From assembly GCF_016595155.1 (NCBI RefSeq), contig NZ_JAENGP010000007.1, positions 1 to 64,000 on the forward strand: DNA of 64,000 nucleotides. The letters are read 5' to 3'. The stretch is from Advenella mandrilli (lineage in GTDB: Bacteria > Pseudomonadota > Gammaproteobacteria > Burkholderiales > Burkholderiaceae_B). Both the position numbers and the translations under genes were made by a program. Shown piece after piece: positions 1 to 64,000 of this stretch; within the stretch, counting starts at the first letter, position 1, and every line of letters starts with the position of its first letter. The notes under the pieces are model-generated. The model was given only the letters and a program-made list of their open reading frames with translations. It was not told the DNA's origin and did not search any database.

Positions 1-125
1 CGCTGCTGGGTGGGGTGGTTCCGGCCCCGCCCCCACCCCCCATGTGGCACTAATCGCAGATCAGGAAACACCGCACCGCTGGGATACATCCGGGTTTATT
101 TTTTGTATTCAAGCCCGACTGTTTT
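1..125. other. Non-coding window edge with a C-rich tract
   Basis: No gene could be supported here. Positions 25-41 hold three cytosine runs (4, 5 and 6 long) separated by single bases, so the minus strand is strongly G-rich. This lies about 85 bases downstream of the peroxiredoxin gene that reads leftward. No clear stem with a T-tract was seen, and no ahpD partner is visible. Confidence 0.4.
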
Positions 126-674
126 TTACAGTGTTTCGCCGCCGGTTTCGCGGCTGCAGGGGCAGAGTTCGTCGGTTTGCAGGCCGTCTAGAATGCGCAG
201 GACTTCTTCGGGGTTACGTCCAACGTTCAGGTTGTTCACTGACACGTGTTGGATAACATTATCAGGGTCGACAATGAAGGTGGCGCGTAGGGCGACACCG
301 GCTGATTTTTCACGGATGCCAAGCTGGTCTATTAAAGAGCCGGTAGAGTCGGCAAATGAGTAATGTCCCAGTTTGTCCAGTTCGGCATTTTCGCGGCGCC
401 AGGCCAGTTTACAAAATTCGTTATCAACCGAACCGCCCATGAGAATCGCGTCACGGCTGGCAAAGTCCTGTGCCAGCTTATTGAATCCGACAATTTCCGT
501 GGGACAGACGAAGGTGAAGTCTTTGGGGTAAAAATAGATGATTTTCCATTTGCCCGGAAAAGAACTTTCGGTAATGTCTTCGAACGCAGAGACACCGTTT
601 TCTTCATGGTTATTAAAGCCCGGTTTGACACCAATCACTTTAAACGTTTCCAGTTTATCACCAATGGTTTTCAT
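126..674 (-). CDS. ahpC: Peroxiredoxin, AhpC/TSA family (three-cysteine type)
   Basis: 182-aa cytosolic thiol peroxidase that reduces hydrogen peroxide and organic hydroperoxides. The peroxidatic cysteine sits in FVCPTE (Cys57). The C-terminus carries a CPC pair in DELCPCS (Cys171 and Cys173). This arrangement resembles the mycobacterial-type AhpC that is recycled by AhpD or a thioredoxin-like partner rather than AhpF; that comparison is family knowledge. No ahpD or reductase gene is visible downstream, but the window ends 125 bases away. The start ATG is preceded by an A/G-rich stretch (gaaaaggaaaaac) serving as ribosome binding site. The gene appears monocistronic and is separated from envZ by about 60 bases on the same strand. 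Confidence 0.9.
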   Translation of the reverse strand: MKTIGDKLETFKVIGVKPGFNNHEENGVSAFEDITESSFPGKWKIIYFYPKDFTFVCPTEIVGFNKLAQDFASRDAILMGGSVDNEFCKLAWRRENAELDKLGHYSFADSTGSLIDQLGIREKSAGVALRATFIVDPDNVIQHVSVNNLNVGRNPEEVLRILDGLQTDELCPCSRETGGETL

Positions 675-735
675 GTTTTTCCTTTTCCTTATTCTTCAAG
701 GTTTCTAGATTCAATTCAGTATAACGCTAACACTT

Positions 736-2139
736 TCAGATGTCTGCCTGATTGTGCGCCGGCCTGGCTTTGGGAATTTCAATATGGCCGGTAAGCCCTG
801 CAGGTTTGTTGGGCAACAGCTTGAGTGAGCCGCCAACGTGCTTGAGAAGTCGCTCGACAATTGAAAGGCCAAGGCCCGCACCACTTACCCCTGTGCGGGC
901 GACTTCGCCACGGGAAAACGGCCGTAGCAGGCGTTCTATGTCTTTGGTCTGGATGCCAGGACCCCGGTCACTAACATTAATATGAATCAGTGAGCCTGCT
1001 TCCCGGGCAGTAACGGTGATATGGGCCGTGCCGTCTTCGGACTTACCATACCGCCGGGCGTTTTCAATCAGGTTACTGACAATACGCTTAAGGTTCAATT
1101 CTCCGATTTTGGCGTAGAGTCCGGGAGCGATGTCAAATTTCAGGGTGCCCGACAGGGATTCGGTATAGTTTTTTTCGCGTTGGCAAAGCATGGTCAGTAC
1201 TTCGGAAACATCAATGGCGGTATTGGGAATGGCGCCGGCCGGACGGGCATATTCCATGAGCTGGCCAATACTATGGTCAATCTGGGCCAGGTCTCCGTCA
1301 ATGGCGGCGCGGGCTTCATCACTGACATTGCTCAGTTCAATTTCAAGCCGCATGCGTGCCAGTGGGGTGCGCAGGTCATGGGAAATGCCTGCCAGCATCA
1401 GCTCTTTGTCGGCCTCGATCTGGCGCAGGTCACGGGCCATGCGATTGAAGGCATGGTTAAGGTCGCGGATTTCCAGCGGGCCTTCGTTGACGGGAAGGGG
1501 AGCCGGGTTTTCACCGCGAGCCACCTGCTGCACGGCTTTGGACAGGCGCGACAGGGGAATATTGACAAACCGTACACTAATGGCAGCACCGGTTACCGCC
1601 AGTATCAGGGCAATAATTCCCCAACCCAGCCATTCGTTGATCAGGGATACTTCGGAATGGTTATTTTTTAATAGTAGCCAGTACAACTCGTCGTTGACGG
1701 TAAAGCTAATCCAGATACCCGTTTCGCCATTCATGTTGGCAACCACCAGGGTGTCGGGGTTTTTGGTTTCCAGTCTGATATGCTGGATGAAGGTTTCCCA
1801 GAATAGGGTGTTGGGCAGGGCAAGCGTGGTGTCATCAAGCTGGCGCGGGAAAAACTGGATATCGCTGTCTGTGGCCAGGTCGATCACCAGCGCGTTACGC
1901 TCTGATGAAGGGACATAAAGCAGTGATTTTTGGGTGATTTTAAGGGCGGTGATGACCCGTTGGGCCAGTTGAATGGCACGGGGTTCTTCTTGCATGCTGA
2001 AAAAGACGGCAAGCCAGGTGCCCAGACTGACAATAAGCAATGCGGCCAACAGTAAAAAAGACCGGCTGAATAAACTCAGCCGGGCCTTGAATAATGTTTT
2101 GTGAAATAAACCTTTTAAATGGTTTTTATCTTCCTGCAT
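736..2139 (-). CDS. envZ: EnvZ/RisS-type sensor histidine kinase
   Basis: 467-aa inner-membrane histidine kinase, partner of the OmpR-type regulator encoded just upstream. Membrane segments lie near residues 28-48 and 171-190 and flank a periplasmic sensor of about 120 residues. A HAMP linker (about 192-245) follows, then the dimerisation/phosphoacceptor helix with ISHDLRTPLAR (His254). The ATPase has its N box around LIENARRYG and the G boxes DRGPGI and GAGLGLSIV. Domain order and length match EnvZ of beta- and gammaproteobacteria; the Bordetella homologue is called RisS. The gene follows ompR by 15 bases and is certainly cotranscribed with it. The signal sensed cannot be read from the sequence. 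Confidence 0.92.
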   Translation of the reverse strand: MQEDKNHLKGLFHKTLFKARLSLFSRSFLLLAALLIVSLGTWLAVFFSMQEEPRAIQLAQRVITALKITQKSLLYVPSSERNALVIDLATDSDIQFFPRQLDDTTLALPNTLFWETFIQHIRLETKNPDTLVVANMNGETGIWISFTVNDELYWLLLKNNHSEVSLINEWLGWGIIALILAVTGAAISVRFVNIPLSRLSKAVQQVARGENPAPLPVNEGPLEIRDLNHAFNRMARDLRQIEADKELMLAGISHDLRTPLARMRLEIELSNVSDEARAAIDGDLAQIDHSIGQLMEYARPAGAIPNTAIDVSEVLTMLCQREKNYTESLSGTLKFDIAPGLYAKIGELNLKRIVSNLIENARRYGKSEDGTAHITVTAREAGSLIHINVSDRGPGIQTKDIERLLRPFSRGEVARTGVSGAGLGLSIVERLLKHVGGSLKLLPNKPAGLTGHIEIPKARPAHNQADI

Positions 2140-2154
2140 GTAGCATATGTGGTA

Positions 2155-2889
2155 TTAGTTTCCGCCATCGGGTACGAAAACATAACCCAGCCCCCAGACG
2201 GTTTGAATGAAAACCGGTTTGGCAGGGTTGGGTTCGATTAATTTTCTAAGACGGGAAATTTGAACGTCAAGGCTTCGGTCGAAGGCTTCGTATTCGCGTC
2301 CGCGTGCCAGCTCCATGAGTTTGTCACGGGACAGGGGTACTTTGGGATGACGCGCAAACACTTTAAGAACCGAAAATTCGCCGGTGGTGATGGGAATGAC
2401 CTCATCGTTTTTGCTAAGGGTACGGGTTGACAGGTTCAGGGTGTAAGGTCCAAAAATAATGGATTCATTTTCCTGGCTGGGCGCGCCGGGGTGTTCGTCG
2501 GAGCCGCGGCGGCGCAGGATGGCATTGACCCTGGCCAGCAGTTCGCGCGGGTTGAAGGGTTTTGACAGGTAGTCATCGGCCCCCATTTCAAGGCCAAGAA
2601 TGCGGTCAATTTCTTCGGCTTTGGCTGTAAGCATGATAATGGGGGTGTTGTCACTGGCGCCACGCAGGCGACGGCAGATAGACAGACCATCTTCGCCTGG
2701 CAGCATGAGGTCAAGGACCAGCAGGTCGAAGTGTTCGCGTTGCCAGAGCTTGGACATTTCTTTGCCATCTTCGGCGACAAAAACATTGAACCCTTGTTCA
2801 GACAGATAGCGGCGTAGTAGATCACGCAGGCGTTGATCGTCGTCTACAACCAGTATTTTTCGAGGTGAAGTTTGATTTTGAGTGTTCAT
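2155..2889 (-). CDS. ompR: OmpR/RisA-type response regulator
   Basis: 244-aa two-component response regulator. The receiver domain (about residues 10-125) has the acidic cluster VVDDD, the phosphoacceptor Asp60 in LLVLDLMLPG, and the conserved lysine in MLTAKAEE. The C-terminal winged-helix DNA-binding domain (about 145-240) ends in QTVWGLGYVF, as in OmpR. First gene of the ompR-envZ operon. Its upstream region carries several TGTAACA/TGTTACA boxes resembling OmpR half-sites, so autoregulation is likely (inference). It is called risA in Bordetella. Confidence 0.93.
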   Translation of the reverse strand: MNTQNQTSPRKILVVDDDQRLRDLLRRYLSEQGFNVFVAEDGKEMSKLWQREHFDLLVLDLMLPGEDGLSICRRLRGASDNTPIIMLTAKAEEIDRILGLEMGADDYLSKPFNPRELLARVNAILRRRGSDEHPGAPSQENESIIFGPYTLNLSTRTLSKNDEVIPITTGEFSVLKVFARHPKVPLSRDKLMELARGREYEAFDRSLDVQISRLRKLIEPNPAKPVFIQTVWGLGYVFVPDGGN

Positions 2890-3253
2890 ACCGGAAATGT
2901 AACAGCCTTCAAAAAGGTTAACTAGGGGGTTTCACAACATGTTACACAAAAAAAGACCGGGCAATTGTGATTCTTGTGTAACTGATATTTATGCCTGTAA
3001 TAATCAGGATGGATTTGTTTATGGATGATTAAGCAAAATTTGGCGGATGAGGCGCTTTAAGCTATTAAAATGTTATTTTATTAATGGTAATACACTATTA
3101 TCAATGTAATAAAGCAAATTTTAAAGGGGTTTTCTAAAAACTTTTGCGGTATACCAAGCTTAGTGTGTTTTTGTATTGTTATACCTTTTTTGGTATTTTG
3201 TAACAAATAAGGCTTATTGCCTATCGGTATATACGATAGTTTTTGAATTTTTT
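2890..3253. promoter_or_regulatory. ompR / tsaB-rimI divergent intergenic region with repeated GTAAC boxes
   Basis: 364 bases without a gene between divergent operons. Visible elements are TGTAACA at 2898-2904 and 3199-3205, TGTTACA at 2940-2946, and a perfect 9-bp inverted repeat GTTACACAA (2941-2949) / TTGTGTAAC (2974-2982). There is also an 8-bp palindrome GGTATACC (3148-3155) and the inverted repeat CTATCG/CGATAG (3221-3226 and 3234-3239), which ends 14 bases before the tsaB start. The GTAAC boxes look like OmpR half-sites and suggest autoregulation. The palindromes next to tsaB could serve another regulator. Confidence 0.5.
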
Positions 3254-4528
3254 ATGACAAACATTAATTTGATTGGGATCGAAACCTCGGGCACCGGCTC
3301 TAGCGTGGCCTTATTGTGCACCAATGAGCAAGGCAATGCCAGGGTAACGGTCCGGCACAATGAACTGGGTCAGCAACACGCCGAACGCCTGTTGCCCATG
3401 CTGGATGAGCTGCTCGCAGAGGCCGGTTTACAAAAAAGCGATATCCATGGAATTGCTTTCGGGCAGGGGCCGGGCGGGTTTACCGGCTTGCGCATTGCCT
3501 GTGGCGCTGCCCAGGGATTGGGCTTTGGGTTGGGGGTGCCGGTCTATCCGGTCACTTCACTGCGGGCCACGGCCGAGCTGGCGCGTTTGCAGGCCGATGG
3601 CCATTATATTGTCAGTGTGCTTGATGCCCGCATGAGCGAGGTCTTTATGGCCGTTTACCGCGAAGATGACAATCAGCTTGAAACTGTTCAGGGCCCTTGC
3701 CTTATTGCCGCCAGCCAGGTTTTCGCCTGGTTGGAAAGCCAGCGCGATGAATGGAGCCGGAACCAGGGTCAAGATATCCGCTTTTTGCTTGCCGGCAATG
3801 CACTGGCTGCTTACCCCGATATATTGCAGGGGCACAACGGTATCGCTTACGGGCCAGCAGAATGGGCCGGTGCCGATACGGTTGTGCGGCTTGCCCTGTC
3901 TGCCTGGCATAATCACCAGTTTATCCTGGCCGATCATGCCAGCCCGCTGTATGTACGTGATAAGGTGGCTTTTACCACCCGCGAACGGGAGCAGGGGGCA
4001 GGCGGTAATCCCAAGGCGAGCCTGCCTGTAAACAGTAGCCTGCCTTTGTCCGAAAAAGCCGTTCAGCCGCTAGAAGATGATTATATGGTTCAGGTCATGA
4101 AGGAAGAACATATTGATGCCGTGGTGGCCATTGAGCGGGCCGTGCAGGAAAAACCCTGGACCAAAGGCAATTTCCTGGATGCGCTTAACGCCAATTACCC
4201 TGGCTGCGTTATTATAGACAGGGAAAATAGGGTTCTGGGTTTTGCCATGCAAATGCTGGCCCCTGATGTTTCCCATTTGCTGCTTATTGGCGTTACACCG
4301 GGCTTCCAGGGGCAGGGGTTGGGTGCCCGTTTGCTGGCTTTTACCGAGAACAGGCTTAAAGAGGCAGGGTTAACGATGCAGGTGCTTGAAGTGCGCCCTT
4401 CAAACCGCCAGGCAAGCGCTTTTTACAAACGGCATAATTATGTGCAAATTGGCGTGCGCAAAGGTTATTATGCTGGTAATAATGGTGAAAGTGAAGATGC
4501 GCTAGTCCTGCAAAAGCAGCTGGCTTAA
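3254..4528 (+). CDS. tsaB-rimI: Fusion of TsaB (tRNA t6A synthesis) and RimI (protein N-acetyltransferase)
   Basis: 424-aa two-domain protein. The N-terminal part (about residues 4-240) is TsaB, with the start IGIETSGTGSSVALL and the segment GPGGFTGLRIACGAAQGLG. TsaB scaffolds TsaD in making threonylcarbamoyladenosine at position 37 of tRNAs. After a linker of about 30 residues, the part from residue 278 on is a GNAT acetyltransferase of the RimI family. It has the acetyl-CoA loop GFQGQGLGA and the C-terminal LEVRPSN and FYKRHNY motifs that carry the glutamate and tyrosine used by RimI. RimI acetylates the N-terminal alanine of ribosomal protein S18. The two genes are usually separate and adjacent; here no stop codon intervenes. 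The ATG at 3254 fits the TsaB N-terminus; the frame stays open 26 codons further upstream. No good Shine-Dalgarno sequence is visible. Confidence 0.9.
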   Translation: MTNINLIGIETSGTGSSVALLCTNEQGNARVTVRHNELGQQHAERLLPMLDELLAEAGLQKSDIHGIAFGQGPGGFTGLRIACGAAQGLGFGLGVPVYPVTSLRATAELARLQADGHYIVSVLDARMSEVFMAVYREDDNQLETVQGPCLIAASQVFAWLESQRDEWSRNQGQDIRFLLAGNALAAYPDILQGHNGIAYGPAEWAGADTVVRLALSAWHNHQFILADHASPLYVRDKVAFTTREREQGAGGNPKASLPVNSSLPLSEKAVQPLEDDYMVQVMKEEHIDAVVAIERAVQEKPWTKGNFLDALNANYPGCVIIDRENRVLGFAMQMLAPDVSHLLLIGVTPGFQGQGLGARLLAFTENRLKEAGLTMQVLEVRPSNRQASAFYKRHNYVQIGVRKGYYAGNNGESEDALVLQKQLA

Positions 4529-4535
4529 TAAGTTT

Positions 4536-5447
4536 ATGGTCCCTAATAATTTAACTCCTCCGGTCTTGGTCCGGCCCAATATAAATGGCTTGCAGGTGTT
4601 GTGGCTGCAAGAGTTGGGCATAGACCGCCTGTGGGGCAAGCCCTTATTGCCGGTTACAGGTGGGGCGGCTGTCGTCAAACATCAGGCTGAGGCGCCCGCT
4701 CGTCCATCGGCTTATATAGCTACGGCAAAAGTGTCTGGCGGGCCGCCCGGGCAACCGTTGCCAGCCACCCCGCATGAACCCGTCACCGCACAGCGGCCTT
4801 CGCGCCATTTTGCAAGGGTGGTACCGGCGCGGCCCCCGCAAGAAGAGGCCGCGCCCACGGTGGTGTTGCGGCCCGATATCGGTCATCTTGACTGGCCTGG
4901 TTTGCGTGAAAGTGTGGCCAACTGCACAAGTTGCTCTTTGGGTGAGCACCGCAGGCAGGCGGTTTTTGGGGAAGGGGCGCTGCCTTCCGATTGGATGTTT
5001 GTTGAAGAAGCGCCGGGCGAACAGGATGACTGGCATGGGCAGCCCTTTATGGGCAAGGCGGGAACGCTGTTTGACAATATGCTCAAGGCTGTTCAGTTGC
5101 AGCGTGAAACCGTATTTATAACCCCGTTGGTAAAATGCCGGCCGGTTGCCAATATTACCCCTTCAAAAGAAGAGGTGGCCAGTTGCCTGGGTTTTTTACA
5201 GGCGCAGATTGAACGGGTCCAGCCCAAGTGTATTGTGGTTTTCGGGCGTGCCGCCAACCTGCTTTTGGGCAGCAATGAAACCATTGACGTCTTGCGTGCA
5301 AAAGATTGTTTTATTAATGATGCGCATGGAAAGCAGATTCCGGTTGTGGTGACGTATCACCCCAACCATTTAATGGTCGCGCACGCCGATAAGGCCCGGG
5401 TTTGGCAAGACTTGCAAAAAGCCTTGCGGATTGTGCGTTCCTGTTAA
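4536..5447 (+). CDS. Uracil-DNA glycosylase, family 4 (iron-sulfur type)
   Basis: 303-aa DNA repair enzyme predicted to remove uracil from DNA. The first 100 or so residues are a Pro/Ala-rich, poorly conserved region. The catalytic domain has the paired cysteines NCTSCSLG, then two more in VKCRPV and ASCLGF, which together would bind the 4Fe-4S cluster typical of the family. Motif 1 reads VEEAPGEQDD where the usual form is GEAPG followed by acidic residues, so the first glycine is glutamate. The C-terminal motif reads HPNHLM instead of the usual HPS/A-x-LL. All four cysteines are present, so the gene looks intact but divergent. It starts 7 bases after tsaB-rimI and is probably cotranscribed. 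Confidence 0.85.
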   Translation: MVPNNLTPPVLVRPNINGLQVLWLQELGIDRLWGKPLLPVTGGAAVVKHQAEAPARPSAYIATAKVSGGPPGQPLPATPHEPVTAQRPSRHFARVVPARPPQEEAAPTVVLRPDIGHLDWPGLRESVANCTSCSLGEHRRQAVFGEGALPSDWMFVEEAPGEQDDWHGQPFMGKAGTLFDNMLKAVQLQRETVFITPLVKCRPVANITPSKEEVASCLGFLQAQIERVQPKCIVVFGRAANLLLGSNETIDVLRAKDCFINDAHGKQIPVVVTYHPNHLMVAHADKARVWQDLQKALRIVRSC

Positions 5448-5452
5448 TTAAA

Positions 5453-6766
5453 CTACGAACTTTGCTGCGCCCGTCCGTGGCCGATTTCGCCAATTTCATT
5501 GAAGGTGTCGGCGTAGCGTTTTTTATTGACCATACACCACACAATAATGAAAGACATTAATACGGCCACAATAGAGCCAAAAATAATAATGATGGTATTA
5601 ATATGCATCTCAAAGGCCACCATGGCGCCATAGGCGGCGACCATGAATAGGATGTTAAGCTGCTCATTGAAGTTTTGCACCGCAATGGAATGACCGGCTG
5701 AAAGCAGGACATGCCCGCGGTGTTGCAGCAGCGCATTCATGGGCACTACAAAGAAACCGGCCAGGCCACCTATTAGAATTAGCACCATATAAACGCTCCA
5801 GTCACTTTTGGTGATGGTCATGAGCATGACGGCCAGGCCCATGATAATACCAACGGGCAATACGACAAGTGCTTTACGTAACGGGACCTTGCCGGCCAGT
5901 ACCGAGCCAAGCACGGTGCCAATGGCGGCTACCCCCATTAAATTGGCTGATTGGGCAATGCTAAGGTTTAAATGGTCTTGTCCCCACTGCAAAACCACCA
6001 GTTGCAGGGTTGCCCCGGCACCCCAGAACAAGGTGGTAACGGCCAGGGAGATTTGTCCTACTTTGTCTTGCCACAGAATTTTAACGTAACTGAAGAAAAC
6101 CCGGTATAGCCTGGCGGGATTGGTTTCCTGCTTGGGGTAAACAAAGTGAGTGTTGGGAATTAACAGGTTGCACAAGGCTGCCAGGATATAAATGGTGGCA
6201 ATAACCACGATGGCCGCTTCAGCAGGTGTTTTGGCAATGGTGCTAATAAACGGGTTGGCCAGCAACCAGCCCGACATGGCCGGTTCAGTGAGTTTACCGC
6301 CCAGTACAACACCCAGGATAATAGAAAGTACGGTCAGGCCTTCTATCCAGCTGTTGCCCTTGACCAGGTCGTTGGGAGGAAGCAGTTCAGTCACAATACC
6401 ATATTTGGCGGGCGAATAAGCGGCGGCACCTATACCCACCAGGGCATAGGAAAAACAGACAATATAAGCGTGTAACGAGTGGTTGTCGCCCGAGACGAAC
6501 TCAAAGCCGAACATGAGCAGGCAACCTGAGATTTTAATGGCGTTGGTCACAAACATGACTCTGCCCTTGGGGAAAGAATCTGAAATGGCACCCACGAAAG
6601 CGGCCAGAACGACATAGGAAAACGCAAAAAACCATTTCATGGCTGGCGTCATCCAGTCTGGCCCGTTTAACTCGGCAATGAGCGCTATGGCGGCAATAAA
6701 TAAAGCATTGTCGGCAAGCGAAGATAACGCCTGCGCGATCATGACGAGATAAAAACCTTTTTTCAA
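5453..6766 (-). CDS. lplT: Lysophospholipid transporter LplT (MFS)
   Basis: 437-aa major facilitator protein with about 12 membrane segments in the inner membrane. It begins MKKGFYLVMIAQALSSLADN, the typical LplT N-terminus, and ALFIAAIALIAEL follows. LplT flips 2-acyl-lysophospholipids inward for re-acylation, usually with the acyltransferase Aas; no aas gene is adjacent. It converges on the glycosylase gene with only 5 bases between stop codons and is divergent from smc. Confidence 0.88.
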   Translation of the reverse strand: MKKGFYLVMIAQALSSLADNALFIAAIALIAELNGPDWMTPAMKWFFAFSYVVLAAFVGAISDSFPKGRVMFVTNAIKISGCLLMFGFEFVSGDNHSLHAYIVCFSYALVGIGAAAYSPAKYGIVTELLPPNDLVKGNSWIEGLTVLSIILGVVLGGKLTEPAMSGWLLANPFISTIAKTPAEAAIVVIATIYILAALCNLLIPNTHFVYPKQETNPARLYRVFFSYVKILWQDKVGQISLAVTTLFWGAGATLQLVVLQWGQDHLNLSIAQSANLMGVAAIGTVLGSVLAGKVPLRKALVVLPVGIIMGLAVMLMTITKSDWSVYMVLILIGGLAGFFVVPMNALLQHRGHVLLSAGHSIAVQNFNEQLNILFMVAAYGAMVAFEMHINTIIIIFGSIVAVLMSFIIVWCMVNKKRYADTFNEIGEIGHGRAQQSS

Positions 6767-7015
6767 CCGAATTCCAATTTTTGTTTTTTACTGCGAAGTG
6801 ACCAGACCGCTTGCATGAAGAAATAAAGTATTGCCATCCGTTTTTTTCAGTTACCGTAAATTCAAAAAACCAAGCGGTAAAATTTAGTAAGGCGGTGACT
6901 TTTATTAACTATATTTTGTATGCAGCTAGGTTATTATATAAGGTTTAAGGCTTCATGCAACTTGTCAGTCACAATTGCACGAAACCAATTTAATAAAGTA
7001 TTCCAGTTCATTAAC

Positions 7016-10000
7016 GTGCGTTTAACCCAACTAAAATTATCCGGTTTCAAATCATTTGTCGATCCAACCACCATTCCTGTTCCCAGCCAGCTGGTCGGGG
7101 TGGTGGGTCCCAATGGTTGTGGCAAATCCAACATTATTGATGCCGTTCGTTGGGTGCTGGGCGAAACCCGGGCTTCCGAATTGCGTGGTGAATCTATGCA
7201 AGACGTCATTTTCAATGGTTCGGGCAATCGCAAGGCGGCAGGGCGGGCTTCGGTTGAACTGGTGTTTAACAACAGTGATGGGCGTGCAATAGGGCAATGG
7301 AGCGTCTACGCCGAGATTTCTGTCAGGCGTGTGCTAACCAAAGACGGGACCAGTAGTTATTTTATTAATAACCAGCAGGTACGCCGTCGCGATATTCACG
7401 ACCTGTTCCTGGGTACCGGTTTGGGCGCCCGGGGTTATGCCATTATTGGCCAGGGCATGATTAACCGTCTTATCGAGGCTAAACCCGAAGAGTTGCGGGT
7501 GTATCTTGAAGAGGCCGCTGGGGTATCCCGCTATAAAGAACGGCGCCGCGAAACCGAAAATCGTCTGTCTGACACCCGTGAAAACCTGACGCGTGTTGAA
7601 GATATCCTGCGCGAACTTGAAACGCAGCTTGAAAAGCTTGCGTCACAGGCCGAGGTGGCCACGCAGTATCGCAGCCTGCAGCAAGAGGGCGAAAAGAAGC
7701 AACATGTCTTGTGGATGATTCGCGAAGAAAATGCCAAACAGGAAAGACAGCGTAAGGCCGAGGAAAGCGAAAAGGCGCAAACTGATCTGGAAGCGGCGCT
7801 GGCGCAGCTGCGCTCGACTGAAACGGCAGTGGAGGCGCGTCGTCAGGCGCATTATCAGGCCAGTGATGCGGTTCATGCGGCACAAACCGCCATGTACGAA
7901 GCCAATACGCAGGTTAGTCGCCTTGAAACTGAAATCAGGCATGTGGCTGACTCACGCAATCGCCTGCACAGCCGCAAGTTGCAATTAACAACGCAAATCC
8001 AGGAATGGGAAGCGCAATACCGGCATTGCGAAGAACAAATTACCCTGCTCGAAGAAGATAGTGCGGTTTCAGCTGAGCTGGCCGAAGAGTCTCGCGCCCG
8101 GGTGGAAGAAATGCAGTCGCAATTGCCCGGGCTGGAAACCCGGCTCCGGCAAACCTCTGCCGAGCGTGAGAGCCTGCGCAGTACCTTGGTCGGCATTGAA
8201 CAAAATCTGGCCCTGGTGGGGCAGCAACAAACAGAAACCAACCGCCAGCTACAATTGCTGGAGCAACGACGCGAAAGGCTGCTTAAGGAAAAAAGTGAAA
8301 TTGCCTTGCCCGATACCGGTCGCAGCGAACAGTTGGCCGGAGACAGTGCCGCTGCCGCATTGCAGCTGGAAGAAGCGCAGGCACAATTAATCAGCCTTGA
8401 AGAACGCCTGCCGGGGCTTGAAGATGCCCGTCGCCAGGCCCATGAAAACGCCCAGGCAGAAAATGCCAATCTGGCCCGCCTTGAAGCCCGGCTGGCTGCC
8501 TTGGTGAAACTGCAGGAAGATGTGCAAAAACAGGGGGCATTGGCACCCTGGTTGCAAAAACATGAATTATCCAGTCTTGGTCGCCTGTGGCAAAAACTCC
8601 AGGTTGAACCGGGTTGGGAAAGCGCGTTTGAATCGGTGCTGCGTGAACGAATGGCGGCCATCGAAGTGCGTAATCTTGAGCTTACTCGTGCTTTTGCCCA
8701 TGATGCACCCCCATCACGGCTGGCGTTTTACCAGAAACCGGCTGCTTCGTTAGTGGTGCCGGTTTCTGCGCAGGGCATGAAGCCGCTGTCGTCCCTGGTG
8801 CGTAGTAATGATGCCGACCTTAAAGCGCTGCTTGTGCAGTGGTTGCACGGCATTTATGTGGCTAACGACTTGCCCGAGGCCCTGGCCAGCCGCCAGCAGT
8901 TGCCCGAAGGGGGGCAGATTGTGCTTAAAAGCGGTCATGTGGTTGATGCCAGCGGGGTTTGTTTTTATGCGGCTGATTCCGATCAGGCGGGTATGCTGGC
9001 GCGGCAGAATGAAATAGAAAACCTGCGGCGTGAAATCAAGGCCGGCCAGTTAATTGCCGATCAGGCCATTAGTGCGGTTGCCCGCAGTGAAAGTGCCTGG
9101 AACCAGGTCTCACAGGCAATGGTGCCGGCCCGTCAGCGACTGGCTGAGTTAACCCGCCGCAGCCACGACCTGCAACTGGAATACACCCGTTTTCAACAGC
9201 TAATCCAGCAGTCTGACGAACGCTCGCGCCGCCTGAATGAAGACCTGGCCGACCTGGACCTGCAGCGCGAAGAGCTGCTGGCCATCCTGGAAACCAGCGA
9301 GATCCGTTTTGAAACCCTTGACATGGAGCTGGGTGAGATACAAAGCCGCCATGCCGATGCGCAAATGCAGGGTGAAGATCTGGCACAAGAAGCCGAGCAG
9401 GCCAGGCAGGCCCTGCGGGACCTTGAGCGTTCGGCCCAAGAGGCCGAGTTCAGCCAGCGATCACTGGCTGCCCGCATTACCGAGCTGGAAAAGAATAAGG
9501 AGTTGGCCCGCCATCAAAGCGGACAGGCTCGCTTTGAGCTGGATAACCTTGAACGGGAGCTTTTTGATTTTGATGAAGAGGCCATTCGCAGCGGCTTGCA
9601 GGAAGCACTTGAGGCCCGGGCTGAAAAAGAAGAGGCCCTGACGCAGGCCCGGATCGAACTGGAAAATATCGCCGCCACGCTGCGCAATGCCGATGATGGC
9701 CGACAGGCGCTTGAGCAGTCACTTGAGCCTTTGCGAGGCCGTATCATGCAGTTACAGCTTGATGAGCAGGCGGCCCGTCTGGCGGTTGAGCAGTTTGCCG
9801 AGCAATTGAATCAGCACGAGGTTGATCGCGATCAATTGCGCGCCATGCTGGCGGATTTGCCGCCCGATTGGCAAAAAATTACTTGGCTTCAGTCAGAGGT
9901 CCAGAAAGTTTCAAGGCAGATAGACAGTCTGGGACCGGTGAACCTGGCTGCCCTTGATGAACTGGCAGAATCCAGTAAGCGCAAAGGGTTTCTTGACGCC

Positions 10001-10546
10001 CAGCATGATGATTTAATATCGGCCATCGACACACTTGAAGACGCTATTCGAAAAATTGATCGTGAAACCAGGGAATTGTTGCAGGATACTTTCAATCAGG
10101 TCAACGGTCATTTCGGAGAGCTGTTTCCCAAATTGTTCGGGGGCGGTGAAGCACGCCTGACCATGACGGGTGAAGAAATCCTTGATGCTGGCGTGCAGGT
10201 AATGGCGCAACCACCGGGCAAGCGCAACAGCACCATTCACCTGTTGTCTGGCGGAGAAAAGGCCTTAACCGCCACTGCGTTGGTATTTGCCCTGTTTAAG
10301 CTTAATCCGGCACCATTTTGTCTGCTCGATGAGGTGGATGCCCCGCTTGATGACGCCAATACCGAACGCTATGCAAACCTGGTCAAAAGTATGAGTGACC
10401 AGACACAGTTTTTATTTATTTCTCATAATAAAATAGCCATGCAGATGGCCCGTCAATTAATTGGTGTTACGATGCAAGAACAGGGTGTTTCAAGAATCGT
10501 TGCCGTAGATATTGATTCGGCTGTCCAACTGGCCAATGAAACATGA
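7016..10546 (+). CDS. smc: Chromosome segregation protein SMC
   Basis: 1176-aa ATPase that forms the condensin core organising and segregating the chromosome. The N-terminal head carries Walker A GPNGCGKSN. Long coiled coils run from about residues 165-500 and 660-1000, with a hinge between them that includes LSSLGRLWQKLQVEPGW. The C-terminal head has signature LSGGEKALTA and Walker B CLLDEVDAPLDD. The GTG at 7016 gives MRLTQLKLSGFKSF, the conserved SMC N-terminus. The frame stays open upstream to 6920, but that extension has no homologous character. No strong ribosome binding site is visible. zipA and ligA follow closely. Confidence 0.93.
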   Translation: MRLTQLKLSGFKSFVDPTTIPVPSQLVGVVGPNGCGKSNIIDAVRWVLGETRASELRGESMQDVIFNGSGNRKAAGRASVELVFNNSDGRAIGQWSVYAEISVRRVLTKDGTSSYFINNQQVRRRDIHDLFLGTGLGARGYAIIGQGMINRLIEAKPEELRVYLEEAAGVSRYKERRRETENRLSDTRENLTRVEDILRELETQLEKLASQAEVATQYRSLQQEGEKKQHVLWMIREENAKQERQRKAEESEKAQTDLEAALAQLRSTETAVEARRQAHYQASDAVHAAQTAMYEANTQVSRLETEIRHVADSRNRLHSRKLQLTTQIQEWEAQYRHCEEQITLLEEDSAVSAELAEESRARVEEMQSQLPGLETRLRQTSAERESLRSTLVGIEQNLALVGQQQTETNRQLQLLEQRRERLLKEKSEIALPDTGRSEQLAGDSAAAALQLEEAQAQLISLEERLPGLEDARRQAHENAQAENANLARLEARLAALVKLQEDVQKQGALAPWLQKHELSSLGRLWQKLQVEPGWESAFESVLRERMAAIEVRNLELTRAFAHDAPPSRLAFYQKPAASLVVPVSAQGMKPLSSLVRSNDADLKALLVQWLHGIYVANDLPEALASRQQLPEGGQIVLKSGHVVDASGVCFYAADSDQAGMLARQNEIENLRREIKAGQLIADQAISAVARSESAWNQVSQAMVPARQRLAELTRRSHDLQLEYTRFQQLIQQSDERSRRLNEDLADLDLQREELLAILETSEIRFETLDMELGEIQSRHADAQMQGEDLAQEAEQARQALRDLERSAQEAEFSQRSLAARITELEKNKELARHQSGQARFELDNLERELFDFDEEAIRSGLQEALEARAEKEEALTQARIELENIAATLRNADDGRQALEQSLEPLRGRIMQLQLDEQAARLAVEQFAEQLNQHEVDRDQLRAMLADLPPDWQKITWLQSEVQKVSRQIDSLGPVNLAALDELAESSKRKGFLDAQHDDLISAIDTLEDAIRKIDRETRELLQDTFNQVNGHFGELFPKLFGGGEARLTMTGEEILDAGVQVMAQPPGKRNSTIHLLSGGEKALTATALVFALFKLNPAPFCLLDEVDAPLDDANTERYANLVKSMSDQTQFLFISHNKIAMQMARQLIGVTMQEQGVSRIVAVDIDSAVQLANET

Positions 10547-10567
10547 TAATCATAGGGTTAAAAAGAT

Positions 10568-13707
<3,140 letters not shown>

Positions 13708-13782
13708 TTGCTGTTCCTCGTTCTAGCGTGGGAGCACCAGTATCCTTCTGCATTACCAGGCAGAGGGCCAATGCTTATTAAT

Positions 13783-13832
13783 AAAAAAACCCCAGCAAGC
13801 GCTTGTTTTAAGTCTGCTCGCTGGGGTTTTTT
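13783..13832. terminator. Bidirectional terminator between ligA and ppiC
   Basis: The stem is CCCCAGC (13790-13796) and GCTGGGG (13820-13826), preceded by seven A and followed by six T. It can therefore end transcription from either side. It sits between the convergent ligA and the msrB-yciB-bolA-ppiC operon. Confidence 0.85.
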
Positions 13833-13897
13833 ATGCCTGAAATAACAGGTTCGAACTTTAGGGGGCAGTTCATGGCGCGGGAACGCCTATACCGGGC

Positions 13898-14689
13898 TTA
13901 TTTTTTCTCGGTAACTTCAACCTTGGCACCGTCACGCAGTGATTGCATGTGTTTTTGCAGGGCTTGCTGGCTTAGCATTTGCTGAATTTGTGGTTTGACT
14001 TCTTCCAGTTTTGGCGCCTGGGCAGCACGTTCGTCTTCAACCTGGATAATATGCCAGCCAAATTGCGATTTTACGGGTTTGGCAACCAGTTCTCCTTTTT
14101 TGGCTGCTTTGACAGCATTGGCAAATTCCGGAACGTAATTTTCGGCAGGAGCCCAACCCAGATCGCCACCGTCTTTGCCACTACCCGAGTCAATGGACTC
14201 TTTTTTGGCTACGTCAGCAAACTTGGCTTTCTTGTCTTTAATGCTTTTTAGCAGTTTGTTGGCAGCTGTTTCGTCTTTAACCAGAATATGTTTAACTTTA
14301 TATTCTTTTTTGTTGGCATTTTCTTTAACGATTTCATCGTAGGTTTTTTGGATTTCAGCATCGGAAATCTGGTTTTTCTGGCTCCAGTCCTGCAACAAGG
14401 AAGCAATCAGAATTTCCTGCTTGGCATTGTTCAGGGCAAGGGCAACTTCATCTTTCTTGGCAATGCCTGCTTTTTCTGCTGCCTGTACCAGTACGGCACG
14501 ATTGATGAGTTCTTCAGTTAACTGCTTGCGAAACTCGGGGGTATCCTGGGCGCCACGGGCAATCAGGGCCTTGACAGTGTTGTTAAGTTCGGCTTCGGTA
14601 ATGGCTTTGCCGTTAACGGTTGCGATGTTCTGGGCAAAAGCGGGCAAGGCAACCGCGCAAGATGCGGCAATTAACATAAAACGTTTCAT
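13898..14689 (-). CDS. Parvulin-type peptidyl-prolyl isomerase, exported
   Basis: 263-aa predicted periplasmic folding catalyst. It has a signal peptide (MKRFMLIAASCAVALPAFAQ, cleavage after AFA). A SurA-like N-terminal helical region (about residues 25-130) is followed by a PpiC rotamase domain (about 135-225) with KVKHILVKDE, GGDLGWAP and FGWHIIQVED. The start at 14689 is chosen because it gives the signal peptide and has an AAAGGAA site upstream. The open frame extends 7 codons further. Last gene of the msrB-yciB-bolA-ppiC operon. It resembles the PpiC/PrsA-like proteins encoded beside bolA and yciB in other Burkholderiales. Confidence 0.88.
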   Translation of the reverse strand: MKRFMLIAASCAVALPAFAQNIATVNGKAITEAELNNTVKALIARGAQDTPEFRKQLTEELINRAVLVQAAEKAGIAKKDEVALALNNAKQEILIASLLQDWSQKNQISDAEIQKTYDEIVKENANKKEYKVKHILVKDETAANKLLKSIKDKKAKFADVAKKESIDSGSGKDGGDLGWAPAENYVPEFANAVKAAKKGELVAKPVKSQFGWHIIQVEDERAAQAPKLEEVKPQIQQMLSQQALQKHMQSLRDGAKVEVTEKK

Positions 14690-14706
14690 AACTTTCCTTT
14701 TGTGAA

Positions 14707-14967
14707 TCAAATAGTGGTTTGCGTTTGAATGGCAAGTGCGTGGATTGGAAATGGAATCAGGTCATTAAGGACATCATAAACCAGTCTTTGCTGGGCCACA
14801 CGGTTTAGACCGTTGAACAGGGCAGACTGGATAATGACGGTATAATGGCCGGCACCATTTTTACTGCCCGCATGCCCGGCATGCAAATGGGAGTCGTCAA
14901 TGATTTCCAGCTTGAGCGGTGAAAGGGCTGAGAGCCTTTCTTCAATTAATTTAATACGATCTGACAT
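14707..14967 (-). CDS. BolA family protein
   Basis: 86-aa small protein of the BolA fold, which binds monothiol glutaredoxins and 2Fe-2S clusters and affects envelope and stress genes in other bacteria. The family signature is LEIIDDSHLHAGHAG, followed by HYTVIIQSALFNGLNRVAQQ and VYDVLNDL. The start at 14967 (MSDRIKLIEERL) matches the family N-terminus; the frame runs open 37 codons further into yciB, where it is not real. It lies 8 bases after yciB and 17 before the isomerase gene. Confidence 0.88.
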   Translation of the reverse strand: MSDRIKLIEERLSALSPLKLEIIDDSHLHAGHAGSKNGAGHYTVIIQSALFNGLNRVAQQRLVYDVLNDLIPFPIHALAIQTQTTI

Positions 14968-14975
14968 AAGCGGGC

Positions 14976-15521
14976 TTAGTTCTCGGAGAGGTCTATATGA
15001 CGGCTTATCCAGAGGGACTGGCCGATGGCAAAAACAATAAGCAGAATGGTCATGCCAAACACTTTGAAGGTTGCCCATTGGTCCAGGGTGAAATACCCTG
15101 AAAAGGCAACAAACAGGTTGATGGCACCGGCAACAATAAAAAAGCCCGACCAGCTGTAATTAAGCTTGTCCCAGACATGATTGTCCATGCTCATTTGGGC
15201 GCCAAGCATTTTTTGAATAAGATTTTTTTTGAAAAACAGTTTGCCACCCAGCAAAATGGCCGCAAACATCCAGTAAAGAACGGTGGGCTTCCATTTGACG
15301 AAGGCTTCGTTCTGGAAATAAATGGTGGCACCACCAAACACGACAATAATAATCACGTTCATCCAGTTGGTGGCTTCGATAGGCTTTTTACGTAGCTTGA
15401 GCCAGATAATTTGCGCCACACTGGCTGCAATGGCCGCCCAGGTGGCAACGTAGATGTCGGCAACCTTGAAGGCGACAAAAAACAGGACAAGTGGAAAAAA
15501 ATCAAACAGGAATTTTTTCAT
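14976..15521 (-). CDS. yciB: YciB/IspZ inner-membrane septation protein
   Basis: 181-aa protein with five predicted membrane segments. It begins [19 protein letters not shown], the standard YciB N-terminus, and contains [16 protein letters not shown] and [16 protein letters not shown]. In Shigella and E. coli the family affects septation and envelope synthesis. It overlaps msrB by 4 bases and is followed by bolA after 8. Confidence 0.9.
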
Positions 15522-15910
15522 TCGGTAGGTTCAAAACGTAAAGAAAGAGAGTTGATGCAATAACGCAGGCCTGTGGGTGGCGGTCCATCGGGAAAAATAT
15601 GGCCCAGATGGGAATCGCAGATGTTGCACAGGATTTCGGTGCGGACCATGCCATGGCTGGTGTCGCGTTCTTCTCTGACATTGTCGGGATTGATTGGTTC
15701 AAAATAACTGGGCCAACCACAGCCGGCATCAAATTTTGTGTCTGAAGAAAACAGGGGCGTACCGCAACCAATACAACGGTAGATACCGGCAGAGAAGGTA
15801 TCCCAGTAGCGCCCGGTAAAAGCACGCTCGGTGCCTTTTTGTCGCGCTACATAATATTCTTCAGGGGTAAGTTCCTGTTGCCATTGTGCATCGGATTTGA
15901 TTATTTTCAC
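15518..15910 (-). CDS. msrB: Methionine-R-sulfoxide reductase MsrB
   Basis: 130-aa cytosolic repair enzyme that reduces the R-isomer of methionine sulfoxide in proteins. The zinc-binding CxxC pairs are CIGC and CNIC. The catalytic cysteine is in [11 protein letters not shown] near the C-terminus. The N-terminal [20 protein letters not shown] and the GWPSYFEP motif are typical. First gene of the msrB-yciB-bolA-ppiC operon, with the next gene overlapping by 4 bases. Confidence 0.93.
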
Positions 15911-16174
15911 GGTTCACCTGTCTGGAGAATAAACGGACTATTTTAAATGAAATGGGTATTATGTGTTTTGTTTTTCTGGCTGAAACTGTTTTATTTGTTA
16001 CTATCATTTAAGCGCAGGGAAAACGTGCGCTAAAAACCCATTTTAGGGCACTATGTTAGCGTAAATCGGGGCTTGGCGGTATTTTGTTGGCTGACAGATG
16101 TTAATATTCTCATTTTCCTTTTGTTACCTGCAGTTTTACTGCCCGATTATTGTGTCCATGGAGACAAATTAAAA
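15911..16174. promoter_or_regulatory. msrB / livJ divergent intergenic region
   Basis: 264 bases between divergent genes. An inverted repeat AGCGCA (16011-16016) / TGCGCT (16026-16031) is visible, and CGCTAA / TTAGCG arms overlap its right half (near 16028 and 16056). These could be operator or leader structures for the liv operon. A GGAG site at about 16160 serves livJ. No small gene was recognised. Confidence 0.35.
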
Positions 16175-17350
16175 ATGAAGCTTGCTAAATTAACCTCTTT
16201 AAGTATGGTACTTGCCACTGCGTTTTTAGGTACTGCAATGGCACAAACGGTTGTTAACGTTGGTGTGTCCATTTCCGCTACCGGCCCGGCTGCCTCTTTG
16301 GGCATTCCCGAAAAAAACACGGTGGAAGTGGTTCCCACAGAAGTGGATGGCGTCAAGGTGAATTACGTTGTTTATGATGATGCGACTGACACGACGCAAG
16401 CCGTTAAAAACATGCGCAAGCTGATTAGTGAAAACAAAATTGATGTCATGGTTGGCAGCACGGTAACCCCTGGTTCTTTAGCCATGGTCGATGTGGCTGC
16501 TGAAAATAAAGTGCCGGTTATTAGTCTGGCAGGTAATGCCGTGGTAGTCGAACCCCAGGAAGGCGCCAAGAAGTGGGCGTTTAAAACACCCCAAAATGAC
16601 TCCCTGATGGCACAGGCCCTGGCTGACGCCATGCAAAAAGCCAACGTCAAAACCCTAGGCGTGATTGGCTTTGCCGATGCCTATGGCCAAAGCTGGCTCA
16701 ATGAAGTGAAAAGTGTTTTGAAAGACACCGATATCAAGATTGTTGCCGAAGAAAGCTATAACCGTCCCGATACCAGCGTGACCGGCCAGGTGCTTAAACT
16801 GTTGGCGACCAAACCCGATGCGGTGCTGGTGGCAACTGCCGGCACGCCAGGTGCCTTGCCACAGCGTGAACTTAAACAGCGTGGTTATAAAGGTCAAATC
16901 TATCATACCCATGGTTCTGCCAACAGCGATTTCCTGCGCGTATGCGCCAAAGCCTGCGAGGGCCTGGTGTTGCCCGTTGGTCCCTTGTTGGTGGCCGATC
17001 AGCTCAGTGACAGTAACCCGGTCAAGGCCGAAGGCCTGTCTTACATAGAAAGCTATGAAAACAAATTCGGCAAAGGTTCGGTCAGTGTGTTTGGTGGCCA
17101 TATGTGGGATGCCGGTGCCTTAATCAATGCCGCTATTCCCAAAGCGATTGCCAGTGGTGCCCAACCCGGTACCGAAGCCTTTCGCGTTGCCATGCGTGAT
17201 GCGCTTGAAAACACCAGCGATGTGAAAGGCGCCCATGGTATTTTTAACATGAGCCCAAACAATCACACAGGTCTAGACGAACGCTCTCGCGTACTGGTCA
17301 AGGTGGTTGATGGCAAGTGGGTTTATGCCCCTGAGCTGGGCACCAAATAA
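16175..17350 (+). CDS. livJ: Branched-chain amino acid ABC transporter, periplasmic binding protein
   Basis: 391-aa solute receptor of the Leu/Ile/Val (HAAT) type. A signal peptide (MKLAKLTSLSMVLATAFLGT, cleaved after AMA) precedes a two-lobed periplasmic-binding fold beginning VVNVGVSISATGPAASLGIP. The start at 16175 is chosen for the signal peptide and the GGAG site 11 bases upstream; the open frame extends 34 codons further. First gene of the livJ-livH-livMG-livF cluster. A strong hairpin follows its stop and may let it be expressed above the membrane genes. The actual ligand (amino acid, amide or other small acid) cannot be read from sequence. Confidence 0.88.
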   Translation: MKLAKLTSLSMVLATAFLGTAMAQTVVNVGVSISATGPAASLGIPEKNTVEVVPTEVDGVKVNYVVYDDATDTTQAVKNMRKLISENKIDVMVGSTVTPGSLAMVDVAAENKVPVISLAGNAVVVEPQEGAKKWAFKTPQNDSLMAQALADAMQKANVKTLGVIGFADAYGQSWLNEVKSVLKDTDIKIVAEESYNRPDTSVTGQVLKLLATKPDAVLVATAGTPGALPQRELKQRGYKGQIYHTHGSANSDFLRVCAKACEGLVLPVGPLLVADQLSDSNPVKAEGLSYIESYENKFGKGSVSVFGGHMWDAGALINAAIPKAIASGAQPGTEAFRVAMRDALENTSDVKGAHGIFNMSPNNHTGLDERSRVLVKVVDGKWVYAPELGTK

Positions 17351-17382
17351 GAAAGCCTGCCCTGTGTCATCAATGCCCGGGT

Positions 17383-17408
17383 GGCCCGTCCTGTTCACAG
17401 GACGGGCC
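17383..17408 (+). promoter_or_regulatory. Hairpin between livJ and livH
   Basis: Perfect 11-bp stem GGCCCGTCCTG / CAGGACGGGCC with a TTCA loop, 32 bases after the livJ stop. No T-tract follows, so it is probably not a full terminator. Such hairpins commonly protect the mRNA of the binding-protein gene or give partial read-through. Confidence 0.6.
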
Positions 17409-17468
17409 ATTGTGGCAAATGTGCAGGCACTATTGTTGTTCTACCTATCAAAAGAGAAAAAGCAGAAG

Positions 17469-18509
17469 ATGGATTGGTCTATTGCCAAAATACTCATGCA
17501 GGACGGTTTGGTTACCGGGGTTATTTACGCCCTGATGGCTGTTTCGTTGGTGCTTGTATTTGTTGTTACCCGCATTATTTTTATTGCCCAAGGTGAGTTC
17601 GTTACGTTTGGTGCGCTTACCTTTGCGATTATGGCCGATGGCGGCAAGCCCGGCACTATTTGGCTGCTACCCATGTTTGGCGCGGCTTTGTTCCTGAAAG
17701 AACTGTATTTTGTTTATAAGGGTAAAGACAGGAAAAGCCTGCTTAAATCTTTGGGGATTTTTATCATTTACCCATTGTTTTTGCTGTGGGCGGTGCCGGT
17801 CGTTCTGGCCACCGACCCTTCATTATGGGTCAAGGCCTTCCTGACACTGCTTCTGGTTGTCCCGTTGGGGCCCATGCTTTACCGTCTTGCCTACGAGCCG
17901 GTTGCCGAGCATTCGGTGCTTACCCTGTTAATTGTGTCCATTGCCGTGCATTATGCGCTGGTGGGGCTGGGGCTGGTATTTTTTGGTGCCGAAGGCTGGC
18001 TGGTTTCCGAGCCCTTTTTTGACGGTACGGTTGAAATCGCCTCTTTGACCTGGACTTATCAAAGCCTGTTTGTGATTGGCATGACAGTGGCCATTATTGG
18101 TTCCCTGTGGCTGTTTTTTGGCAAAACCCTGTATGGCCGTGCCTTGCGTGCAACCGCGGTTAACCGTCGGGGTGCCCGTCTGGTGGGTATTGGTACTTCC
18201 ATGTCGGGGCACCTTACTTTCTTTTTAACCGCGTTGGTTGGCGCCTTGTCTGGCATCATGATTGTGTCATTCATTACCATTACCTACGAAACCGGTTTCA
18301 TGATTGGCCTTAAAGGGTTTGTGGGTGCCATTATTGGTGGTCTGGTCAGTTATCCGCTGGCAGCTTTTGGTGCCATAGCAATTGGCATCATAGAAGCCTT
18401 CACTACGTTCTGGGCCAGTGATTATAAAGAAGTTATTGTCTTTGGTATTGTTATTCCTGTTCTGCTTTTACGGTCTATTTTAGTCAAGCACGAAGAGGAT
18501 GAAGAATAA
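17469..18509 (+). CDS. livH: Branched-chain amino acid ABC transporter permease LivH
   Basis: 346-aa inner-membrane permease. The N-terminus from 17469 (MDWSIAKILMQDGLVTGVIY) is typical of LivH-type permeases, and several membrane segments follow. The conserved GLYGRALRATA-like cytoplasmic loop reads LYGRALRATAVNRRGARLVG, and the GLKGFVGAIIGGL motif is present. It pairs with LivM to form the channel. The reading frame is open 54 codons upstream but overlaps livJ there, so 17469 is preferred. An extra segment around residues 75-110 (KELYFVYKGKDRKSLLKS) between the early helices makes it somewhat longer than the E. coli protein. livM-livG overlaps its end by 11 bases. Confidence 0.88.
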   Translation: MDWSIAKILMQDGLVTGVIYALMAVSLVLVFVVTRIIFIAQGEFVTFGALTFAIMADGGKPGTIWLLPMFGAALFLKELYFVYKGKDRKSLLKSLGIFIIYPLFLLWAVPVVLATDPSLWVKAFLTLLLVVPLGPMLYRLAYEPVAEHSVLTLLIVSIAVHYALVGLGLVFFGAEGWLVSEPFFDGTVEIASLTWTYQSLFVIGMTVAIIGSLWLFFGKTLYGRALRATAVNRRGARLVGIGTSMSGHLTFFLTALVGALSGIMIVSFITITYETGFMIGLKGFVGAIIGGLVSYPLAAFGAIAIGIIEAFTTFWASDYKEVIVFGIVIPVLLLRSILVKHEEDEE

Positions 18510-20337
18510 TAAAATGAAACGTTTATTTCTTGCACTTTTTATCATTTTTCTGGTGGTCCTGCCTGTTTTCCCGGGCACGCCCGAGTTCTGGATTAACCAG
18601 ATGAATTCTATTGGGATTGCCAGCCTGGTGGTATTGGGTCTGGTGGTGCTTACCGGCGTAGGTGGTCTGACGTCTTTTGGCCAGGCCGCATTTGTCGGGA
18701 TAGGCGCCTATGCCACCGCTTATTTGTCAACCACAGCGGGCTACTCTCCCTGGGTAGGTCTGCTGGTGGCCTTGGTCTTAACGTTCATCGTGTCCTATAT
18801 CCTGGGACAAATTACCTTAAGCCTGTCGGGGCATTACCTGCCGCTAAGCACAATTGCGGTTTGCCTGGTTTTTTACTATCTGTACGGTAACTTGGGTTTT
18901 CTGGGGCGACACGATGGCATTCCGGGTATTCCACCCATTGAAATCTTTGGCTTTTCGCTGCTGAAGGCCAAACATATTTATTTCCTTATTTGGGCGTTTG
19001 TGCTGCTGGCCGTCTGGTTCAGCAAAAACCTGCTTGATTCCCGTCCCGGGCGGGCCATCCGTTCCCTTAAAAGTGGTGCGGGTATGGCCGAGTCCTTTGG
19101 CGTGCATACCAAATACTATAAAGTGGTGGCTTTTGTATACGCCGGTGTACTGGCCGGGCTGGCCGGCTGGCTGTATGCTCACGAACAGCGGGCGGTCAGC
19201 CCCAGCACGTTTGGTATCAATTACGGCATTGAATATCTGTTTATGGCGGTAATTGGCGGTTCAGCCAGTATCTGGGGGGCGGTCTTCGGTTCTACGCTTA
19301 TTCTTACCATGAAAGACCATATCCAGGATATTGTGCCGCAATTGTTAAATACTTCGGCCAACTTCGAAATGGTGGTGTTTGGTATTGTAATGGTACTGAT
19401 TTTGCATCATGCGCGCGAAGGCCTGTGGCCCATCCTGGTTAATTTTGTTGCCAAGTTTACCGGCAGCCGCCTGGTACAGCCCAAACCCTTGCCCGAAGCA
19501 TCTTCACCCTTGCCGCAGCGTGGCAGGCCGCAACATGGTCAGCTCATTCTAGAGGTTGACAACATCCGCAAGGAATTTGGCGGTCTGGTCGCGGTCAATG
19601 ATATCAGCTTCAATATTCAGGCCGGTCAAATCATGGGCCTTATCGGGCCCAATGGCGCTGGCAAAAGCACTACCTTTAACCTGATTACTGGGGTACACCC
19701 GCTAACCAGCGGTTCGGTACGTTTTATGGGTCAGGAAATTGCTGCGCTGTCATCGCGTAAAATTGCCGCGCTTGGGGTAGGTCGTACCTTTCAGCACGTA
19801 CAGTTGCTGCCCACCATGAGCGTGCTTGAAAACGTGGCGCTGGGGGCGCATTTGCGCGTCAATACCGGGATTATGCAAAGCCTGTTGCATATCGAGCGCG
19901 ATTCCGAGGCACAAATGTTGCAAGAGGCTAAAAAACAGCTTGAACGGGTTGGTCTGGGTAATTATTTGCATGAGCAGGCCGGCAACCTGTCTTTGGGCCA
20001 GCAACGTATTGTGGAAATTGCCCGTGCACTGGCGCTTGACCCGACCTTGCTGCTGCTTGATGAGCCTGCAGCAGGTTTACGCTACAAAGAAAAACAGGAG
20101 CTGGCCAGCGTGCTGTCCGGTTTGCGCGATGAGGGCATGAGTATTTTGCTGGTGGAACACGATATGGATTTTGTCATGCGCCTGACCAATCATTTGGTCG
20201 TCATGGACTTTGGTACCCGTATTGCCGAAGGCACACCCGAGCAGATTCAGGTTGATCCTGTGGTGCTTGAAGCCTATTTGGGTGGTGTCGATGATGATCT
20301 GGGTATTTCCATTGATGCAAAGGGGGCAAATGCATGA
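18499..20337 (+). CDS. livM-livG: Fused branched-chain amino acid permease LivM and ATPase LivG
   Basis: 612-aa fusion of the second permease and one ATPase of the importer. Residues about 1-325 are LivM, with many membrane segments and the motifs [18 protein letters not shown] and [18 protein letters not shown] Pro/Gln-rich linker (about 326-345) joins LivG. LivG has Walker [10 protein letters not shown], signature [15 protein letters not shown], Walker [11 protein letters not shown] and the H-loop LLVEHDMD. Such fusions occur elsewhere in Burkholderiales, while E. coli has separate genes. The start may be 18499 (overlapping livH) or the ATG at 18514, five codons later. livF overlaps its stop by 4 bases. 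Confidence 0.9.
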
Positions 20338-21077
20338 GTATCTTACTGGAAACAAAAAACCTGAGCGCACAGTATGGCAAAGTGCTGGCGGTGCAAAATA
20401 TCAATCTTAAAGTAAAAAGTGGCCAGGTGGTCACGGTGATTGGTGCCAATGGCGCGGGCAAATCCACTTTGCTCAATTCCATGATGGGCTCATTGCCGGT
20501 TCCTGGTTCTGCCAGTGGTGAGGTGGTTTATCAGGGGAAAAATATTAGCCGCCTGATTGTTGAAGACCGGGTGGCCAATGGTCTGTGTCTGGTGCCTGAG
20601 AATCGTGAGCTGTTTTCCAGTATGCCGGTTGAGGATAACCTGCTGCTGGGCGGTTTTCGCCGTTACCGTGCCCGTGAAAAAAACTGGAAAAGCACGCTTG
20701 ATGAAGTCTACGAGCTGTTTCCGCGTCTGAAAGAGCGTCGCATGCAACATGCTGGCACTTTGTCTGGCGGAGAGCGTCAGATGCTGGCAGTAGGGCGAGC
20801 CTTAATGGGCAAGCCCAAAGTGCTGATGCTTGATGAGCCCAGCCTGGGGCTGGCACCACTGGTGGTGCGTGAGGTGTTCCATACCATTATGCGTCTTCGC
20901 GAAAGCGGGGTATCCATTTTGCTGGTCGAGCAGAACGCCCGTGCCGCCTTGCAGGTGGCCGATTATGGTTATGTGCTTGAAATGGGTGAGGTTCGTCTTG
21001 AAGGTAAGGCTTCCGAGCTGCTTCATGACCCCCGGGTGATTGAAAGCTATCTGGGCTTTGGCAAGCAGGAGCAATAA
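20334..21077 (+). CDS. livF: Branched-chain amino acid ABC transporter ATPase LivF
   Basis: 247-aa cytoplasmic ATPase that dimerises with LivG to power import. Walker A is GANGAGKST, the signature LSGGERQMLAVGRAL, Walker B VLMLDEPSLGLAP, and the H-loop LLVEQNA. Length and motifs are those of LivF. The ATGA overlap with livM-livG implies translational coupling. A hairpin follows 6 bases after the stop. Confidence 0.92.
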   Translation: MSILLETKNLSAQYGKVLAVQNINLKVKSGQVVTVIGANGAGKSTLLNSMMGSLPVPGSASGEVVYQGKNISRLIVEDRVANGLCLVPENRELFSSMPVEDNLLLGGFRRYRAREKNWKSTLDEVYELFPRLKERRMQHAGTLSGGERQMLAVGRALMGKPKVLMLDEPSLGLAPLVVREVFHTIMRLRESGVSILLVEQNARAALQVADYGYVLEMGEVRLEGKASELLHDPRVIESYLGFGKQEQ

Positions 21078-21083
21078 TGAACG

Positions 21084-21105
21084 GCTGTCCCGCTGGCGGG
21101 ACAGC
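21084..21105 (+). terminator. Probable terminator after livF
   Basis: Stem GCTGTCCCG / CGGGACAGC with a short loop, 6 bases after the livF stop. The T-tract is weak and displaced (gtgttttt near 21116-21123). It sits between the convergent livF and nth. Confidence 0.5.
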
Positions 21106-21181
21106 GATTTGTACTGTGTTTTTATGACCGCGTTTTCCAGAGCGGTATTTTGCGGTGAATTTGTTTAATGTCCCGGTTGTT

Positions 21182-21820
21182 TCAGGCCGGCTTGGTTTTA
21201 TCCTTAAAATCGCAAAGGTCTGCAATTCCGCATTGCGGGCATTTGGGTTTTCGGGCCACGCATATATAGCGGCCATGCAAGATCAGCCAGTGATGCGCAT
21301 CAAGCAAATACTCTTTGGGCACCATTCGTAACAGCTTTTTTTCCACTTCCAGTACATTCTTGCCCGGCGCAATGCCGGTGCGGTTGGAGACCCGGAAAAT
21401 ATGGGTGTCTACCGCCATGGCAGGTTGGCCAAATGCGGTGTTAAGCACTACGTTGGCGGTTTTTCGGCCTACGCCTGGCAGAGATTCCAGGGCTTCACGC
21501 TTATCGGGTACCTGGCCATTATATTGGTTTTGCAGGATTTCACAGGTGGTCAAGGCGTTTTTTGCCTTGGTTTTATACAGACCAATAGTGCGAATGGCTT
21601 CGGTAAATTTTTCCAGCCCCATATTCAGGATGTCCTGGGGGGTTTTGCAGGTATTAAAAAATTTTCTGGTGGCAATATTAACGGCCTTATCAGTGGCCTG
21701 TGCCGATAGCAGGACCGCAATCAGCAATTGAAAGTTGTTTTCGTATTCCAGCTCGGTAGTGGGCTTGGGGTTGGCAGCTTTAAAACGGGCAAAAATCTCT
21801 TTTCTTTTTTCGGTGTTCAT
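21182..21820 (-). CDS. nth: Endonuclease III
   Basis: 212-aa base-excision repair glycosylase/AP lyase for oxidised pyrimidines. The helix-hairpin-helix [13 protein letters not shown] carries the catalytic Lys120, and VDTH carries Asp138. The C-terminal 4Fe-4S cysteines follow the C-x6-C-x2-C-x5-C pattern ([18 protein letters not shown]). It starts within the last codon of the rnfB-like gene (4-base overlap). Confidence 0.94.
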
Positions 21821-22515
21821 GGTTTCGTCGTGGCAGGGTCTTTTTTCATGCTTTGCTGGCGTCGTTCACGGGCGCGCTGCAAGGCCAGGGCAATCGCTTC
21901 TTTTTTAAGTTGTTCAGCGGTTTTTACACTGGCCAGCGCTTGTGCCGGCTTGGGCAGGCTGGCCAACTCTTCGGAGTGGGTGGCGGTTTGAACAGATTTC
22001 TGGTTAAGCCGGGTTTCTTCCTGCAAGTGCAGTCTTTGCAGGCGTGCGGCACGTTGCTCATGGCGATCGCGGGCGGCATTGGCGTCTTCAGGGCGCCAGG
22101 TGCGCTTGGCATCAACCATGATAATACAGTCTACCGGGCAGGGAGCCACGCATAAATCGCAACCGGTGCACCATTGCGGGTCTACCGTATGCATGAATTT
22201 GTTGGCGCCAATAATAGCGTCTACCGGACAGGCCCGGATGCACAGGGTGCAGCCAATACAGTGGGCTTCATCAATGACCGCCACTTGCAGGGGGATTTCT
22301 GTGCCACAGTCGGGGTCCAGGGGTAATACCGGTACTTGCAGCAAATTGGCCAGCTGCTGTATGCCTAGGGTTCCTCCCGGAGGGCAGCGGTTGATGCTGG
22401 TCTCTTGTCTGGCTAATGCCTGCGCGTAAGGTTTGCAGCCATCGTAACCGCATTTGGTGCATTGGGTTTGCGGCAGGATGGCATCAATTTTATGAAGTAG
22501 GGATTTGTTGGTCAT
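21817..22515 (-). CDS. rnfB: Orphan RnfB/RsxB-like iron-sulfur protein
   Basis: 232-aa iron-sulfur protein related to RnfB/RsxB, a subunit of a membrane electron-transfer complex. A first cluster motif ([16 protein letters not shown] with a later Cys in INRCPPGG) is followed by two 4Fe-4S ferredoxin motifs, [12 protein letters not shown] and [12 protein letters not shown]. The hydrophobic N-terminal anchor of gammaproteobacterial RnfB is missing; the protein begins [19 protein letters not shown]. The C-terminal 90 residues are charged, rich in Arg, Gln and Lys. No other rnf gene is nearby, but nth follows with a 4-base overlap, recalling the rnf-nth order of E. coli. The redox partner is unknown. 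Confidence 0.85.
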
Positions 22516-22521
22516 AGATAA

Positions 22522-22553
22522 AAATAAAAAAGGCCTGTTGCTTAACAGGCCTT
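22522..22553 (-). terminator. Terminator of phaZ (reads leftward)
   Basis: Perfect 10-bp stem AAGGCCTGTT (22530-22539) / AACAGGCCTT (22544-22553) with a 4-base loop. On the minus strand it is followed by a T-rich tract (complement of 22520-22529). It lies 17 bases after the phaZ stop and upstream of rnfB. Confidence 0.85.
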
Positions 22554-22570
22554 CTTATTTTAACCGGAAA

Positions 22571-23803
22571 TCAGTCCCGGTCGACGTTATTGATGAATTC
22601 TTTCACTTCGGGAAAGACTCTGGTTCGCCATTTGTTACCTGAAAAAATACCGTAGTGCCCACAGCCGCTGGCTTGCAGGTGGTATTTATCAGCCTTGGGC
22701 AGGTTGCCACACAGTTCATGGGCTACGCGGGTTTGTCCGTGGCCGGTAATGTCATCCAGTTCACCTTCAACGGTCATGAGTTTGACGTTGCGGATATGAT
22801 CCGGATCTACCCGTACGCCACGAACGTCCCAAAGGCCGCGCGGCAACAGGTTTTCCTGGAAAACCACCTGAATGGTATCCAGATAATATTCGGCAGGCAT
22901 ATCCAGTACCGCATTGTATTCGTCATAGAATTTGCGGTGACTACCGGCTTCCATGTCGTTACCTCTCATGAGATTCAGGTAGTAGTCGTAATGCGACTGC
23001 ATATGCTTGTCGGGATTCATGGATACAAAGCCGGCGTGTTGCAGGAAGCCCGGATAGACTTTGCGGCCCACGCCCGGGTAACGGGAAGGCACCATATGAA
23101 TCAATTGGTTTTCAAACCATGAAAAGGGTTTGGTTTTAGCCAGGCTGTTCACTCCGGTAGGCGAGTAACGGGTATCCAGCGGTCCACCCATCATGATCAT
23201 GCTTTTTGGCATGGTGGTTTCTTTGGCGCCTGCCATTAATGAGATGGCTGCCAGTACCGGTACGGTGGGTTGGCAAACCGACATAACGTGCAGGTCTGGC
23301 CCTAGGGTGCGGATGAACGTCTGGATATACTCTACGTAGTCGTCCAGGTGGAAAACACCTTTTGACAGGGGAATCATGCGGGCATCAATCCAGTCAGTCA
23401 CGTATACATCGAATGACGTTAACATGGTGTGTACCGTATCGCGCAACAAAGTGGCGTGGTGCCCTGAAAGGGGGGCAATAATCAGTACTGTCGGACTGGG
23501 TTTGGCATTGGGTTCCAGATCACGTGCAAAGTGAACCAAGTTGCAAAAAGGCTGACTTAAGGCAATTTCGGTTCGAACGTTTACTTCACGGTCTTCTACT
23601 ACAACAGAATTGATATCCCAGCCGGGTTTTTCATAATCTTTGCCAAGGCGATGAATCAGTTCAAGGCTTGCCGATATTTGTTTTGAATTGGGAATATAGG
23701 CATAAGGGCTGTAAGGATTTGAAAAAATCTGGGAACCTATGTTGGTGAAAGCAGACATAGGCGCCAGTATGGAGCGGGTCAATTCATGAAATTGGTACAA
23801 CAT
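22571..23803 (-). CDS. phaZ: Intracellular polyhydroxyalkanoate depolymerase
   Basis: 410-aa alpha/beta hydrolase-type enzyme that mobilises stored polyhydroxyalkanoate granules. The N-terminus MLYQFHELTRSILAPMSAF and the C-terminus with GCGHYGIFSG match the PhaZ (Ralstonia PhaZa1) family. The nucleophile is a cysteine in VMSVCQPTVP (Cys177), as in that family, where Cys replaces serine of the lipase box. The catalytic histidine is probably in ASGCGHYG, and an aspartate lies near EGELDDITG. It is transcribed alone: a terminator follows and a 200-base spacer precedes. Its presence implies PHA storage; the synthase is not in the window. Confidence 0.9.
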   Translation of the reverse strand: MLYQFHELTRSILAPMSAFTNIGSQIFSNPYSPYAYIPNSKQISASLELIHRLGKDYEKPGWDINSVVVEDREVNVRTEIALSQPFCNLVHFARDLEPNAKPSPTVLIIAPLSGHHATLLRDTVHTMLTSFDVYVTDWIDARMIPLSKGVFHLDDYVEYIQTFIRTLGPDLHVMSVCQPTVPVLAAISLMAGAKETTMPKSMIMMGGPLDTRYSPTGVNSLAKTKPFSWFENQLIHMVPSRYPGVGRKVYPGFLQHAGFVSMNPDKHMQSHYDYYLNLMRGNDMEAGSHRKFYDEYNAVLDMPAEYYLDTIQVVFQENLLPRGLWDVRGVRVDPDHIRNVKLMTVEGELDDITGHGQTRVAHELCGNLPKADKYHLQASGCGHYGIFSGNKWRTRVFPEVKEFINNVDRD

Positions 23804-23958
23804 ACTCTCACTTCCTTATTGTTGTTTTGCGCATAAAATTATATTTAGCACAGAAAATTACAGGCGCTTGATAAAAAGTCTAGCATTAGTGATATAGATA
23901 TAACGAAAAGAAATGACAATATTCACTTAAAACAGACAAAAGTTAGGGAAATTACTAT

Positions 23959-23976
23959 TTTATGACTAGTCATAAA
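23959..23976. promoter_or_regulatory. 18-bp perfect palindrome upstream of phaZ
   Basis: TTTATGACTAGTCATAAA is its own reverse complement. It lies about 155 bases upstream of phaZ and 28 bases beyond the fpr stop, in an A/T-rich spacer (23804-24003). It looks like an operator for a dimeric regulator. Whether it serves phaZ is inferred from position only. Confidence 0.5.
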
Positions 23977-24003
23977 TTGGTTTTTAGTGAAAAAAATGAA
24001 TTG

Positions 24004-24774
24004 TTACCAGTAGTTTTCAACAGCAAGATTGCCCGGAATACCGCGTCTGCCGGCCGCAAAGCCTTTTTCAGCCAGGATTTTCCGGGCTTCGGATAGCATG
24101 TCGGGGTTGCCACACAGCATGATTCTTGAAGTTTCTGGATCCAGTTTCAGGCCACTTAACTGCTCAAGCTTGCCATTGCTGATCAGGTTGGTTAAGCGTT
24201 CTTGCGGATGGTTTTTGTAGGTTTCGCGGGTAGGCAGGGGCAGGTAAACAAAACGGTCGCCAAACTGCTGTTGCCATTTGGCCATTTCATCCTGGTAAGT
24301 TAGTTCTTCACAGGTGCGAACGCCATGGGCCAGGATGATTTTGTCAAAACGTGTCCAGGTGGCGGGGGTGTTAAGCATGGATATATAGGCCGAGAGCCCG
24401 GTGCCAGTCGCCAGTAACCATAAGTCGCCGCCTTGGGGGAAGCGGTCTATGGTCAGGAAGCCGAAGGCGGTTTTGTCGATATAAACCGGATCGCCGGTTT
24501 TAAGACCGGCCAGTCGCGGGCTGAATTCACCTTCAGGGACCACAATAGAGTAAAAAGACAGGAAATCATCCTCGGGGGTGCTGACCATAGAATAGGCGCG
24601 CCAGATAGAGGGTTCTGCAGCAGGATCGTCGTTGGCGGGCAGGCCAAGTCGGGCAAACTGGCCCGGTTCAAACTGGAAGGCACTATCGCGTGTAGTGGTG
24701 ATCGAGAAGAGTTTGCCGGGAACCCATTCGGTTATACCGGTTACCATTTCACGGGTATATTTCTGGTCAGTCAT
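24004..24774 (-). CDS. fpr: Ferredoxin/flavodoxin-NADP+ reductase
   Basis: 256-aa FAD enzyme exchanging electrons between NADPH and ferredoxin or flavodoxin. The FAD-binding motif is RAYSMVS, and PEGEFSPRLAGLKTGDPVYI follows in the beta barrel. The NADP part has LLATGTGLSAYISML and MLCGNPDM. It ends in VENYW, as expected for the short bacterial Fpr type. The neighbour upstream, fdxA, encodes a likely electron partner; the two genes are 22 bases apart and probably one transcript. Confidence 0.9.
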   Translation of the reverse strand: MTDQKYTREMVTGITEWVPGKLFSITTTRDSAFQFEPGQFARLGLPANDDPAAEPSIWRAYSMVSTPEDDFLSFYSIVVPEGEFSPRLAGLKTGDPVYIDKTAFGFLTIDRFPQGGDLWLLATGTGLSAYISMLNTPATWTRFDKIILAHGVRTCEELTYQDEMAKWQQQFGDRFVYLPLPTRETYKNHPQERLTNLISNGKLEQLSGLKLDPETSRIMLCGNPDMLSEARKILAEKGFAAGRRGIPGNLAVENYW

Positions 24775-24796
24775 ATTTTCCTGTTTTTTCAGTCAG

Positions 24797-25120
24797 CTAT
24801 TTTTCCAGATACTGGAGTTTGTCAGGTACGTTATTCCAATCATCAGCATCGTCAAGCGGTTTTTTAGAACGGCTGATGGTTGGGAAATCAGGGCTAAGGT
24901 CGGCATTGATTTTAATGAAATGGATCTGGTCCTGCGGAACGTCCTCTTCTGCAAAAATGGCATTGGCAGGACATTCCGGAATACAGACGGCACAGTCAAT
25001 GCATTCGTCCGGATCAATGATCAGGAAGTTGGGGCCCTCTTTGAAACAGTCGACAGGGCATACATCGACACAGTCTGTATATTTACATTTAATACAGTTT
25101 TCGGTAACAACGTGAGTCAT
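24797..25120 (-). CDS. fdxA: Ferredoxin FdxA (7Fe-8S type)
   Basis: 107-aa small electron carrier. The N-terminal cysteine pattern [17 protein letters not shown] gives the 3Fe-4S site plus one ligand of the second cluster. [12 protein letters not shown] supplies the 4Fe-4S ligands. The C-terminal extension (after [17 protein letters not shown]) is typical of the Azotobacter FdI/FdxA group. It is probably cotranscribed with fpr. A GGAG-type site (tggagtt on the minus strand) precedes the ATG. Confidence 0.93.
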
Positions 25121-25232
25121 TTAAAACTCCAATAAACGACATTAAAAATGTGATTTTACCCAATCTTGAAATAGTTGGTGCTCAAAACCCTGATAGCTGT
25201 GATATGGTTATGAAAAATTCTCTGTGATAGAC

Positions 25233-26408
25233 ATGATTATTACATCGCTTTTAGATACTGATTTATATAAATTCAGCATGATGCAGGTTGTGTTGCATCA
25301 ATTCCCGGGCGCTCAGGTAGAGTACCGTTTCAAGTGCCGTTCCAAGGGTGTCAATTTGCGCCCTTATATTAATGAAATACGCAAGGAAATCCATTCCCTG
25401 TGCCAGTTGCGCTTCACTGAAGATGAACTGAATTATTTGCGCAATATGCGTTTCATTAAAAGCGATTTTGTTGATTTTCTAAGTCTGTTTCATTTGCCTG
25501 AAAAGTGTATTGAAGTTGCCGAGGGCCCCGAAGACGGGGAAATCACGATCGAAGCCAAAGGCCCCTGGCTGCATACGATTTTATTTGAAATTCCGGTGCT
25601 GGCTATTGTAAATGAAGTGTATTTTCGCAATGAACATAAAATCCTTGATTGGACGGAAGGCAGGCGTCGTCTGAATGAAAAGATTGAACTGGTTAATGCC
25701 AGTACCGACCTGAAAAGTTTCAAAATTTCCGAATACGGTACCCGCCGGCGTTTCTCCAAAGCCTGGCATCACGAAGTGGTTAAAACCCTGATAGAAAAAA
25801 TGGGTAATTATTTCGTAGGGACCAGTAATGTGTTAATGGCCAAGGAATATAATATAACGCCTTTGGGCACCATGGGGCACGAATATCTGCAGGCCTGCCA
25901 GGCATTGGGACCGCGCTTGCGCGATTCCCAAGTGTTTGCCCTTGAAATGTGGGCCAAAGAATACCGTGGTGATCTGGGTATTGCGCTTTCTGATGTTTAC
26001 GGGTTGAATGCTTTCCTGCGTGATTTCGACATGTATTTTTGCAAGCTGTTTGATGGCGCGCGGCACGATTCCGGCGACCCATTTGAATGGGGAGAGCGTC
26101 TGTTGGCCCATTACCAGGCCAACCGGGTAGATCCAAGCAGCAAAACACTGGTATTTTCCAATAATCTTAATTTTCCAATGGCCATAGAAATTGCGCGCCG
26201 GTTTCAGGGGCGTTGCAAGGTGTCTTTTGGCATTGGCACCAATTTAACCAACGATATGGGTGTGCCAGCTTTGCAGGTGGTCATGAAAATGGTGCGTTGC
26301 AATGGCCAGCCGGTTGCCAAGGTTTCAGACGAGCCCGAAAAAACCATGTGTGACGACCCGGCTTATCTATCTTATTTGCGGCATGTGTTTGATTTACCTG
26401 CCGCCTGA
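25233..26408 (+). CDS. pncB: Nicotinate phosphoribosyltransferase
   Basis: 391-aa enzyme of NAD salvage that converts nicotinate and PRPP to nicotinate mononucleotide. The N-terminus [18 protein letters not shown] is diagnostic. The His used for autophosphorylation probably lies in [10 protein letters not shown], and phosphate-binding segments include [11 protein letters not shown] and [10 protein letters not shown]. The ATG at 25233 is preferred over an in-frame GTG at 25224. The gene is followed 33 bases later by a RidA-like gene on the same strand. Confidence 0.93.
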
Positions 26409-26441
26409 TTTTTTCTTAAAACCTTTTACAGGAAATCTTGA

Positions 26442-26792
26442 ATGAGCGATATTAAACGTACCAATGTGGGTGCCCGATTGTCTGATATGGCTGTCTATAA
26501 TGGGGTTGCCTACCTGGCTGGGCAAGTTCCCAATGACGTTTCACAGGATATGGAAGGCCAAACCGCCCAGGTGTTGGCAATCATCGATGATTTGCTGGCA
26601 CAGGCAGGCACTAGCAAGGAAAGAATTTTAATGGCGCAAATTTATGTGGCCAATATTGCCGAATTTCCGGCTATGAATAAGGTATGGGATCAGTGGGTTT
26701 CCAAAGAAAATGCTCCACCACGCGCAACGGTGGAAGCCCGCTTGGGTAACCCTGATTACAAGGTTGAGATTATTGTTACCGCCGCGCTGTAA
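26442..26792 (+). CDS. RidA/YjgF-family enamine deaminase-like protein
   Basis: 116-aa trimeric-fold protein of the RidA superfamily, which hydrolyses reactive enamines/imines to ketoacids and ammonia. It has the internal segment VAYLAGQVPND and the C-terminal PPRATVEARL, where the arginine corresponds to the substrate-binding Arg of RidA. The family tail follows (YKVEIIVTAAL). It is a divergent subgroup (YoaB/Rid-like) rather than classical RidA, so activity is uncertain. AGGAAA precedes the ATG. It is probably cotranscribed with pncB. Confidence 0.8.
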   Translation: MSDIKRTNVGARLSDMAVYNGVAYLAGQVPNDVSQDMEGQTAQVLAIIDDLLAQAGTSKERILMAQIYVANIAEFPAMNKVWDQWVSKENAPPRATVEARLGNPDYKVEIIVTAAL

Positions 26793-26848
26793 ATAGCCGC
26801 GCTGTACTCGTTTTACTTGCTCCCATGTCTCAAGTGGGGATGCCTATT

Positions 26849-27352
26849 TCACAACCACGCATAAAGCGTGCCGCCCACTTCGGCGGCCTGCGCCAGTTGT
26901 TTGGCAGACAGGGTTTTGGGGGCCAGGATTTCTTCTTTGGTCTGGCTCGCGGTATTCAATATGATGGGGGGCACCTTTTCGTTAAGACGCCAGCCGGTGC
27001 AAATGCGTTGCAGCTGCCGCAGTGCGCCCTGGCCGTCTGAGCCGGCGGTAATAATGGCGCTGTATGGTCGTCCTTCTACCTTGTCCAGCAAGTCATAATA
27101 AAAACGGTCAAAAAATTCTTTCATCGCACCACTTAGGCTGGCCAGGTTTTCGGGGGCACAAAACAGGTAGGCGTTTGCCTGCAAAAGCTGGTCCAGCGTT
27201 ACCTCATTGGCGTGCACCATAATGATTTCATCTTGCTGGTCCAGCTCCTGGCGGATTTTGCAGGCGCTGTCATGGGCGGCCTGTGCCGCCAGCCTGGCGG
27301 CATGGGTGCGAGAATGCCAGATGATTAATAGCGTTTTTGTATTTGCGTCCAT
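26849..27352 (-). CDS. Flavodoxin-fold NAD(P)H-dependent reductase-like protein
   Basis: 167-aa protein with a flavodoxin-like fold. The N-terminal strand-loop IIWHSRTHAARLAAQAA corresponds to the FMN phosphate loop. CAPENLASLSGAMKEFFDRFYYDL and YSAIITAGSDGQGALRQLQRI are typical of the NADPH-dependent FMN reductase/flavodoxin group. The substrate cannot be assigned. It is convergent with the RidA-like gene (56 bases apart) and divergent from relA (57 bases between starts), and looks monocistronic. Confidence 0.72.
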   Translation of the reverse strand: MDANTKTLLIIWHSRTHAARLAAQAAHDSACKIRQELDQQDEIIMVHANEVTLDQLLQANAYLFCAPENLASLSGAMKEFFDRFYYDLLDKVEGRPYSAIITAGSDGQGALRQLQRICTGWRLNEKVPPIILNTASQTKEEILAPKTLSAKQLAQAAEVGGTLYAWL

Positions 27353-27409
27353 AGTTTCGGCCTGTACAATACGGGGTGTCCCATTTGATTTCTTATTATA
27401 TTTTTAACC

Positions 27410-29731
27410 ATGATTCACATGATACCCGATAGTGATAATAAAAACGCCCTTGACGAAGCATGGCTGGACTCGGTGTGTGATGACCTGGGGGCTGAAGATC
27501 GGCAACAGCTTGAAAAGGCGGTAGACTGGGTCATGCAAAACATGGCCGGTCAGGTTCTTGCAACCGGTGAACCCGCGCTTGGGCATGCTGCGGGGGTGGT
27601 CAGGATTTTATCCCTGTTGCAGGTAGATGCCACCACCATGGTGTCGGGTCTTATTGCGGCAAGGCCTTCAAAACAGGAAGCTGCGTCAGAAAAAAACTAT
27701 AAAAACGACATTATCAATCAGTTTGGGCTTGAAGTATTTAATCTGGTCCAGGGTTCACGCGAGCTGGTTAAAATTGGTGAGGTGGCCCGTAATGCAGGGG
27801 CTGCAGGCAACCAGGAAAACGCCAGTAGTGCCAACCAGCAGGAAATGCTGCGGAAAATGTTGCTGGCCATGGCGACTGATTTACGAATTGTCCTGGTGCG
27901 CCTGGCTTCACGTTTGCAAACCTTGCGCTGGTTTGCCGAAACCAAGAAACCGTGCCCGGCCGCTATTTCTATTGAAACCCGTGATGTGTATGCGCCACTG
28001 GCCAATCGTCTGGGTATCTGGCAAATCAAGTGGGAAATGGAAGACCTTTCTTTCCGGTTTCTAGAGCCCGAGGTATACAAGGATATTGCCAGAAAACTGG
28101 AAAGTCGCCGTGTGGAACGTGAAAGTCATGTGGCCGCAACCGTTAAGGATATTCGGGATTCGCTGCAGGAAATGGGCATTAAGGCCGATGTAGCCGGTCG
28201 TGCCAAGCATATTTACAGCATTTACAACAAAATGCGCAATAAAAAGCTTGAGTTCGACCAGTTGTACGATTTGCAGGCCTTGCGTATTATTGTGGATACT
28301 GAACGTGATTGCTATACCGCCTTGTCCTTGGTGCATGCCAAGTGGACGCCGGTTATGGATGAATACGATGATTACATTGCCCATCCCAAACCCAACGGTT
28401 ACCGTTCCCTTCATACCGTGGTAATGGGCGATGATGGCCGCGCTTTTGAAGTGCAAATCCGTACCCAACCAATGCACCAGTTTGCCGAATATGGCATGGC
28501 GGCGCACTGGCGTTACAAAGAGGCTGGGGTAAAAGGCGGGCAGGTGGCCGCTTCCAGCCTGTATGATCGCCAGGTTTCCTGGATGCGCCAATTGCTGTCA
28601 TGGCGCAAAGAAGTAGGCATTGCCGAAAAAGAAGAAAAAAAATCCATAGAAGAAAATGGTGCCGATCAGGCCGGGCTAGAGCGTAAAAAAGCCGAATTGA
28701 AAAAAACCGGTGAACAGCTTGAGCAAATGAAAGAGGAAGAAAGGCATGAGCGCATTTATGTGCTGACGCCACAGGCCAGGGTTATTGAGCTGGCCGAAGG
28801 CAGTACCCCGGTTGATTTTGCCTATCACCTGCATACAGACCTGGGACACCGTTGCCGGGGTGCCAAGGTAGATGGTCAGATGGTGGCGCTTAACACCAAA
28901 CTGAAAACCGGCCAGACGGTTGAGGTGATTGCCGCCAAATCGGGCGGGCCTTCCCGTGACTGGCTGAATTCGCAATTGGGTTATTTGGCCAGCCCCAGGG
29001 CCCGGGCCAAGGTACGGCTATGGTTTAATGCCATTGAATTGCAAAAACGCATTACCAACGGGCAAGAGCAGGTTGAGAAAGAATTGCAGCGCTTGGGTAA
29101 AACGGCCGTTAATCAAGAACAACTGGCCGAAAAACTGGGTTTTGCCCGTGCCGATGACCTGTATGTGGCCGTGGCCAAAGATGAGTTCAGCTTGCGCGCT
29201 ATTGCATCGGCCTTTGCCGAGCCTGTGGCAGAGGCCGGTTCAGAAGATAAAATCACGGTGGCGCGTCAAACCAATACTGGCCATACTGGCAAAAGCGGTG
29301 TGTTGGTGGTAGGGGTAGATTCCCTTATGACCCAGCTGGCCCGCTGTTGCCACCCGGCACCGCCTGATGCTATCGAGGGTTTTGTAACCCGTGGCCGGGG
29401 GGTGTCCATTCACCGGCAGGATTGCACGTCATTTGCTGTGCTAAAGCATAAAAATCCCGAAAGGGTGATTGATGTTGCCTGGGGCAATACCGAAGCCGCG
29501 GTTTATCCGGTTAATATTGCCGTGCATGCCCAGGACCGCAATGGCCTGCTGCGGGATATCTCAGAAACCTTTTCCAAACTCAAGCTCAAGGTGGTGGGGG
29601 TGAATACGCAAAGCAAGCGTTCGCTGGCGCATATGCACTTTACCATCGAGATCCAGAATGGCGAACAACTGTCCCGGGCGTTGCAAGCCTTATTGGAAGT
29701 CCCGGGGGTAATGTCTGCGTCCCGCTGCTAA
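27410..29731 (+). CDS. relA: GTP pyrophosphokinase RelA (synthetase-only RSH)
   Basis: 773-aa stringent-response alarmone synthetase, ribosome-associated, making (p)ppGpp from ATP and GTP/GDP. The N-terminal hydrolase region is degenerate: the HD metal site is absent ([10 protein letters not shown], then SGLIAARPS where active proteins have HDxxED). The synthetase domain has [10 protein letters not shown], and [20 protein letters not shown] contains an ExDD motif as in RelA rather than the RxKD of SpoT. A TGS domain follows ([17 protein letters not shown] onward). Then come a Cys-rich zinc-finger region ([10 protein letters not shown]) and a C-terminal ACT domain. The coiled region around residues 405-445 is rich in Lys and Glu. 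Two ATGs lie close together; 27410 is used. Confidence 0.93.
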
Positions 29732-29784
29732 ATTGGGTAAAATGGTTGTTAAATAAAATAACTGAATGCGCTGCAGGAGGCGTT

Positions 29785-30984
29785 TTGAAACCCTATAATT
29801 ACCCAGATGAAAAAGGCCATTTTGGCCGGTTTGGTGGTATTTTTGTTGCCGAAACATTAATGCATGCCATTAAAGAACTGAACGACGCTTACGAAAAATA
29901 CCGGAATGATCCCGATTTCGTTGCCGAATATAATTATGAGTTGGCTCATTTTGTGGGTCGTCCCAGTCCGGTTTATCACGCCAAACGCTGGTCAGAGCTC
30001 CTGGGTGGTGCCCAGATCTGGCTCAAGCGCGAAGACCTGAATCATACTGGTGCACATAAAATCAATAACTGTATTGGCCAAATACTTCTGGCCCGTAAAA
30101 TGGGTAAAACCCGCATCATTGCCGAAACCGGCGCCGGCCAGCATGGTGTGGCCACGGCAACCGTTGCGGCCCGTTACGGCCTTGAATGCGTGGTTTATAT
30201 GGGGGCCGAAGACGTCCGCCGCCAGGCACTTAATGTTTATCGCATGAAGCTGCTGGGTGCTACCGTGGTGCCAGTTGAATCGGGTTCAAAAACACTTAAA
30301 GATGCCCTGAACGAAGCCATGCGCGACTGGGTTACCAATATTGATGACACTTTCTACATTATTGGTACGGTTGCCGGCCCGCATCCTTATCCGGCCATGG
30401 TTCGTGACTTCCAAAAAATTATTGGCGAAGAGTGTCTGCAGCAAATGCCTCAGCACACCGGCCGTCAGCCAGACTGCGTGGTTGCCTGCGTGGGTGGTGG
30501 CTCCAATGCCATGGGTATTTTCTATCCCTATATTCCCCACGAAGACGTCAAACTGATTGGTGTTGAAGCCGCTGGCGAGGGTCTGGATACTCCACGTAAC
30601 GCCGCCTCTATTAATGCAGGCCAGGTCGGTGTGTTGCATGGCAACCGTACCTTTGTGATGCAAAATGAAGATGGCCAGGTGCAGGAAACCCATTCCATTT
30701 CCGCCGGCCTCGATTACCCCGGCGTGGGCCCCGAGCATGCCTGGTTAAGTGAAATTGGCCGTGTTTCCTATGAAAGCGCCAACGATGCACAGGCGCTGCA
30801 GGCATTTCATGATTGCTGTCGCTTTGAAGGCATTATTCCCGCGCTTGAATCCTCCCACGCCCTGGCTTATGCGGCCCGGCTGGCGCCCACCTTGCCTGCC
30901 GACAAGATTATTCTGGTCAACCTGTCAGGCCGTGGCGATAAAGACATTCATACTGTAGCTGAATTTAGCGGAATCGAGCTGTAA
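29785..30984 (+). CDS. trpB: Tryptophan synthase beta subunit
   Basis: 399-aa PLP enzyme joining indole and serine in the last step of tryptophan synthesis. The PLP lysine is in [12 protein letters not shown], and the phosphate loop is [10 protein letters not shown]. The start is a TTG at 29785, five bases after a perfect AGGAGG; it gives [18 protein letters not shown], which matches the family N-terminus. The frame is open upstream to another TTG at 29746, but without such a site. trpA follows 12 bases later, then accD. It lies 53 bases after relA; trpF, often upstream in relatives, is not here. Confidence 0.94.
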
Positions 30985-30996
30985 AGGAAAACAATA

Positions 30997-31836
30997 ATGG
31001 CTTTAAAAAGAATAGACAATGCATTTGCAAAGGCTGGGCAACGCGCAGCCCTCATTCCCTACATCACCACCGGAGACCCCAGTCCGCAAGCCACACTGGC
31101 ATTAATGCACAGTCTGGCAGAGGCGGGGGCTGACATTATCGAACTGGGTGTGCCGTTTTCCGATCCCATGGCCGATGGCCCGGTTATCCAGCGTGCCGCT
31201 GAACGGGCCATTGCCAAGGGTGTTGGCCTGCCACGGGTTCTGGAGCTGGTGGCCGAGTTCCGCAAGCTTAATAACGAAACACCGGTTGTGTTAATGGGGT
31301 ATGCCAACCCTATTGAAGCCATGGGGCGTGCTATTTTTGCGGAAAAAGCCGGTGCTGCGGGTGTGGATGGTGTATTGGTGGTAGACTATCCGCCCGAGGA
31401 ATTTGATGAATTTACCGGGCTTTTAAAAGCGCAGGGCATTTCCCCGATATTTTTATTGGCGCCCACGTCTACCGAAGAGCGTATTAAAACAGTGGGCAAC
31501 ATCGCCGAAGGCTATGTGTATTATGTGTCTTTGCGTGGCGTAACCGGTTCTGGTGCCTTAGATATTGAAGATGTGCAGCAACGCGTGCTGGCCATCAAGA
31601 AACACGTAAAAATACCGGTGGGTGTCGGTTTTGGCATTCGTGATGCCGAAAGTGCCGCCAAAATTGCCCAAGTGGCCGATGCGGTTGTGATTGGCAGTAA
31701 AATCATCGAAACCATGGAACAGGCCATCGTCGGCAAGCCCGAAGATCAGGTCACCGACGTGGCCGTTGCTTCAGCAAGCACGTGGCTTAAAGGCGTACGT
31801 GAAGCGCTGGACAAGGTTCAAAACAAGGATAAATAA
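30997..31836 (+). CDS. trpA: Tryptophan synthase alpha subunit
   Basis: 279-aa TIM-barrel enzyme that splits indole-3-glycerol phosphate and channels indole to TrpB. The catalytic Glu is in [19 protein letters not shown], the catalytic Asp in [13 protein letters not shown], and the phosphate site in [13 protein letters not shown]. An AGGAAA site precedes the ATG. Its stop overlaps the accD start by one base. Confidence 0.95.
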
Positions 31837-32711
31837 TGAGTTGGCTTGATAAAATTCTCCCTCCCCGTATCAACAAGAAAGCCGATTCGGGTTCACGGCG
31901 TGTTCCTGAGGGTGTATGGGTTAAATGCCCCTCTTGCGAAACGGCCCTGTATAAGGAAGATCTGGTACGGGCCCTGAACGTTTGCCCCAAGTGCGACCAT
32001 CATATGCGTCTGGCTTCGCGTGCGCGTATAAATTCCCTGCTTGATGAAGAAGGGCGGGTTGAAATTGGTAATAACATCCGTTCAACCGACCCCCTGAAAT
32101 TCAAGGACAGCCGCAAGTACCCCGAGCGTCTGGCCGAAGCCGTGAAACTAACCGACGAGACCGATGCCCTGGTGGTGGTTAGCGGGGCGATTATGTCCCT
32201 GCCGGTTACGCTTGCCTGTTTTGAATTCAACTTCATGGGCGGTTCAATGGGTTCAGTGGTCGGAGAGCGTTTTGTGCGCGGTGTGCAAGCCGCCATCGAG
32301 AACCGTACCCCGTTTATTTGCGTGTCTGCTTCGGGTGGGGCACGGATGCAGGAAAGTCTGTTTTCACTCATGCAAATGGCTAAAACCAATGCCATGCTTA
32401 CCCGGCTTTCTGCCGAAGGCTTGCCTTTTATCAGTGTACTCACTGATCCCACCATGGGTGGGGTATCGGCCAGTTTTGCCTTTATGGGTGATGTGGTTAT
32501 TGCCGAGCCCAAGGCCCTTATTGGTTTTGCAGGCCCACGGGTGATTGAGCAAACCGTGCGCGAACAGTTGCCCGAAGGCTTCCAGCGTGCTGAATTCCTG
32601 CTAGAAAAAGGGGCGGTGGATATGGTGGTTAAACGCCATGACTTACGTGAAGAACTGGCCCGCTTAATGGCTTTGTTAACCCGTCAGTCCAACGAAGCCC
32701 TGTCTGCATAA
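31836..32711 (+). CDS. accD: Acetyl-CoA carboxylase carboxyltransferase beta subunit
   Basis: 291-aa subunit that, with AccA, transfers carboxyl from biotin to acetyl-CoA to make malonyl-CoA for fatty acid synthesis. The four-cysteine zinc finger is [13 protein letters not shown] plus CPKCDHHM. The carboxyltransferase (crotonase-like) core includes [16 protein letters not shown] and [16 protein letters not shown]. Gene order trpB-trpA-accD is usual in Burkholderiales, where folC normally follows. Here a hairpin and an accessory island come instead. Confidence 0.95.
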
Positions 32712-32759
32712 ACCCGCTTGACGAGCCTTATTGTGGTTGGTTAACAACAAATTGCCTTA

Positions 32760-32809
32760 TTAAGCGAACAAGCCCGGCTGTGCCTGCATGGCCGGGCTTG
32801 TTCGCTTAA
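32760..32809. terminator. Long perfect hairpin after accD
   Basis: A 19-bp perfect inverted repeat (32760-32778 and 32791-32809) with a 12-base loop. No T-tract follows on the plus strand (ttaaaaaag), so it is not a textbook intrinsic terminator. It could still end or stabilise the trp-acc transcript. It marks the left edge of the accessory island. Confidence 0.55.
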
Positions 32810-32875
32810 AAAAGATGATATTGTCGCAATGGCTGATAGAATAATGGCAATTTAATCATTCATGTCAAAAATAAA

Positions 32876-33319
32876 ATGTCGGCCGATTCTTTTAATCTTG
32901 AAAATTCACTTACCTATAAACTGCATTCCCTAGCCAAGTTAATTGACAGGCATGCAGACTATGCGGACATTGAGCACGCCTGTATTTCTTTTGCCGAGGG
33001 CAGGGTGCTGGCCGTGATTGGTTTTAATAAAATGCTGTCAGTGGTGCAGGTAGCCAAAAAAGCCAACCTTGATAAAAGCCAGGGCAGCCGGGCGGTGGTC
33101 TCTTTGGTGGGCAAGGGCCTGATAGAAAAGCGCCAGCAAAAACAGGATGCCCGGGCCTTTGATTTATCCCTGACAGAAAAAGGAAGGCTGGTGTATGAGG
33201 AAGTGGTAAGCTTGATTACGCACCGCAATGAAATTGCGATGAAGACATTATCGGCAGAAGAACAACAAAATTTAATTAATTTAATGAATAAAATCCAGCA
33301 CAATCTGGAAAATAATTAA
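32876..33319 (+). CDS. MarR-family transcriptional regulator
   Basis: 147-aa winged-helix regulator of the MarR family. The DNA-binding region includes NKMLSVVQVAKKANLDKSQGSRAVVSLVGKGLIEKR, the wing is QKQDARAFDLSLTEKGRLVYEE, and flanking helices would form the dimer. It is the first gene of the island and lies 126 bases upstream of the monooxygenase. Its promoter-proximal partner site is probably the inverted repeat in the monooxygenase promoter (33345-33360). A remnant of its own 3' end recurs at 35583-35616. MarR proteins often sense aromatic ligands, which fits the neighbour, but the ligand is unknown. Confidence 0.88.
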   Translation: MSADSFNLENSLTYKLHSLAKLIDRHADYADIEHACISFAEGRVLAVIGFNKMLSVVQVAKKANLDKSQGSRAVVSLVGKGLIEKRQQKQDARAFDLSLTEKGRLVYEEVVSLITHRNEIAMKTLSAEEQQNLINLMNKIQHNLENN

Positions 33320-33336
33320 CGCAAATCAAAAAAAAC

Positions 33337-33365
33337 TTGAAAATGGTTGTGTTTGCAACTAAAAT
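33337..33365 (+). promoter_or_regulatory. Monooxygenase promoter with MarR-type operator (copy A)
   Basis: The -35 box is TTGAAA (33337-33342) and the -10 box TAAAAT (33360-33365), with a 17-base spacer. The spacer holds the near-palindrome GGTTGTGTTTGCAACT (33345-33360), so a bound dimer would block polymerase. A matching arrangement is found at 35634-35662 before the Bug gene. Confidence 0.75.
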
Positions 33366-33445
33366 TGCTTGCAAGTGCAATTACTTCTACGTATTGCATA
33401 GTTTTTACAAACATAAATTAAATATTTTCCATTCATGGAGACATT

Positions 33446-35140
33446 ATGCATACGCCTGTTACTGTTCCGCGTAAATCCCTGTATCACGAATACACCGTTT
33501 ACCCACACACCTTTCCGTCTGATCCTGCCCAGTCCAATGGTATTGTTACCATTGTAGGCGGGGGGCCGATTGGTCTGGTTGCCTCGCTTATCCTGGCCAA
33601 ACATGGCATTAAAAATATAGTGCTTTTATCCGAGCAGCAGGTATCCGAAGGAAGTCGCGGTCTGGTCTATACCCGCCGTTCCATGGAGATTCTCAAGGTA
33701 GCCGGTGTTGCCGATCGCATTATGGAAAAGGCCCTGTCCTGGACCAGTGGCAATTCTTTTTATCATGGCGAGCGCGTTTTCCGTATGGAGACGCCGGTTG
33801 ATCCCCAGGACAGCTATCCGCCCCTGAACAATCTGCAGCAAAACTACCTGGAAACCTATCTGGTTGAAGAAGCCGCCAAACAGCCCCTGATTGAATTGCG
33901 CTGGGGCAACCATTTGACCTCATGCTCGCAAGATGACAATGAGGTGACCCTGGTGGTGGATACGCCCGAAGGCGAATACACTTACAAAACCCCATGGCTG
34001 ATTGCCGCCGACGGGGCCCGCTCAGGCGTACGCCAAAGTATGGAACTGGGTATGGAAGGCAATAGCTATGAAGGGCGTTTTGTGATTGTGGATATCCGCA
34101 TTGATCTGCCTTTGCCTACCGAGCGCCTGGCTTATTTTTCACCCGACTGGAACCCTGGTAATACCATTTTGCTGCACAAAGAGCCCGATAATATCTGGCG
34201 TTTTGACTATCAATTGCCCGCCCATGTCTCTAACGAAGAGGCGCTGGATCTGCAAAACATTACCAACTCGGTTAATGCCCAGCTGAAAATGATGGGATAC
34301 GAAGACAAGCAATGGGAACTGGACTGGTATTCGGTCTATTCCGCCCGTGCCCTTACTTTGCCCGATTATGTGCACAACCGTATTTTGTTTGCTGGTGATT
34401 CTGCTCATATGCTACCCATCTTTGGTGTGCGTGGGGCCAATACCGGTTTTCAGGATGTGATGGATTTATGCTGGAAACTGGTGGCCACCATTAAAGGTTG
34501 GGGCTCTTCTTATTTGCTTAATTCTTATACCAGTGACCGTGTTGGTGCCGCGATGGAAATTATTGATGAAGCGGGTAAAAGCACCCGTTTCATGGCACCG
34601 CCCACCGACGGCTTCCGTTTGCTGCGTGATGCCACGCTGTCCCTGTCCCTGAAGCACGAATTCGTTAGGCCACTGTTCCACTGGAGAACTTCCCGTGCTC
34701 ATGTGTACCGTTCTTCTCCGGTTAACAGTATTGGCGATGATAACCAGGACATGATCCCGGAATTGGATAATGGCGCGCCTATACCTAACCTGAAGTTGTC
34801 TGGTGAACCGTATCTGTACGATGAACTGGGCCTGGACTTCAATATTATTTACTTTGGCAACGAAGCAAGCCTGCCCGATTCATTGCAAAATGAAGTCAAT
34901 GAACTCAGGGCCCAGAGTGTGCCTGTCAAGGTGATTGTCCTGTCTTCTGAAAACACGGTTACCGCCGGTGCCGACAAAACCTTCAAGGTCGATGCGCAAT
35001 TGTTGCAAACCCGCTATGGGGCAAGCCAGGGCCAGGTTTATCTGGTGCGTCCCGATCATCATATTTGCGGTCGCTGGAAGCAATACGTATCGGGTTCCCT
35101 GGAAAATGCGTTCCAGAAATTCATTAAAAAATCTGCCTGA
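33446..35140 (+). CDS. FAD-dependent aromatic-ring-type monooxygenase
   Basis: 564-aa flavoprotein of the PheA/TfdB/MhpA class (class A monooxygenases), which hydroxylate aromatic rings using NAD(P)H and oxygen. The ADP-binding Rossmann motif is VTIVGGGPIGLVASLILAKHG (20 residues from VTIVGG onward); the middle motif is AADGARSGVR. The second FAD motif is LFAGDSAHMLPIFGVRGANT, followed by FQDVMDLCWKL. A C-terminal thioredoxin-like domain (about residues 440-564) is present, as in phenol hydroxylase. Upstream come a MarR gene and a strong regulated promoter; a DUF2783-like gene and a Bug receptor follow. The substrate is not known. The ATG has a GGAG site 6 bases upstream. Confidence 0.87.
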   Translation: MHTPVTVPRKSLYHEYTVYPHTFPSDPAQSNGIVTIVGGGPIGLVASLILAKHGIKNIVLLSEQQVSEGSRGLVYTRRSMEILKVAGVADRIMEKALSWTSGNSFYHGERVFRMETPVDPQDSYPPLNNLQQNYLETYLVEEAAKQPLIELRWGNHLTSCSQDDNEVTLVVDTPEGEYTYKTPWLIAADGARSGVRQSMELGMEGNSYEGRFVIVDIRIDLPLPTERLAYFSPDWNPGNTILLHKEPDNIWRFDYQLPAHVSNEEALDLQNITNSVNAQLKMMGYEDKQWELDWYSVYSARALTLPDYVHNRILFAGDSAHMLPIFGVRGANTGFQDVMDLCWKLVATIKGWGSSYLLNSYTSDRVGAAMEIIDEAGKSTRFMAPPTDGFRLLRDATLSLSLKHEFVRPLFHWRTSRAHVYRSSPVNSIGDDNQDMIPELDNGAPIPNLKLSGEPYLYDELGLDFNIIYFGNEASLPDSLQNEVNELRAQSVPVKVIVLSSENTVTAGADKTFKVDAQLLQTRYGASQGQVYLVRPDHHICGRWKQYVSGSLENAFQKFIKKSA

Positions 35141-35153
35141 GGAGGAAGAAGAA

Positions 35154-35336
35154 ATGAGTATTGATGTCCAAAGCCTTGAAAAAGTTTACGATAACCTGTC
35201 ATTTGCCATTGACAAGTTACCCGAAGAAAAACGCAGCCTGTTTCTGACCAAACTGGTTTTATTGTTAAGTAATGAAATTAAAGATGGTGAAAAAATTTGC
35301 AGCCTTATTCATGAGGCGCTGGTTTTTGAAGCATAA
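35154..35336 (+). CDS. Small DUF2783-like protein
   Basis: 60-aa protein starting 13 bases after the monooxygenase, with a strong GGAGGAAGAAG site. It is helical in character, with the core LFLTKLVLLLSNEIKDGEKI. This resembles DUF2783, a family of small proteins of unknown function usually encoded next to FAD-dependent monooxygenases in Burkholderiales (recalled from family knowledge). It may be a partner or stabiliser of the monooxygenase, but that is inference. Confidence 0.65.
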   Translation: MSIDVQSLEKVYDNLSFAIDKLPEEKRSLFLTKLVLLLSNEIKDGEKICSLIHEALVFEA

Positions 35337-35353
35337 ATAAATAGTTTGGCGTG

Positions 35354-35396
35354 CCGCCTGTCCAACCGGTTCCAAGGTTGGACAGGCGGTGTTGTT
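35354..35396 (+). terminator. Terminator after the monooxygenase operon
   Basis: Perfect 14-bp stem CCGCCTGTCCAACC (35354-35367) / GGTTGGACAGGCGG (35376-35389) with an 8-base loop, followed by the T-rich tgttgtttt. It ends the monooxygenase-DUF2783 transcript. Confidence 0.75.
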
Positions 35397-35402
35397 TTGA
35401 TT

Positions 35403-35512
35403 GGGTTGACTTCATGTTTGCTGATCTGGGCTTAAGCTTAAGTAATATCCAGGCAGGCAAGATCTGGTTGGGCCCGCCGGTTTACTCGAGGAAGTGATTG
35501 AACCAGCCAGGA
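35403..35512 (+). pseudogene. Decayed fragment of a Bug/TctC gene
   Basis: The bases read MFADLG..LSNIQAGK, then after an internal deletion LVGPAGLLEEVIE. These match LMFADLGSGLSNIQAGK and LVGPENLPEEVV of the intact Bug gene at 35867-36832. The joint skips roughly 135 bases of the intact gene. No full reading frame survives. It is the remnant of a second Bug copy. Confidence 0.75.
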
Positions 35513-35582
35513 TGGTTTATGCCAATAAAACAATTTTTTATAAATATAACTATAAAAATAACCCAAAATTGTTGTAGCTTGT

Positions 35583-35761
35583 GAGTAAAATCCAGCACAA
35601 TATGTTAAATAATTAACTTACATCAAAAAAAACTTGAATATAGTTGTTTTCACAACTAAAATGGTTGTAAGTGCAAGCAAATAAATGCATGACATTATTA
35701 AAAAATCATAAAACTGATCGCATTGAAAAATGGAGACATCTGCAAACGCCAGTTACTGGAA
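35583..35761 (+). repeat. Degenerate second copy of the marR end, promoter and monooxygenase start
   Basis: This segment matches 33286-33462. It begins with the last eleven codons of marR (reading SKIQHN..NN and a stop), continues through the promoter and operator, and ends with ATGGAGACAT followed by a TGCAAACGCCAGTTACTG stretch. That stretch corresponds to the start of the monooxygenase gene (TGCATACGCCTGTTACTG). Homology stops there. The monooxygenase start codon has been lost in this copy. Confidence 0.8.
35634..35662 (+). promoter_or_regulatory. Bug promoter with MarR-type operator (copy B)
   Basis: The -35 box is TTGAAT (35634-35639), the spacer 17 bases, and the -10 box TAAAAT (35657-35662). 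The spacer holds a perfect inverted repeat AGTTGT-TTTC-ACAACT (35642-35657), stronger than in copy A. It would drive the Bug gene about 200 bases downstream. Confidence 0.75.
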
Positions 35762-35866
35762 GCGTTGTCGCTGTTTATGCTGGACAGGTTTAGTTTGCTA
35801 CCACTTGGGCGCTGACTCAGGTGCTGTTAATGGAAACTTCTTATTTATTCCAAGGAAGGAGATAAA

Positions 35867-36832
35867 ATGTTTAAAACTATCAATAAAGTATTCGTGGTGG
35901 GTATGCTGGGTGTGGCGGGCGTGGCTCACGCTGCCTGGCCCGAGCAGCCGGTCCGCTGGGTGGTGCCTTATCCTGCCGGTGGCGGTACCGATGTAATCGC
36001 CCGTACGGTGGCGATTGAACTTGAAAAAGAACTGGGGCAAACACTGGTCATTGAAAACAAACCGGGGGGTGGTACCAGCATTGGTGCCACAACAGTAGCC
36101 AATTCCGATCCCAATGGTTATGTGCTGGGTACGGCTGACTCGGGTACTTTGGCCTATAACCCGTCCTTATATAAAAAATTAACCTATGATCCTGCCAAGT
36201 TCACTTATATTGGCGGTTTGGCAAGGTTCCCGCTGGTGCTGGCCGTACCTGCCGATTCTCCTTACCAAACTTTGGCAGAGTTGATTGAAGCGGCTAAAAA
36301 AGAACCAGGCAAGTTGTCTGCCAGTTCAGCAGGGGCTGGCTCTCCGCACCATCTGGCACTGGAACGCTTCAAACAAACAACAGGTACTGATATTCTTCAC
36401 GTGCCATACCGTGGCGCTGCCCCTGCCTTGCAGGATTTGATTGGCAAGCGCGTTGACCTGATGTTCGCCGATCTGGGTTCAGGCTTAAGCAATATTCAGG
36501 CAGGTAAAGTGCGTGTGCTGGCGGTGGCGGTACCCGAGCGCTTAAGCGCGGTATTGCCTGATGCGCCAACAATGAACGAAGCTGGCGTGGATGATTTTGT
36601 GGCCTATGCATGGCAAGGTTTGGTAGGCCCTGAAAACCTGCCAGAAGAAGTGGTCAGTAAAGTATCAAATGACTTGCAAAAAGTGCTTGCCAATGAAGAA
36701 CTCAAACAGAAAATTCATGGCATGGGCATTGAAGTCATGCCCATGAACGCTGAAGAGTTCAAGGCGTATTCCGACAAGGAACGCGCTGATTGGGCCAAAG
36801 TGATTGAAGCGGGTAATATTACACTGGATTAA
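35867..36832 (+). CDS. Bug/TctC-family periplasmic substrate-binding protein
   Basis: 321-aa exported solute receptor. The signal peptide is MFKTINKVFVVGMLGVAGVA with cleavage after AHA. The mature start AWPEQPVRWVVPYPAGGGTD is the hallmark of Bug proteins. Further family segments are VIENKPGGGTSIGA, HVPYRGAAPALQDLIGKRV and QGLVGPENLPEEVV. Bug proteins serve tripartite tricarboxylate transporters or act as sensors, and the family is greatly expanded in Bordetella relatives. No tctA/tctB membrane genes are nearby. AAGGAAGGAG precedes the ATG. The copy-B promoter and a shared MarR operator link it to the monooxygenase. The ligand is unknown. Confidence 0.88.
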   Translation: MFKTINKVFVVGMLGVAGVAHAAWPEQPVRWVVPYPAGGGTDVIARTVAIELEKELGQTLVIENKPGGGTSIGATTVANSDPNGYVLGTADSGTLAYNPSLYKKLTYDPAKFTYIGGLARFPLVLAVPADSPYQTLAELIEAAKKEPGKLSASSAGAGSPHHLALERFKQTTGTDILHVPYRGAAPALQDLIGKRVDLMFADLGSGLSNIQAGKVRVLAVAVPERLSAVLPDAPTMNEAGVDDFVAYAWQGLVGPENLPEEVVSKVSNDLQKVLANEELKQKIHGMGIEVMPMNAEEFKAYSDKERADWAKVIEAGNITLD

Positions 36833-36864
36833 TTGGATAGCTGGTTTGTTCAGCTGCTAAAAAG

Positions 36865-36896
36865 CGGCAGGTATTTTTGGATACCTGCCGTTTTTT
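36865..36896 (+). terminator. Terminator after the Bug gene
   Basis: Perfect 10-bp stem CGGCAGGTAT (36865-36874) / ATACCTGCCG (36881-36890), loop TTTTGG, then six T. A very similar hairpin lies at 37764-37790, on the other side of the AbiEi gene. Confidence 0.9.
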
Positions 36897-36990
36897 ATTT
36901 GGAAAATAGTTGTTTTATGCGATAGAAATCCCGGGCTTATGATATTAAGTCGCCAAGCCACCTGATGCTGACAGTATTTTAATTGATTTT

Positions 36991-37049
36991 TACACTATAT
37001 TTTTATAGATAATCCAGTTATATTGGATTATCTATAAAAATATAGTGTA
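36991..37049. promoter_or_regulatory. Perfect 26-bp inverted repeat upstream of abiEi
   Basis: The arms are 36991-37016 and 37024-37049, with a 7-base spacer. The left arm begins TACACTATATTT. The right arm ends 9 bases before the abiEi ATG. The repeat overlaps the most likely promoter region (TTGATT at 36983-36988 and TATAGA at 37004-37009). AbiEi antitoxins are known to repress their own operon by binding inverted repeats, so this is the probable autoregulatory operator. Confidence 0.75.
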
Positions 37050-37058
37050 TTTCATATC

Positions 37059-37697
37059 ATGAAAGTTATAAATCTTAAAAATGCCTTGCCAGCCTCATTA
37101 ATTGCACACGATCAGCTTGCGTACCTGCTGGGGAAGTCTGTGCGCAATGTGAATGACAAAATTGCCAATTTGGTTAACAACGGTGATTTGGTTCGGCTTA
37201 AAAAAGGTTTTTATGTTTTTTCAAAAGAATACCGAAACCAATCTTTAGATCTTATTGCTATCGCCAATGGGCTTTATGCTCCTTCCTATGTATCTTTTGA
37301 ATATGCCTTAAGCCTGTATGGCATGATTCCTGAAAGAGTCAGCGAAATCACCTCTGCCACCATTAAAAACAACAAGCTGTTTGTAACCCCGGTTGGTCGG
37401 TTCAGCTATAAAAAAATACCTTTGCAGGCTTATGCTTTAGGTGTTGATTGGCGTTACGACAAAATAGAAGGTGGTAGATTTATCGCTACTGCAGAAAAAG
37501 CCTTATGTGACAAAATAAAATATACCAAAGGTATTGGCACTTTAAACCAAGCCCAAATGCTTGAATTTCTGAATGATGATTTGCGTTTGGATTTGCTTAA
37601 CTCTTTGGATATTGAATTGATTGTCGCCATTGCTGCCGCCTATAAATCCAAAAACCTGAAAACCCTGGCTGTACTTCTTAAAAAAGGAAAATTATGA
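37059..37697 (+). CDS. abiEi: AbiEi-family type IV antitoxin, apparently orphan
   Basis: 212-aa protein resembling AbiEi, the antitoxin and autorepressor of AbiE phage-exclusion/toxin-antitoxin systems. The N-terminal winged-helix part contains AYLLGKSVRNVNDKIANLV and LVRLKKGFYVF. The antitoxin domain includes PSYVSFEYALSLYGMIPERV, IPLQAYALGVDWR and ATAEKALCDKI. Its stop (ATGA) overlaps an ATG that would start the toxin gene, but that frame is cut after a few codons. The gene is A/T-richer than its neighbours, consistent with acquisition. No Shine-Dalgarno sequence is visible between the inverted repeat and the ATG. Confidence 0.82.
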   Translation: MKVINLKNALPASLIAHDQLAYLLGKSVRNVNDKIANLVNNGDLVRLKKGFYVFSKEYRNQSLDLIAIANGLYAPSYVSFEYALSLYGMIPERVSEITSATIKNNKLFVTPVGRFSYKKIPLQAYALGVDWRYDKIEGGRFIATAEKALCDKIKYTKGIGTLNQAQMLEFLNDDLRLDLLNSLDIELIVAIAAAYKSKNLKTLAVLLKKGKL

Positions 37698-37760
37698 GTT
37701 ACCCCGCATTGGTAAAAATGCTTGAGAGGGTAAGTTATGTTTTGACCGGCACGCACAAAA
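37694..37760 (+). pseudogene. 5' remnant of an AbiEii-type toxin gene
   Basis: The ATG overlaps the antitoxin stop, as in intact abiE operons, and the frame reads MSYPALVKMLERVSY. AbiEii nucleotidyltransferase toxins typically begin with such a short helix ending in MLERY. Nothing resembling the catalytic domain follows; the sequence runs straight into the rne terminator. Truncation of the toxin is inferred from this short match and the missing remainder. Confidence 0.5.
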
Positions 37761-37795
37761 AAAACGGCAGGTATTTAAAATACCTGCCGTTTTTC
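37757..37795. terminator. Bidirectional terminator between abiEi and rne
   Basis: Stem ACGGCAGGTA (37764-37773) / TACCTGCCGT (37781-37790), extendable by two A-T pairs, preceded by eight A and followed by T. It terminates rne on the minus strand and anything reading out of abiEi on the plus strand. Confidence 0.88.
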
Positions 37796-37812
37796 TATCT
37801 GGAAGCAAGAAA

Positions 37813-40800
37813 CTATTTTTTGGTTTCTATTATTTCCAGCGGTGTTTCAGCAATTTTAGGTGCTGCTTTACGGGCGCGCCCAAGTGGTTTGGCTGGAACG
37901 GGGGGCTGGCTGCTTGGTGGCAGATCAGATTTGGTTTCAACCCATTGTAAACCGACATTTGAAACGATTTGCTCAAGTGAGGCAGCCGCGCTTGCGGTGC
38001 TTTCCTGAGGCTGGCTGCTGTTAACAGGGGTTTGGGCCTGGGTTGCCGTCGTGCTGGTATCGGCAGCCGCTGTTACGGTTTCCTGTTGTGCAGGCGCTTC
38101 AGTTACAGGGCTGGATACATTTCCTGCGCCAGTTTGGACTGGTGTAATGTCCTGTTCTGGTGTTTGGGCCAGCTCAGCCGCAGCGGGTGTTGCAATCGCT
38201 GTTTCTGCCGTTTCTGGTATGACAGCGGTTTCGACATTGGCTGTGACCACTTCTGCCGGAGTTTCAGCGGGTGCTACGACTTCAGTGGAAGCTGATGCTG
38301 CACTAACACTAATAGCGGGTGTGGCTTGTTCGGCAATAATCGCCGGTTCTGCTGGTGTTGCAACCGGGGTGCTGGCCTGGACAACGGTTTCAGCCGGTTT
38401 GGCAGCGGCAACCGTTTCAGGGCCTGTGTCAGCGGTGACAATAACGGGCACAGGGGTTTCTGCCGTGTTATTCGCTTCGCTTGCCAGTAAAACCTCATTG
38501 GGCACAAAAGCAGCGGGTGCTGATGTGTTTTCTGTGGTTCCCTGTTCGTCGGTTGGACGACGGGTACGACGGCTGCGACGGCGTGGGCGACGGCGTTTGT
38601 TTGGATCAATGGCTTCACCGGTTTCCTCGTCGAATACTGCTGTGCCTTCTGCCTGATCTTCATTGTCAGCGTCTTCGGCGTCTTCAGTGGCGGGGTGGGC
38701 TGCCATTGTAGCGACCACAGTGGTTGCCGCAGTTTTGACGCTTGTGCTGACGGTTTCCTGGATAGCATCCGCGTCGGGTTTTACCCGGGCAGGACGCTGC
38801 TTGGCAGGCGTTTCGGCAGCTGTGCTTTCTGAATTGTCGCTATCCTGGGGCAGGGTTTGATCAACGGCTTCAGTATTGCTGTCACGACGGCTGTTACTGC
38901 GTGAACGACTGCGTCGGCTGCGTGAACGTGAGCTGGTTTCTTCGGTAGACTGGCCGGCATCGGTGTTGGTAACGGTTTCTGCCGGTGTGGCCTTAGCGTC
39001 ACGTTCTTTGTTGCGACTGTCCTGGGCGCGGGGTTTGGCCGTACGTGGCGTGCGGCGTTTTTCCTCTTCCGTTTCAGTGCCTTCGGCGCGTTTTTCAGGG
39101 GTACGGCGGTTGCGGTTGGTATTGCGCTCATTGCGCTGGCCGGTTCTGCCACGATTGGCCTGGCGGGGCTTCTCTTCTTTTTGCGGCTCGGCTTCAGGGG
39201 TGGCGGCTTTATCACCGGCAAACCAGCTAAGCAGGCGCTTGAACAAACCCGGCTGGGCGGTGTTTAAGGGCTCTGTTTTGGGGGCAGGAATCACGGGTGC
39301 GGGCTGGTCACGGGAAATGCCTTTGACCAGGGCTTCAGGGCGTTCGTTATGAACGGCTTTTTCGGTGCTGGACTCCCAGGTTACCGTGGTGCTGGGCTGT
39401 TCGATCAGGTCTATGCTGGTTTTGGGCTCATCAAGACGGTTGTCATCGTAACGAATGCGTTCGATATGATGATGAGGAGTTTCCAAGTGTTTGTTTGGAA
39501 TAAGCACCACATTGATTTTAAGGCGGGACTCCATTTTGACAATGTCGGACCGCTTTTCATTCATTAGGTAAGTGGCCACTTCTACGGGCAACTGTACATG
39601 CAGGGCCGCTGTGTTGTCTTTCATGGCCTCTTCCTGCAACAGGCGCAGAATGTTCAGGGCGCTGGATTCCACATCACGGATAACACCCGTGCCGTTACAG
39701 CGCGGGCAGGTAATATGAGAGCCTTCATTAAGAGACGGGCGCAGGCGCTGGCGTGACAGTTCCATGAGGCCAAAACGCGAGATTTTGCCCATTTGGACAC
39801 GAGCACGGTCAAAGTGCAGGGCGTCACGCAGTTTCTGTTCAATCGCGCGCTGGTTCTTGCTGTCTTCCATATCGATGAAGTCGATAACAATCAAGCCCCC
39901 CAAGTCACGCAGGCGCAGTTGGCGGGCCGCTTCTTCGGCCGCTTCAAGGTTGGTGCGCAGGGCGGTTTCTTCAATGTCGGTGCCACGGGTGGAGCGGGCG
40001 GAGTTGACGTCGATGGCAACCAGGGCTTCGGTGTGATCAATAACAATCGCACCGCCTGAAGGGAGTTGAACCGTACGGGAATAGGCGGTTTCAATCTGGT
40101 GTTCGATCTGGAAGCGGGAGAACAGGGGGATATCGTCATGGTAGCGCTTGACGCGACTGACGTTATCGGGCATGACGTCTTTCATGAAGGCGACAGCCTG
40201 TTCGGTAATGGTATCGGTGTCTATGAGGATTTCGCTGATATCGGGAGAGAAATAGTCACGAATAGCGCGAATCACCAGGCTGGATTCCTGATAGATAAGT
40301 ACCGGTGCGGGATATTCTTTGGCAGCCGAATCAATGGCATTCCAGAGTTGCAGCAGGTATTTCAGGTCCCATTCCAGCTCGGGAACCGAGCGGCCGATGC
40401 CTGCCGTGCGGGCGATCATGCTCATGCCGGCGGGCAAGTTAAGCTGGTCCATGGCTTCACGCAGTTCCTGGCGCTCCTCACCTTCGATGCGGCGTGAAAC
40501 ACCGCCGCCACGCGGGTTGTTGGGCATTAAAACCAGATAACGGCCAGCCAGTGAAATAAAGGTGGTCAGGGCTGCGCCTTTGTTGCCACGTTCTTCTTTT
40601 TCAACCTGGATGATGAGTTCCTGGCCTTCGCTTAAGGCATCCTGAATGCGGGCACCCCGGACATCGACCCCTTCCTTGAAGTAGCTGCGGGCCACTTCCT
40701 TGAAAGGCAGGAAGCCGTGACGGTCATGGCCATAGTTGACAAAGCAGGCTTCAAGCCCGGGTTCGATCCGGGTGATGACGGCTTTGTAAATACTGCCTTT

Positions 40801-40911
40801 GCGTTGTTCCCGGCCGGCTGTTTCGATGTCGATGTCGATGAGTTTTTGCCCATCTACAATCGCGACGCGTAGTTCTTCTTGGTGCGTCGCATTAAATAAC
40901 ATGCGTTTCAT
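37813..40911 (-). CDS. rne: Ribonuclease E
   Basis: 1032-aa endoribonuclease, core of the RNA degradosome, which processes rRNA/tRNA and initiates mRNA decay. The catalytic half (about residues 1-510) has an S1 domain from residue 36, the metal-site aspartates in AIDVNSARS (Asp301) and LIVIDFIDM (Asp344), and the zinc-link CPRCNGTG (Cys402, Cys405). The C-terminal half is low in complexity. It has an Arg-rich stretch (about 600-690) likely to bind RNA, a second Arg cluster ([12 protein letters not shown]), then a long region rich in Ala, Thr, Val, Glu and Pro that is probably disordered. Degradosome partner sites cannot be assigned. It is divergent from rluC, as in E. coli. Confidence 0.95.
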
Positions 40912-41447
40912 TTTAAGGTATTCTCCGTTTAACTAATGCAACGGACATCGTATGCATTAACCACAGAGTTACTTGAGTGCGAATGAAAGGGCAAAATGAA
41001 CGCGCGCGGGTACTCCGCGCATGTATACGCTTGTTTGACGGGGGTGGTCCCTTGATTGGAAACAGGATAGGACCCAGTCTGCAGATAATTGATATTTATT
41101 GGTAAATTCAATTTTTATAAACTTCTGTGTATATGCCAGACGGCGGATAGACAATGCCAGTCTGGAATAAAAATTAGGCGTTTTTTATTCATTCATTCGT
41201 ACAGCAAACGGACTAAGAGGCATTTTTGTGGGCAGATGATTTTCCTGCCGCATTAATAACAAAACAGTAAGCGTTGCCCGTTTGGTGACCAGTAACCCTG
41301 AAGCGGGTGAGAAATACAGGCACGGCTGTTTGATAGTAGCAGTACAATGTAATTTTTAACGATTTGGCGGAAACAGCTTTTTTTAGCTTCTCTACGCCCA
41401 ATCTTCCCACACCATTCTTCATATGGTGATGGAATTATAGAGCTCTT
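40912..41447. promoter_or_regulatory. rne / rluC divergent spacer with probable long rne leader
   Basis: 536 bases without a supported gene. In E. coli the rne mRNA has a long 5' leader with hairpins used for autoregulation, and the same gene pair is divergent. Visible here are a GCGCGG/CCGCGC hairpin (41004-41020) and the inverted repeat CCAGAC/GTCTGG (about 41134-41159). Short minus-strand reading frames in this stretch have no protein-like features. A leader role is inferred by analogy. Confidence 0.4.
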
Positions 41448-42407
41448 TTGTGTATGTGGAAACAAACTTCTGATAATAATTCATCTTTTTCTGTAAGAGT
41501 GGTCACGATTGACGTCGAAGCGGCTGATCAGCGTATCGATAATTTCCTGATCCGGGTGTGCAAAGGAGTGCCCAAAAGTCATCTTTATAAGGCAATCCGC
41601 AGTGGGCAGGTACGGGTTAATAAAGGACGTATCCAGGCCGAGTATCGTTTGCAAACGGGAGATCAGGTGCGTATTCCGCCGTTGCGTACGGCCGAACCCG
41701 AGGTTCCTCGCAAAGTGCCGGGTGCCGAGTTTCCGGTGGTTTATGAAGATGACGCCCTGCTGGTTATTGACAAGCCTGCCGGTGTGGCCGTGCATGGGGG
41801 GAGTGGAGTATCATTCGGGGTGATCGAACAATTGCGTGCGGCCCGGCCCGACGCCCGCTTCCTGGAGCTGGCGCACCGCCTGGACAAGGAAACCTCGGGT
41901 TTGCTCATGATTGCCAAAAAACGCTCGGCCCTGGTGGCCCTGCATGAAACCATGCGCGAAGCGCGGGGGCGCAAGCAATATCTGGCCCTGGTATGCGGAG
42001 ACTGGGTTAATGACCGGCAGCATGTCAAATTGCCGCTAACCAAATACCTCACCCCGGGCGGAGAGCGTCGGGTCCGGGTTGATAAGGAAGGGCGTTTTGC
42101 CCATACTATCGTGACTGGTGTGCAACGGTTCGGGAAATATACGCTGGTGGGCGCTGAATTGCGAACCGGTCGGACCCATCAAATCCGGGTGCATCTGGCG
42201 GCCAGCGGTTTTCCAATTGTTGGTGATGAAAAATACGGCAAGGACGATGTCCGGGATTATTTTTCCCGGCAGGGTTTCAAACGTATGTTTTTACATGCGC
42301 ATCGGCTTCAGGTACCGCACCCCATTAGTGGGGAGACCATAGAGTTTGAAGCCCCGTTGCCGGCGGCCTGTCTGCAAATCCTGAAAAAACTGGAACAACA
42401 AATTTAA
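41448..42407 (+). CDS. rluC: Ribosomal large subunit pseudouridine synthase C
   Basis: 319-aa enzyme making pseudouridines in 23S rRNA (positions 955, 2504 and 2580 in E. coli). An N-terminal S4 domain (QRIDNFLIRVCKGVPKSHLY) is followed by the RluA-family catalytic motif ELAHRLDKETSGLLMIAK with the active-site Asp. RTGRTHQIRVHLA and PIVGDEKYG come further on. The start may be 41448 or the ATG at 41454. A HAD phosphatase gene follows 23 bases later. Confidence 0.93.
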   Translation: MCMWKQTSDNNSSFSVRVVTIDVEAADQRIDNFLIRVCKGVPKSHLYKAIRSGQVRVNKGRIQAEYRLQTGDQVRIPPLRTAEPEVPRKVPGAEFPVVYEDDALLVIDKPAGVAVHGGSGVSFGVIEQLRAARPDARFLELAHRLDKETSGLLMIAKKRSALVALHETMREARGRKQYLALVCGDWVNDRQHVKLPLTKYLTPGGERRVRVDKEGRFAHTIVTGVQRFGKYTLVGAELRTGRTHQIRVHLAASGFPIVGDEKYGKDDVRDYFSRQGFKRMFLHAHRLQVPHPISGETIEFEAPLPAACLQILKKLEQQI

Positions 42408-42430
42408 TATTTATAGGTTGGAAATATATT

Positions 42431-43108
42431 ATGCGGTATTCATTGGTTGTATTTGACTGGGATGGGACGGTGATTGATTCCACCCAGTCTATTGTGCAGG
42501 CCATACAGTCGGCCTGCAGGGATCTGGGGCTCGAGGTTCCCCCTGCGGCGCAGGCCAGATGGGTAATTGGCCTGTCGCTGGAAAGCGCCCTGTATAAAGT
42601 GGTGCCAACCTTAACGGCCGAGCTTTTGCCCGAATTTATTCGTCGCTACAAATTCCATTATTTTACCCGTGACCCCGATTTATGTCTTTTTGAGGGTATT
42701 ACCACGCTTTTCGACGAGCTGCGCGACAATGGGGTTACGTTGGCCGTGGCGACCGGCAAAAGCAGGGTGGGGCTTGACAGGGTACTAGAGCAGAAGAAAC
42801 TGGGGCATTATTTTGCCGCCACCCGTACGGCTGATGAAACCTTTAGCAAGCCGCACCCGCAAATGCTTAATGAGCTTATGGAAACCCTGGTGGTTCCTGC
42901 CGAAGAAACCGTCATGATTGGTGATACCTCGCATGATATCCTGATGGCGCATAATGCCGGTGTTGAAAGCATTGCGGTTACTTACGGTGCGCATAGCCTG
43001 CGTGAGCTTAATGAAAGCAGGCCTACCCGCATTGTCGATGACGTGACCGGTCTTGCGGGCCTGTTGCAAATGCATTGTAAAAATAATGGAAGCCGGGCAC
43101 TTTCCTGA
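42431..43108 (+). CDS. HAD-superfamily hydrolase, phosphoglycolate phosphatase-like
   Basis: 225-aa HAD-IA phosphatase. The motifs are FDWDGTVIDS (nucleophile Asp), AVATGKSR (motif II), the Lys of FSKPHPQML, and MIGDTSHDILMA (motif IV). The cap domain is inserted after motif I. It resembles Gph/PGP enzymes, but the substrate cannot be read from the sequence. It sits between rluC and msrQ; association with rluC is common in Burkholderiales. Confidence 0.85.
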   Translation: MRYSLVVFDWDGTVIDSTQSIVQAIQSACRDLGLEVPPAAQARWVIGLSLESALYKVVPTLTAELLPEFIRRYKFHYFTRDPDLCLFEGITTLFDELRDNGVTLAVATGKSRVGLDRVLEQKKLGHYFAATRTADETFSKPHPQMLNELMETLVVPAEETVMIGDTSHDILMAHNAGVESIAVTYGAHSLRELNESRPTRIVDDVTGLAGLLQMHCKNNGSRALS

Positions 43109-43126
43109 GTCCGGCAAGGAAACAAG

Positions 43127-43789
43127 ATGAAAACCTGGAAAGCCGAAAGCATAGACCGGATTCAGCCCCTTATTTTTATTTTGGGGTTATTCCCGCTAGT
43201 TCGCTGGTTTTATCTGGATAGTATTGGCGGCATGACGGCAGAGCCCGCTGCATTTTTTGCCCGGTCCAGCGGGCAGTGGGCCCTGGCCATGTTGTGCCTG
43301 ACACTGGCTGTTACACCCATTCGGCAAATGCTGGGGCAGCCGGCCTTGTTGCGCTGGCGCAGAACGCTTGGCCTGTATGCGTTCTTTTATGCTTTTTTGC
43401 ACATGATTGCCTGGCTCTGGCTTGATCGCAAGCTCAGCTTTCCATTCATGCTCAAAGATCTGGCCGAGCGTCCGTATATTTTGCTGGGCATGTTGTCTTT
43501 TGCCATCCTGTGTGTGCTGGCGGCCACTTCGCGTCAAAAATCCATTCGCAAACTGGGGCGTAATTGGCAGCGTTTGCATCGTGCCGTGTATGTGGTGGGC
43601 ATACTGCTTATTATTCATTTCTGGAAAATGCTCCCGGAAGGGCAAAGCCTGGTGGCGCCTGTTGTATTTACGCTAGTCATGGCCTTTTTGCTGTTTTGGC
43701 GGGTGGTGAATGCGCTAATGGTGCGCCGTAAGGTGCAGGCAATTGTTGATTCAGTCGGTAATACGTCTGGCCCCGGCCGGCATTCCTGA
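43127..43789 (+). CDS. msrQ: Heme-binding membrane subunit MsrQ (YedZ)
   Basis: 220-aa inner-membrane b-type cytochrome with about six membrane segments. It delivers quinone-derived electrons to the periplasmic methionine sulfoxide reductase MsrP. Typical segments are GQWALAMLCLTLAVTPIRQM, RRTLGLYAFFYAFLHMIAW and RNWQRLHRAVYVVGILLIIHF, with the conserved histidines. msrP, normally the adjacent partner, is not in the neighbourhood. An amidase gene follows 34 bases later. Confidence 0.85.
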   Translation: MKTWKAESIDRIQPLIFILGLFPLVRWFYLDSIGGMTAEPAAFFARSSGQWALAMLCLTLAVTPIRQMLGQPALLRWRRTLGLYAFFYAFLHMIAWLWLDRKLSFPFMLKDLAERPYILLGMLSFAILCVLAATSRQKSIRKLGRNWQRLHRAVYVVGILLIIHFWKMLPEGQSLVAPVVFTLVMAFLLFWRVVNALMVRRKVQAIVDSVGNTSGPGRHS

Positions 43790-43823
43790 TAAAAAAGCGT
43801 ACTGGTATGGAAGGGAGTGGGTC

Positions 43824-44651
43824 ATGTTGCAGGCAGATTTATTTCGTTTGGCTGCCAGATGGCTGCGGGGTTTGTTGGGTGCATTTGGCCTGTTAATGCT
43901 GCTGGCCTGCTCCCGGCCGGAATACGCGGTCGATGAATCTTTTACCGCAACAGGGCAAGATAGTCGGGTGCGGTTTATTGTTTTGCACTATACCTCTGAA
44001 AATAATGCCGATTCATTACGGATTCTTACCCAAAACAGGGTCAGTGCCCACTATCTGCTAACGGCCGGAAAGACGCCTGTTTTGTATCGTCTGGTCGATG
44101 AAGATCGCAGGGCCTGGCACGCTGGCATCAGCCAATGGTATGGCTATAAAAATCTTAATGCCATGTCTATTGGTATCGAGGTGGTTAATCTGGGGCCATT
44201 GGATGCGCAAAAAACACAGTGGGATGTTTATTCGCCCGAGCAAATAGAATTGCTGGCGGCCTTGCTGCGCGACTTGGCGCAGCGTCATCAGGTCAAGGCA
44301 AGGCATATTGTGGGCCATAGCGATATTGCGCCGCAGCGTAAAATTGATCCCGGCCCCCTGTTTCCCTGGGAAGCATTGGCCAGACAGGGTATAGGACGCT
44401 GGTATGAAGAAAGCCGTGTCCGGCAATACGAGGCCCGCTTTGCGGCAGAAGGCTTGCCAAACTTGTTGTGGTTTCAGGAAAAACTGCGGCGCATTGGCTA
44501 TGAGGTGGAATTCGGGTCCGATGCACAAGCAGCAACCAGCCGGGTGTTGCGGGCGTTCCAGATGCATTACCGCCCGCAGCGTTACGATGGCCAGCCCGAT
44601 ATTCAAACGGCGGCGATCCTGATGGATTTGGCCGCGCAGGAAGACAGCTAG
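43824..44651 (+). CDS. Lipoprotein N-acetylmuramoyl-L-alanine amidase (AmiD-like)
   Basis: 275-aa predicted lipoprotein. The signal peptide ends in the lipobox LLMLLACS (Cys at about residue 31). The amidase_2 domain (about 50-190) has FIVLHYTSENN, HAGISQWYGYKNLNAMSIGIEV and HIVGHSDIAPQRKIDPGPLFPW, carrying the zinc-binding His residues. A C-terminal peptidoglycan-binding domain (about 205-270, PNLLWFQEKLRRIGYEVEF) follows. It would cleave the amide bond of peptidoglycan or anhydro-muropeptides from the outer membrane, like E. coli AmiD. The start at 43824 is chosen for the signal peptide and the GGGAG site; the frame is open 27 codons upstream. Confidence 0.87.
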   Translation: MLQADLFRLAARWLRGLLGAFGLLMLLACSRPEYAVDESFTATGQDSRVRFIVLHYTSENNADSLRILTQNRVSAHYLLTAGKTPVLYRLVDEDRRAWHAGISQWYGYKNLNAMSIGIEVVNLGPLDAQKTQWDVYSPEQIELLAALLRDLAQRHQVKARHIVGHSDIAPQRKIDPGPLFPWEALARQGIGRWYEESRVRQYEARFAAEGLPNLLWFQEKLRRIGYEVEFGSDAQAATSRVLRAFQMHYRPQRYDGQPDIQTAAILMDLAAQEDS

Positions 44652-44664
44652 CCGGCATAAACCC

Positions 44665-45375
44665 TTAACTGGCCAAAAACAGGAAAAGGGTGGGTTTTTT
44701 ATCCAGTTCGGGGGCGGAGCCGGCTTTCCATTGGGTAATGGTTTTGGTTTTGATCCATTCTTCTTGCGTGGTCACCGAACGTGCAATACATAAGCGGGTG
44801 TCGGGGCGCAGCGAGTTCAGTAAAGACTCAAACATGGCGGCATTACGGTAGGGGGTTTCTATAAATAGCTGGGTTTGTTGCAGTTTGACCGATTCGGCCT
44901 CCCAGGCTTTTAGTTGTTTGGCGCGTTCGGCGGGGTTGACTGGCGCGTAACCATGAAAGGTAAAGCGTTGTCCGTCCAGGCCACTGGCCATTAGTCCCAG
45001 TAAAATAGAAGAAGGCCCTACCCATGGGATGACGCGAATGTCCATTTTGTGGGCAGCCATGACAACCTTGGCACCAGGGTCGGCAACCGCGGGGCAGCCG
45101 GCTTCGGAAACCAGGCCAACTTCGGCGTCAGGGCCGGCATCAGTTAGCCATTGCCTGATTTCCCCGGCTGTTGTTTTTGCACCAAGGGTATGAATGGTAA
45201 TTTCCTGCAAGGGGCTTTGGGTGCCTACCAACTTCAGGAAAGCGCGGGCGGTTTTGGCATTTTCGGCGATATAACAGGTAAGTCGGGAGGCCAGTGCCTG
45301 GGTGTCGGCAGGTAGCCATGAGGAAGTGGGGGCTTCGCCCAAGCCAACGGGAATCAGGTGTAAGGTCTTAGTCAT
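44665..45375 (-). CDS. SAM-dependent methyltransferase, tetrapyrrole methylase/RsmI-like
   Basis: 236-aa protein of the TP-methylase fold related to RsmI, which methylates 16S rRNA C1402. It has LHLIPVGLGE, EVGLVSEAGCPAVADPGAKVV, PWVGPSSILLGLMASGL and FHGYAPVNPAERAKQL. It lacks some N-terminal RsmI hallmarks (GNLEDIT is replaced by GEAPTSSWLP), so it is an RsmI relative rather than RsmI itself. The start at 45375 overlaps maf by 8 bases, and the pair forms an operon on the minus strand. Confidence 0.82.
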   Translation of the reverse strand: MTKTLHLIPVGLGEAPTSSWLPADTQALASRLTCYIAENAKTARAFLKLVGTQSPLQEITIHTLGAKTTAGEIRQWLTDAGPDAEVGLVSEAGCPAVADPGAKVVMAAHKMDIRVIPWVGPSSILLGLMASGLDGQRFTFHGYAPVNPAERAKQLKAWEAESVKLQQTQLFIETPYRNAAMFESLLNSLRPDTRLCIARSVTTQEEWIKTKTITQWKAGSAPELDKKPTLFLFLAS

Positions 45376-45982
45376 GGTGCTGGTTTTCCTGGGCTGACAA
45401 GGTAGGGTTGATGCCAAATGAACGAAGCATCCGGGCCAGGGTAATTAAAGGCAGGCCAATAATAGCGGTGGGGTCCTCGCTTTCCATTTTGTCCATTAAT
45501 GTGATGCCCAGTCCTTCGGCTTTCGCGCTGCCAGCGGTGTCAAAGGGTTTTTCAATTTCAAGATAGTGTACAATTTCAGCATCGCTTAGTTCCCTGAAGT
45601 AACAGCGCGTAATAATATCGGCGGTTTCAGTTTTGCGGCCGTCGGTAACGGCCAGTGCGCTATGAAATTCTACGCAATGGCCCGACAATGCCTGCAGTTG
45701 TTTTTTTGCTGCCTCAAAGTTGCCGGGTTTGCCAATGGGGGTGCCATCAAGTGTGGCAACCTGGTCTGAGCCAATAATGACGCTATTCGGGTTGTTTTTC
45801 GCAATGGCCAGCGCTTTTTCAACCGAAAGGCGCAAGGCTAGCTGGGCTGGCGTTTCGCCTGGTTGCGGGGTTTCATCAATGTCCGGAGAAATCGTTTCAA
45901 ACGAGATGCAGAATCTTTCCAGCATTTCTTTTCTGTAGCGGGAAGATGACGCAAGAATAAGACGGGAAGCATGGTTTGCCAT
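45368..45982 (-). CDS. Maf family nucleotide pyrophosphatase (YceF-like)
   Basis: 204-aa house-cleaning enzyme. The N-terminus RLILASSSRYRKEML and the segments VIIGSDQVATLDG, GKPGNFEAAKKQL, AGSAKAEGLGITL and AIIGLPLITLARML match YceF, which hydrolyses 7-methyl-GTP in E. coli. As in E. coli, it is divergent from yceD-rpmF-plsX-fab. It overlaps the methyltransferase gene by 8 bases. Confidence 0.9.
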   Translation of the reverse strand: MANHASRLILASSSRYRKEMLERFCISFETISPDIDETPQPGETPAQLALRLSVEKALAIAKNNPNSVIIGSDQVATLDGTPIGKPGNFEAAKKQLQALSGHCVEFHSALAVTDGRKTETADIITRCYFRELSDAEIVHYLEIEKPFDTAGSAKAEGLGITLMDKMESEDPTAIIGLPLITLARMLRSFGINPTLSAQENQHHD

Positions 45983-46088
45983 TGTTTTAATTGACCAAAT
46001 GATAAATAACGGGTTATTATCCTACGTTTCCCGATATTTGTGCAAACCTTGAATCAAGCAATGCAGGAAATAAGGAACAGGCAGGGAC

Positions 46089-46706
46089 ATGATTAGCGAA
46101 AAAGGCCAAACTGATGGCTCGGCTGAAAAAAGCCAAGCTGAAAGCTCAGCGGAAAAAAGCCGGGCTGAAGGCCATGCAGGTTCAGGTAAGGGCCTTTTTA
46201 TTGATTCCCTTGATTTTGTGCGCCGGGCCGGTGAAGTACACGGCAAGACACCTTTAGGTGCCTTTTTACGGCTTACCCAAGATTTGCCTGAGCAATTAAC
46301 AGATGAAAGCGGTATGGTTGTCTGGTCACTGAAAGGTGAGCGAAGTGCACGTGGCAAACGTTTGTTGCATTTGCGTGTGCAGGCCAGTCCGCAGCTTGTC
46401 TGTCAGCGTTGTCTTGGATTGTTCAAGTTTGACGTAAATCATGAGTCAGAGCTGGAATTGGTTACTTCCGAAGCCGATCTGCACAGTGATTTATCTGAAT
46501 CGGGCGAAGTAGAGGAATCTCTTGACGAGAAAATTCTTGCTTCCCGGCACATGAGTGTGCTCGATTTGGTTGAAGACGATTTGATTTTAAGCCTACCCTA
46601 TGTGCCACGGCACGACAGCTGTCCCGCACAGGCAACGATGCCCGACGATGAGCTTGAAAAGCCTTCTTCGCCATTCGCGGTGCTGGAACAGTTTAAAAAG
46701 CGGTAA
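46089..46706 (+). CDS. yceD: YceD/DUF177 family protein (23S rRNA accumulation)
   Basis: 205-aa protein; E. coli YceD is needed for normal 23S rRNA accumulation. The family core begins near residue 36 (LFIDSLDFVRRAGEV) and includes a cysteine pair CQRC and the C-terminal DSCPA. The first 35 residues hold a duplicated low-complexity segment (SAEKSQAE, then SAEKSRAE) encoded by a near-exact 27-base tandem repeat at about 46117-46171. The start at 46089 is not certain because that region is not conserved. First gene of the yceD-rpmF-plsX-fab cluster. Confidence 0.87.
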   Translation: MISEKGQTDGSAEKSQAESSAEKSRAEGHAGSGKGLFIDSLDFVRRAGEVHGKTPLGAFLRLTQDLPEQLTDESGMVVWSLKGERSARGKRLLHLRVQASPQLVCQRCLGLFKFDVNHESELELVTSEADLHSDLSESGEVEESLDEKILASRHMSVLDLVEDDLILSLPYVPRHDSCPAQATMPDDELEKPSSPFAVLEQFKKR

Positions 46707-46771
46707 TTTTTATAGTTTATAGTTTTTAGTTTGTATTACTTATATTTAATACAACATTTTTTGGAGTCATC

Positions 46772-46954
46772 ATGGCTGTTCAACAAAACAAAAAGTCACC
46801 TTCAAGACGCGGTATGCGCCGTTCACACGATTCTTTAACTTCACCAGCTACTGCAATCGAATCAACCACAGGCGAATTGCACTTGCGTCACCATATCAGT
46901 CCTAACGGTATCTATCGTGGCCGTAAAGTTCTGAAAACAAAAAACGACGAATAA
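46772..46954 (+). CDS. rpmF: 50S ribosomal protein L32
   Basis: 60-aa basic ribosomal protein. It begins [20 protein letters not shown], the family N-terminus, and continues through [20 protein letters not shown] site precedes the ATG. It lies 65 bases after yceD and 58 before plsX, as in most proteobacteria. The four-cysteine zinc motif found in some L32 variants is absent, which is normal for this lineage. Confidence 0.96.
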
Positions 46955-47012
46955 TCGGTTAAGTTGAGAATATGGCCGCGCCGTTGTTGGGCGTGGCCTG
47001 TTTATTACTATC

Positions 47013-48062
47013 GTGGTACGTATTGCTATAGATTGCATGGGCGGTGATGTCGGCCTGCCCGTGACTGTTCCTGCTGCTGTGCAAGTTGCACAGCGGTACG
47101 CTGACACGCATTTTCTGTTAACTGGCGTTCCTGAACAAATAGAACAGGCTCTCAGGCAAGCAAATCCGGGCGACCTCAGTCGTTTTGAAATTGTTCCCGC
47201 TTCTGAAGTGGTGGCAATGGATGATTCGGTTGAGGTCGCTTTGCGTCGTAAAAAAGATTCTTCCATGCGGGTTGGCGTTAACCTGGTTAAAGAGAAAAGG
47301 GCCGATGCACTTGTTTCTGCAGGTAATACCGGTGCTTTAATGGCTATTTCACGTTATGTGTTAAAAACCATGGAAGGCATAGACCGGCCAGCCATTGCCA
47401 CTGCCATACCTAACCAGAAAGGTGGCGCAACCACCATGCTGGATCTGGGGGCCAATGTCGACTGTTCAGCCCAGCACCTGCTGGAATTTGCCATTATGGG
47501 TGTGGCGCTGTGCGAAGCCATTGACAATATCCAGAATCCAACCGTTGGCCTGCTTAATATTGGTGAAGAGTCTATCAAAGGCAATGAAGTTGTCAAAGAA
47601 GCTGCTGCCCTGCTGCAATGCAGTGGCCTGAATTTTTATGGCAACGTCGAAGGTGATGATATTTTCAAAGGCACCAGTAATATTGTGGTGTGCGACGGTT
47701 TTGTGGGTAATGTGGTGCTTAAGTCGGTCGAAGGCCTGGCAAAAATGATTGCGACCATGTTAAAGCAGGAATTTACCCGAAATTATCTTACAATGGCAGC
47801 AGGTTTGTTTGCCCGTCCGGTGCTTAACCGTTTCCGTCATCGCGTGGATAATCGCAATTATAATGGCGCTGCCTTGCTGGGCTTGCGTGGTATTGTGTTC
47901 AAAAGTCATGGTTCGGCCGATATTTTTGCCTATACCAAGGCCATTGAGCGGGCGCGTGGTGCAGTAGCCAGGGGTTTGCTTGAAAAAACCGCCACAGCGG
48001 TAACGCAGATCACTCAAAAAATAGACCGGAATAATGCTGAAAATACCACCGAACAGAAATAA
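47013..48062 (+). CDS. plsX: Phosphate acyltransferase PlsX
   Basis: 349-aa enzyme making acyl-phosphate from acyl-ACP in phospholipid synthesis. It begins [19 protein letters not shown] from a GTG start and contains [31 protein letters not shown] and [16 protein letters not shown]. It ends in a Lys/Thr-rich tail. It sits between rpmF and fabH, the usual place. Confidence 0.94.
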
Positions 48063-48119
48063 AAAATATAAAACGCTGTGTCTGCTTCTTGAATCCAGGC
48101 ATGGCCTAAGGAGTTGGTC

Positions 48120-49094
48120 ATGAGTTTTGCAAAAATTATAGGTTCGGGCAGTTATTTGCCGGAAAACTGTGTTACTAACGACCAGTTGGCGGCCAAACTG
48201 GCAGAAAAAGGGGTGGAAACCTCCAATGAATGGATCGTGACACGTACCGGCATCAGCCAGCGTCATCTGGCCAGTGATAATGAAAAAACCAGTGATCTGG
48301 CCGTTATTGCTGCCCAGCGTGCCATTGAAGATGCCGGGATCGATGCCGCTGACATCGACCTGATTATCGTGGCCACCTCCACACCCGATTTCATCTTTCC
48401 CAGTACGGCATGTATTGTGCAGTCCCGCCTGGGTATCAAGGGTGGTGCCGCTTTCGATCTTCAGGCTGTATGTAGCGGCTTTGTTTATGCACTGGCAACG
48501 GCAGACAGTTTCATTAAGGCCAACAATGCAAAATGTGCACTGGTTATCGGTGCTGAAACCTTTTCCCGTATTTTAGACTGGAATGATCGTGGTACTTGCG
48601 TGCTGTTTGGCGATGGTGCCGGTGCAGTGCTGCTCCAGGCTTCCGAAAAACCCGGTATTATGGCTACCCAGCTTAATGCCGACGGTTCCCTTAATACCAT
48701 TCTGAATACCCCCGGGCGTATCGAGAACGGGGTGGTAACCGGTGATCCGTTCCTGCGCATGGATGGCCAGGCCGTTTTCAAGCAGGCCGTTACCGTCCTT
48801 GAGAAATCCGCCCATCAGGTTTGTGAAAAAGCGGGTGTCTCACTAGATGACATAGATTGGATGGTTCCTCATCAGGCCAATATCCGCATTATCAATTATC
48901 TGGGTCGCAAACTGGGCCTGCCTACTGAAAAAATCGTGACGACCGTTGCTGAACATGCCAATACATCGGCAGCCAGCGTGCCCCTGGCCTTTGACGCCGC
49001 CCGCAAGGACGGACGTATCAAGGCAGGTGACTGCGTGCTGATGCAGGGCGTTGGTGGTGGTTTCACCTGGGGTTCCGCATTGGTACGCCTGTAA
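48120..49094 (+). CDS. fabH: Beta-ketoacyl-ACP synthase III
   Basis: 324-aa enzyme that condenses acetyl-CoA with malonyl-ACP to start fatty acid synthesis. The catalytic triad is Cys in [12 protein letters not shown], His in VPHQANIRI and Asn in EHANTSAAS. The [16 protein letters not shown]-terminus is typical. The ATG at 48120 follows an AAGGAG site; a TTG two codons earlier is less likely. Confidence 0.95.
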
Positions 49095-49118
49095 ATAAAT
49101 CTTAAGAGACAAACCAAG

Positions 49119-50051
49119 ATGAAAATTGCTTTTGTATTTCCGGGTCAGGGTTCACAAACCGTAGGCATGCTTAATAGCTGGGCCGAAAACCAGACCGTCA
49201 CGCAAGTTATCGAACGGGCCTCAGCAGCGCTGAACCAGGATCTGGCCACGCTGATTGCCGAAGGTCCGGCTGAACAGCTCAATTTAACCACCAACACCCA
49301 GCCTGTCATGCTGGCGGCCAGTTATGCCATGTATCAGGCTTATATTCAGGCCGGTGGTCCGCAGGCCGCGTTAATGGCCGGCCATAGCCTGGGTGAATAT
49401 TCCGCCTTGGCGGCTGCCGGTTCCTTTTCGCTTGAAGACGCGGTGCGTCTGGTAAGGGTAAGGGCCGATGCCATGCAGGCTGCTGTACCTGTGGGTACGG
49501 GTGGTATGGCTGCTATTTTGGGCCTTGATGACGACACCGTGCGCAAGGTGTGTGCCGATGCGGCCCAAGGTGAAGTGGTAGAGGCGGTTAACTTCAATGC
49601 GCCTGCACAAGTCGTTATTGCCGGCCATAAGGCAGCGGTTGAGCGCGCCTGTAATCTGGCTAAACAGGCCGGTGCCAAACGTGCCTTGCCTTTACCTGTT
49701 TCCGCGCCTTTTCATGCTAGTCTGCTTAAGCCGGCTGCCCTTGTTTTGGAAAATGCCCTGTCTGGTATTACAATGGCGATGCCCTCTGTCGATGTTATTA
49801 ATAACGTTGATGTGGCAGTGGCCGCAACACCCGAAGCTATTCGTGATGCGCTGGTGCGCCAGGCCTGGCATCCGGTGCGTTGGGTGGAAACCATTCTTGC
49901 CATGAAACAACAGGGCGTAACCCATGTTGTCGAATGTGGTCCGGGCAAGGTATTAAGTGGTCTGGTGAAACGAATCGAGCCTGAAATGACAGGGATCTCC
50001 ATGTATGATCCCGCGTCCATGCAGGCTGCCCTGGAAATTTTGAAGGGATAA
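49119..50051 (+). CDS. fabD: Malonyl-CoA:ACP transacylase
   Basis: 310-aa enzyme loading malonyl groups onto ACP. It has IAFVFPGQGSQTVGM at the N-terminus, the nucleophile Ser in GHSLGEYSALAAAG, the catalytic His in VSAPFHASLL, and VVECGPGKVLSGL. It lies between fabH (24 bases) and fabG (11 bases). Confidence 0.95.
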   Translation: MKIAFVFPGQGSQTVGMLNSWAENQTVTQVIERASAALNQDLATLIAEGPAEQLNLTTNTQPVMLAASYAMYQAYIQAGGPQAALMAGHSLGEYSALAAAGSFSLEDAVRLVRVRADAMQAAVPVGTGGMAAILGLDDDTVRKVCADAAQGEVVEAVNFNAPAQVVIAGHKAAVERACNLAKQAGAKRALPLPVSAPFHASLLKPAALVLENALSGITMAMPSVDVINNVDVAVAATPEAIRDALVRQAWHPVRWVETILAMKQQGVTHVVECGPGKVLSGLVKRIEPEMTGISMYDPASMQAALEILKG

Positions 50052-50062
50052 GGAATAAAAAT

Positions 50063-50809
50063 ATGTCTGAAGTAAAAGAATTAACGGGTCAGGTTGCCCT
50101 GGTTACCGGTGCAACACGGGGGTTGGGCAAGGCCATTGCGCTTGAGCTGGCCAAACGTGGTGCCACCGTTATTGGTACGGCAACGTCAGAAGCCGGCGCA
50201 CAAGGCATAAACGCCGAATTGTCCGGCTTTGGCGGTCGGGGCGTGGTGCTTGATGTCACCAATGCCGCTTCCTGCGATGCGTTGCTGGCAGAGCTGGCCA
50301 AAGAAGGGGCTCCCCATATTTTGGTTAATAATGCCGGCATCACGCGCGATGGTCTGGCCATGCGCATGAAAGATGAAGACTGGTCTGCCGTCATGGATAC
50401 CAACCTGGGTTCGGTTTTCCGCATGTCACGTGGCGTTCTCAAAGCCATGATGAAAGCACGTTCAGGCCGTATCATTAATGTGACGTCGGTGGTTGGCTCG
50501 AGTGGTAACCCTGGTCAGGCCAATTATGCGGCTGCCAAAGCCGGTGTTGCGGGCATGAGCCGGGCGCTGGCTCGTGAACTGGGTAGCCGTAATATTACCG
50601 TTAACTGTGTCGCACCGGGCTTTATTGATACCGACATGACCCGTGCCCTGGGAGAATCGCAAACCACCGCTTTGTTGGGTCAGATTCCCTTGGGACGTCT
50701 TGGTCAGCCCGAAGACGTAGCCAATGCGGTGGCGTTTCTGGCCAGTCCTGCGGCTGCTTATATTACGGGTACAACCCTGCATGTAAATGGCGGCATGTAT
50801 ATGCAGTAG
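50063..50809 (+). CDS. fabG: 3-oxoacyl-ACP reductase
   Basis: 248-aa NADPH-dependent short-chain dehydrogenase reducing 3-oxoacyl-ACP. The cofactor motif is VTGATRGLGKAIA, followed by VNNAGITRDGL. Catalytic residues are Ser in INVTSVVGSSGN and Tyr/Lys in ANYAAAKAGVAG. It ends in GGMYMQ. A spacer of 257 bases carrying the acpP promoter follows. Confidence 0.95.
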   Translation: MSEVKELTGQVALVTGATRGLGKAIALELAKRGATVIGTATSEAGAQGINAELSGFGGRGVVLDVTNAASCDALLAELAKEGAPHILVNNAGITRDGLAMRMKDEDWSAVMDTNLGSVFRMSRGVLKAMMKARSGRIINVTSVVGSSGNPGQANYAAAKAGVAGMSRALARELGSRNITVNCVAPGFIDTDMTRALGESQTTALLGQIPLGRLGQPEDVANAVAFLASPAAAYITGTTLHVNGGMYMQ

Positions 50810-51008
50810 TGCTGTTTTTTAGCACGTTTTAGGGTAGTACAAAGAATTTATTTGTCTTGTTTGTCTTTTTTTAAAGCAAAAAGATTTATTTTTAATAAAA
50901 TGCACAGTAAGCAGTACGCGCATTTTAACTTTTTAGATGGTATTTTGGTTTTATAAGTTTTTTAATACTTATTTGCTAAAATAATTTTTTTTTGTCAAAA
51001 ATAGCCTT

Positions 51009-51036
51009 TTGCACTTTATAAGCATTTGGCTATAAT
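51009..51036 (+). promoter_or_regulatory. Strong promoter of acpP
   Basis: TTGCAC (51009-51014), a 16-base spacer, and a consensus TATAAT (51031-51036), 30 bases before the acpP ATG. The upstream part of the spacer (50860-51000) is very A/T-rich, like an UP element. A GGAGAG site follows. This fits the very high expression expected for acyl carrier protein. Confidence 0.8.
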
Positions 51037-51066
51037 TCGCGGGATTCATTCCCTTTGGAGAGTTAA

Positions 51067-51303
51067 ATGGATAGCATCGAACAACGCGTCAAGAAGATTG
51101 TCGCAGAACAGCTTGGCGTTAATGAAGCTGAAATCAAAAACGAGTCTTCTTTTCTTGACGATCTAGGTGCCGATTCACTGGATATGGTTGAGCTGGTAAT
51201 GGCTCTGGAAGACGAGTTCGAAACAGAGATTCCTGACGAAGAAGCAGAAAAAATCACGACCGTTCAGCAAGCTGTTGATTACATCAACAAAAATAAAGCT
51301 TAA
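51067..51303 (+). CDS. acpP: Acyl carrier protein
   Basis: 78-aa acidic protein carrying acyl chains on a phosphopantetheine arm. The modified serine is in [16 protein letters not shown]. It begins [18 protein letters not shown]. It has its own strong promoter and a structured 199-base spacer separates it from fabF. Confidence 0.97.
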
Positions 51304-51316
51304 TGTAGCCGTTCCA

Positions 51317-51434
51317 GCCATTGATCCATTCAGGGTCAATGGCCGGTTGATGCAAAAGCGCTTGGGAAAGCGTTGTGTCTGGTAGTCTGTTGCTTGTCAG
51401 GCTATATTGCATTATGGTTTTCCCAAGCGTTTTG
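51317..51434 (+). promoter_or_regulatory. Structured acpP-fabF spacer
   Basis: A first hairpin pairs 51317-51327 with 51333-51343 (GCCATTGATCC / GGGTCAATGGC, one G-T pair, 5-base loop). A second, long-range pairing joins CGCTTGGGAAA (51359-51369) to TTTCCCAAGCG (51419-51429), followed by TTTT. It may act as a partial terminator or mRNA-stability element that keeps fabF expression below acpP. Confidence 0.5.
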
Positions 51435-51502
51435 TTGTTGATGGCAATAGGCCAAAGCAATCATTCGATTCATTTAAATACAAATTAAGGTAGGAGTCTT
51501 CT

Positions 51503-52732
51503 GTGAAAAGACGTGTCGTAATTACTGGCTTGGGTATTGTTTCCCCGGTAGGCAATTCAATTGATACAGCCTGGGATAATATCATCAACGGACGTTCCGG
51601 AATTGGTCGCATTACCCGGTTTGATGCTTCAGGCTTCAATTCACAGATTGCCGGTGAGGTCAGGGATTTTGACTTGACCCAATATATGTCTGCCAAAGAG
51701 GGCAAGCAAATGGATACCTTTATCCATTACGGCATTGCCGCCAGTATTGATGCCTGGCGTGACTCCGGTCTGGATATTAACAAAGAAAATGCCGAGCGCA
51801 TTGGTGTGATTGTCAGTTCGGGTATTGGTGGTTTACATCGTATCGAAGACACCCAAACCGAATACCTGGCAAAGGGGCCGCGTCGCATTTCCCCGTTCTT
51901 TGTGCCTGCTTCACTCATTAACCTTATTTCCGGCCATCTTACCATTATGCTTGGCCTGAAAGGCCCCAGCTACGCAGTCGTGTCGGCCTGCACAACTGGC
52001 CTGCATTCCATTGGTGATGCTGCCCGTCTGATTGAATACGGTGATGCCGACGTGATGCTTGCCGGTGGTGCCGAGGCAACCGTTTCGCCGTTGGGTATTG
52101 GCGGTTTTGCCGCCATGCGTGCGCTTTCTACCCGTAACGACGATCCTGAAACCGCTTCACGCCCCTGGGACACCGAGCGTGATGGTTTTGTGTTGGGTGA
52201 AGGGGCAGGGGTACTGGTTCTTGAAGAATACGAACATGCCAAAAAACGCGGAGCCCGCATTTATGGCGAATTTACCGGCTATGGCATGAGCTCCGACGCG
52301 CACCACATTACCGCTCCCGATAGCGATGGCCCGCGTCGTGGTATTATCAACGCCCTGAATAATGCAAAAATCAACCCTGATCAGGTTGATTACGTGAATG
52401 CACATGGTACATCAACACCGCTGGGCGACCAGAACGAAACCAATGCGCTTAAACTGGCTTTGGGCGATCACGCCTATAAAACCGTCGTCAACTCCACCAA
52501 GTCCATGACCGGACATTTGCTGGGGGCAGCAGGCGGTATCGAAGCCGTCTTCACGACCTTGGCAGTGCATCATCAAATATCTCCGCCAACCATTAATATT
52601 TTCAATCAGGATCCGGGCTGTGACCTTGATTACTGCGCCAACCAGGCTCGTGAAATGAAAATAGAATACGCACTGTCCAACTCGTTTGGTTTTGGTGGTA
52701 CAAACGGTTCAATGGTTGTGAAACGGGTTTGA
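51503..52732 (+). CDS. fabF: Beta-ketoacyl-ACP synthase II
   Basis: 409-aa elongating condensing enzyme. It starts with GTG after a TAGGAG site (MKRRVVITGLGIVSPVG). The active-site Cys is in VVSACTTGLHSIGDA. The two His are in VNAHGTSTPLGDQNE and KSMTGHLLGAAGGIEA. It ends in SNSFGFGGTNGSMVVKRV. Closely followed by the YgfX-like gene. Confidence 0.96.
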   Translation: MKRRVVITGLGIVSPVGNSIDTAWDNIINGRSGIGRITRFDASGFNSQIAGEVRDFDLTQYMSAKEGKQMDTFIHYGIAASIDAWRDSGLDINKENAERIGVIVSSGIGGLHRIEDTQTEYLAKGPRRISPFFVPASLINLISGHLTIMLGLKGPSYAVVSACTTGLHSIGDAARLIEYGDADVMLAGGAEATVSPLGIGGFAAMRALSTRNDDPETASRPWDTERDGFVLGEGAGVLVLEEYEHAKKRGARIYGEFTGYGMSSDAHHITAPDSDGPRRGIINALNNAKINPDQVDYVNAHGTSTPLGDQNETNALKLALGDHAYKTVVNSTKSMTGHLLGAAGGIEAVFTTLAVHHQISPPTINIFNQDPGCDLDYCANQAREMKIEYALSNSFGFGGTNGSMVVKRV

Positions 52733-52733
52733 T

Positions 52734-53171
52734 TTGTCATCTTCCCACTTGAATCTTCATTGGTCGGTTTTACTTGAAATCCGGCCAGGCAGGTTTGAAT
52801 GTTATTGCAAAGCATGCATATTGTTGGTAGCGGTTACATGCCTTGCCGGCATTTCTTTGGGGCTTGGGCTGGCTGCCATTTTTCTGGCTCATGCCCAACC
52901 CTCCCAGTCCACCCCATCCCTTCTCCAGATTAATGCTGCCCAGCCATGGGCGCTTACCGGCAATGGTGTGCACCAGCACCTTATCTTGCGACAATTCTGG
53001 CAGGGGCCTTTCTGGCTTACCCTGTATCTTGAAAATCCATTTAATCATCAAATGTCAGAAAAACTGATCACCATTTGGCCATTTACCGTTGATAAAAACG
53101 GTTGGCGTAAACTTAGGGTTCTGTGTCATGCCATGCGCTGGAACCGGGCTCTTCAACAGGAGGTGGCATGA
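52734..53171 (+). CDS. YgfX-like small membrane protein
   Basis: 145-aa protein between fabF and rpoE. A hydrophobic stretch (about residues 28-50, LLVAVTCLAGISLGLGLAAIFL) suggests a membrane anchor or hairpin. The C-terminal LITIWPFTVDKNGWRKLRVLC resembles the tail of YgfX (CptA) family proteins, which are often poorly conserved. A protein of this kind occupies the same slot in related genomes (recalled). The only plausible start in frame is a TTG at 52734, two bases after the fabF stop, so the N-terminus is uncertain. Its stop overlaps the rpoE start (ATGA). Confidence 0.6.
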   Translation: MSSSHLNLHWSVLLEIRPGRFECYCKACILLVAVTCLAGISLGLGLAAIFLAHAQPSQSTPSLLQINAAQPWALTGNGVHQHLILRQFWQGPFWLTLYLENPFNHQMSEKLITIWPFTVDKNGWRKLRVLCHAMRWNRALQQEVA

Positions 53172-53767
53172 GTGAGCGTGACGTCGATGCAGAACTGGTT
53201 GCCCGTGTGCAGAAAGGCGATAAACGGGCATTTGACTTGCTGGTACTTAAATACCAGCGAAAAATAATGCGTTTGCTTTCACGCATGCTAAATAACCATG
53301 CCGAAGTTGAAGACATTGCCCAGGAAACCTTTATCAAGGCTTATCGTGCCTTGCCCCAGTTCAGGGGAGACAGTGCCTTTTATACCTGGCTTTATCGCAT
53401 TGCCATTAACACAGCCCGTAACTGGCTTTCATCCAATCAGCGCAAAATGCTGGTGTCAGATACCTTTGAAACAAAAGATGGCGAAACTTTTTCCCAATCC
53501 GACAATCTTATAGACATTGATACACCTGAATCACGGATGGTTTCCAGGGAAATTGGCCAAACTGTCAATAAGGCGATTGAAGATTTGCCCGAAGACTTGC
53601 GTACGGCAATTGTACTGCGCGAAATAGAAGGTTTGAGCTACGAGGAAATTGCACAAACCATGGAGTGCCCCATTGGAACCGTCAGATCCAGGATTTTCAG
53701 AGCCAGGGAAGCGATCGCTGCCCGACTCAAGCCTGTTTTGGGCCAGGATAGCGGTCGTCGCTGGTAA
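53168..53767 (+). CDS. rpoE: RNA polymerase sigma-E factor
   Basis: 199-aa extracytoplasmic-function sigma factor (RpoE/AlgU) controlling envelope stress. Region 2 includes FDLLVLKYQRKIMRLLSRML and EDIAQETFIKAYRAL. Region 4 includes DLRTAIVLREIEGLSYEEIA and CPIGTVRSRIFRAREAI. The ATG at 53168 follows AGGAGG and overlaps the previous stop; the frame is open 15 codons upstream. rseA, rseB and mucD follow. Confidence 0.94.
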   Translation: MSERDVDAELVARVQKGDKRAFDLLVLKYQRKIMRLLSRMLNNHAEVEDIAQETFIKAYRALPQFRGDSAFYTWLYRIAINTARNWLSSNQRKMLVSDTFETKDGETFSQSDNLIDIDTPESRMVSREIGQTVNKAIEDLPEDLRTAIVLREIEGLSYEEIAQTMECPIGTVRSRIFRAREAIAARLKPVLGQDSGRRW

Positions 53768-53778
53768 GGAGCTGATAT

Positions 53779-54288
53779 ATGAACACAACACATTCAACAT
53801 TAAATGAATCGCAGTCACTTGACTGGGATGAGTCCATATCGGCGCTTATCGATGGTGAAGATACCCGTTTTGATCTGGAAAATCTTGATAATTCCTATGG
53901 CAGGCAAGTTTGGGATACCTATCATCTCATTGGCGATGTCATGCGCAGTGAGGAGCTGGCCATCAAACCTTCAGACCTGTTTTATGCAAGGGTCAGCAAA
54001 GCCATTGATGCCGAGCCATTACCAGCCGTTCCGGCGCGCCGTCTGGGCTTGCGCCAGGGCTTGTCTGGCCTGGCGGTAGCCGCTGCCGTGGCATCAGTGG
54101 TGTGGGTGGTTCAGCCGTTTATGGCTGAAGAGCAGGCGGCACCAGTGGTGGCACCGGTAGTGGCATCACAAACCGCACCCAGTAATGAATTGAACCGGGA
54201 TTACAATGATTATATTCATGCGCATCGCCAAATGGTGGGTGCGCGTCCTGTACATCATGTTTCCTATGAGTACGGAGTCAATCGCTAA
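53779..54288 (+). CDS. rseA: Anti-sigma-E factor RseA
   Basis: 169-aa inner-membrane anti-sigma factor. The cytoplasmic N-terminal sigma-binding domain contains LDWDESISALIDGED and QVWDTYHLIGDVMRSEEL. One membrane segment lies near residues 97-116 (LSGLAVAAAVASVVWVVQP), followed by a short periplasmic tail of about 50 residues ending HVSYEYGVNR. Regulated proteolysis of this protein releases sigma-E in other bacteria. Its stop overlaps the rseB start by one base. Confidence 0.88.
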   Translation: MNTTHSTLNESQSLDWDESISALIDGEDTRFDLENLDNSYGRQVWDTYHLIGDVMRSEELAIKPSDLFYARVSKAIDAEPLPAVPARRLGLRQGLSGLAVAAAVASVVWVVQPFMAEEQAAPVVAPVVASQTAPSNELNRDYNDYIHAHRQMVGARPVHHVSYEYGVNR

Positions 54289-55322
54289 TGGTTCATTATT
54301 TATCAAGCCCGGTATTAAGGAAAACAAAAACAAAATGGCTGTCTCTGGTGCTTGCCGGAGCGGTTTTTGCAACCCCTGCCATGGCCCAGACGGTCACTCC
54401 CCTTACCGGAGATGAGCTGGTGGCCTTTCTTGAACAAGTACAGAAAGCATCGGTCATTAATGATTACAGTGGTGTGTTTACCTATCAGCAAGGTGAGCAG
54501 ATTATGTCTTCGCGGGTGACACACATTGTTGATGGTGAAGGCGTTAAAGAGCGGCTTGAGCTGCTTGATGGCGATCCGCAAGAGTATTTGCGTACCAATG
54601 ACGTTGTGCAGTGCTTAATGCCTGAACAGAAAAAAATTGTCCTGACTCCGGCCCGTAAAGACCGTTTTCCGGCATTCCTGCAAACCGAAGCCAAACACGT
54701 AAACCAATATTACATGGCTACCCTTAGTGACAAAAAAGAAAGGGTTGCCGGCCACGAATGCCGACTGCTGGAACTCTCGCCGCGCACGCCAGACCGTTAT
54801 GGCCATCGCCTATGCATTGACGTCAAATCAAAACTGTTATTGAAATCCCAAACGGTCGGACTGGATAACAAGGTGGTGGAACAGGTGGCATTTACCGGCC
54901 TGGTCATGGGTAAGGATGTGAATACCGCCTTGCTGACACCCAGTTATAAACTCAAGGACTGGGTAGTTGAAAAAGAAGAACTTGTTTCAGTTGATTTCGC
55001 CAGGGAGGGCTGGAAATTGCGTGCCCCTCAGGGGTACGTGCCGATTCTAAGTATTATCAGGCCTAAAGGAACTAATCAACAAGTTAAGCACCTAATTCTT
55101 TCAGACGGCCTTTCTTCAATCTCTGTTTTTGTACAACAAGTGACAGAGGCGGAAAAAACGTTGCAGGCTCATGGTGCAGTGCAAGTGGGCTCTCTTAATG
55201 TTTTTCGCCAGCGGGTAGACAACTACTGGGTAACCGTCATTGGCGCAGTGCCCATGAATACCCTTGAAGAAATGGCAGTGTCGGCTAAATTTATTCCACC
55301 CGTATCATCCAAATTGAATTAG
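54288..55322 (+). CDS. rseB: Sigma-E regulatory protein RseB/MucB
   Basis: 344-aa periplasmic protein that binds RseA and shields it from DegS until lipopolysaccharide/outer membrane stress. The signal peptide ends in AGAVFATPAMAQ (cleavage after AMA). The N-terminal LolA-like domain starts with FLEQVQKASVINDYSGVFTY. The C-terminal domain contains GWKLRAPQGYVPI and LSDGLSSISVFVQQV. It lies between rseA and mucD. Confidence 0.9.
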   Translation: MVHYLSSPVLRKTKTKWLSLVLAGAVFATPAMAQTVTPLTGDELVAFLEQVQKASVINDYSGVFTYQQGEQIMSSRVTHIVDGEGVKERLELLDGDPQEYLRTNDVVQCLMPEQKKIVLTPARKDRFPAFLQTEAKHVNQYYMATLSDKKERVAGHECRLLELSPRTPDRYGHRLCIDVKSKLLLKSQTVGLDNKVVEQVAFTGLVMGKDVNTALLTPSYKLKDWVVEKEELVSVDFAREGWKLRAPQGYVPILSIIRPKGTNQQVKHLILSDGLSSISVFVQQVTEAEKTLQAHGAVQVGSLNVFRQRVDNYWVTVIGAVPMNTLEEMAVSAKFIPPVSSKLN

Positions 55323-55335
55323 GAAAGGGATTTAC

Positions 55336-56847
55336 ATGAAAAAAATATTGCATAATAAATTAAAACGCAGCGTGTTGTATACCGTGATTGGATTAAGTGC
55401 TGCTTATGCCGGGCTTTCTTATGTCGGTGGTGATGTTGCCCAGGCCCAGCCTGCACAAAATGAAACAATTTCAGTAAGTATGGCTGGATTGCCCGATTTC
55501 ACGGGTATTGTCGCTGAAACAGAAAACGCCGTGGTTAATATCCGTACCATGGAAACCTTATCAACCCGTGCCCGTGGCGGTTTCGATCCCAACGGAGACC
55601 CTTCCGAGTTGTTCCGGTTTTTCTTCGGTCCCGACTTTATGCCACCACGTGCCACACCGCAACCGCGTCAGCGTGGTAATAATCAGCCTGAAAGAACCGT
55701 ACCACGTGGCGTGGGATCGGGTTTTGTTATTTCAGATGATGGTTACATCATTACCAACAACCATGTTATTTCCGGTGCCTCAAAAATTCTGGTTACCCTT
55801 AACAGTGGCAAAGAATACACCGCCAAGGTCATTGGTTCAGATCAACGTACCGATATTGCCCTGATCAAGATTGAAAATGATGAAAAATTGCCAACCCTTA
55901 AAATTGGCGATTCCAATACCCTGAAAAAAGGTCAGTGGGTACTGGCTATCGGCTCTCCATTTGGACTTGATTCTACAGTTACGTCAGGTATTATCAGTGC
56001 CATTAACCGGGATACCGGCGAGTACCTGCCTTTTATTCAGACTGACGTGGCGGTGAATCCGGGCAACTCGGGCGGACCGCTTATTAATTTGAATGGTGAA
56101 GTGGTTGGTGTGAATTCGCAAATCGTTTCCCAAAGTGGCGGTTTTATGGGCATCTCCCTGTCTATTCCCATTGATGAAGCCATGCAGGTTGTAAACCAGC
56201 TTAAGGAAACTGGCAAGGTTACCCGTGGCCGCATTGGTGTGCAAATTGGTGCGGTAGCCGATGAAGTCGCTAAGGCATTGGGGCTTGAAGATGATTCAGG
56301 TGCACTGGTTAGTAACGTAGAGCAGGGTGGGCCGGCTGATAAGGCGGGTATTATGGCGGGTGACGTTATTATTGGCTTCAATGGTTCAGAGGTCAAGAAG
56401 TGGTCAGACCTTCCACGTATTGTGGGCCAGACAAAACCCGATACCGAATCAAATATCGAAGTATGGCGCCGTGGCAAGAAACAAACCTTGAAAATCACCG
56501 TGGGTGAAGTGCCTTCCAATCCGGCTGATGAAGTAGTCGCCAGCCAGGAAGAGACAGAAAAACCCGTCAAGGCTGATCGTCTGGGGCTGGTTGTGGGTAA
56601 TGTATCCCAGGAAACCATGACCCGGTTGCGCATCAAGGGGGGTGTCCAGATTACCGAGGTTGATGGTCCCGGACAGGCTGCCGGCTTGCGTACCGATGAT
56701 ATTATTCTGGCCGTCAACAACCAGGATATCAATGACGTCAAGCAGTTTGAAGAGATAGTTGGCAAGCTACCCAAAGACAAAGCGGCCGCTTTGTTAATCC
56801 GTCGTGAAAATTTAACTCAGTGGGTGCCTGTAACGCCGTCAAAATAA
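55336..56847 (+). CDS. mucD: Periplasmic serine protease MucD/DegP-type
   Basis: 503-aa Do-family protease/chaperone. It has an N-terminal export signal (about residues 1-40, hydrophobic around [19 protein letters not shown]). The catalytic triad is His in ITNNHVIS, Asp in [10 protein letters not shown] and Ser in [11 protein letters not shown]. Two PDZ domains (about residues 290-385 and 410-500) follow. Its place after rseB, and the DegQ/MucD-like loop, suggest the envelope-stress protease of the operon. A terminator follows. Confidence 0.93.
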
Positions 56848-56868
56848 GGCTACAATACGACATACGCT

Positions 56869-56894
56869 AAAAGGGCGCATAGCGCCCTTTTTTT
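56869..56894 (+). terminator. Terminator after mucD
   Basis: Stem AAAAGGGCGC / GCGCCCTTTT (56869-56878 and 56882-56891) with a 3-base loop, ending in seven T (56888-56894). It ends the rpoE-rseA-rseB-mucD transcript. Confidence 0.92.
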
Positions 56895-56929
56895 ATGAGT
56901 CCAATACAAAAATTTTTATTCAGCCTTAT

Positions 56930-58723
56930 ATGCAACATATACGCAATTTTTCGATTATTGCCCACATTGATCACGGAAAATCCACCCTGGCCGATCGCCT
57001 GATTCATCGCTGCGGTGGCCTGGCAGACCGGGAAATGTCCAAACAGGTACTTGATTCAATGGATATCGAACGGGAACGGGGCATTACTATTAAAGCGCAA
57101 ACGGCATCTTTGCAGTATAAGGCCAATGACGGCAAGACCTATAACCTCAACCTTATTGATACCCCCGGGCACGTTGATTTTTCTTACGAAGTCAGCCGAT
57201 CCCTTTCCGCCTGTGAAGGTGCTTTGCTGGTGGTGGATGCCAGTCAGGGGGTAGAGGCGCAAACGGTAGCCAACTGCTATACTGCGATTGAACTGGGTGT
57301 AGAAGTTCTGCCCGTCCTCAATAAAATGGATCTTCCTTCGGCCGAGCCCGAAGAGGCCCGTGAGGAAATTGAGGATGTTATTGGTATTGATGCCAGCGAT
57401 GCGATTAAAGCCAGTGCCAAAACCGGCATGGGTATTGATGAAATCCTGGAGCAGATTGTTACCAAAGTACCGCCACCGGTTGGCGATCCCGAAAAACCCT
57501 TGCAGGCCCTTATTATTGACTCCTGGTTTGACAACTACGTCGGTGTGGTCATGCTGGTGCGAATTGTGAATGGCACACTTAAAGTCAGGGATAAAATTAC
57601 GTTCATGGCGACGGGTGCCGCTCACTTGTGTGAGCAATTGGGCGTTTTTACCCCCAAATCTGTTCCACGTACGCATTTGACTGCCGGTGAAGTGGGTTTT
57701 ATTATTACCGGTATTAAAGAACTAGAACACGCCAAAGTCGGCGACACCATTACCCTGGCCAACAAGCCGGCCGCATTGCCTTTACCCGGGTTCAAGGAAG
57801 TCAAACCACAGGTTTTCTCTGGACTGTATCCGGTTGAAAGCAGCGAATATGATCAATTGCGTGACTCATTGGAAAAACTCAAACTCAATGATGCCGCCTT
57901 AATGTTTGAACCAGAAGTGTCACAGGCATTGGGTTTTGGTTTCCGTTGCGGTTTCCTGGGCATGCTGCATATGGAAATCGTGCAAGAGCGCCTCGAACGT
58001 GAGTTTGACATGGACATCATTACCACCGCACCTTCGGTGGTTTATGAAGTTGAAAAAAATGATGGCGAAATCATCATGATTGAAAGTCCATCCCGCATGC
58101 CTGAAATTGGCCAGATTAACGATATCCGTGAACCTGTGGTTACCGTCACCCTGTTCATGCCACAGGAATATGTCGGTGCCGTCATTACCCTGTGTACCGC
58201 CAGACGCGGCATTCAACGGAACATGAGCTACCATGGCCGACAGGTTCATCTGGTGTATGAAATTCCGCTGGCAGAAATCGTTCTTGACTTCTTCGATCGC
58301 CTGAAGTCAGTGTCACGCGGTTATGCCTCCATGGACTATGAGTTCCTTGAATACCGTTCTGCCGATGTGGTCAGGGTTGACCTGCTCATTAACGGAGACC
58401 GGGTGGATGCATTGTCCATGATTGTTCACCGTGCCAATGCCCGCTATCGTGGTCGTGAAGTGGTTTCCAAAATGCGTGGTCTGATTCCACGTCAAATGTA
58501 TGATGTTGCCATTCAGGCAGCCATTGGTGCCGAAGTCATTGCCCGTGAAAACGTGAAAGCGCTGCGCAAAAACGTGTTGGCCAAGTGTTATGGCGGGGAT
58601 ATCAGCCGTAAGAAAAAACTGCTTGAGAAACAAAAAGCGGGTAAAAAACGCATGAAGCAGGTTGGCAGTGTGGAAATTCCGCAGGAAGCCTTCCTGGCCA
58701 TCCTTCAGGTTGACGATAAATAA
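56930..58723 (+). CDS. lepA: Elongation factor 4 (LepA)
   Basis: 597-aa translational GTPase that back-translocates or remodels stalled ribosomes. G1 is [10 protein letters not shown]3 DTPGHVDF, and G4 NKMDLP. LepA-specific C-terminal sequences include [20 protein letters not shown] and [20 protein letters not shown]. It starts a lepA-lepB-rnc-era-recO run. No clear Shine-Dalgarno sequence precedes the ATG at 56930, but the N-terminus [16 protein letters not shown] is the conserved one. Confidence 0.96.
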
Positions 58724-58750
58724 ACAACTGGAAAAAAACGAGATTACAGA

Positions 58751-59557
58751 ATGGATTTTGCTTTAATTTTATTTGTATTGCTGCTGCTTACGGCAGTTAT
58801 CAAGCTGATTGACAAAGTTGTGCTTAAACCGCGCCGTATTGAAAAATATGGGCAAGAACAGGAAGATTACAGGCCCTGGTGGGTAGAATACGCCGTCAGT
58901 TTTTTTCCGGTGATTTTGTTTGTGTTTATTTTGCGCTCATTTGTGGTAGAACCATTTCGTATTCCTTCAGGTTCCATGCTGCCCACCTTGCAAGATGGTG
59001 ACATGATTCTGGTGAATAAATTCAATTATGGCATTCGTTTGCCTATTGTTGACCAGAAAATCATTCCGCTTGGCAATCCCAAGAAAGGCGATGTGGTGGT
59101 ATTTCGCTACCCGGTCAATACTGATATTGATTATATCAAGCGGGTTGTTGGCGTATCGGGCGATACGGTGGCTTATATCGGCAAACGTCTGTTCATTAAT
59201 GGCGAACCCCTGGAAACCACGCCGCTTGGCCCTTATGTGAAGCCTTCCCAGCAGGTGGGCAATCCGCTTAAATTGCAGGAAAAAACAGGTGATGCATCTT
59301 ATGAAATCCTGAATATGCCCGGTACTGGCGGCTATATCACAGACCCTCAATTCCCGTTTGTGCAAAACTGCGAATATGCCGCCAGCGATTTCAAGTGTAC
59401 CGTACCGGAAGGCCATTACTTTGTCATGGGTGATAACCGGGACAATAGTGAAGACAGTCGTTATTGGGGTTTTGTGCCCGATAACCATCTGGTTGGCAAG
59501 GCTTTCTTTGTCTGGATGAACTTTGGAGATCTGGGTCGGATTGGCTCAATTAAATAA
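58751..59557 (+). CDS. lepB: Signal peptidase I
   Basis: 268-aa inner-membrane protease removing signal peptides. Two membrane segments (about residues 2-20 and 48-68) precede the catalytic Ser in [11 protein letters not shown]. The general-base Lys is in [12 protein letters not shown], and [16 protein letters not shown] comes further on. It follows lepA by 27 bases and overlaps rnc by one base. Confidence 0.95.
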
Positions 59558-60312
59558 TGAATTTAACGCAATTGGAAACCCGACTGGGTTATAAGTTTAC
59601 AGACCAGCGTTTATTAATACAGGCATTAACGCACCGCAGCCATAGTGCCATCCATAATGAGCGCTTTGAGTTTTTGGGTGACTCCATCCTGAATTTCGCG
59701 GTTGCCGCTATTTTGTTTCATCAATTGCCCAATGTCGATGAAGGTGATCTGTCCCGAATCCGGGCCAGTCTTGTGAAACAGGGAACGCTTGCCGACATTG
59801 CCACCCGGCTTGATTTACCCAACTTTCTCAGATTGGGTGAAGGAGAGCTTAAAAGTGGCGGGTTTCGTCGTCCGTCCATTCTGGCCGATGCCGTAGAGGC
59901 CATTTTTGGAGCCATCTATCTGGACTCCTGCAGTGATCGTGCTCATCAGGTTATCGAAGGCCTGTACCGTCCTATTCTGGACTCGGTCGACTTCAATACC
60001 TTGGGTAAAGATGCCAAAACACTGTTGCAGGAAGTCTTGCAAGGCCGCAAGTTTTCCTTGCCTGCTTATAATGTTATTGCCACTTCAGGTGCAGCCCATG
60101 ATCAGCAATTCGAGGTCGAGTGCCTGATTGCCGAACTGGATGTCAGGTCACAGGCCATGGGCAGCAGTCGCCGCGCGGCCGAACAAGAGGCCGCTGCATT
60201 GGCGTTGGCCGAACTTGAAAAAATATTACCCAAAAAAAAGAGCGCCACAAAACAAGCACGCAAGGTGGCACAGCTAAGCTTGCCCGTTGCCGTGGAACAG
60301 GATAGAAAATGA
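59557..60312 (+). CDS. rnc: Ribonuclease III
   Basis: 251-aa double-strand RNA endonuclease for rRNA and mRNA processing. The signature [13 protein letters not shown] carries the catalytic acidic residues. [14 protein letters not shown] and the C-terminal double-strand RNA-binding domain ([18 protein letters not shown] through [18 protein letters not shown]) follow. It overlaps lepB by 1 base and era by 4 bases, so translation is coupled. Confidence 0.95.
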
Positions 60313-61202
60313 CCCAGGAAATACCCTTCAAAACCGGATTTATCGCAGTGGTGGGACGCCCTAATGTAGGTAAATCCACGTTAACCAATGCGCTTATCGG
60401 TAGCAAAATTTCCATTGTCTCGCGCAAGGCGCAAACCACCCGTCACCGTATTCATGGCGTGCTTACCCGTGATCGTGAACAGTTTGTGTTTGTGGATACC
60501 CCCGGCTTCCAAACCCGTCATGGTGGTGCCATGAACCGCATGATGAACCGGGTGGTTACTCAGGCGCTGGCCGATGTAGACGTGGTATTGCATGTGGTAG
60601 AGGCAGGGAAATGGTCGGCAGGCGATGACAATATCGTGCCGTTGTTGCCGTCATCCAAAAAATGTATTTTAGTGATCAGTAAGGTTGATACCTTAAAAAA
60701 CAAAAACGAAATGTTTGATTTTGTTGGCAACATCATGAGCAAGTTCAGCTACGATGCAGTGGTTCCGCTTAGTGCCGTTAAAAAAATCCAGCTTGATACC
60801 TTGTTAAATGAGATTTCCCGACGCCTGCCCGAAGGCGAACCCATGTTCGAGGAAGATGCCCTGACTGACCGTTCCTTGCGTTTTATTGCAGCTGAACTGA
60901 TTCGGGAAAAAATCTTTCGTCTGGTGGGTGATGAATTGCCTTACGCCTGCACGGTGGTGATTGAAAAATGGGATGAAGATGAAAGTGGTGCCCATATCTC
61001 TGCCTGTGTGGTGGTAGAGCGTGAAAGCCATAAACCCATTTTACTGGGTGCCAAAGGCATGCACATGAAGCGTATTGCCAGCGAAGCCCGTCAGGATATC
61101 CGCGAGCTATTGGATAAACCGGTGTTTCTGGAAGTGTATATTAAGGTGCGCAAAGGTTGGTCTGACAAAGAAAGCGCACTTCGTGATCTGGGATATGAGT
61201 AG
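60309..61202 (+). CDS. era: GTPase Era
   Basis: 297-aa GTPase that assists 30S assembly by binding the 3' end of 16S rRNA. G1 is [11 protein letters not shown]3 DTPGFQ and G4 SKVDTL. The C-terminal KH domain includes [18 protein letters not shown] and [14 protein letters not shown]. It overlaps rnc by 4 bases and recO by 8 bases. Confidence 0.95.
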
Positions 61203-61785
61203 GCGGCAACACCGGATACAGGAGGCGTATGCATTTTTAATGCATGCTACCAACTGGAGCGAAACCTCAATTATTGCCCAGGTTTTTTCCCGTGATTACG
61301 GGATTGTCACCGTTGTAGCCAAAGGCGCAAAACGGCCTTATTCCGTCTTGCGCCCCATTTTGTCGGCGTTCCAGCCCCTGTTGCTGTCCTGGTCTGGCCA
61401 GACCGAAATAAAAACCCTGACCCGGGCAGAAACCGCCGGTTTGTTGCCTTTGCAGGGGCGTTCACTCATGTCGGGCTGGTACATGAATGAATTATTACTT
61501 AAATTGCTCCCTAAAGAAGATCCGCATCAGGTGTTGTTTGATGCCTATGCCGATGCGCTGGCCCAGCTGGCGGGAGGTTCATCGGCAACAGGCGCCTTGC
61601 GCCGTTTTGAATGGACACTGCTGAATGAAACCGGTTACGGCATAGAAGCAGAAGCCCCCGACTTTGATGATCGCAGCGCAGAACCGGCATTGCGGCTTGC
61701 CTTGCGGGAAAGAATTAATGAACACTTGGAAAACAGGGCCTTGTCGACGCGCAAGGTGTTGCTTTCCTTGCAGCATTTTTCATGA
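61195..61785 (+). CDS. recO: DNA repair protein RecO (short form)
   Basis: 196-aa protein for RecFOR recombination; RecO loads RecA and anneals strands. The N-terminal OB fold (EAYAFLMHATNWSETSIIAQVF, AKGAKRPYSVLRPILSAFQP) and the helical domain with GWYMNELLLKLLPKEDPH are complete. After FEWTLLNETGYGIE the protein passes quickly to the terminal LENRALSTRKVLLSL. About 45 residues present between these points in E. coli RecO are missing. This may be a lineage feature rather than damage. The start at 61195 overlaps era. Confidence 0.86.
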   Translation: MSRRQHRIQEAYAFLMHATNWSETSIIAQVFSRDYGIVTVVAKGAKRPYSVLRPILSAFQPLLLSWSGQTEIKTLTRAETAGLLPLQGRSLMSGWYMNELLLKLLPKEDPHQVLFDAYADALAQLAGGSSATGALRRFEWTLLNETGYGIEAEAPDFDDRSAEPALRLALRERINEHLENRALSTRKVLLSLQHFS

Positions 61786-61856
61786 TGTAATTTAAAAAGA
61801 ATGGTTCTGTCCAATGTCGGCCAGAAAAGATTTACCTTACCCTAAGGAGTCAGTTC

Positions 61857-63560
61857 ATGTTGACGAAATTATCCGCGCCGCCACTTGGTGTGTCTGTCCT
61901 GAAACCAGGCAATGTGCTTGCCATGGCCCTGATGGCGGCCGGTTTTTCATGGTCTGGGTGGGCTTATGCTGAAGTCATTCCCGTTTCTTCCAGTATTGGG
62001 CAAGTCACCGTTTTTTCAGACCGGGCTTTGGTTAAAAGAGGTGGGCAGCAGGCAGTGCCTGCCGGTGAACACGAGCTGGTGTTTAACGATCTGCCCTATT
62101 GGTTAGACCAGCGCTCTTTACGGTTTAATGCCAAAGGCAAGGAATCAGTTCGTATTCTTGATATTAGTTCCCGTGATGATTTTCAGGCCAATAGCCAGCA
62201 TGAACGTATTGCCGAACTGGACAGGCAAATTAAAGAGATTGAGAGCCAGCTTGCCCAACTTGAAGACCAGGGCAGGATACTGCTTAACAAAAGCAATTAC
62301 CTGGAAGCCTACCAGAAAGGCAGTGTGCAGCAGGGTAAAGAGACGCCACGCTTAAGTACAACACAATTGCTTGAAATCATGAATTTCAGCAAGGAAATTT
62401 TGGCGCAAACTTATACCGAGCAGCGTGAGCTGAATAAGAAAACCGCTCAATGGCAGGCTGAACTGGCTGCCCTGCAGGAAAAACGTGGACAAATCCCCCA
62501 GGAAGACACGGTCAGAAGTAAAACCGTGGTGGTCCAGCTAGAGGCACCGGTTGCCGATAAACTGGATGTGAGCCTGTCATATGTGGTACCCGCAGCAACT
62601 TGGTGGCCCAATTACGATGCCAGTTATGATTCTGCCAGCAATATGCTTGAGTTGTCTTATTATGCGCAAATTTCCCAGCAAACCGGTGAAGACTGGAATA
62701 ATGTCAAATTGGTGCTGTCAACTGCGCAACCCATGATTGGCGCGGTTTTGCCTGAACTGGATCCCTGGCTTGTTGATGTCCGGTTACCCCGGCCAGAGAG
62801 GCCTGCACCGGTCGCTATGGCCCAACGCAAGGCCCTGCAGGCAATGCCAGACCAGCAGCGTAACTTTGAGCCGATGGCGGGCGCAACCATGGAGCTGGCC
62901 CAGGCTGATGCGTCATTTAATACCGCCATTATTGAAAGTGGCCTGACCAATACGGTTTTCAATATAGAAAAACCGGCCAGCATTCCCACCGGACCCGAAG
63001 ATAAAAAAGTGGCTATTTCAGTGACTGAATTCAAGGCGGAGCAAACCTATCAGCTGGTGCCTGCCTTGCAGGAAGGTGTGTTTTTAACCGTCAAGGCCGC
63101 TAACAGCAATGATTACCCCTTGTTGCCGGGCAACCTGAATGCATTTTTGGATGGCCAGTTGATTGCCAGCAGCGATATCAAGACGGTATTCCCCGCAGAA
63201 CCTCTTGAACTGGCCATGGGTACCGATGAATCCATTTCCGTTAAACGTGAACCCCTTAAGCGCTTTACCGAAAGCACCGGCTTAACGGGCAGTGGCAAAC
63301 GGATTAGCTATGAATACCAAACCGTGATCCAGAATAACCGCGACCAGGCGGTAGAATTGGTTTTGCATGACCGCTTCCCGATTTCACGCGATGAAAAAAT
63401 TGACATCCGGCGCATTAGTCCTTCTGACAAGGAAATAACCCTTAAGGATGATGGCCGGTACGAACAGCTGATTAAACTTGCGCCCAAGGAAAAGAAAACC
63501 GTCGTGCAGAAGTTTTCAGTGGCGTACCCCAATGAGGTGGAAGTAACAGGCTTGCCTTGA
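61857..63560 (+). CDS. DUF4140/DUF4139 (MuiA-like) exported protein
   Basis: 567-aa protein of unknown function. An N-terminal export signal (hydrophobic near residues 20-40, ALMAAGFSWSGWAYA) leads to a DUF4140 domain (about 45-130, GQVTVFSDRALVKRGGQQ). A coiled coil rich in Gln and Glu follows (about 115-215). Then comes a long DUF4139 domain (about 225-567), starting DVSLSYVVPAATWWPNYDAS and including YEYQTVIQNNRDQAVELVL. Similar proteins are annotated mucoidy inhibitor A in some bacteria, but function here is not established. It is transcribed alone between recO and a terminator. In many relatives pdxJ follows recO instead. Confidence 0.82.
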   Translation: MLTKLSAPPLGVSVLKPGNVLAMALMAAGFSWSGWAYAEVIPVSSSIGQVTVFSDRALVKRGGQQAVPAGEHELVFNDLPYWLDQRSLRFNAKGKESVRILDISSRDDFQANSQHERIAELDRQIKEIESQLAQLEDQGRILLNKSNYLEAYQKGSVQQGKETPRLSTTQLLEIMNFSKEILAQTYTEQRELNKKTAQWQAELAALQEKRGQIPQEDTVRSKTVVVQLEAPVADKLDVSLSYVVPAATWWPNYDASYDSASNMLELSYYAQISQQTGEDWNNVKLVLSTAQPMIGAVLPELDPWLVDVRLPRPERPAPVAMAQRKALQAMPDQQRNFEPMAGATMELAQADASFNTAIIESGLTNTVFNIEKPASIPTGPEDKKVAISVTEFKAEQTYQLVPALQEGVFLTVKAANSNDYPLLPGNLNAFLDGQLIASSDIKTVFPAEPLELAMGTDESISVKREPLKRFTESTGLTGSGKRISYEYQTVIQNNRDQAVELVLHDRFPISRDEKIDIRRISPSDKEITLKDDGRYEQLIKLAPKEKKTVVQKFSVAYPNEVEVTGLP

Positions 63561-63671
63561 TCGGTTGAATGACAGAACGGGTTTGTCGGCTGGTGTTAAC
63601 GCGATTACCCGTATGGGGAGCGGGGTAGACACTAACAGGGCCTGGGTTAACGGGATCAGGAGTACGGCAAT

Positions 63672-63709
63672 AAAAAAGCGGCGTCAGATAAACTGAACGC
63701 CGCTTTTTT
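63672..63709. terminator. Bidirectional terminator after the DUF4139 gene
   Basis: Six A then stem GCGGCGT (63678-63684) / ACGCCGC (63697-63703) and six T. It separates the convergent DUF4139 gene and the YccA-like gene. Confidence 0.9.
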
Positions 63710-63734
63710 GTACCCCTAAGGGGACTGGCATGGA

Positions 63735-64000
63735 TTAATCCGAGTTGCCGCCGGTAATGCCCAAGATAGACAGCAGGCTGACAAATACGTTGTAGATGTC
63801 CAGGTAAATGGCCATGGTGGCGGAAATATAGTTGGTTTCGCCACCATTAACGATACGCTGGATATCCACCAGCATGAAGGCCGAGAAAATGATCATGGCC
63901 AGTACGGAAATGGTCAGCATTAAGGCCGGGATTTGCAGGAAAATATTGCCAATGGCGGCCAGAATAAGTACGACGGCACCAATAAACAGGGTTTTTTGCA
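63735..64000 (-). CDS. Bax inhibitor-1/YccA-family membrane protein (partial)
   Basis: Only the C-terminal 87 or so residues are in the window; the gene continues beyond position 64000. The visible part contains membrane segments (LFIGAVVLILAAIGNIFL, LTISVLAMIIFSAFMLVDI) and the family motif DIQRIVNGG. LDIYNVFVSLLSILGI follows, typical of the C-terminus of YccA/YbhL proteins. Relatives modulate the FtsH protease or act as calcium-leak channels; the role here is not known. Confidence 0.85.
   Translation of the reverse strand, partial: QKTLFIGAVVLILAAIGNIFLQIPALMLTISVLAMIIFSAFMLVDIQRIVNGGETNYISATMAIYLDIYNVFVSLLSILGITGGNSD

Follow-up and report, generated by a model that had tools for sequence, protein, structure and literature searches.

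The 530-base spacer (35337-35866) that separates the DUF2783-like gene from the Bug gene in this Advenella genome is very probably the remains of a tandem duplication with complementary loss, in which a second promoter, P2, was retained and probably now serves Bug, and the Bug end of the locus was probably replaced from the lineage of a relative represented by a metagenome-assembled genome (MAG). The window referred to throughout is the whole 64,000-nucleotide stretch of DNA that was analysed, and nine other genomes of the same genus were present in the collection.

In the proposed sequence of events, a tandem duplication between accD and rne would have covered at least the marR end through to the inverted repeat just after Bug. 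In copy 1, deletions would have removed Bug and spared marR, the monooxygenase and DUF2783; in copy 2, Bug and P2 would have survived, and marR' (perhaps never complete), monooxygenase' and any DUF2783' would have disappeared. The final gene order would equal the original, with a terminator and a second MarR-type promoter/operator now preceding Bug. P2 would transcribe Bug separately, and the same MarR regulator acting on both promoters would make two co-regulated units from one. As a last step in this genome, the Bug end of the locus would have been replaced, probably by recombination with MAG-lineage DNA. The proposed duplication and complementary-loss steps are supported by comparison of the locus with its relatives.

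The locus and the remnants in its spacer

The Pfam matches of marR, the FAD monooxygenase and the TctC/Bug gene all lie above cut-off, and the monooxygenase also passes NCBIfam NF006002. The third, small gene misses the curated cut-off of 25 bits for DUF2783 (PF10932), both in the window (15.4) and in the two relatives scanned (17.1 and 16.2); judged by its profile score, its resemblance to that family is a remote one. The intact Bug gene has a dN/dS of 0.08 against its MAG counterpart bug2, and the comparison indicates that purifying selection acts on it. Coordinates are collected in Table 1, where primes mark genes of copy 2.

Table 1. Features of the duplicated locus and its surroundings, in window coordinates
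Feature	Position	Strand	Evidence
marR, intact copy 1, MarR-family regulator	32876..33319	+	Pfam MarR_2 2.6e-9
P1, putative promoter TTGAAA-17-TAAAAT, imperfect inverted repeat between hexamers	33337..33365	+	operator-like pattern exact
FAD-dependent monooxygenase, intact copy 1	33446..35140	+	Pfam FAD_binding_3 8.3e-61; NCBIfam NF006002 1.1e-160
DUF2783-like small protein, intact copy 1	35154..35336	+	PF10932 E 0.015, 15.4 bits; position kept in relatives
Approximate patch, probably from the MAG lineage, also holding an AbiEi-like gene absent from the MAG	35240..38400		identity windows
17-bp terminator-like hairpin between DUF2783 and Bug	35351..35392	+	z -5.3; matching 17-bp hairpin in the MAG before bug1
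bug1 remnant, piece a	35405..35461	+	95% to MAG bug1, L037 8641-8697
bug1 remnant, piece b	35456..35500	+	87% to MAG bug1, L037 8801-8845
Stretch found downstream of bug1 in the MAG, including marR' tail, P2 and monooxygenase' start	35484..35765	+	95.4% over 282 nt
marR' tail, last codons and stop of second marR	35582..35616	+	
P2, putative copy 2 promoter core TTGAAT-17-TAAAAT	35634..35662	+	perfect inverted repeat AGTTGT-N4-ACAACT at 35642-35657
monooxygenase' start, ribosome-site region and first codons, ATG lost	35730..35758	+	
bug2 leader, homologous to MAG bug1 leader	35812..35866	+	74% over 53 columns (35812-35864)
bug2, intact Bug/TctC-type substrate-binding protein, copy 2	35867..36832	+	Pfam TctC 3e-71

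The sequence-only reading had placed four remnants in the spacer, and all four are present in the order it gave and within a few bases of its positions. Its collapsed Bug fragment at 35403-35512 is found as two pieces (35405-35461 and 35456-35500), the proposed end lying about 12 nt too far; the last codons of a second marR, put at 35583-35616, occupy 35582-35616; and these codons and the second promoter/operator (35634-35662) both fall within an 81-nt ungapped repeat that joins 33285-33365 to 35582-35662 at 85% identity. The start of a second monooxygenase had been followed to about 35761, and the gapped alignment reaches 35758: 35564-35758 aligns with 33266-33464, in the order marR end, promoter, monooxygenase start, with a score of 78 against a maximum of 22 in 200 dinucleotide shuffles of the gap. 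The Bug remnant (35405-35460) aligns with the intact gene of the same genome (36452-36507) with a score of 36 against a shuffle maximum of 16, and these two scores agree with the earlier view that the remnants could be aligned directly to 33286-33462 and to the intact Bug gene. Judged by eye, pieces a and b meet where the MAG sequence has GGCAAGG as a short direct repeat, a position that fits a deletion by short homology; other joints are less clear.

Smaller parts of the spacer gave weaker or no signals when taken separately. The segment 35700-35866 alone scores 20 against the marR-monooxygenase region (shuffle maximum 17), 35663-35780 alone is at chance level (23 against a shuffle maximum of 23), and 35762-35866 alone matches none of the three targets. 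No match to a second DUF2783 rises above shuffles anywhere in the spacer, and a protein-level search with three spacer pieces returned no convincing DUF2783 or monooxygenase remnant. The identified remnants leave out 35501-35563 and 35766-35811. Inner marR' codons were considered for 35491-35567 and rejected, as the resemblance to marR is not beyond chance in a codon-shuffle test (57 to 497 of 500 codon shuffles were equally good over 15 frame/reference combinations); the MAG counterpart of this segment scored 15 against A. faeciporci marR in one alignment, with 0/200 shuffles reaching it, a result that codon shuffles did not uphold.

Intermediates and single units in other Advenella genomes

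The key comparison is with the MAG (locus L037). Its contig C275 carries marR-monooxygenase-DUF2783-bug1 followed by the counterpart of window 35484-35765, where the contig ends, so that bug1, an inverted repeat, the marR' tail, P2 and the monooxygenase' start lie in this order on one contig. A second contig, C299, ends within a second Bug gene, bug2, with rne adjoining. The adjacency of P2 and bug2 in the MAG has to be deduced because C275 and C299 are not joined, and with this join the MAG presents a tandem duplication of a multi-gene stretch. MAG bug1 can be aligned to the window Bug from the leader through the post-gene inverted repeat (35812-36896, 78%), and it too stands behind a DUF2783 terminator; the terminator scan of the MAG did not list the inverted repeat behind bug1 and found none between bug1 and P2.

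Over residues 101-321 the intact window Bug is identical to MAG bug2 at 96% of amino acid and 93.4% of DNA positions; its identity to MAG bug1 is 86%. The window remnants match MAG bug1 and the intact gene matches MAG bug2, therefore the window fossil corresponds to bug1 and the intact gene to bug2, as anticipated by the claim that copy 1 lost its Bug gene and copy 2 kept it. The losses are complementary, with remnants where they would be expected (35405-35500 and 35582-35758, then intact bug2 from 35867). The comparison with relatives that had been suggested as a check thus yielded an intermediate, with a near-complete bug1, then the marR' tail, promoter and monooxygenase start, and bug2 on another contig. 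Of the further claim that the whole four-gene unit was duplicated in tandem, the duplication itself is upheld by this intermediate, and a complete second marR and a second DUF2783 are not. One observation on the MAG stands apart: its bug1 (L037 8057-8257) is one base short near codon 38, leaving the start out of frame with the remainder, which may reflect early decay or, in a draft assembly, an assembly error.

The loci found by protein include those of A. alkanexedens (L035), A. faeciporci (L036), the MAG, Advenella sp. FME57 (L038), A. kashmirensis (L039) and A. incenata (L041). In all five loci available as a whole stretch (L035, L036, L038, L039 and L041), accD-marR-monooxygenase-DUF2783-Bug-rne occurs once. 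The distance from the DUF2783 stop to the Bug start is ~464 nt in A. alkanexedens, ~165 nt in the MAG (before bug1), ~153 nt in A. faeciporci and ~140-145 nt in three distant loci; A. faeciporci and these three have a single unit with a short spacer. It had been reasoned that relatives sharing the long spacer with no sign of a second unit would speak against a duplication; no such relatives were found, the fossil-free ones having a spacer of only ~140-155 nt. A DNA search with window 35484-35866 matched four of ten Advenella genomes, namely the window genome, A. alkanexedens, the MAG and, at P1 only, A. faeciporci.

The A. alkanexedens spacer carries P2, and 35 of its columns match nucleotides 1523-1556 of the MAG monooxygenase (score 25, maximum 20, 0/2000 shuffles), this gene being among 13 targets tried with the spacer; scores with the monooxygenases of A. 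alkanexedens itself and of the window are at chance level (14 and 11). A. alkanexedens thus probably retains a 3' fragment of monooxygenase', seen in this species alone, and if the fragment is real, the second monooxygenase once reached at least nucleotides 1523-1556. The monooxygenase' ATG is kept in A. alkanexedens and lost in the window and the MAG, so the lesions differ. As a separate matter, the A. alkanexedens fragment resembles the MAG version of the monooxygenase, and part of the 3' third of the window monooxygenase (34701-35100) is 62-71% identical to the MAG (windows starting 34701-34901) against 72-86% over most of the gene; an exchange between monooxygenase copies around 34701-35100 is possible on these identities.

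A search of 268 genomes from the family, at E<=1e-140 and with no more than 5 candidate places considered per genome, revealed no intact tandem unit; 16 genomes have a match and three have two, always on different contigs. A second monooxygenase, 54-56% identical and with a DUF2783-like gene adjoining, lies elsewhere in the genomes of three relatives, G002, G008 and G004, the last being the MAG (L062, L063 and L064). These paralogues (~55%) were rejected as the source of the fossil, given their different gene setting with no nearby marR, accD or rne matches, and the window genome has no second monooxygenase above about 27%. Two loci of another Advenella, G007 (L014 and L066), carry the monooxygenase and Bug of the same unit broken into several frames, with rne also in pieces, which suggests a low-quality assembly rather than decay.

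That the similarities in the spacer arise by chance or from low-complexity AT-rich matches is close to negligible as an explanation: the spacer is AT-rich and two of its sub-pieces are at chance level alone, but the dinucleotide shuffles reject this reading for both main alignments and a related fossil is present in two other genomes. Scarcely more credible is an origin in which no unit was duplicated and separate small insertions brought copies of only a promoter fragment and a Bug fragment into the spacer. The window itself, which shows fragments only, would permit this; the gene order on the MAG contig together with a second Bug in that genome, and the monooxygenase' 3' fragment in the right order in A. 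alkanexedens, argue against it and for duplication followed by loss.

The second promoter, the probably imported patch and the timing of the proposed duplication

The sequence-only reading did not extend to the retention of P2, the probably imported patch or the match of 35812-35864 to the MAG bug1 leader. Between A. alkanexedens and the window, the P2 core is identical at 28/29 positions against 51/84 in the other flanking intergenic sequence (Fisher p=0.0001), in a test that covers one pair of lineages and in which three overlapping 29-column windows, the P2 core included, tie as the most conserved of the alignment. The -35/-10 elements and the operator-like inverted repeat of P2 are in this comparison conserved beyond their surroundings. 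The P1 control, with the MAG set against the other three, gives a weaker contrast (24-25/29 against 69-75% of the rest, p 0.07-0.14). As a match to the sigma-70 consensus P2 is ordinary: it has 9/12 positions, a level that shuffles reach too (10 sites found, mean 7.4 in shuffles).

In a search of 11 genomes allowing up to one mismatch, the operator-like pattern GTTGNNTTNNCAACTAAAAT has no exact sites other than P1 and P2 in the genomes of the window, A. alkanexedens and the MAG, and none other than P1 in that of A. faeciporci. Sites with one mismatch number three, one in the window genome and two in G006, among them G006:C1:2747015-2747034 just upstream of the G006 monooxygenase; as a control, the pattern read backwards matched three times across the same 11 genomes. 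Behind DUF2783, each of the three carriers of the fossil (window, MAG and A. alkanexedens) has a terminator-like hairpin of 14-17 bp; the one at this place in A. faeciporci, of 11 bp, is weaker, and none was found on that strand behind DUF2783 in the three distant Advenella loci scanned. The conservation of the P2 core, the sites of the operator-like pattern and the hairpins hence suggest that P2 now serves Bug, and P2 probably drives its transcription. In this proposal one MarR regulator would control both P1 and P2, and one transcription unit would have become two co-regulated ones.

The Bug end of the locus has a different affinity from the rest of the window. Outside the locus, in 300-nt windows, the DNA is on average 85.9% identical to A. 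alkanexedens (588 windows), 87.1% to A. faeciporci (591) and 78.6% to the MAG (245; maximum 94.3). Inside the patch, identity is 88-95% to the MAG (9/9 windows), 70-80% to A. alkanexedens (8) and 71-78% to A. faeciporci (7). With finer steps, the patch begins near 35240 and ends near 38150-38550; between Bug and 38483, alignment with A. alkanexedens and A. faeciporci is poor or absent. MAG bug1 and bug2 are 73-74% identical to the Bug genes of A. alkanexedens and A. faeciporci, in the range of other long alignments of MAG contigs (about 71-81%), so the patch looks native in the MAG lineage and foreign in that of the window. On these identities, recombination with the MAG lineage is the probable source of window ~35240-38400.

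The interval between Bug and rne also holds a gene for an AbiEi-like antitoxin-type regulator (36905-37755; NCBIfam TAA_AbiEi E 3.6e-10, below cut-off), with no match in the nine loci compared; MAG contig C299 lacks it at the corresponding place. Both flanks of this gene match the inverted-repeat region behind Bug over about 49 nt, as if it had been inserted there. Just upstream of the gene, at 36991-37049, lies an inverted repeat whose 26-nt arms are perfectly matched and 7 nt apart.

The same duplication and loss could have left P2 as a neutral remnant, with Bug read from P1 or another promoter and the core conserved by chance, a reading that we consider unlikely. In its favour, a consensus match of this quality is common by chance, the sharing of P2 by window and MAG probably came about through import, so that their likeness is uninformative on constraint, and the conservation test draws on one lineage pair with a weaker contrast at P1; the excess of identity in the core over its flanks, and terminator-like hairpins behind DUF2783 in every carrier, oppose it and favour a retained P2. 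As to the timing, the three P2s form one clade (UFB 95) in an unrooted tree, which disfavours an independent duplication in A. alkanexedens, whose P2 is 70% identical to the window P2 and 60% to its own P1. Over the 3' part and with outgroups included, the Bug tree pairs MAG bug1 with bug2 (UFB 100) and A. alkanexedens with A. faeciporci (96-97); a duplication that preceded the species split would not give this pattern without gene conversion. Either the duplication predates the split and gene conversion acted between bug1 and bug2, or it arose in the MAG lineage and reached A. alkanexedens by recombination; the unrooted promoter tree would fit both. We give a little under an even chance to a duplication in the MAG lineage alone, the window lineage and A. 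alkanexedens having received the fossil by recombination at different times. Besides the grouping of MAG bug1 and bug2 against A. alkanexedens and A. faeciporci, this agrees with the imported look of the window patch, with the MAG P1 being 66-78% identical to the three P2s against 60-71% for the other P1s, and with the A. alkanexedens leader and first ~130 nt of Bug, which are 75/85% identical to the window against 66/81% to A. faeciporci, a pattern that does not continue beyond. Against it, the P2 of A. alkanexedens differs widely from the other two (70% identity) and carries lesions of its own, gene conversion could explain the likeness of bug1 to bug2, support in the Bug tree for the first 300 nt is as low as UFB 54, and the promoter tree is also compatible with an older duplication.

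Relation to duplication-loss models

The locus would work like duplication-random loss (DRL), the process outlined for animal mitochondrial genomes such as those of Aneides salamanders (PMC5745709), as an order-preserving case of it. Shared with that account are tandem duplication, loss of one copy of each gene, and pseudogene or non-coding remnants that persist; here, however, the setting is a bacterial chromosome, a single unit of ~3.5-4 kb is involved, and what persists as non-coding sequence is a promoter/operator that shows signs of constraint. The SNAP hypothesis, as outlined in PMC7055797, has a duplication kept by positive selection during niche adaptation; the copies then lose different genes, which puts an end to segregation of the duplication. 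At this locus, too, different genes have been lost from each copy, locking the duplication. SNAP as written deals with duplications of tens of kilobases to >1 megabase that end in a changed gene order (PMC7055797), whereas here the unit is small and the order unchanged. The change of order that belongs to both DRL and SNAP is absent: marR-monooxygenase-DUF2783-Bug stands as in the single-unit relatives.

The SNAP paper suggests a search for pseudogenes whose active copies match them, and mentions that novel regulatory units are formed in the process (PMC7055797); it also states, in 2020, that there was so far no direct empirical evidence of the process causing rearrangements in modern species (PMC7055797). 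Segmental duplication with asymmetrical loss has been proposed for changes in operon clusters, a mechanism described there as inferred and not precisely determinable (PMC8046335), in contrast to the decaying intermediates visible in sequence here. Among the matches listed from open-access full texts, no described case was found of an order-preserving duplication-loss that leaves a new promoter.

It is somewhat better than an even bet, in our judgement, that duplication and loss with the order unchanged has rewired the operon in this way, with P2, under the same regulator, as the only piece besides Bug kept by selection. This would give a simple, testable route for a distal gene of an operon to acquire a copy of the regulated promoter of that operon with gene order unchanged, and the intermediates in sister lineages, if true, would form a natural step-by-step record of promoter gain by duplication. 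Half-decayed intermediates are a prediction of bacterial duplication-loss models of gene order, and within one genus the states found are both Bug genes in the MAG, one collapsed in the window and one gone in A. alkanexedens.
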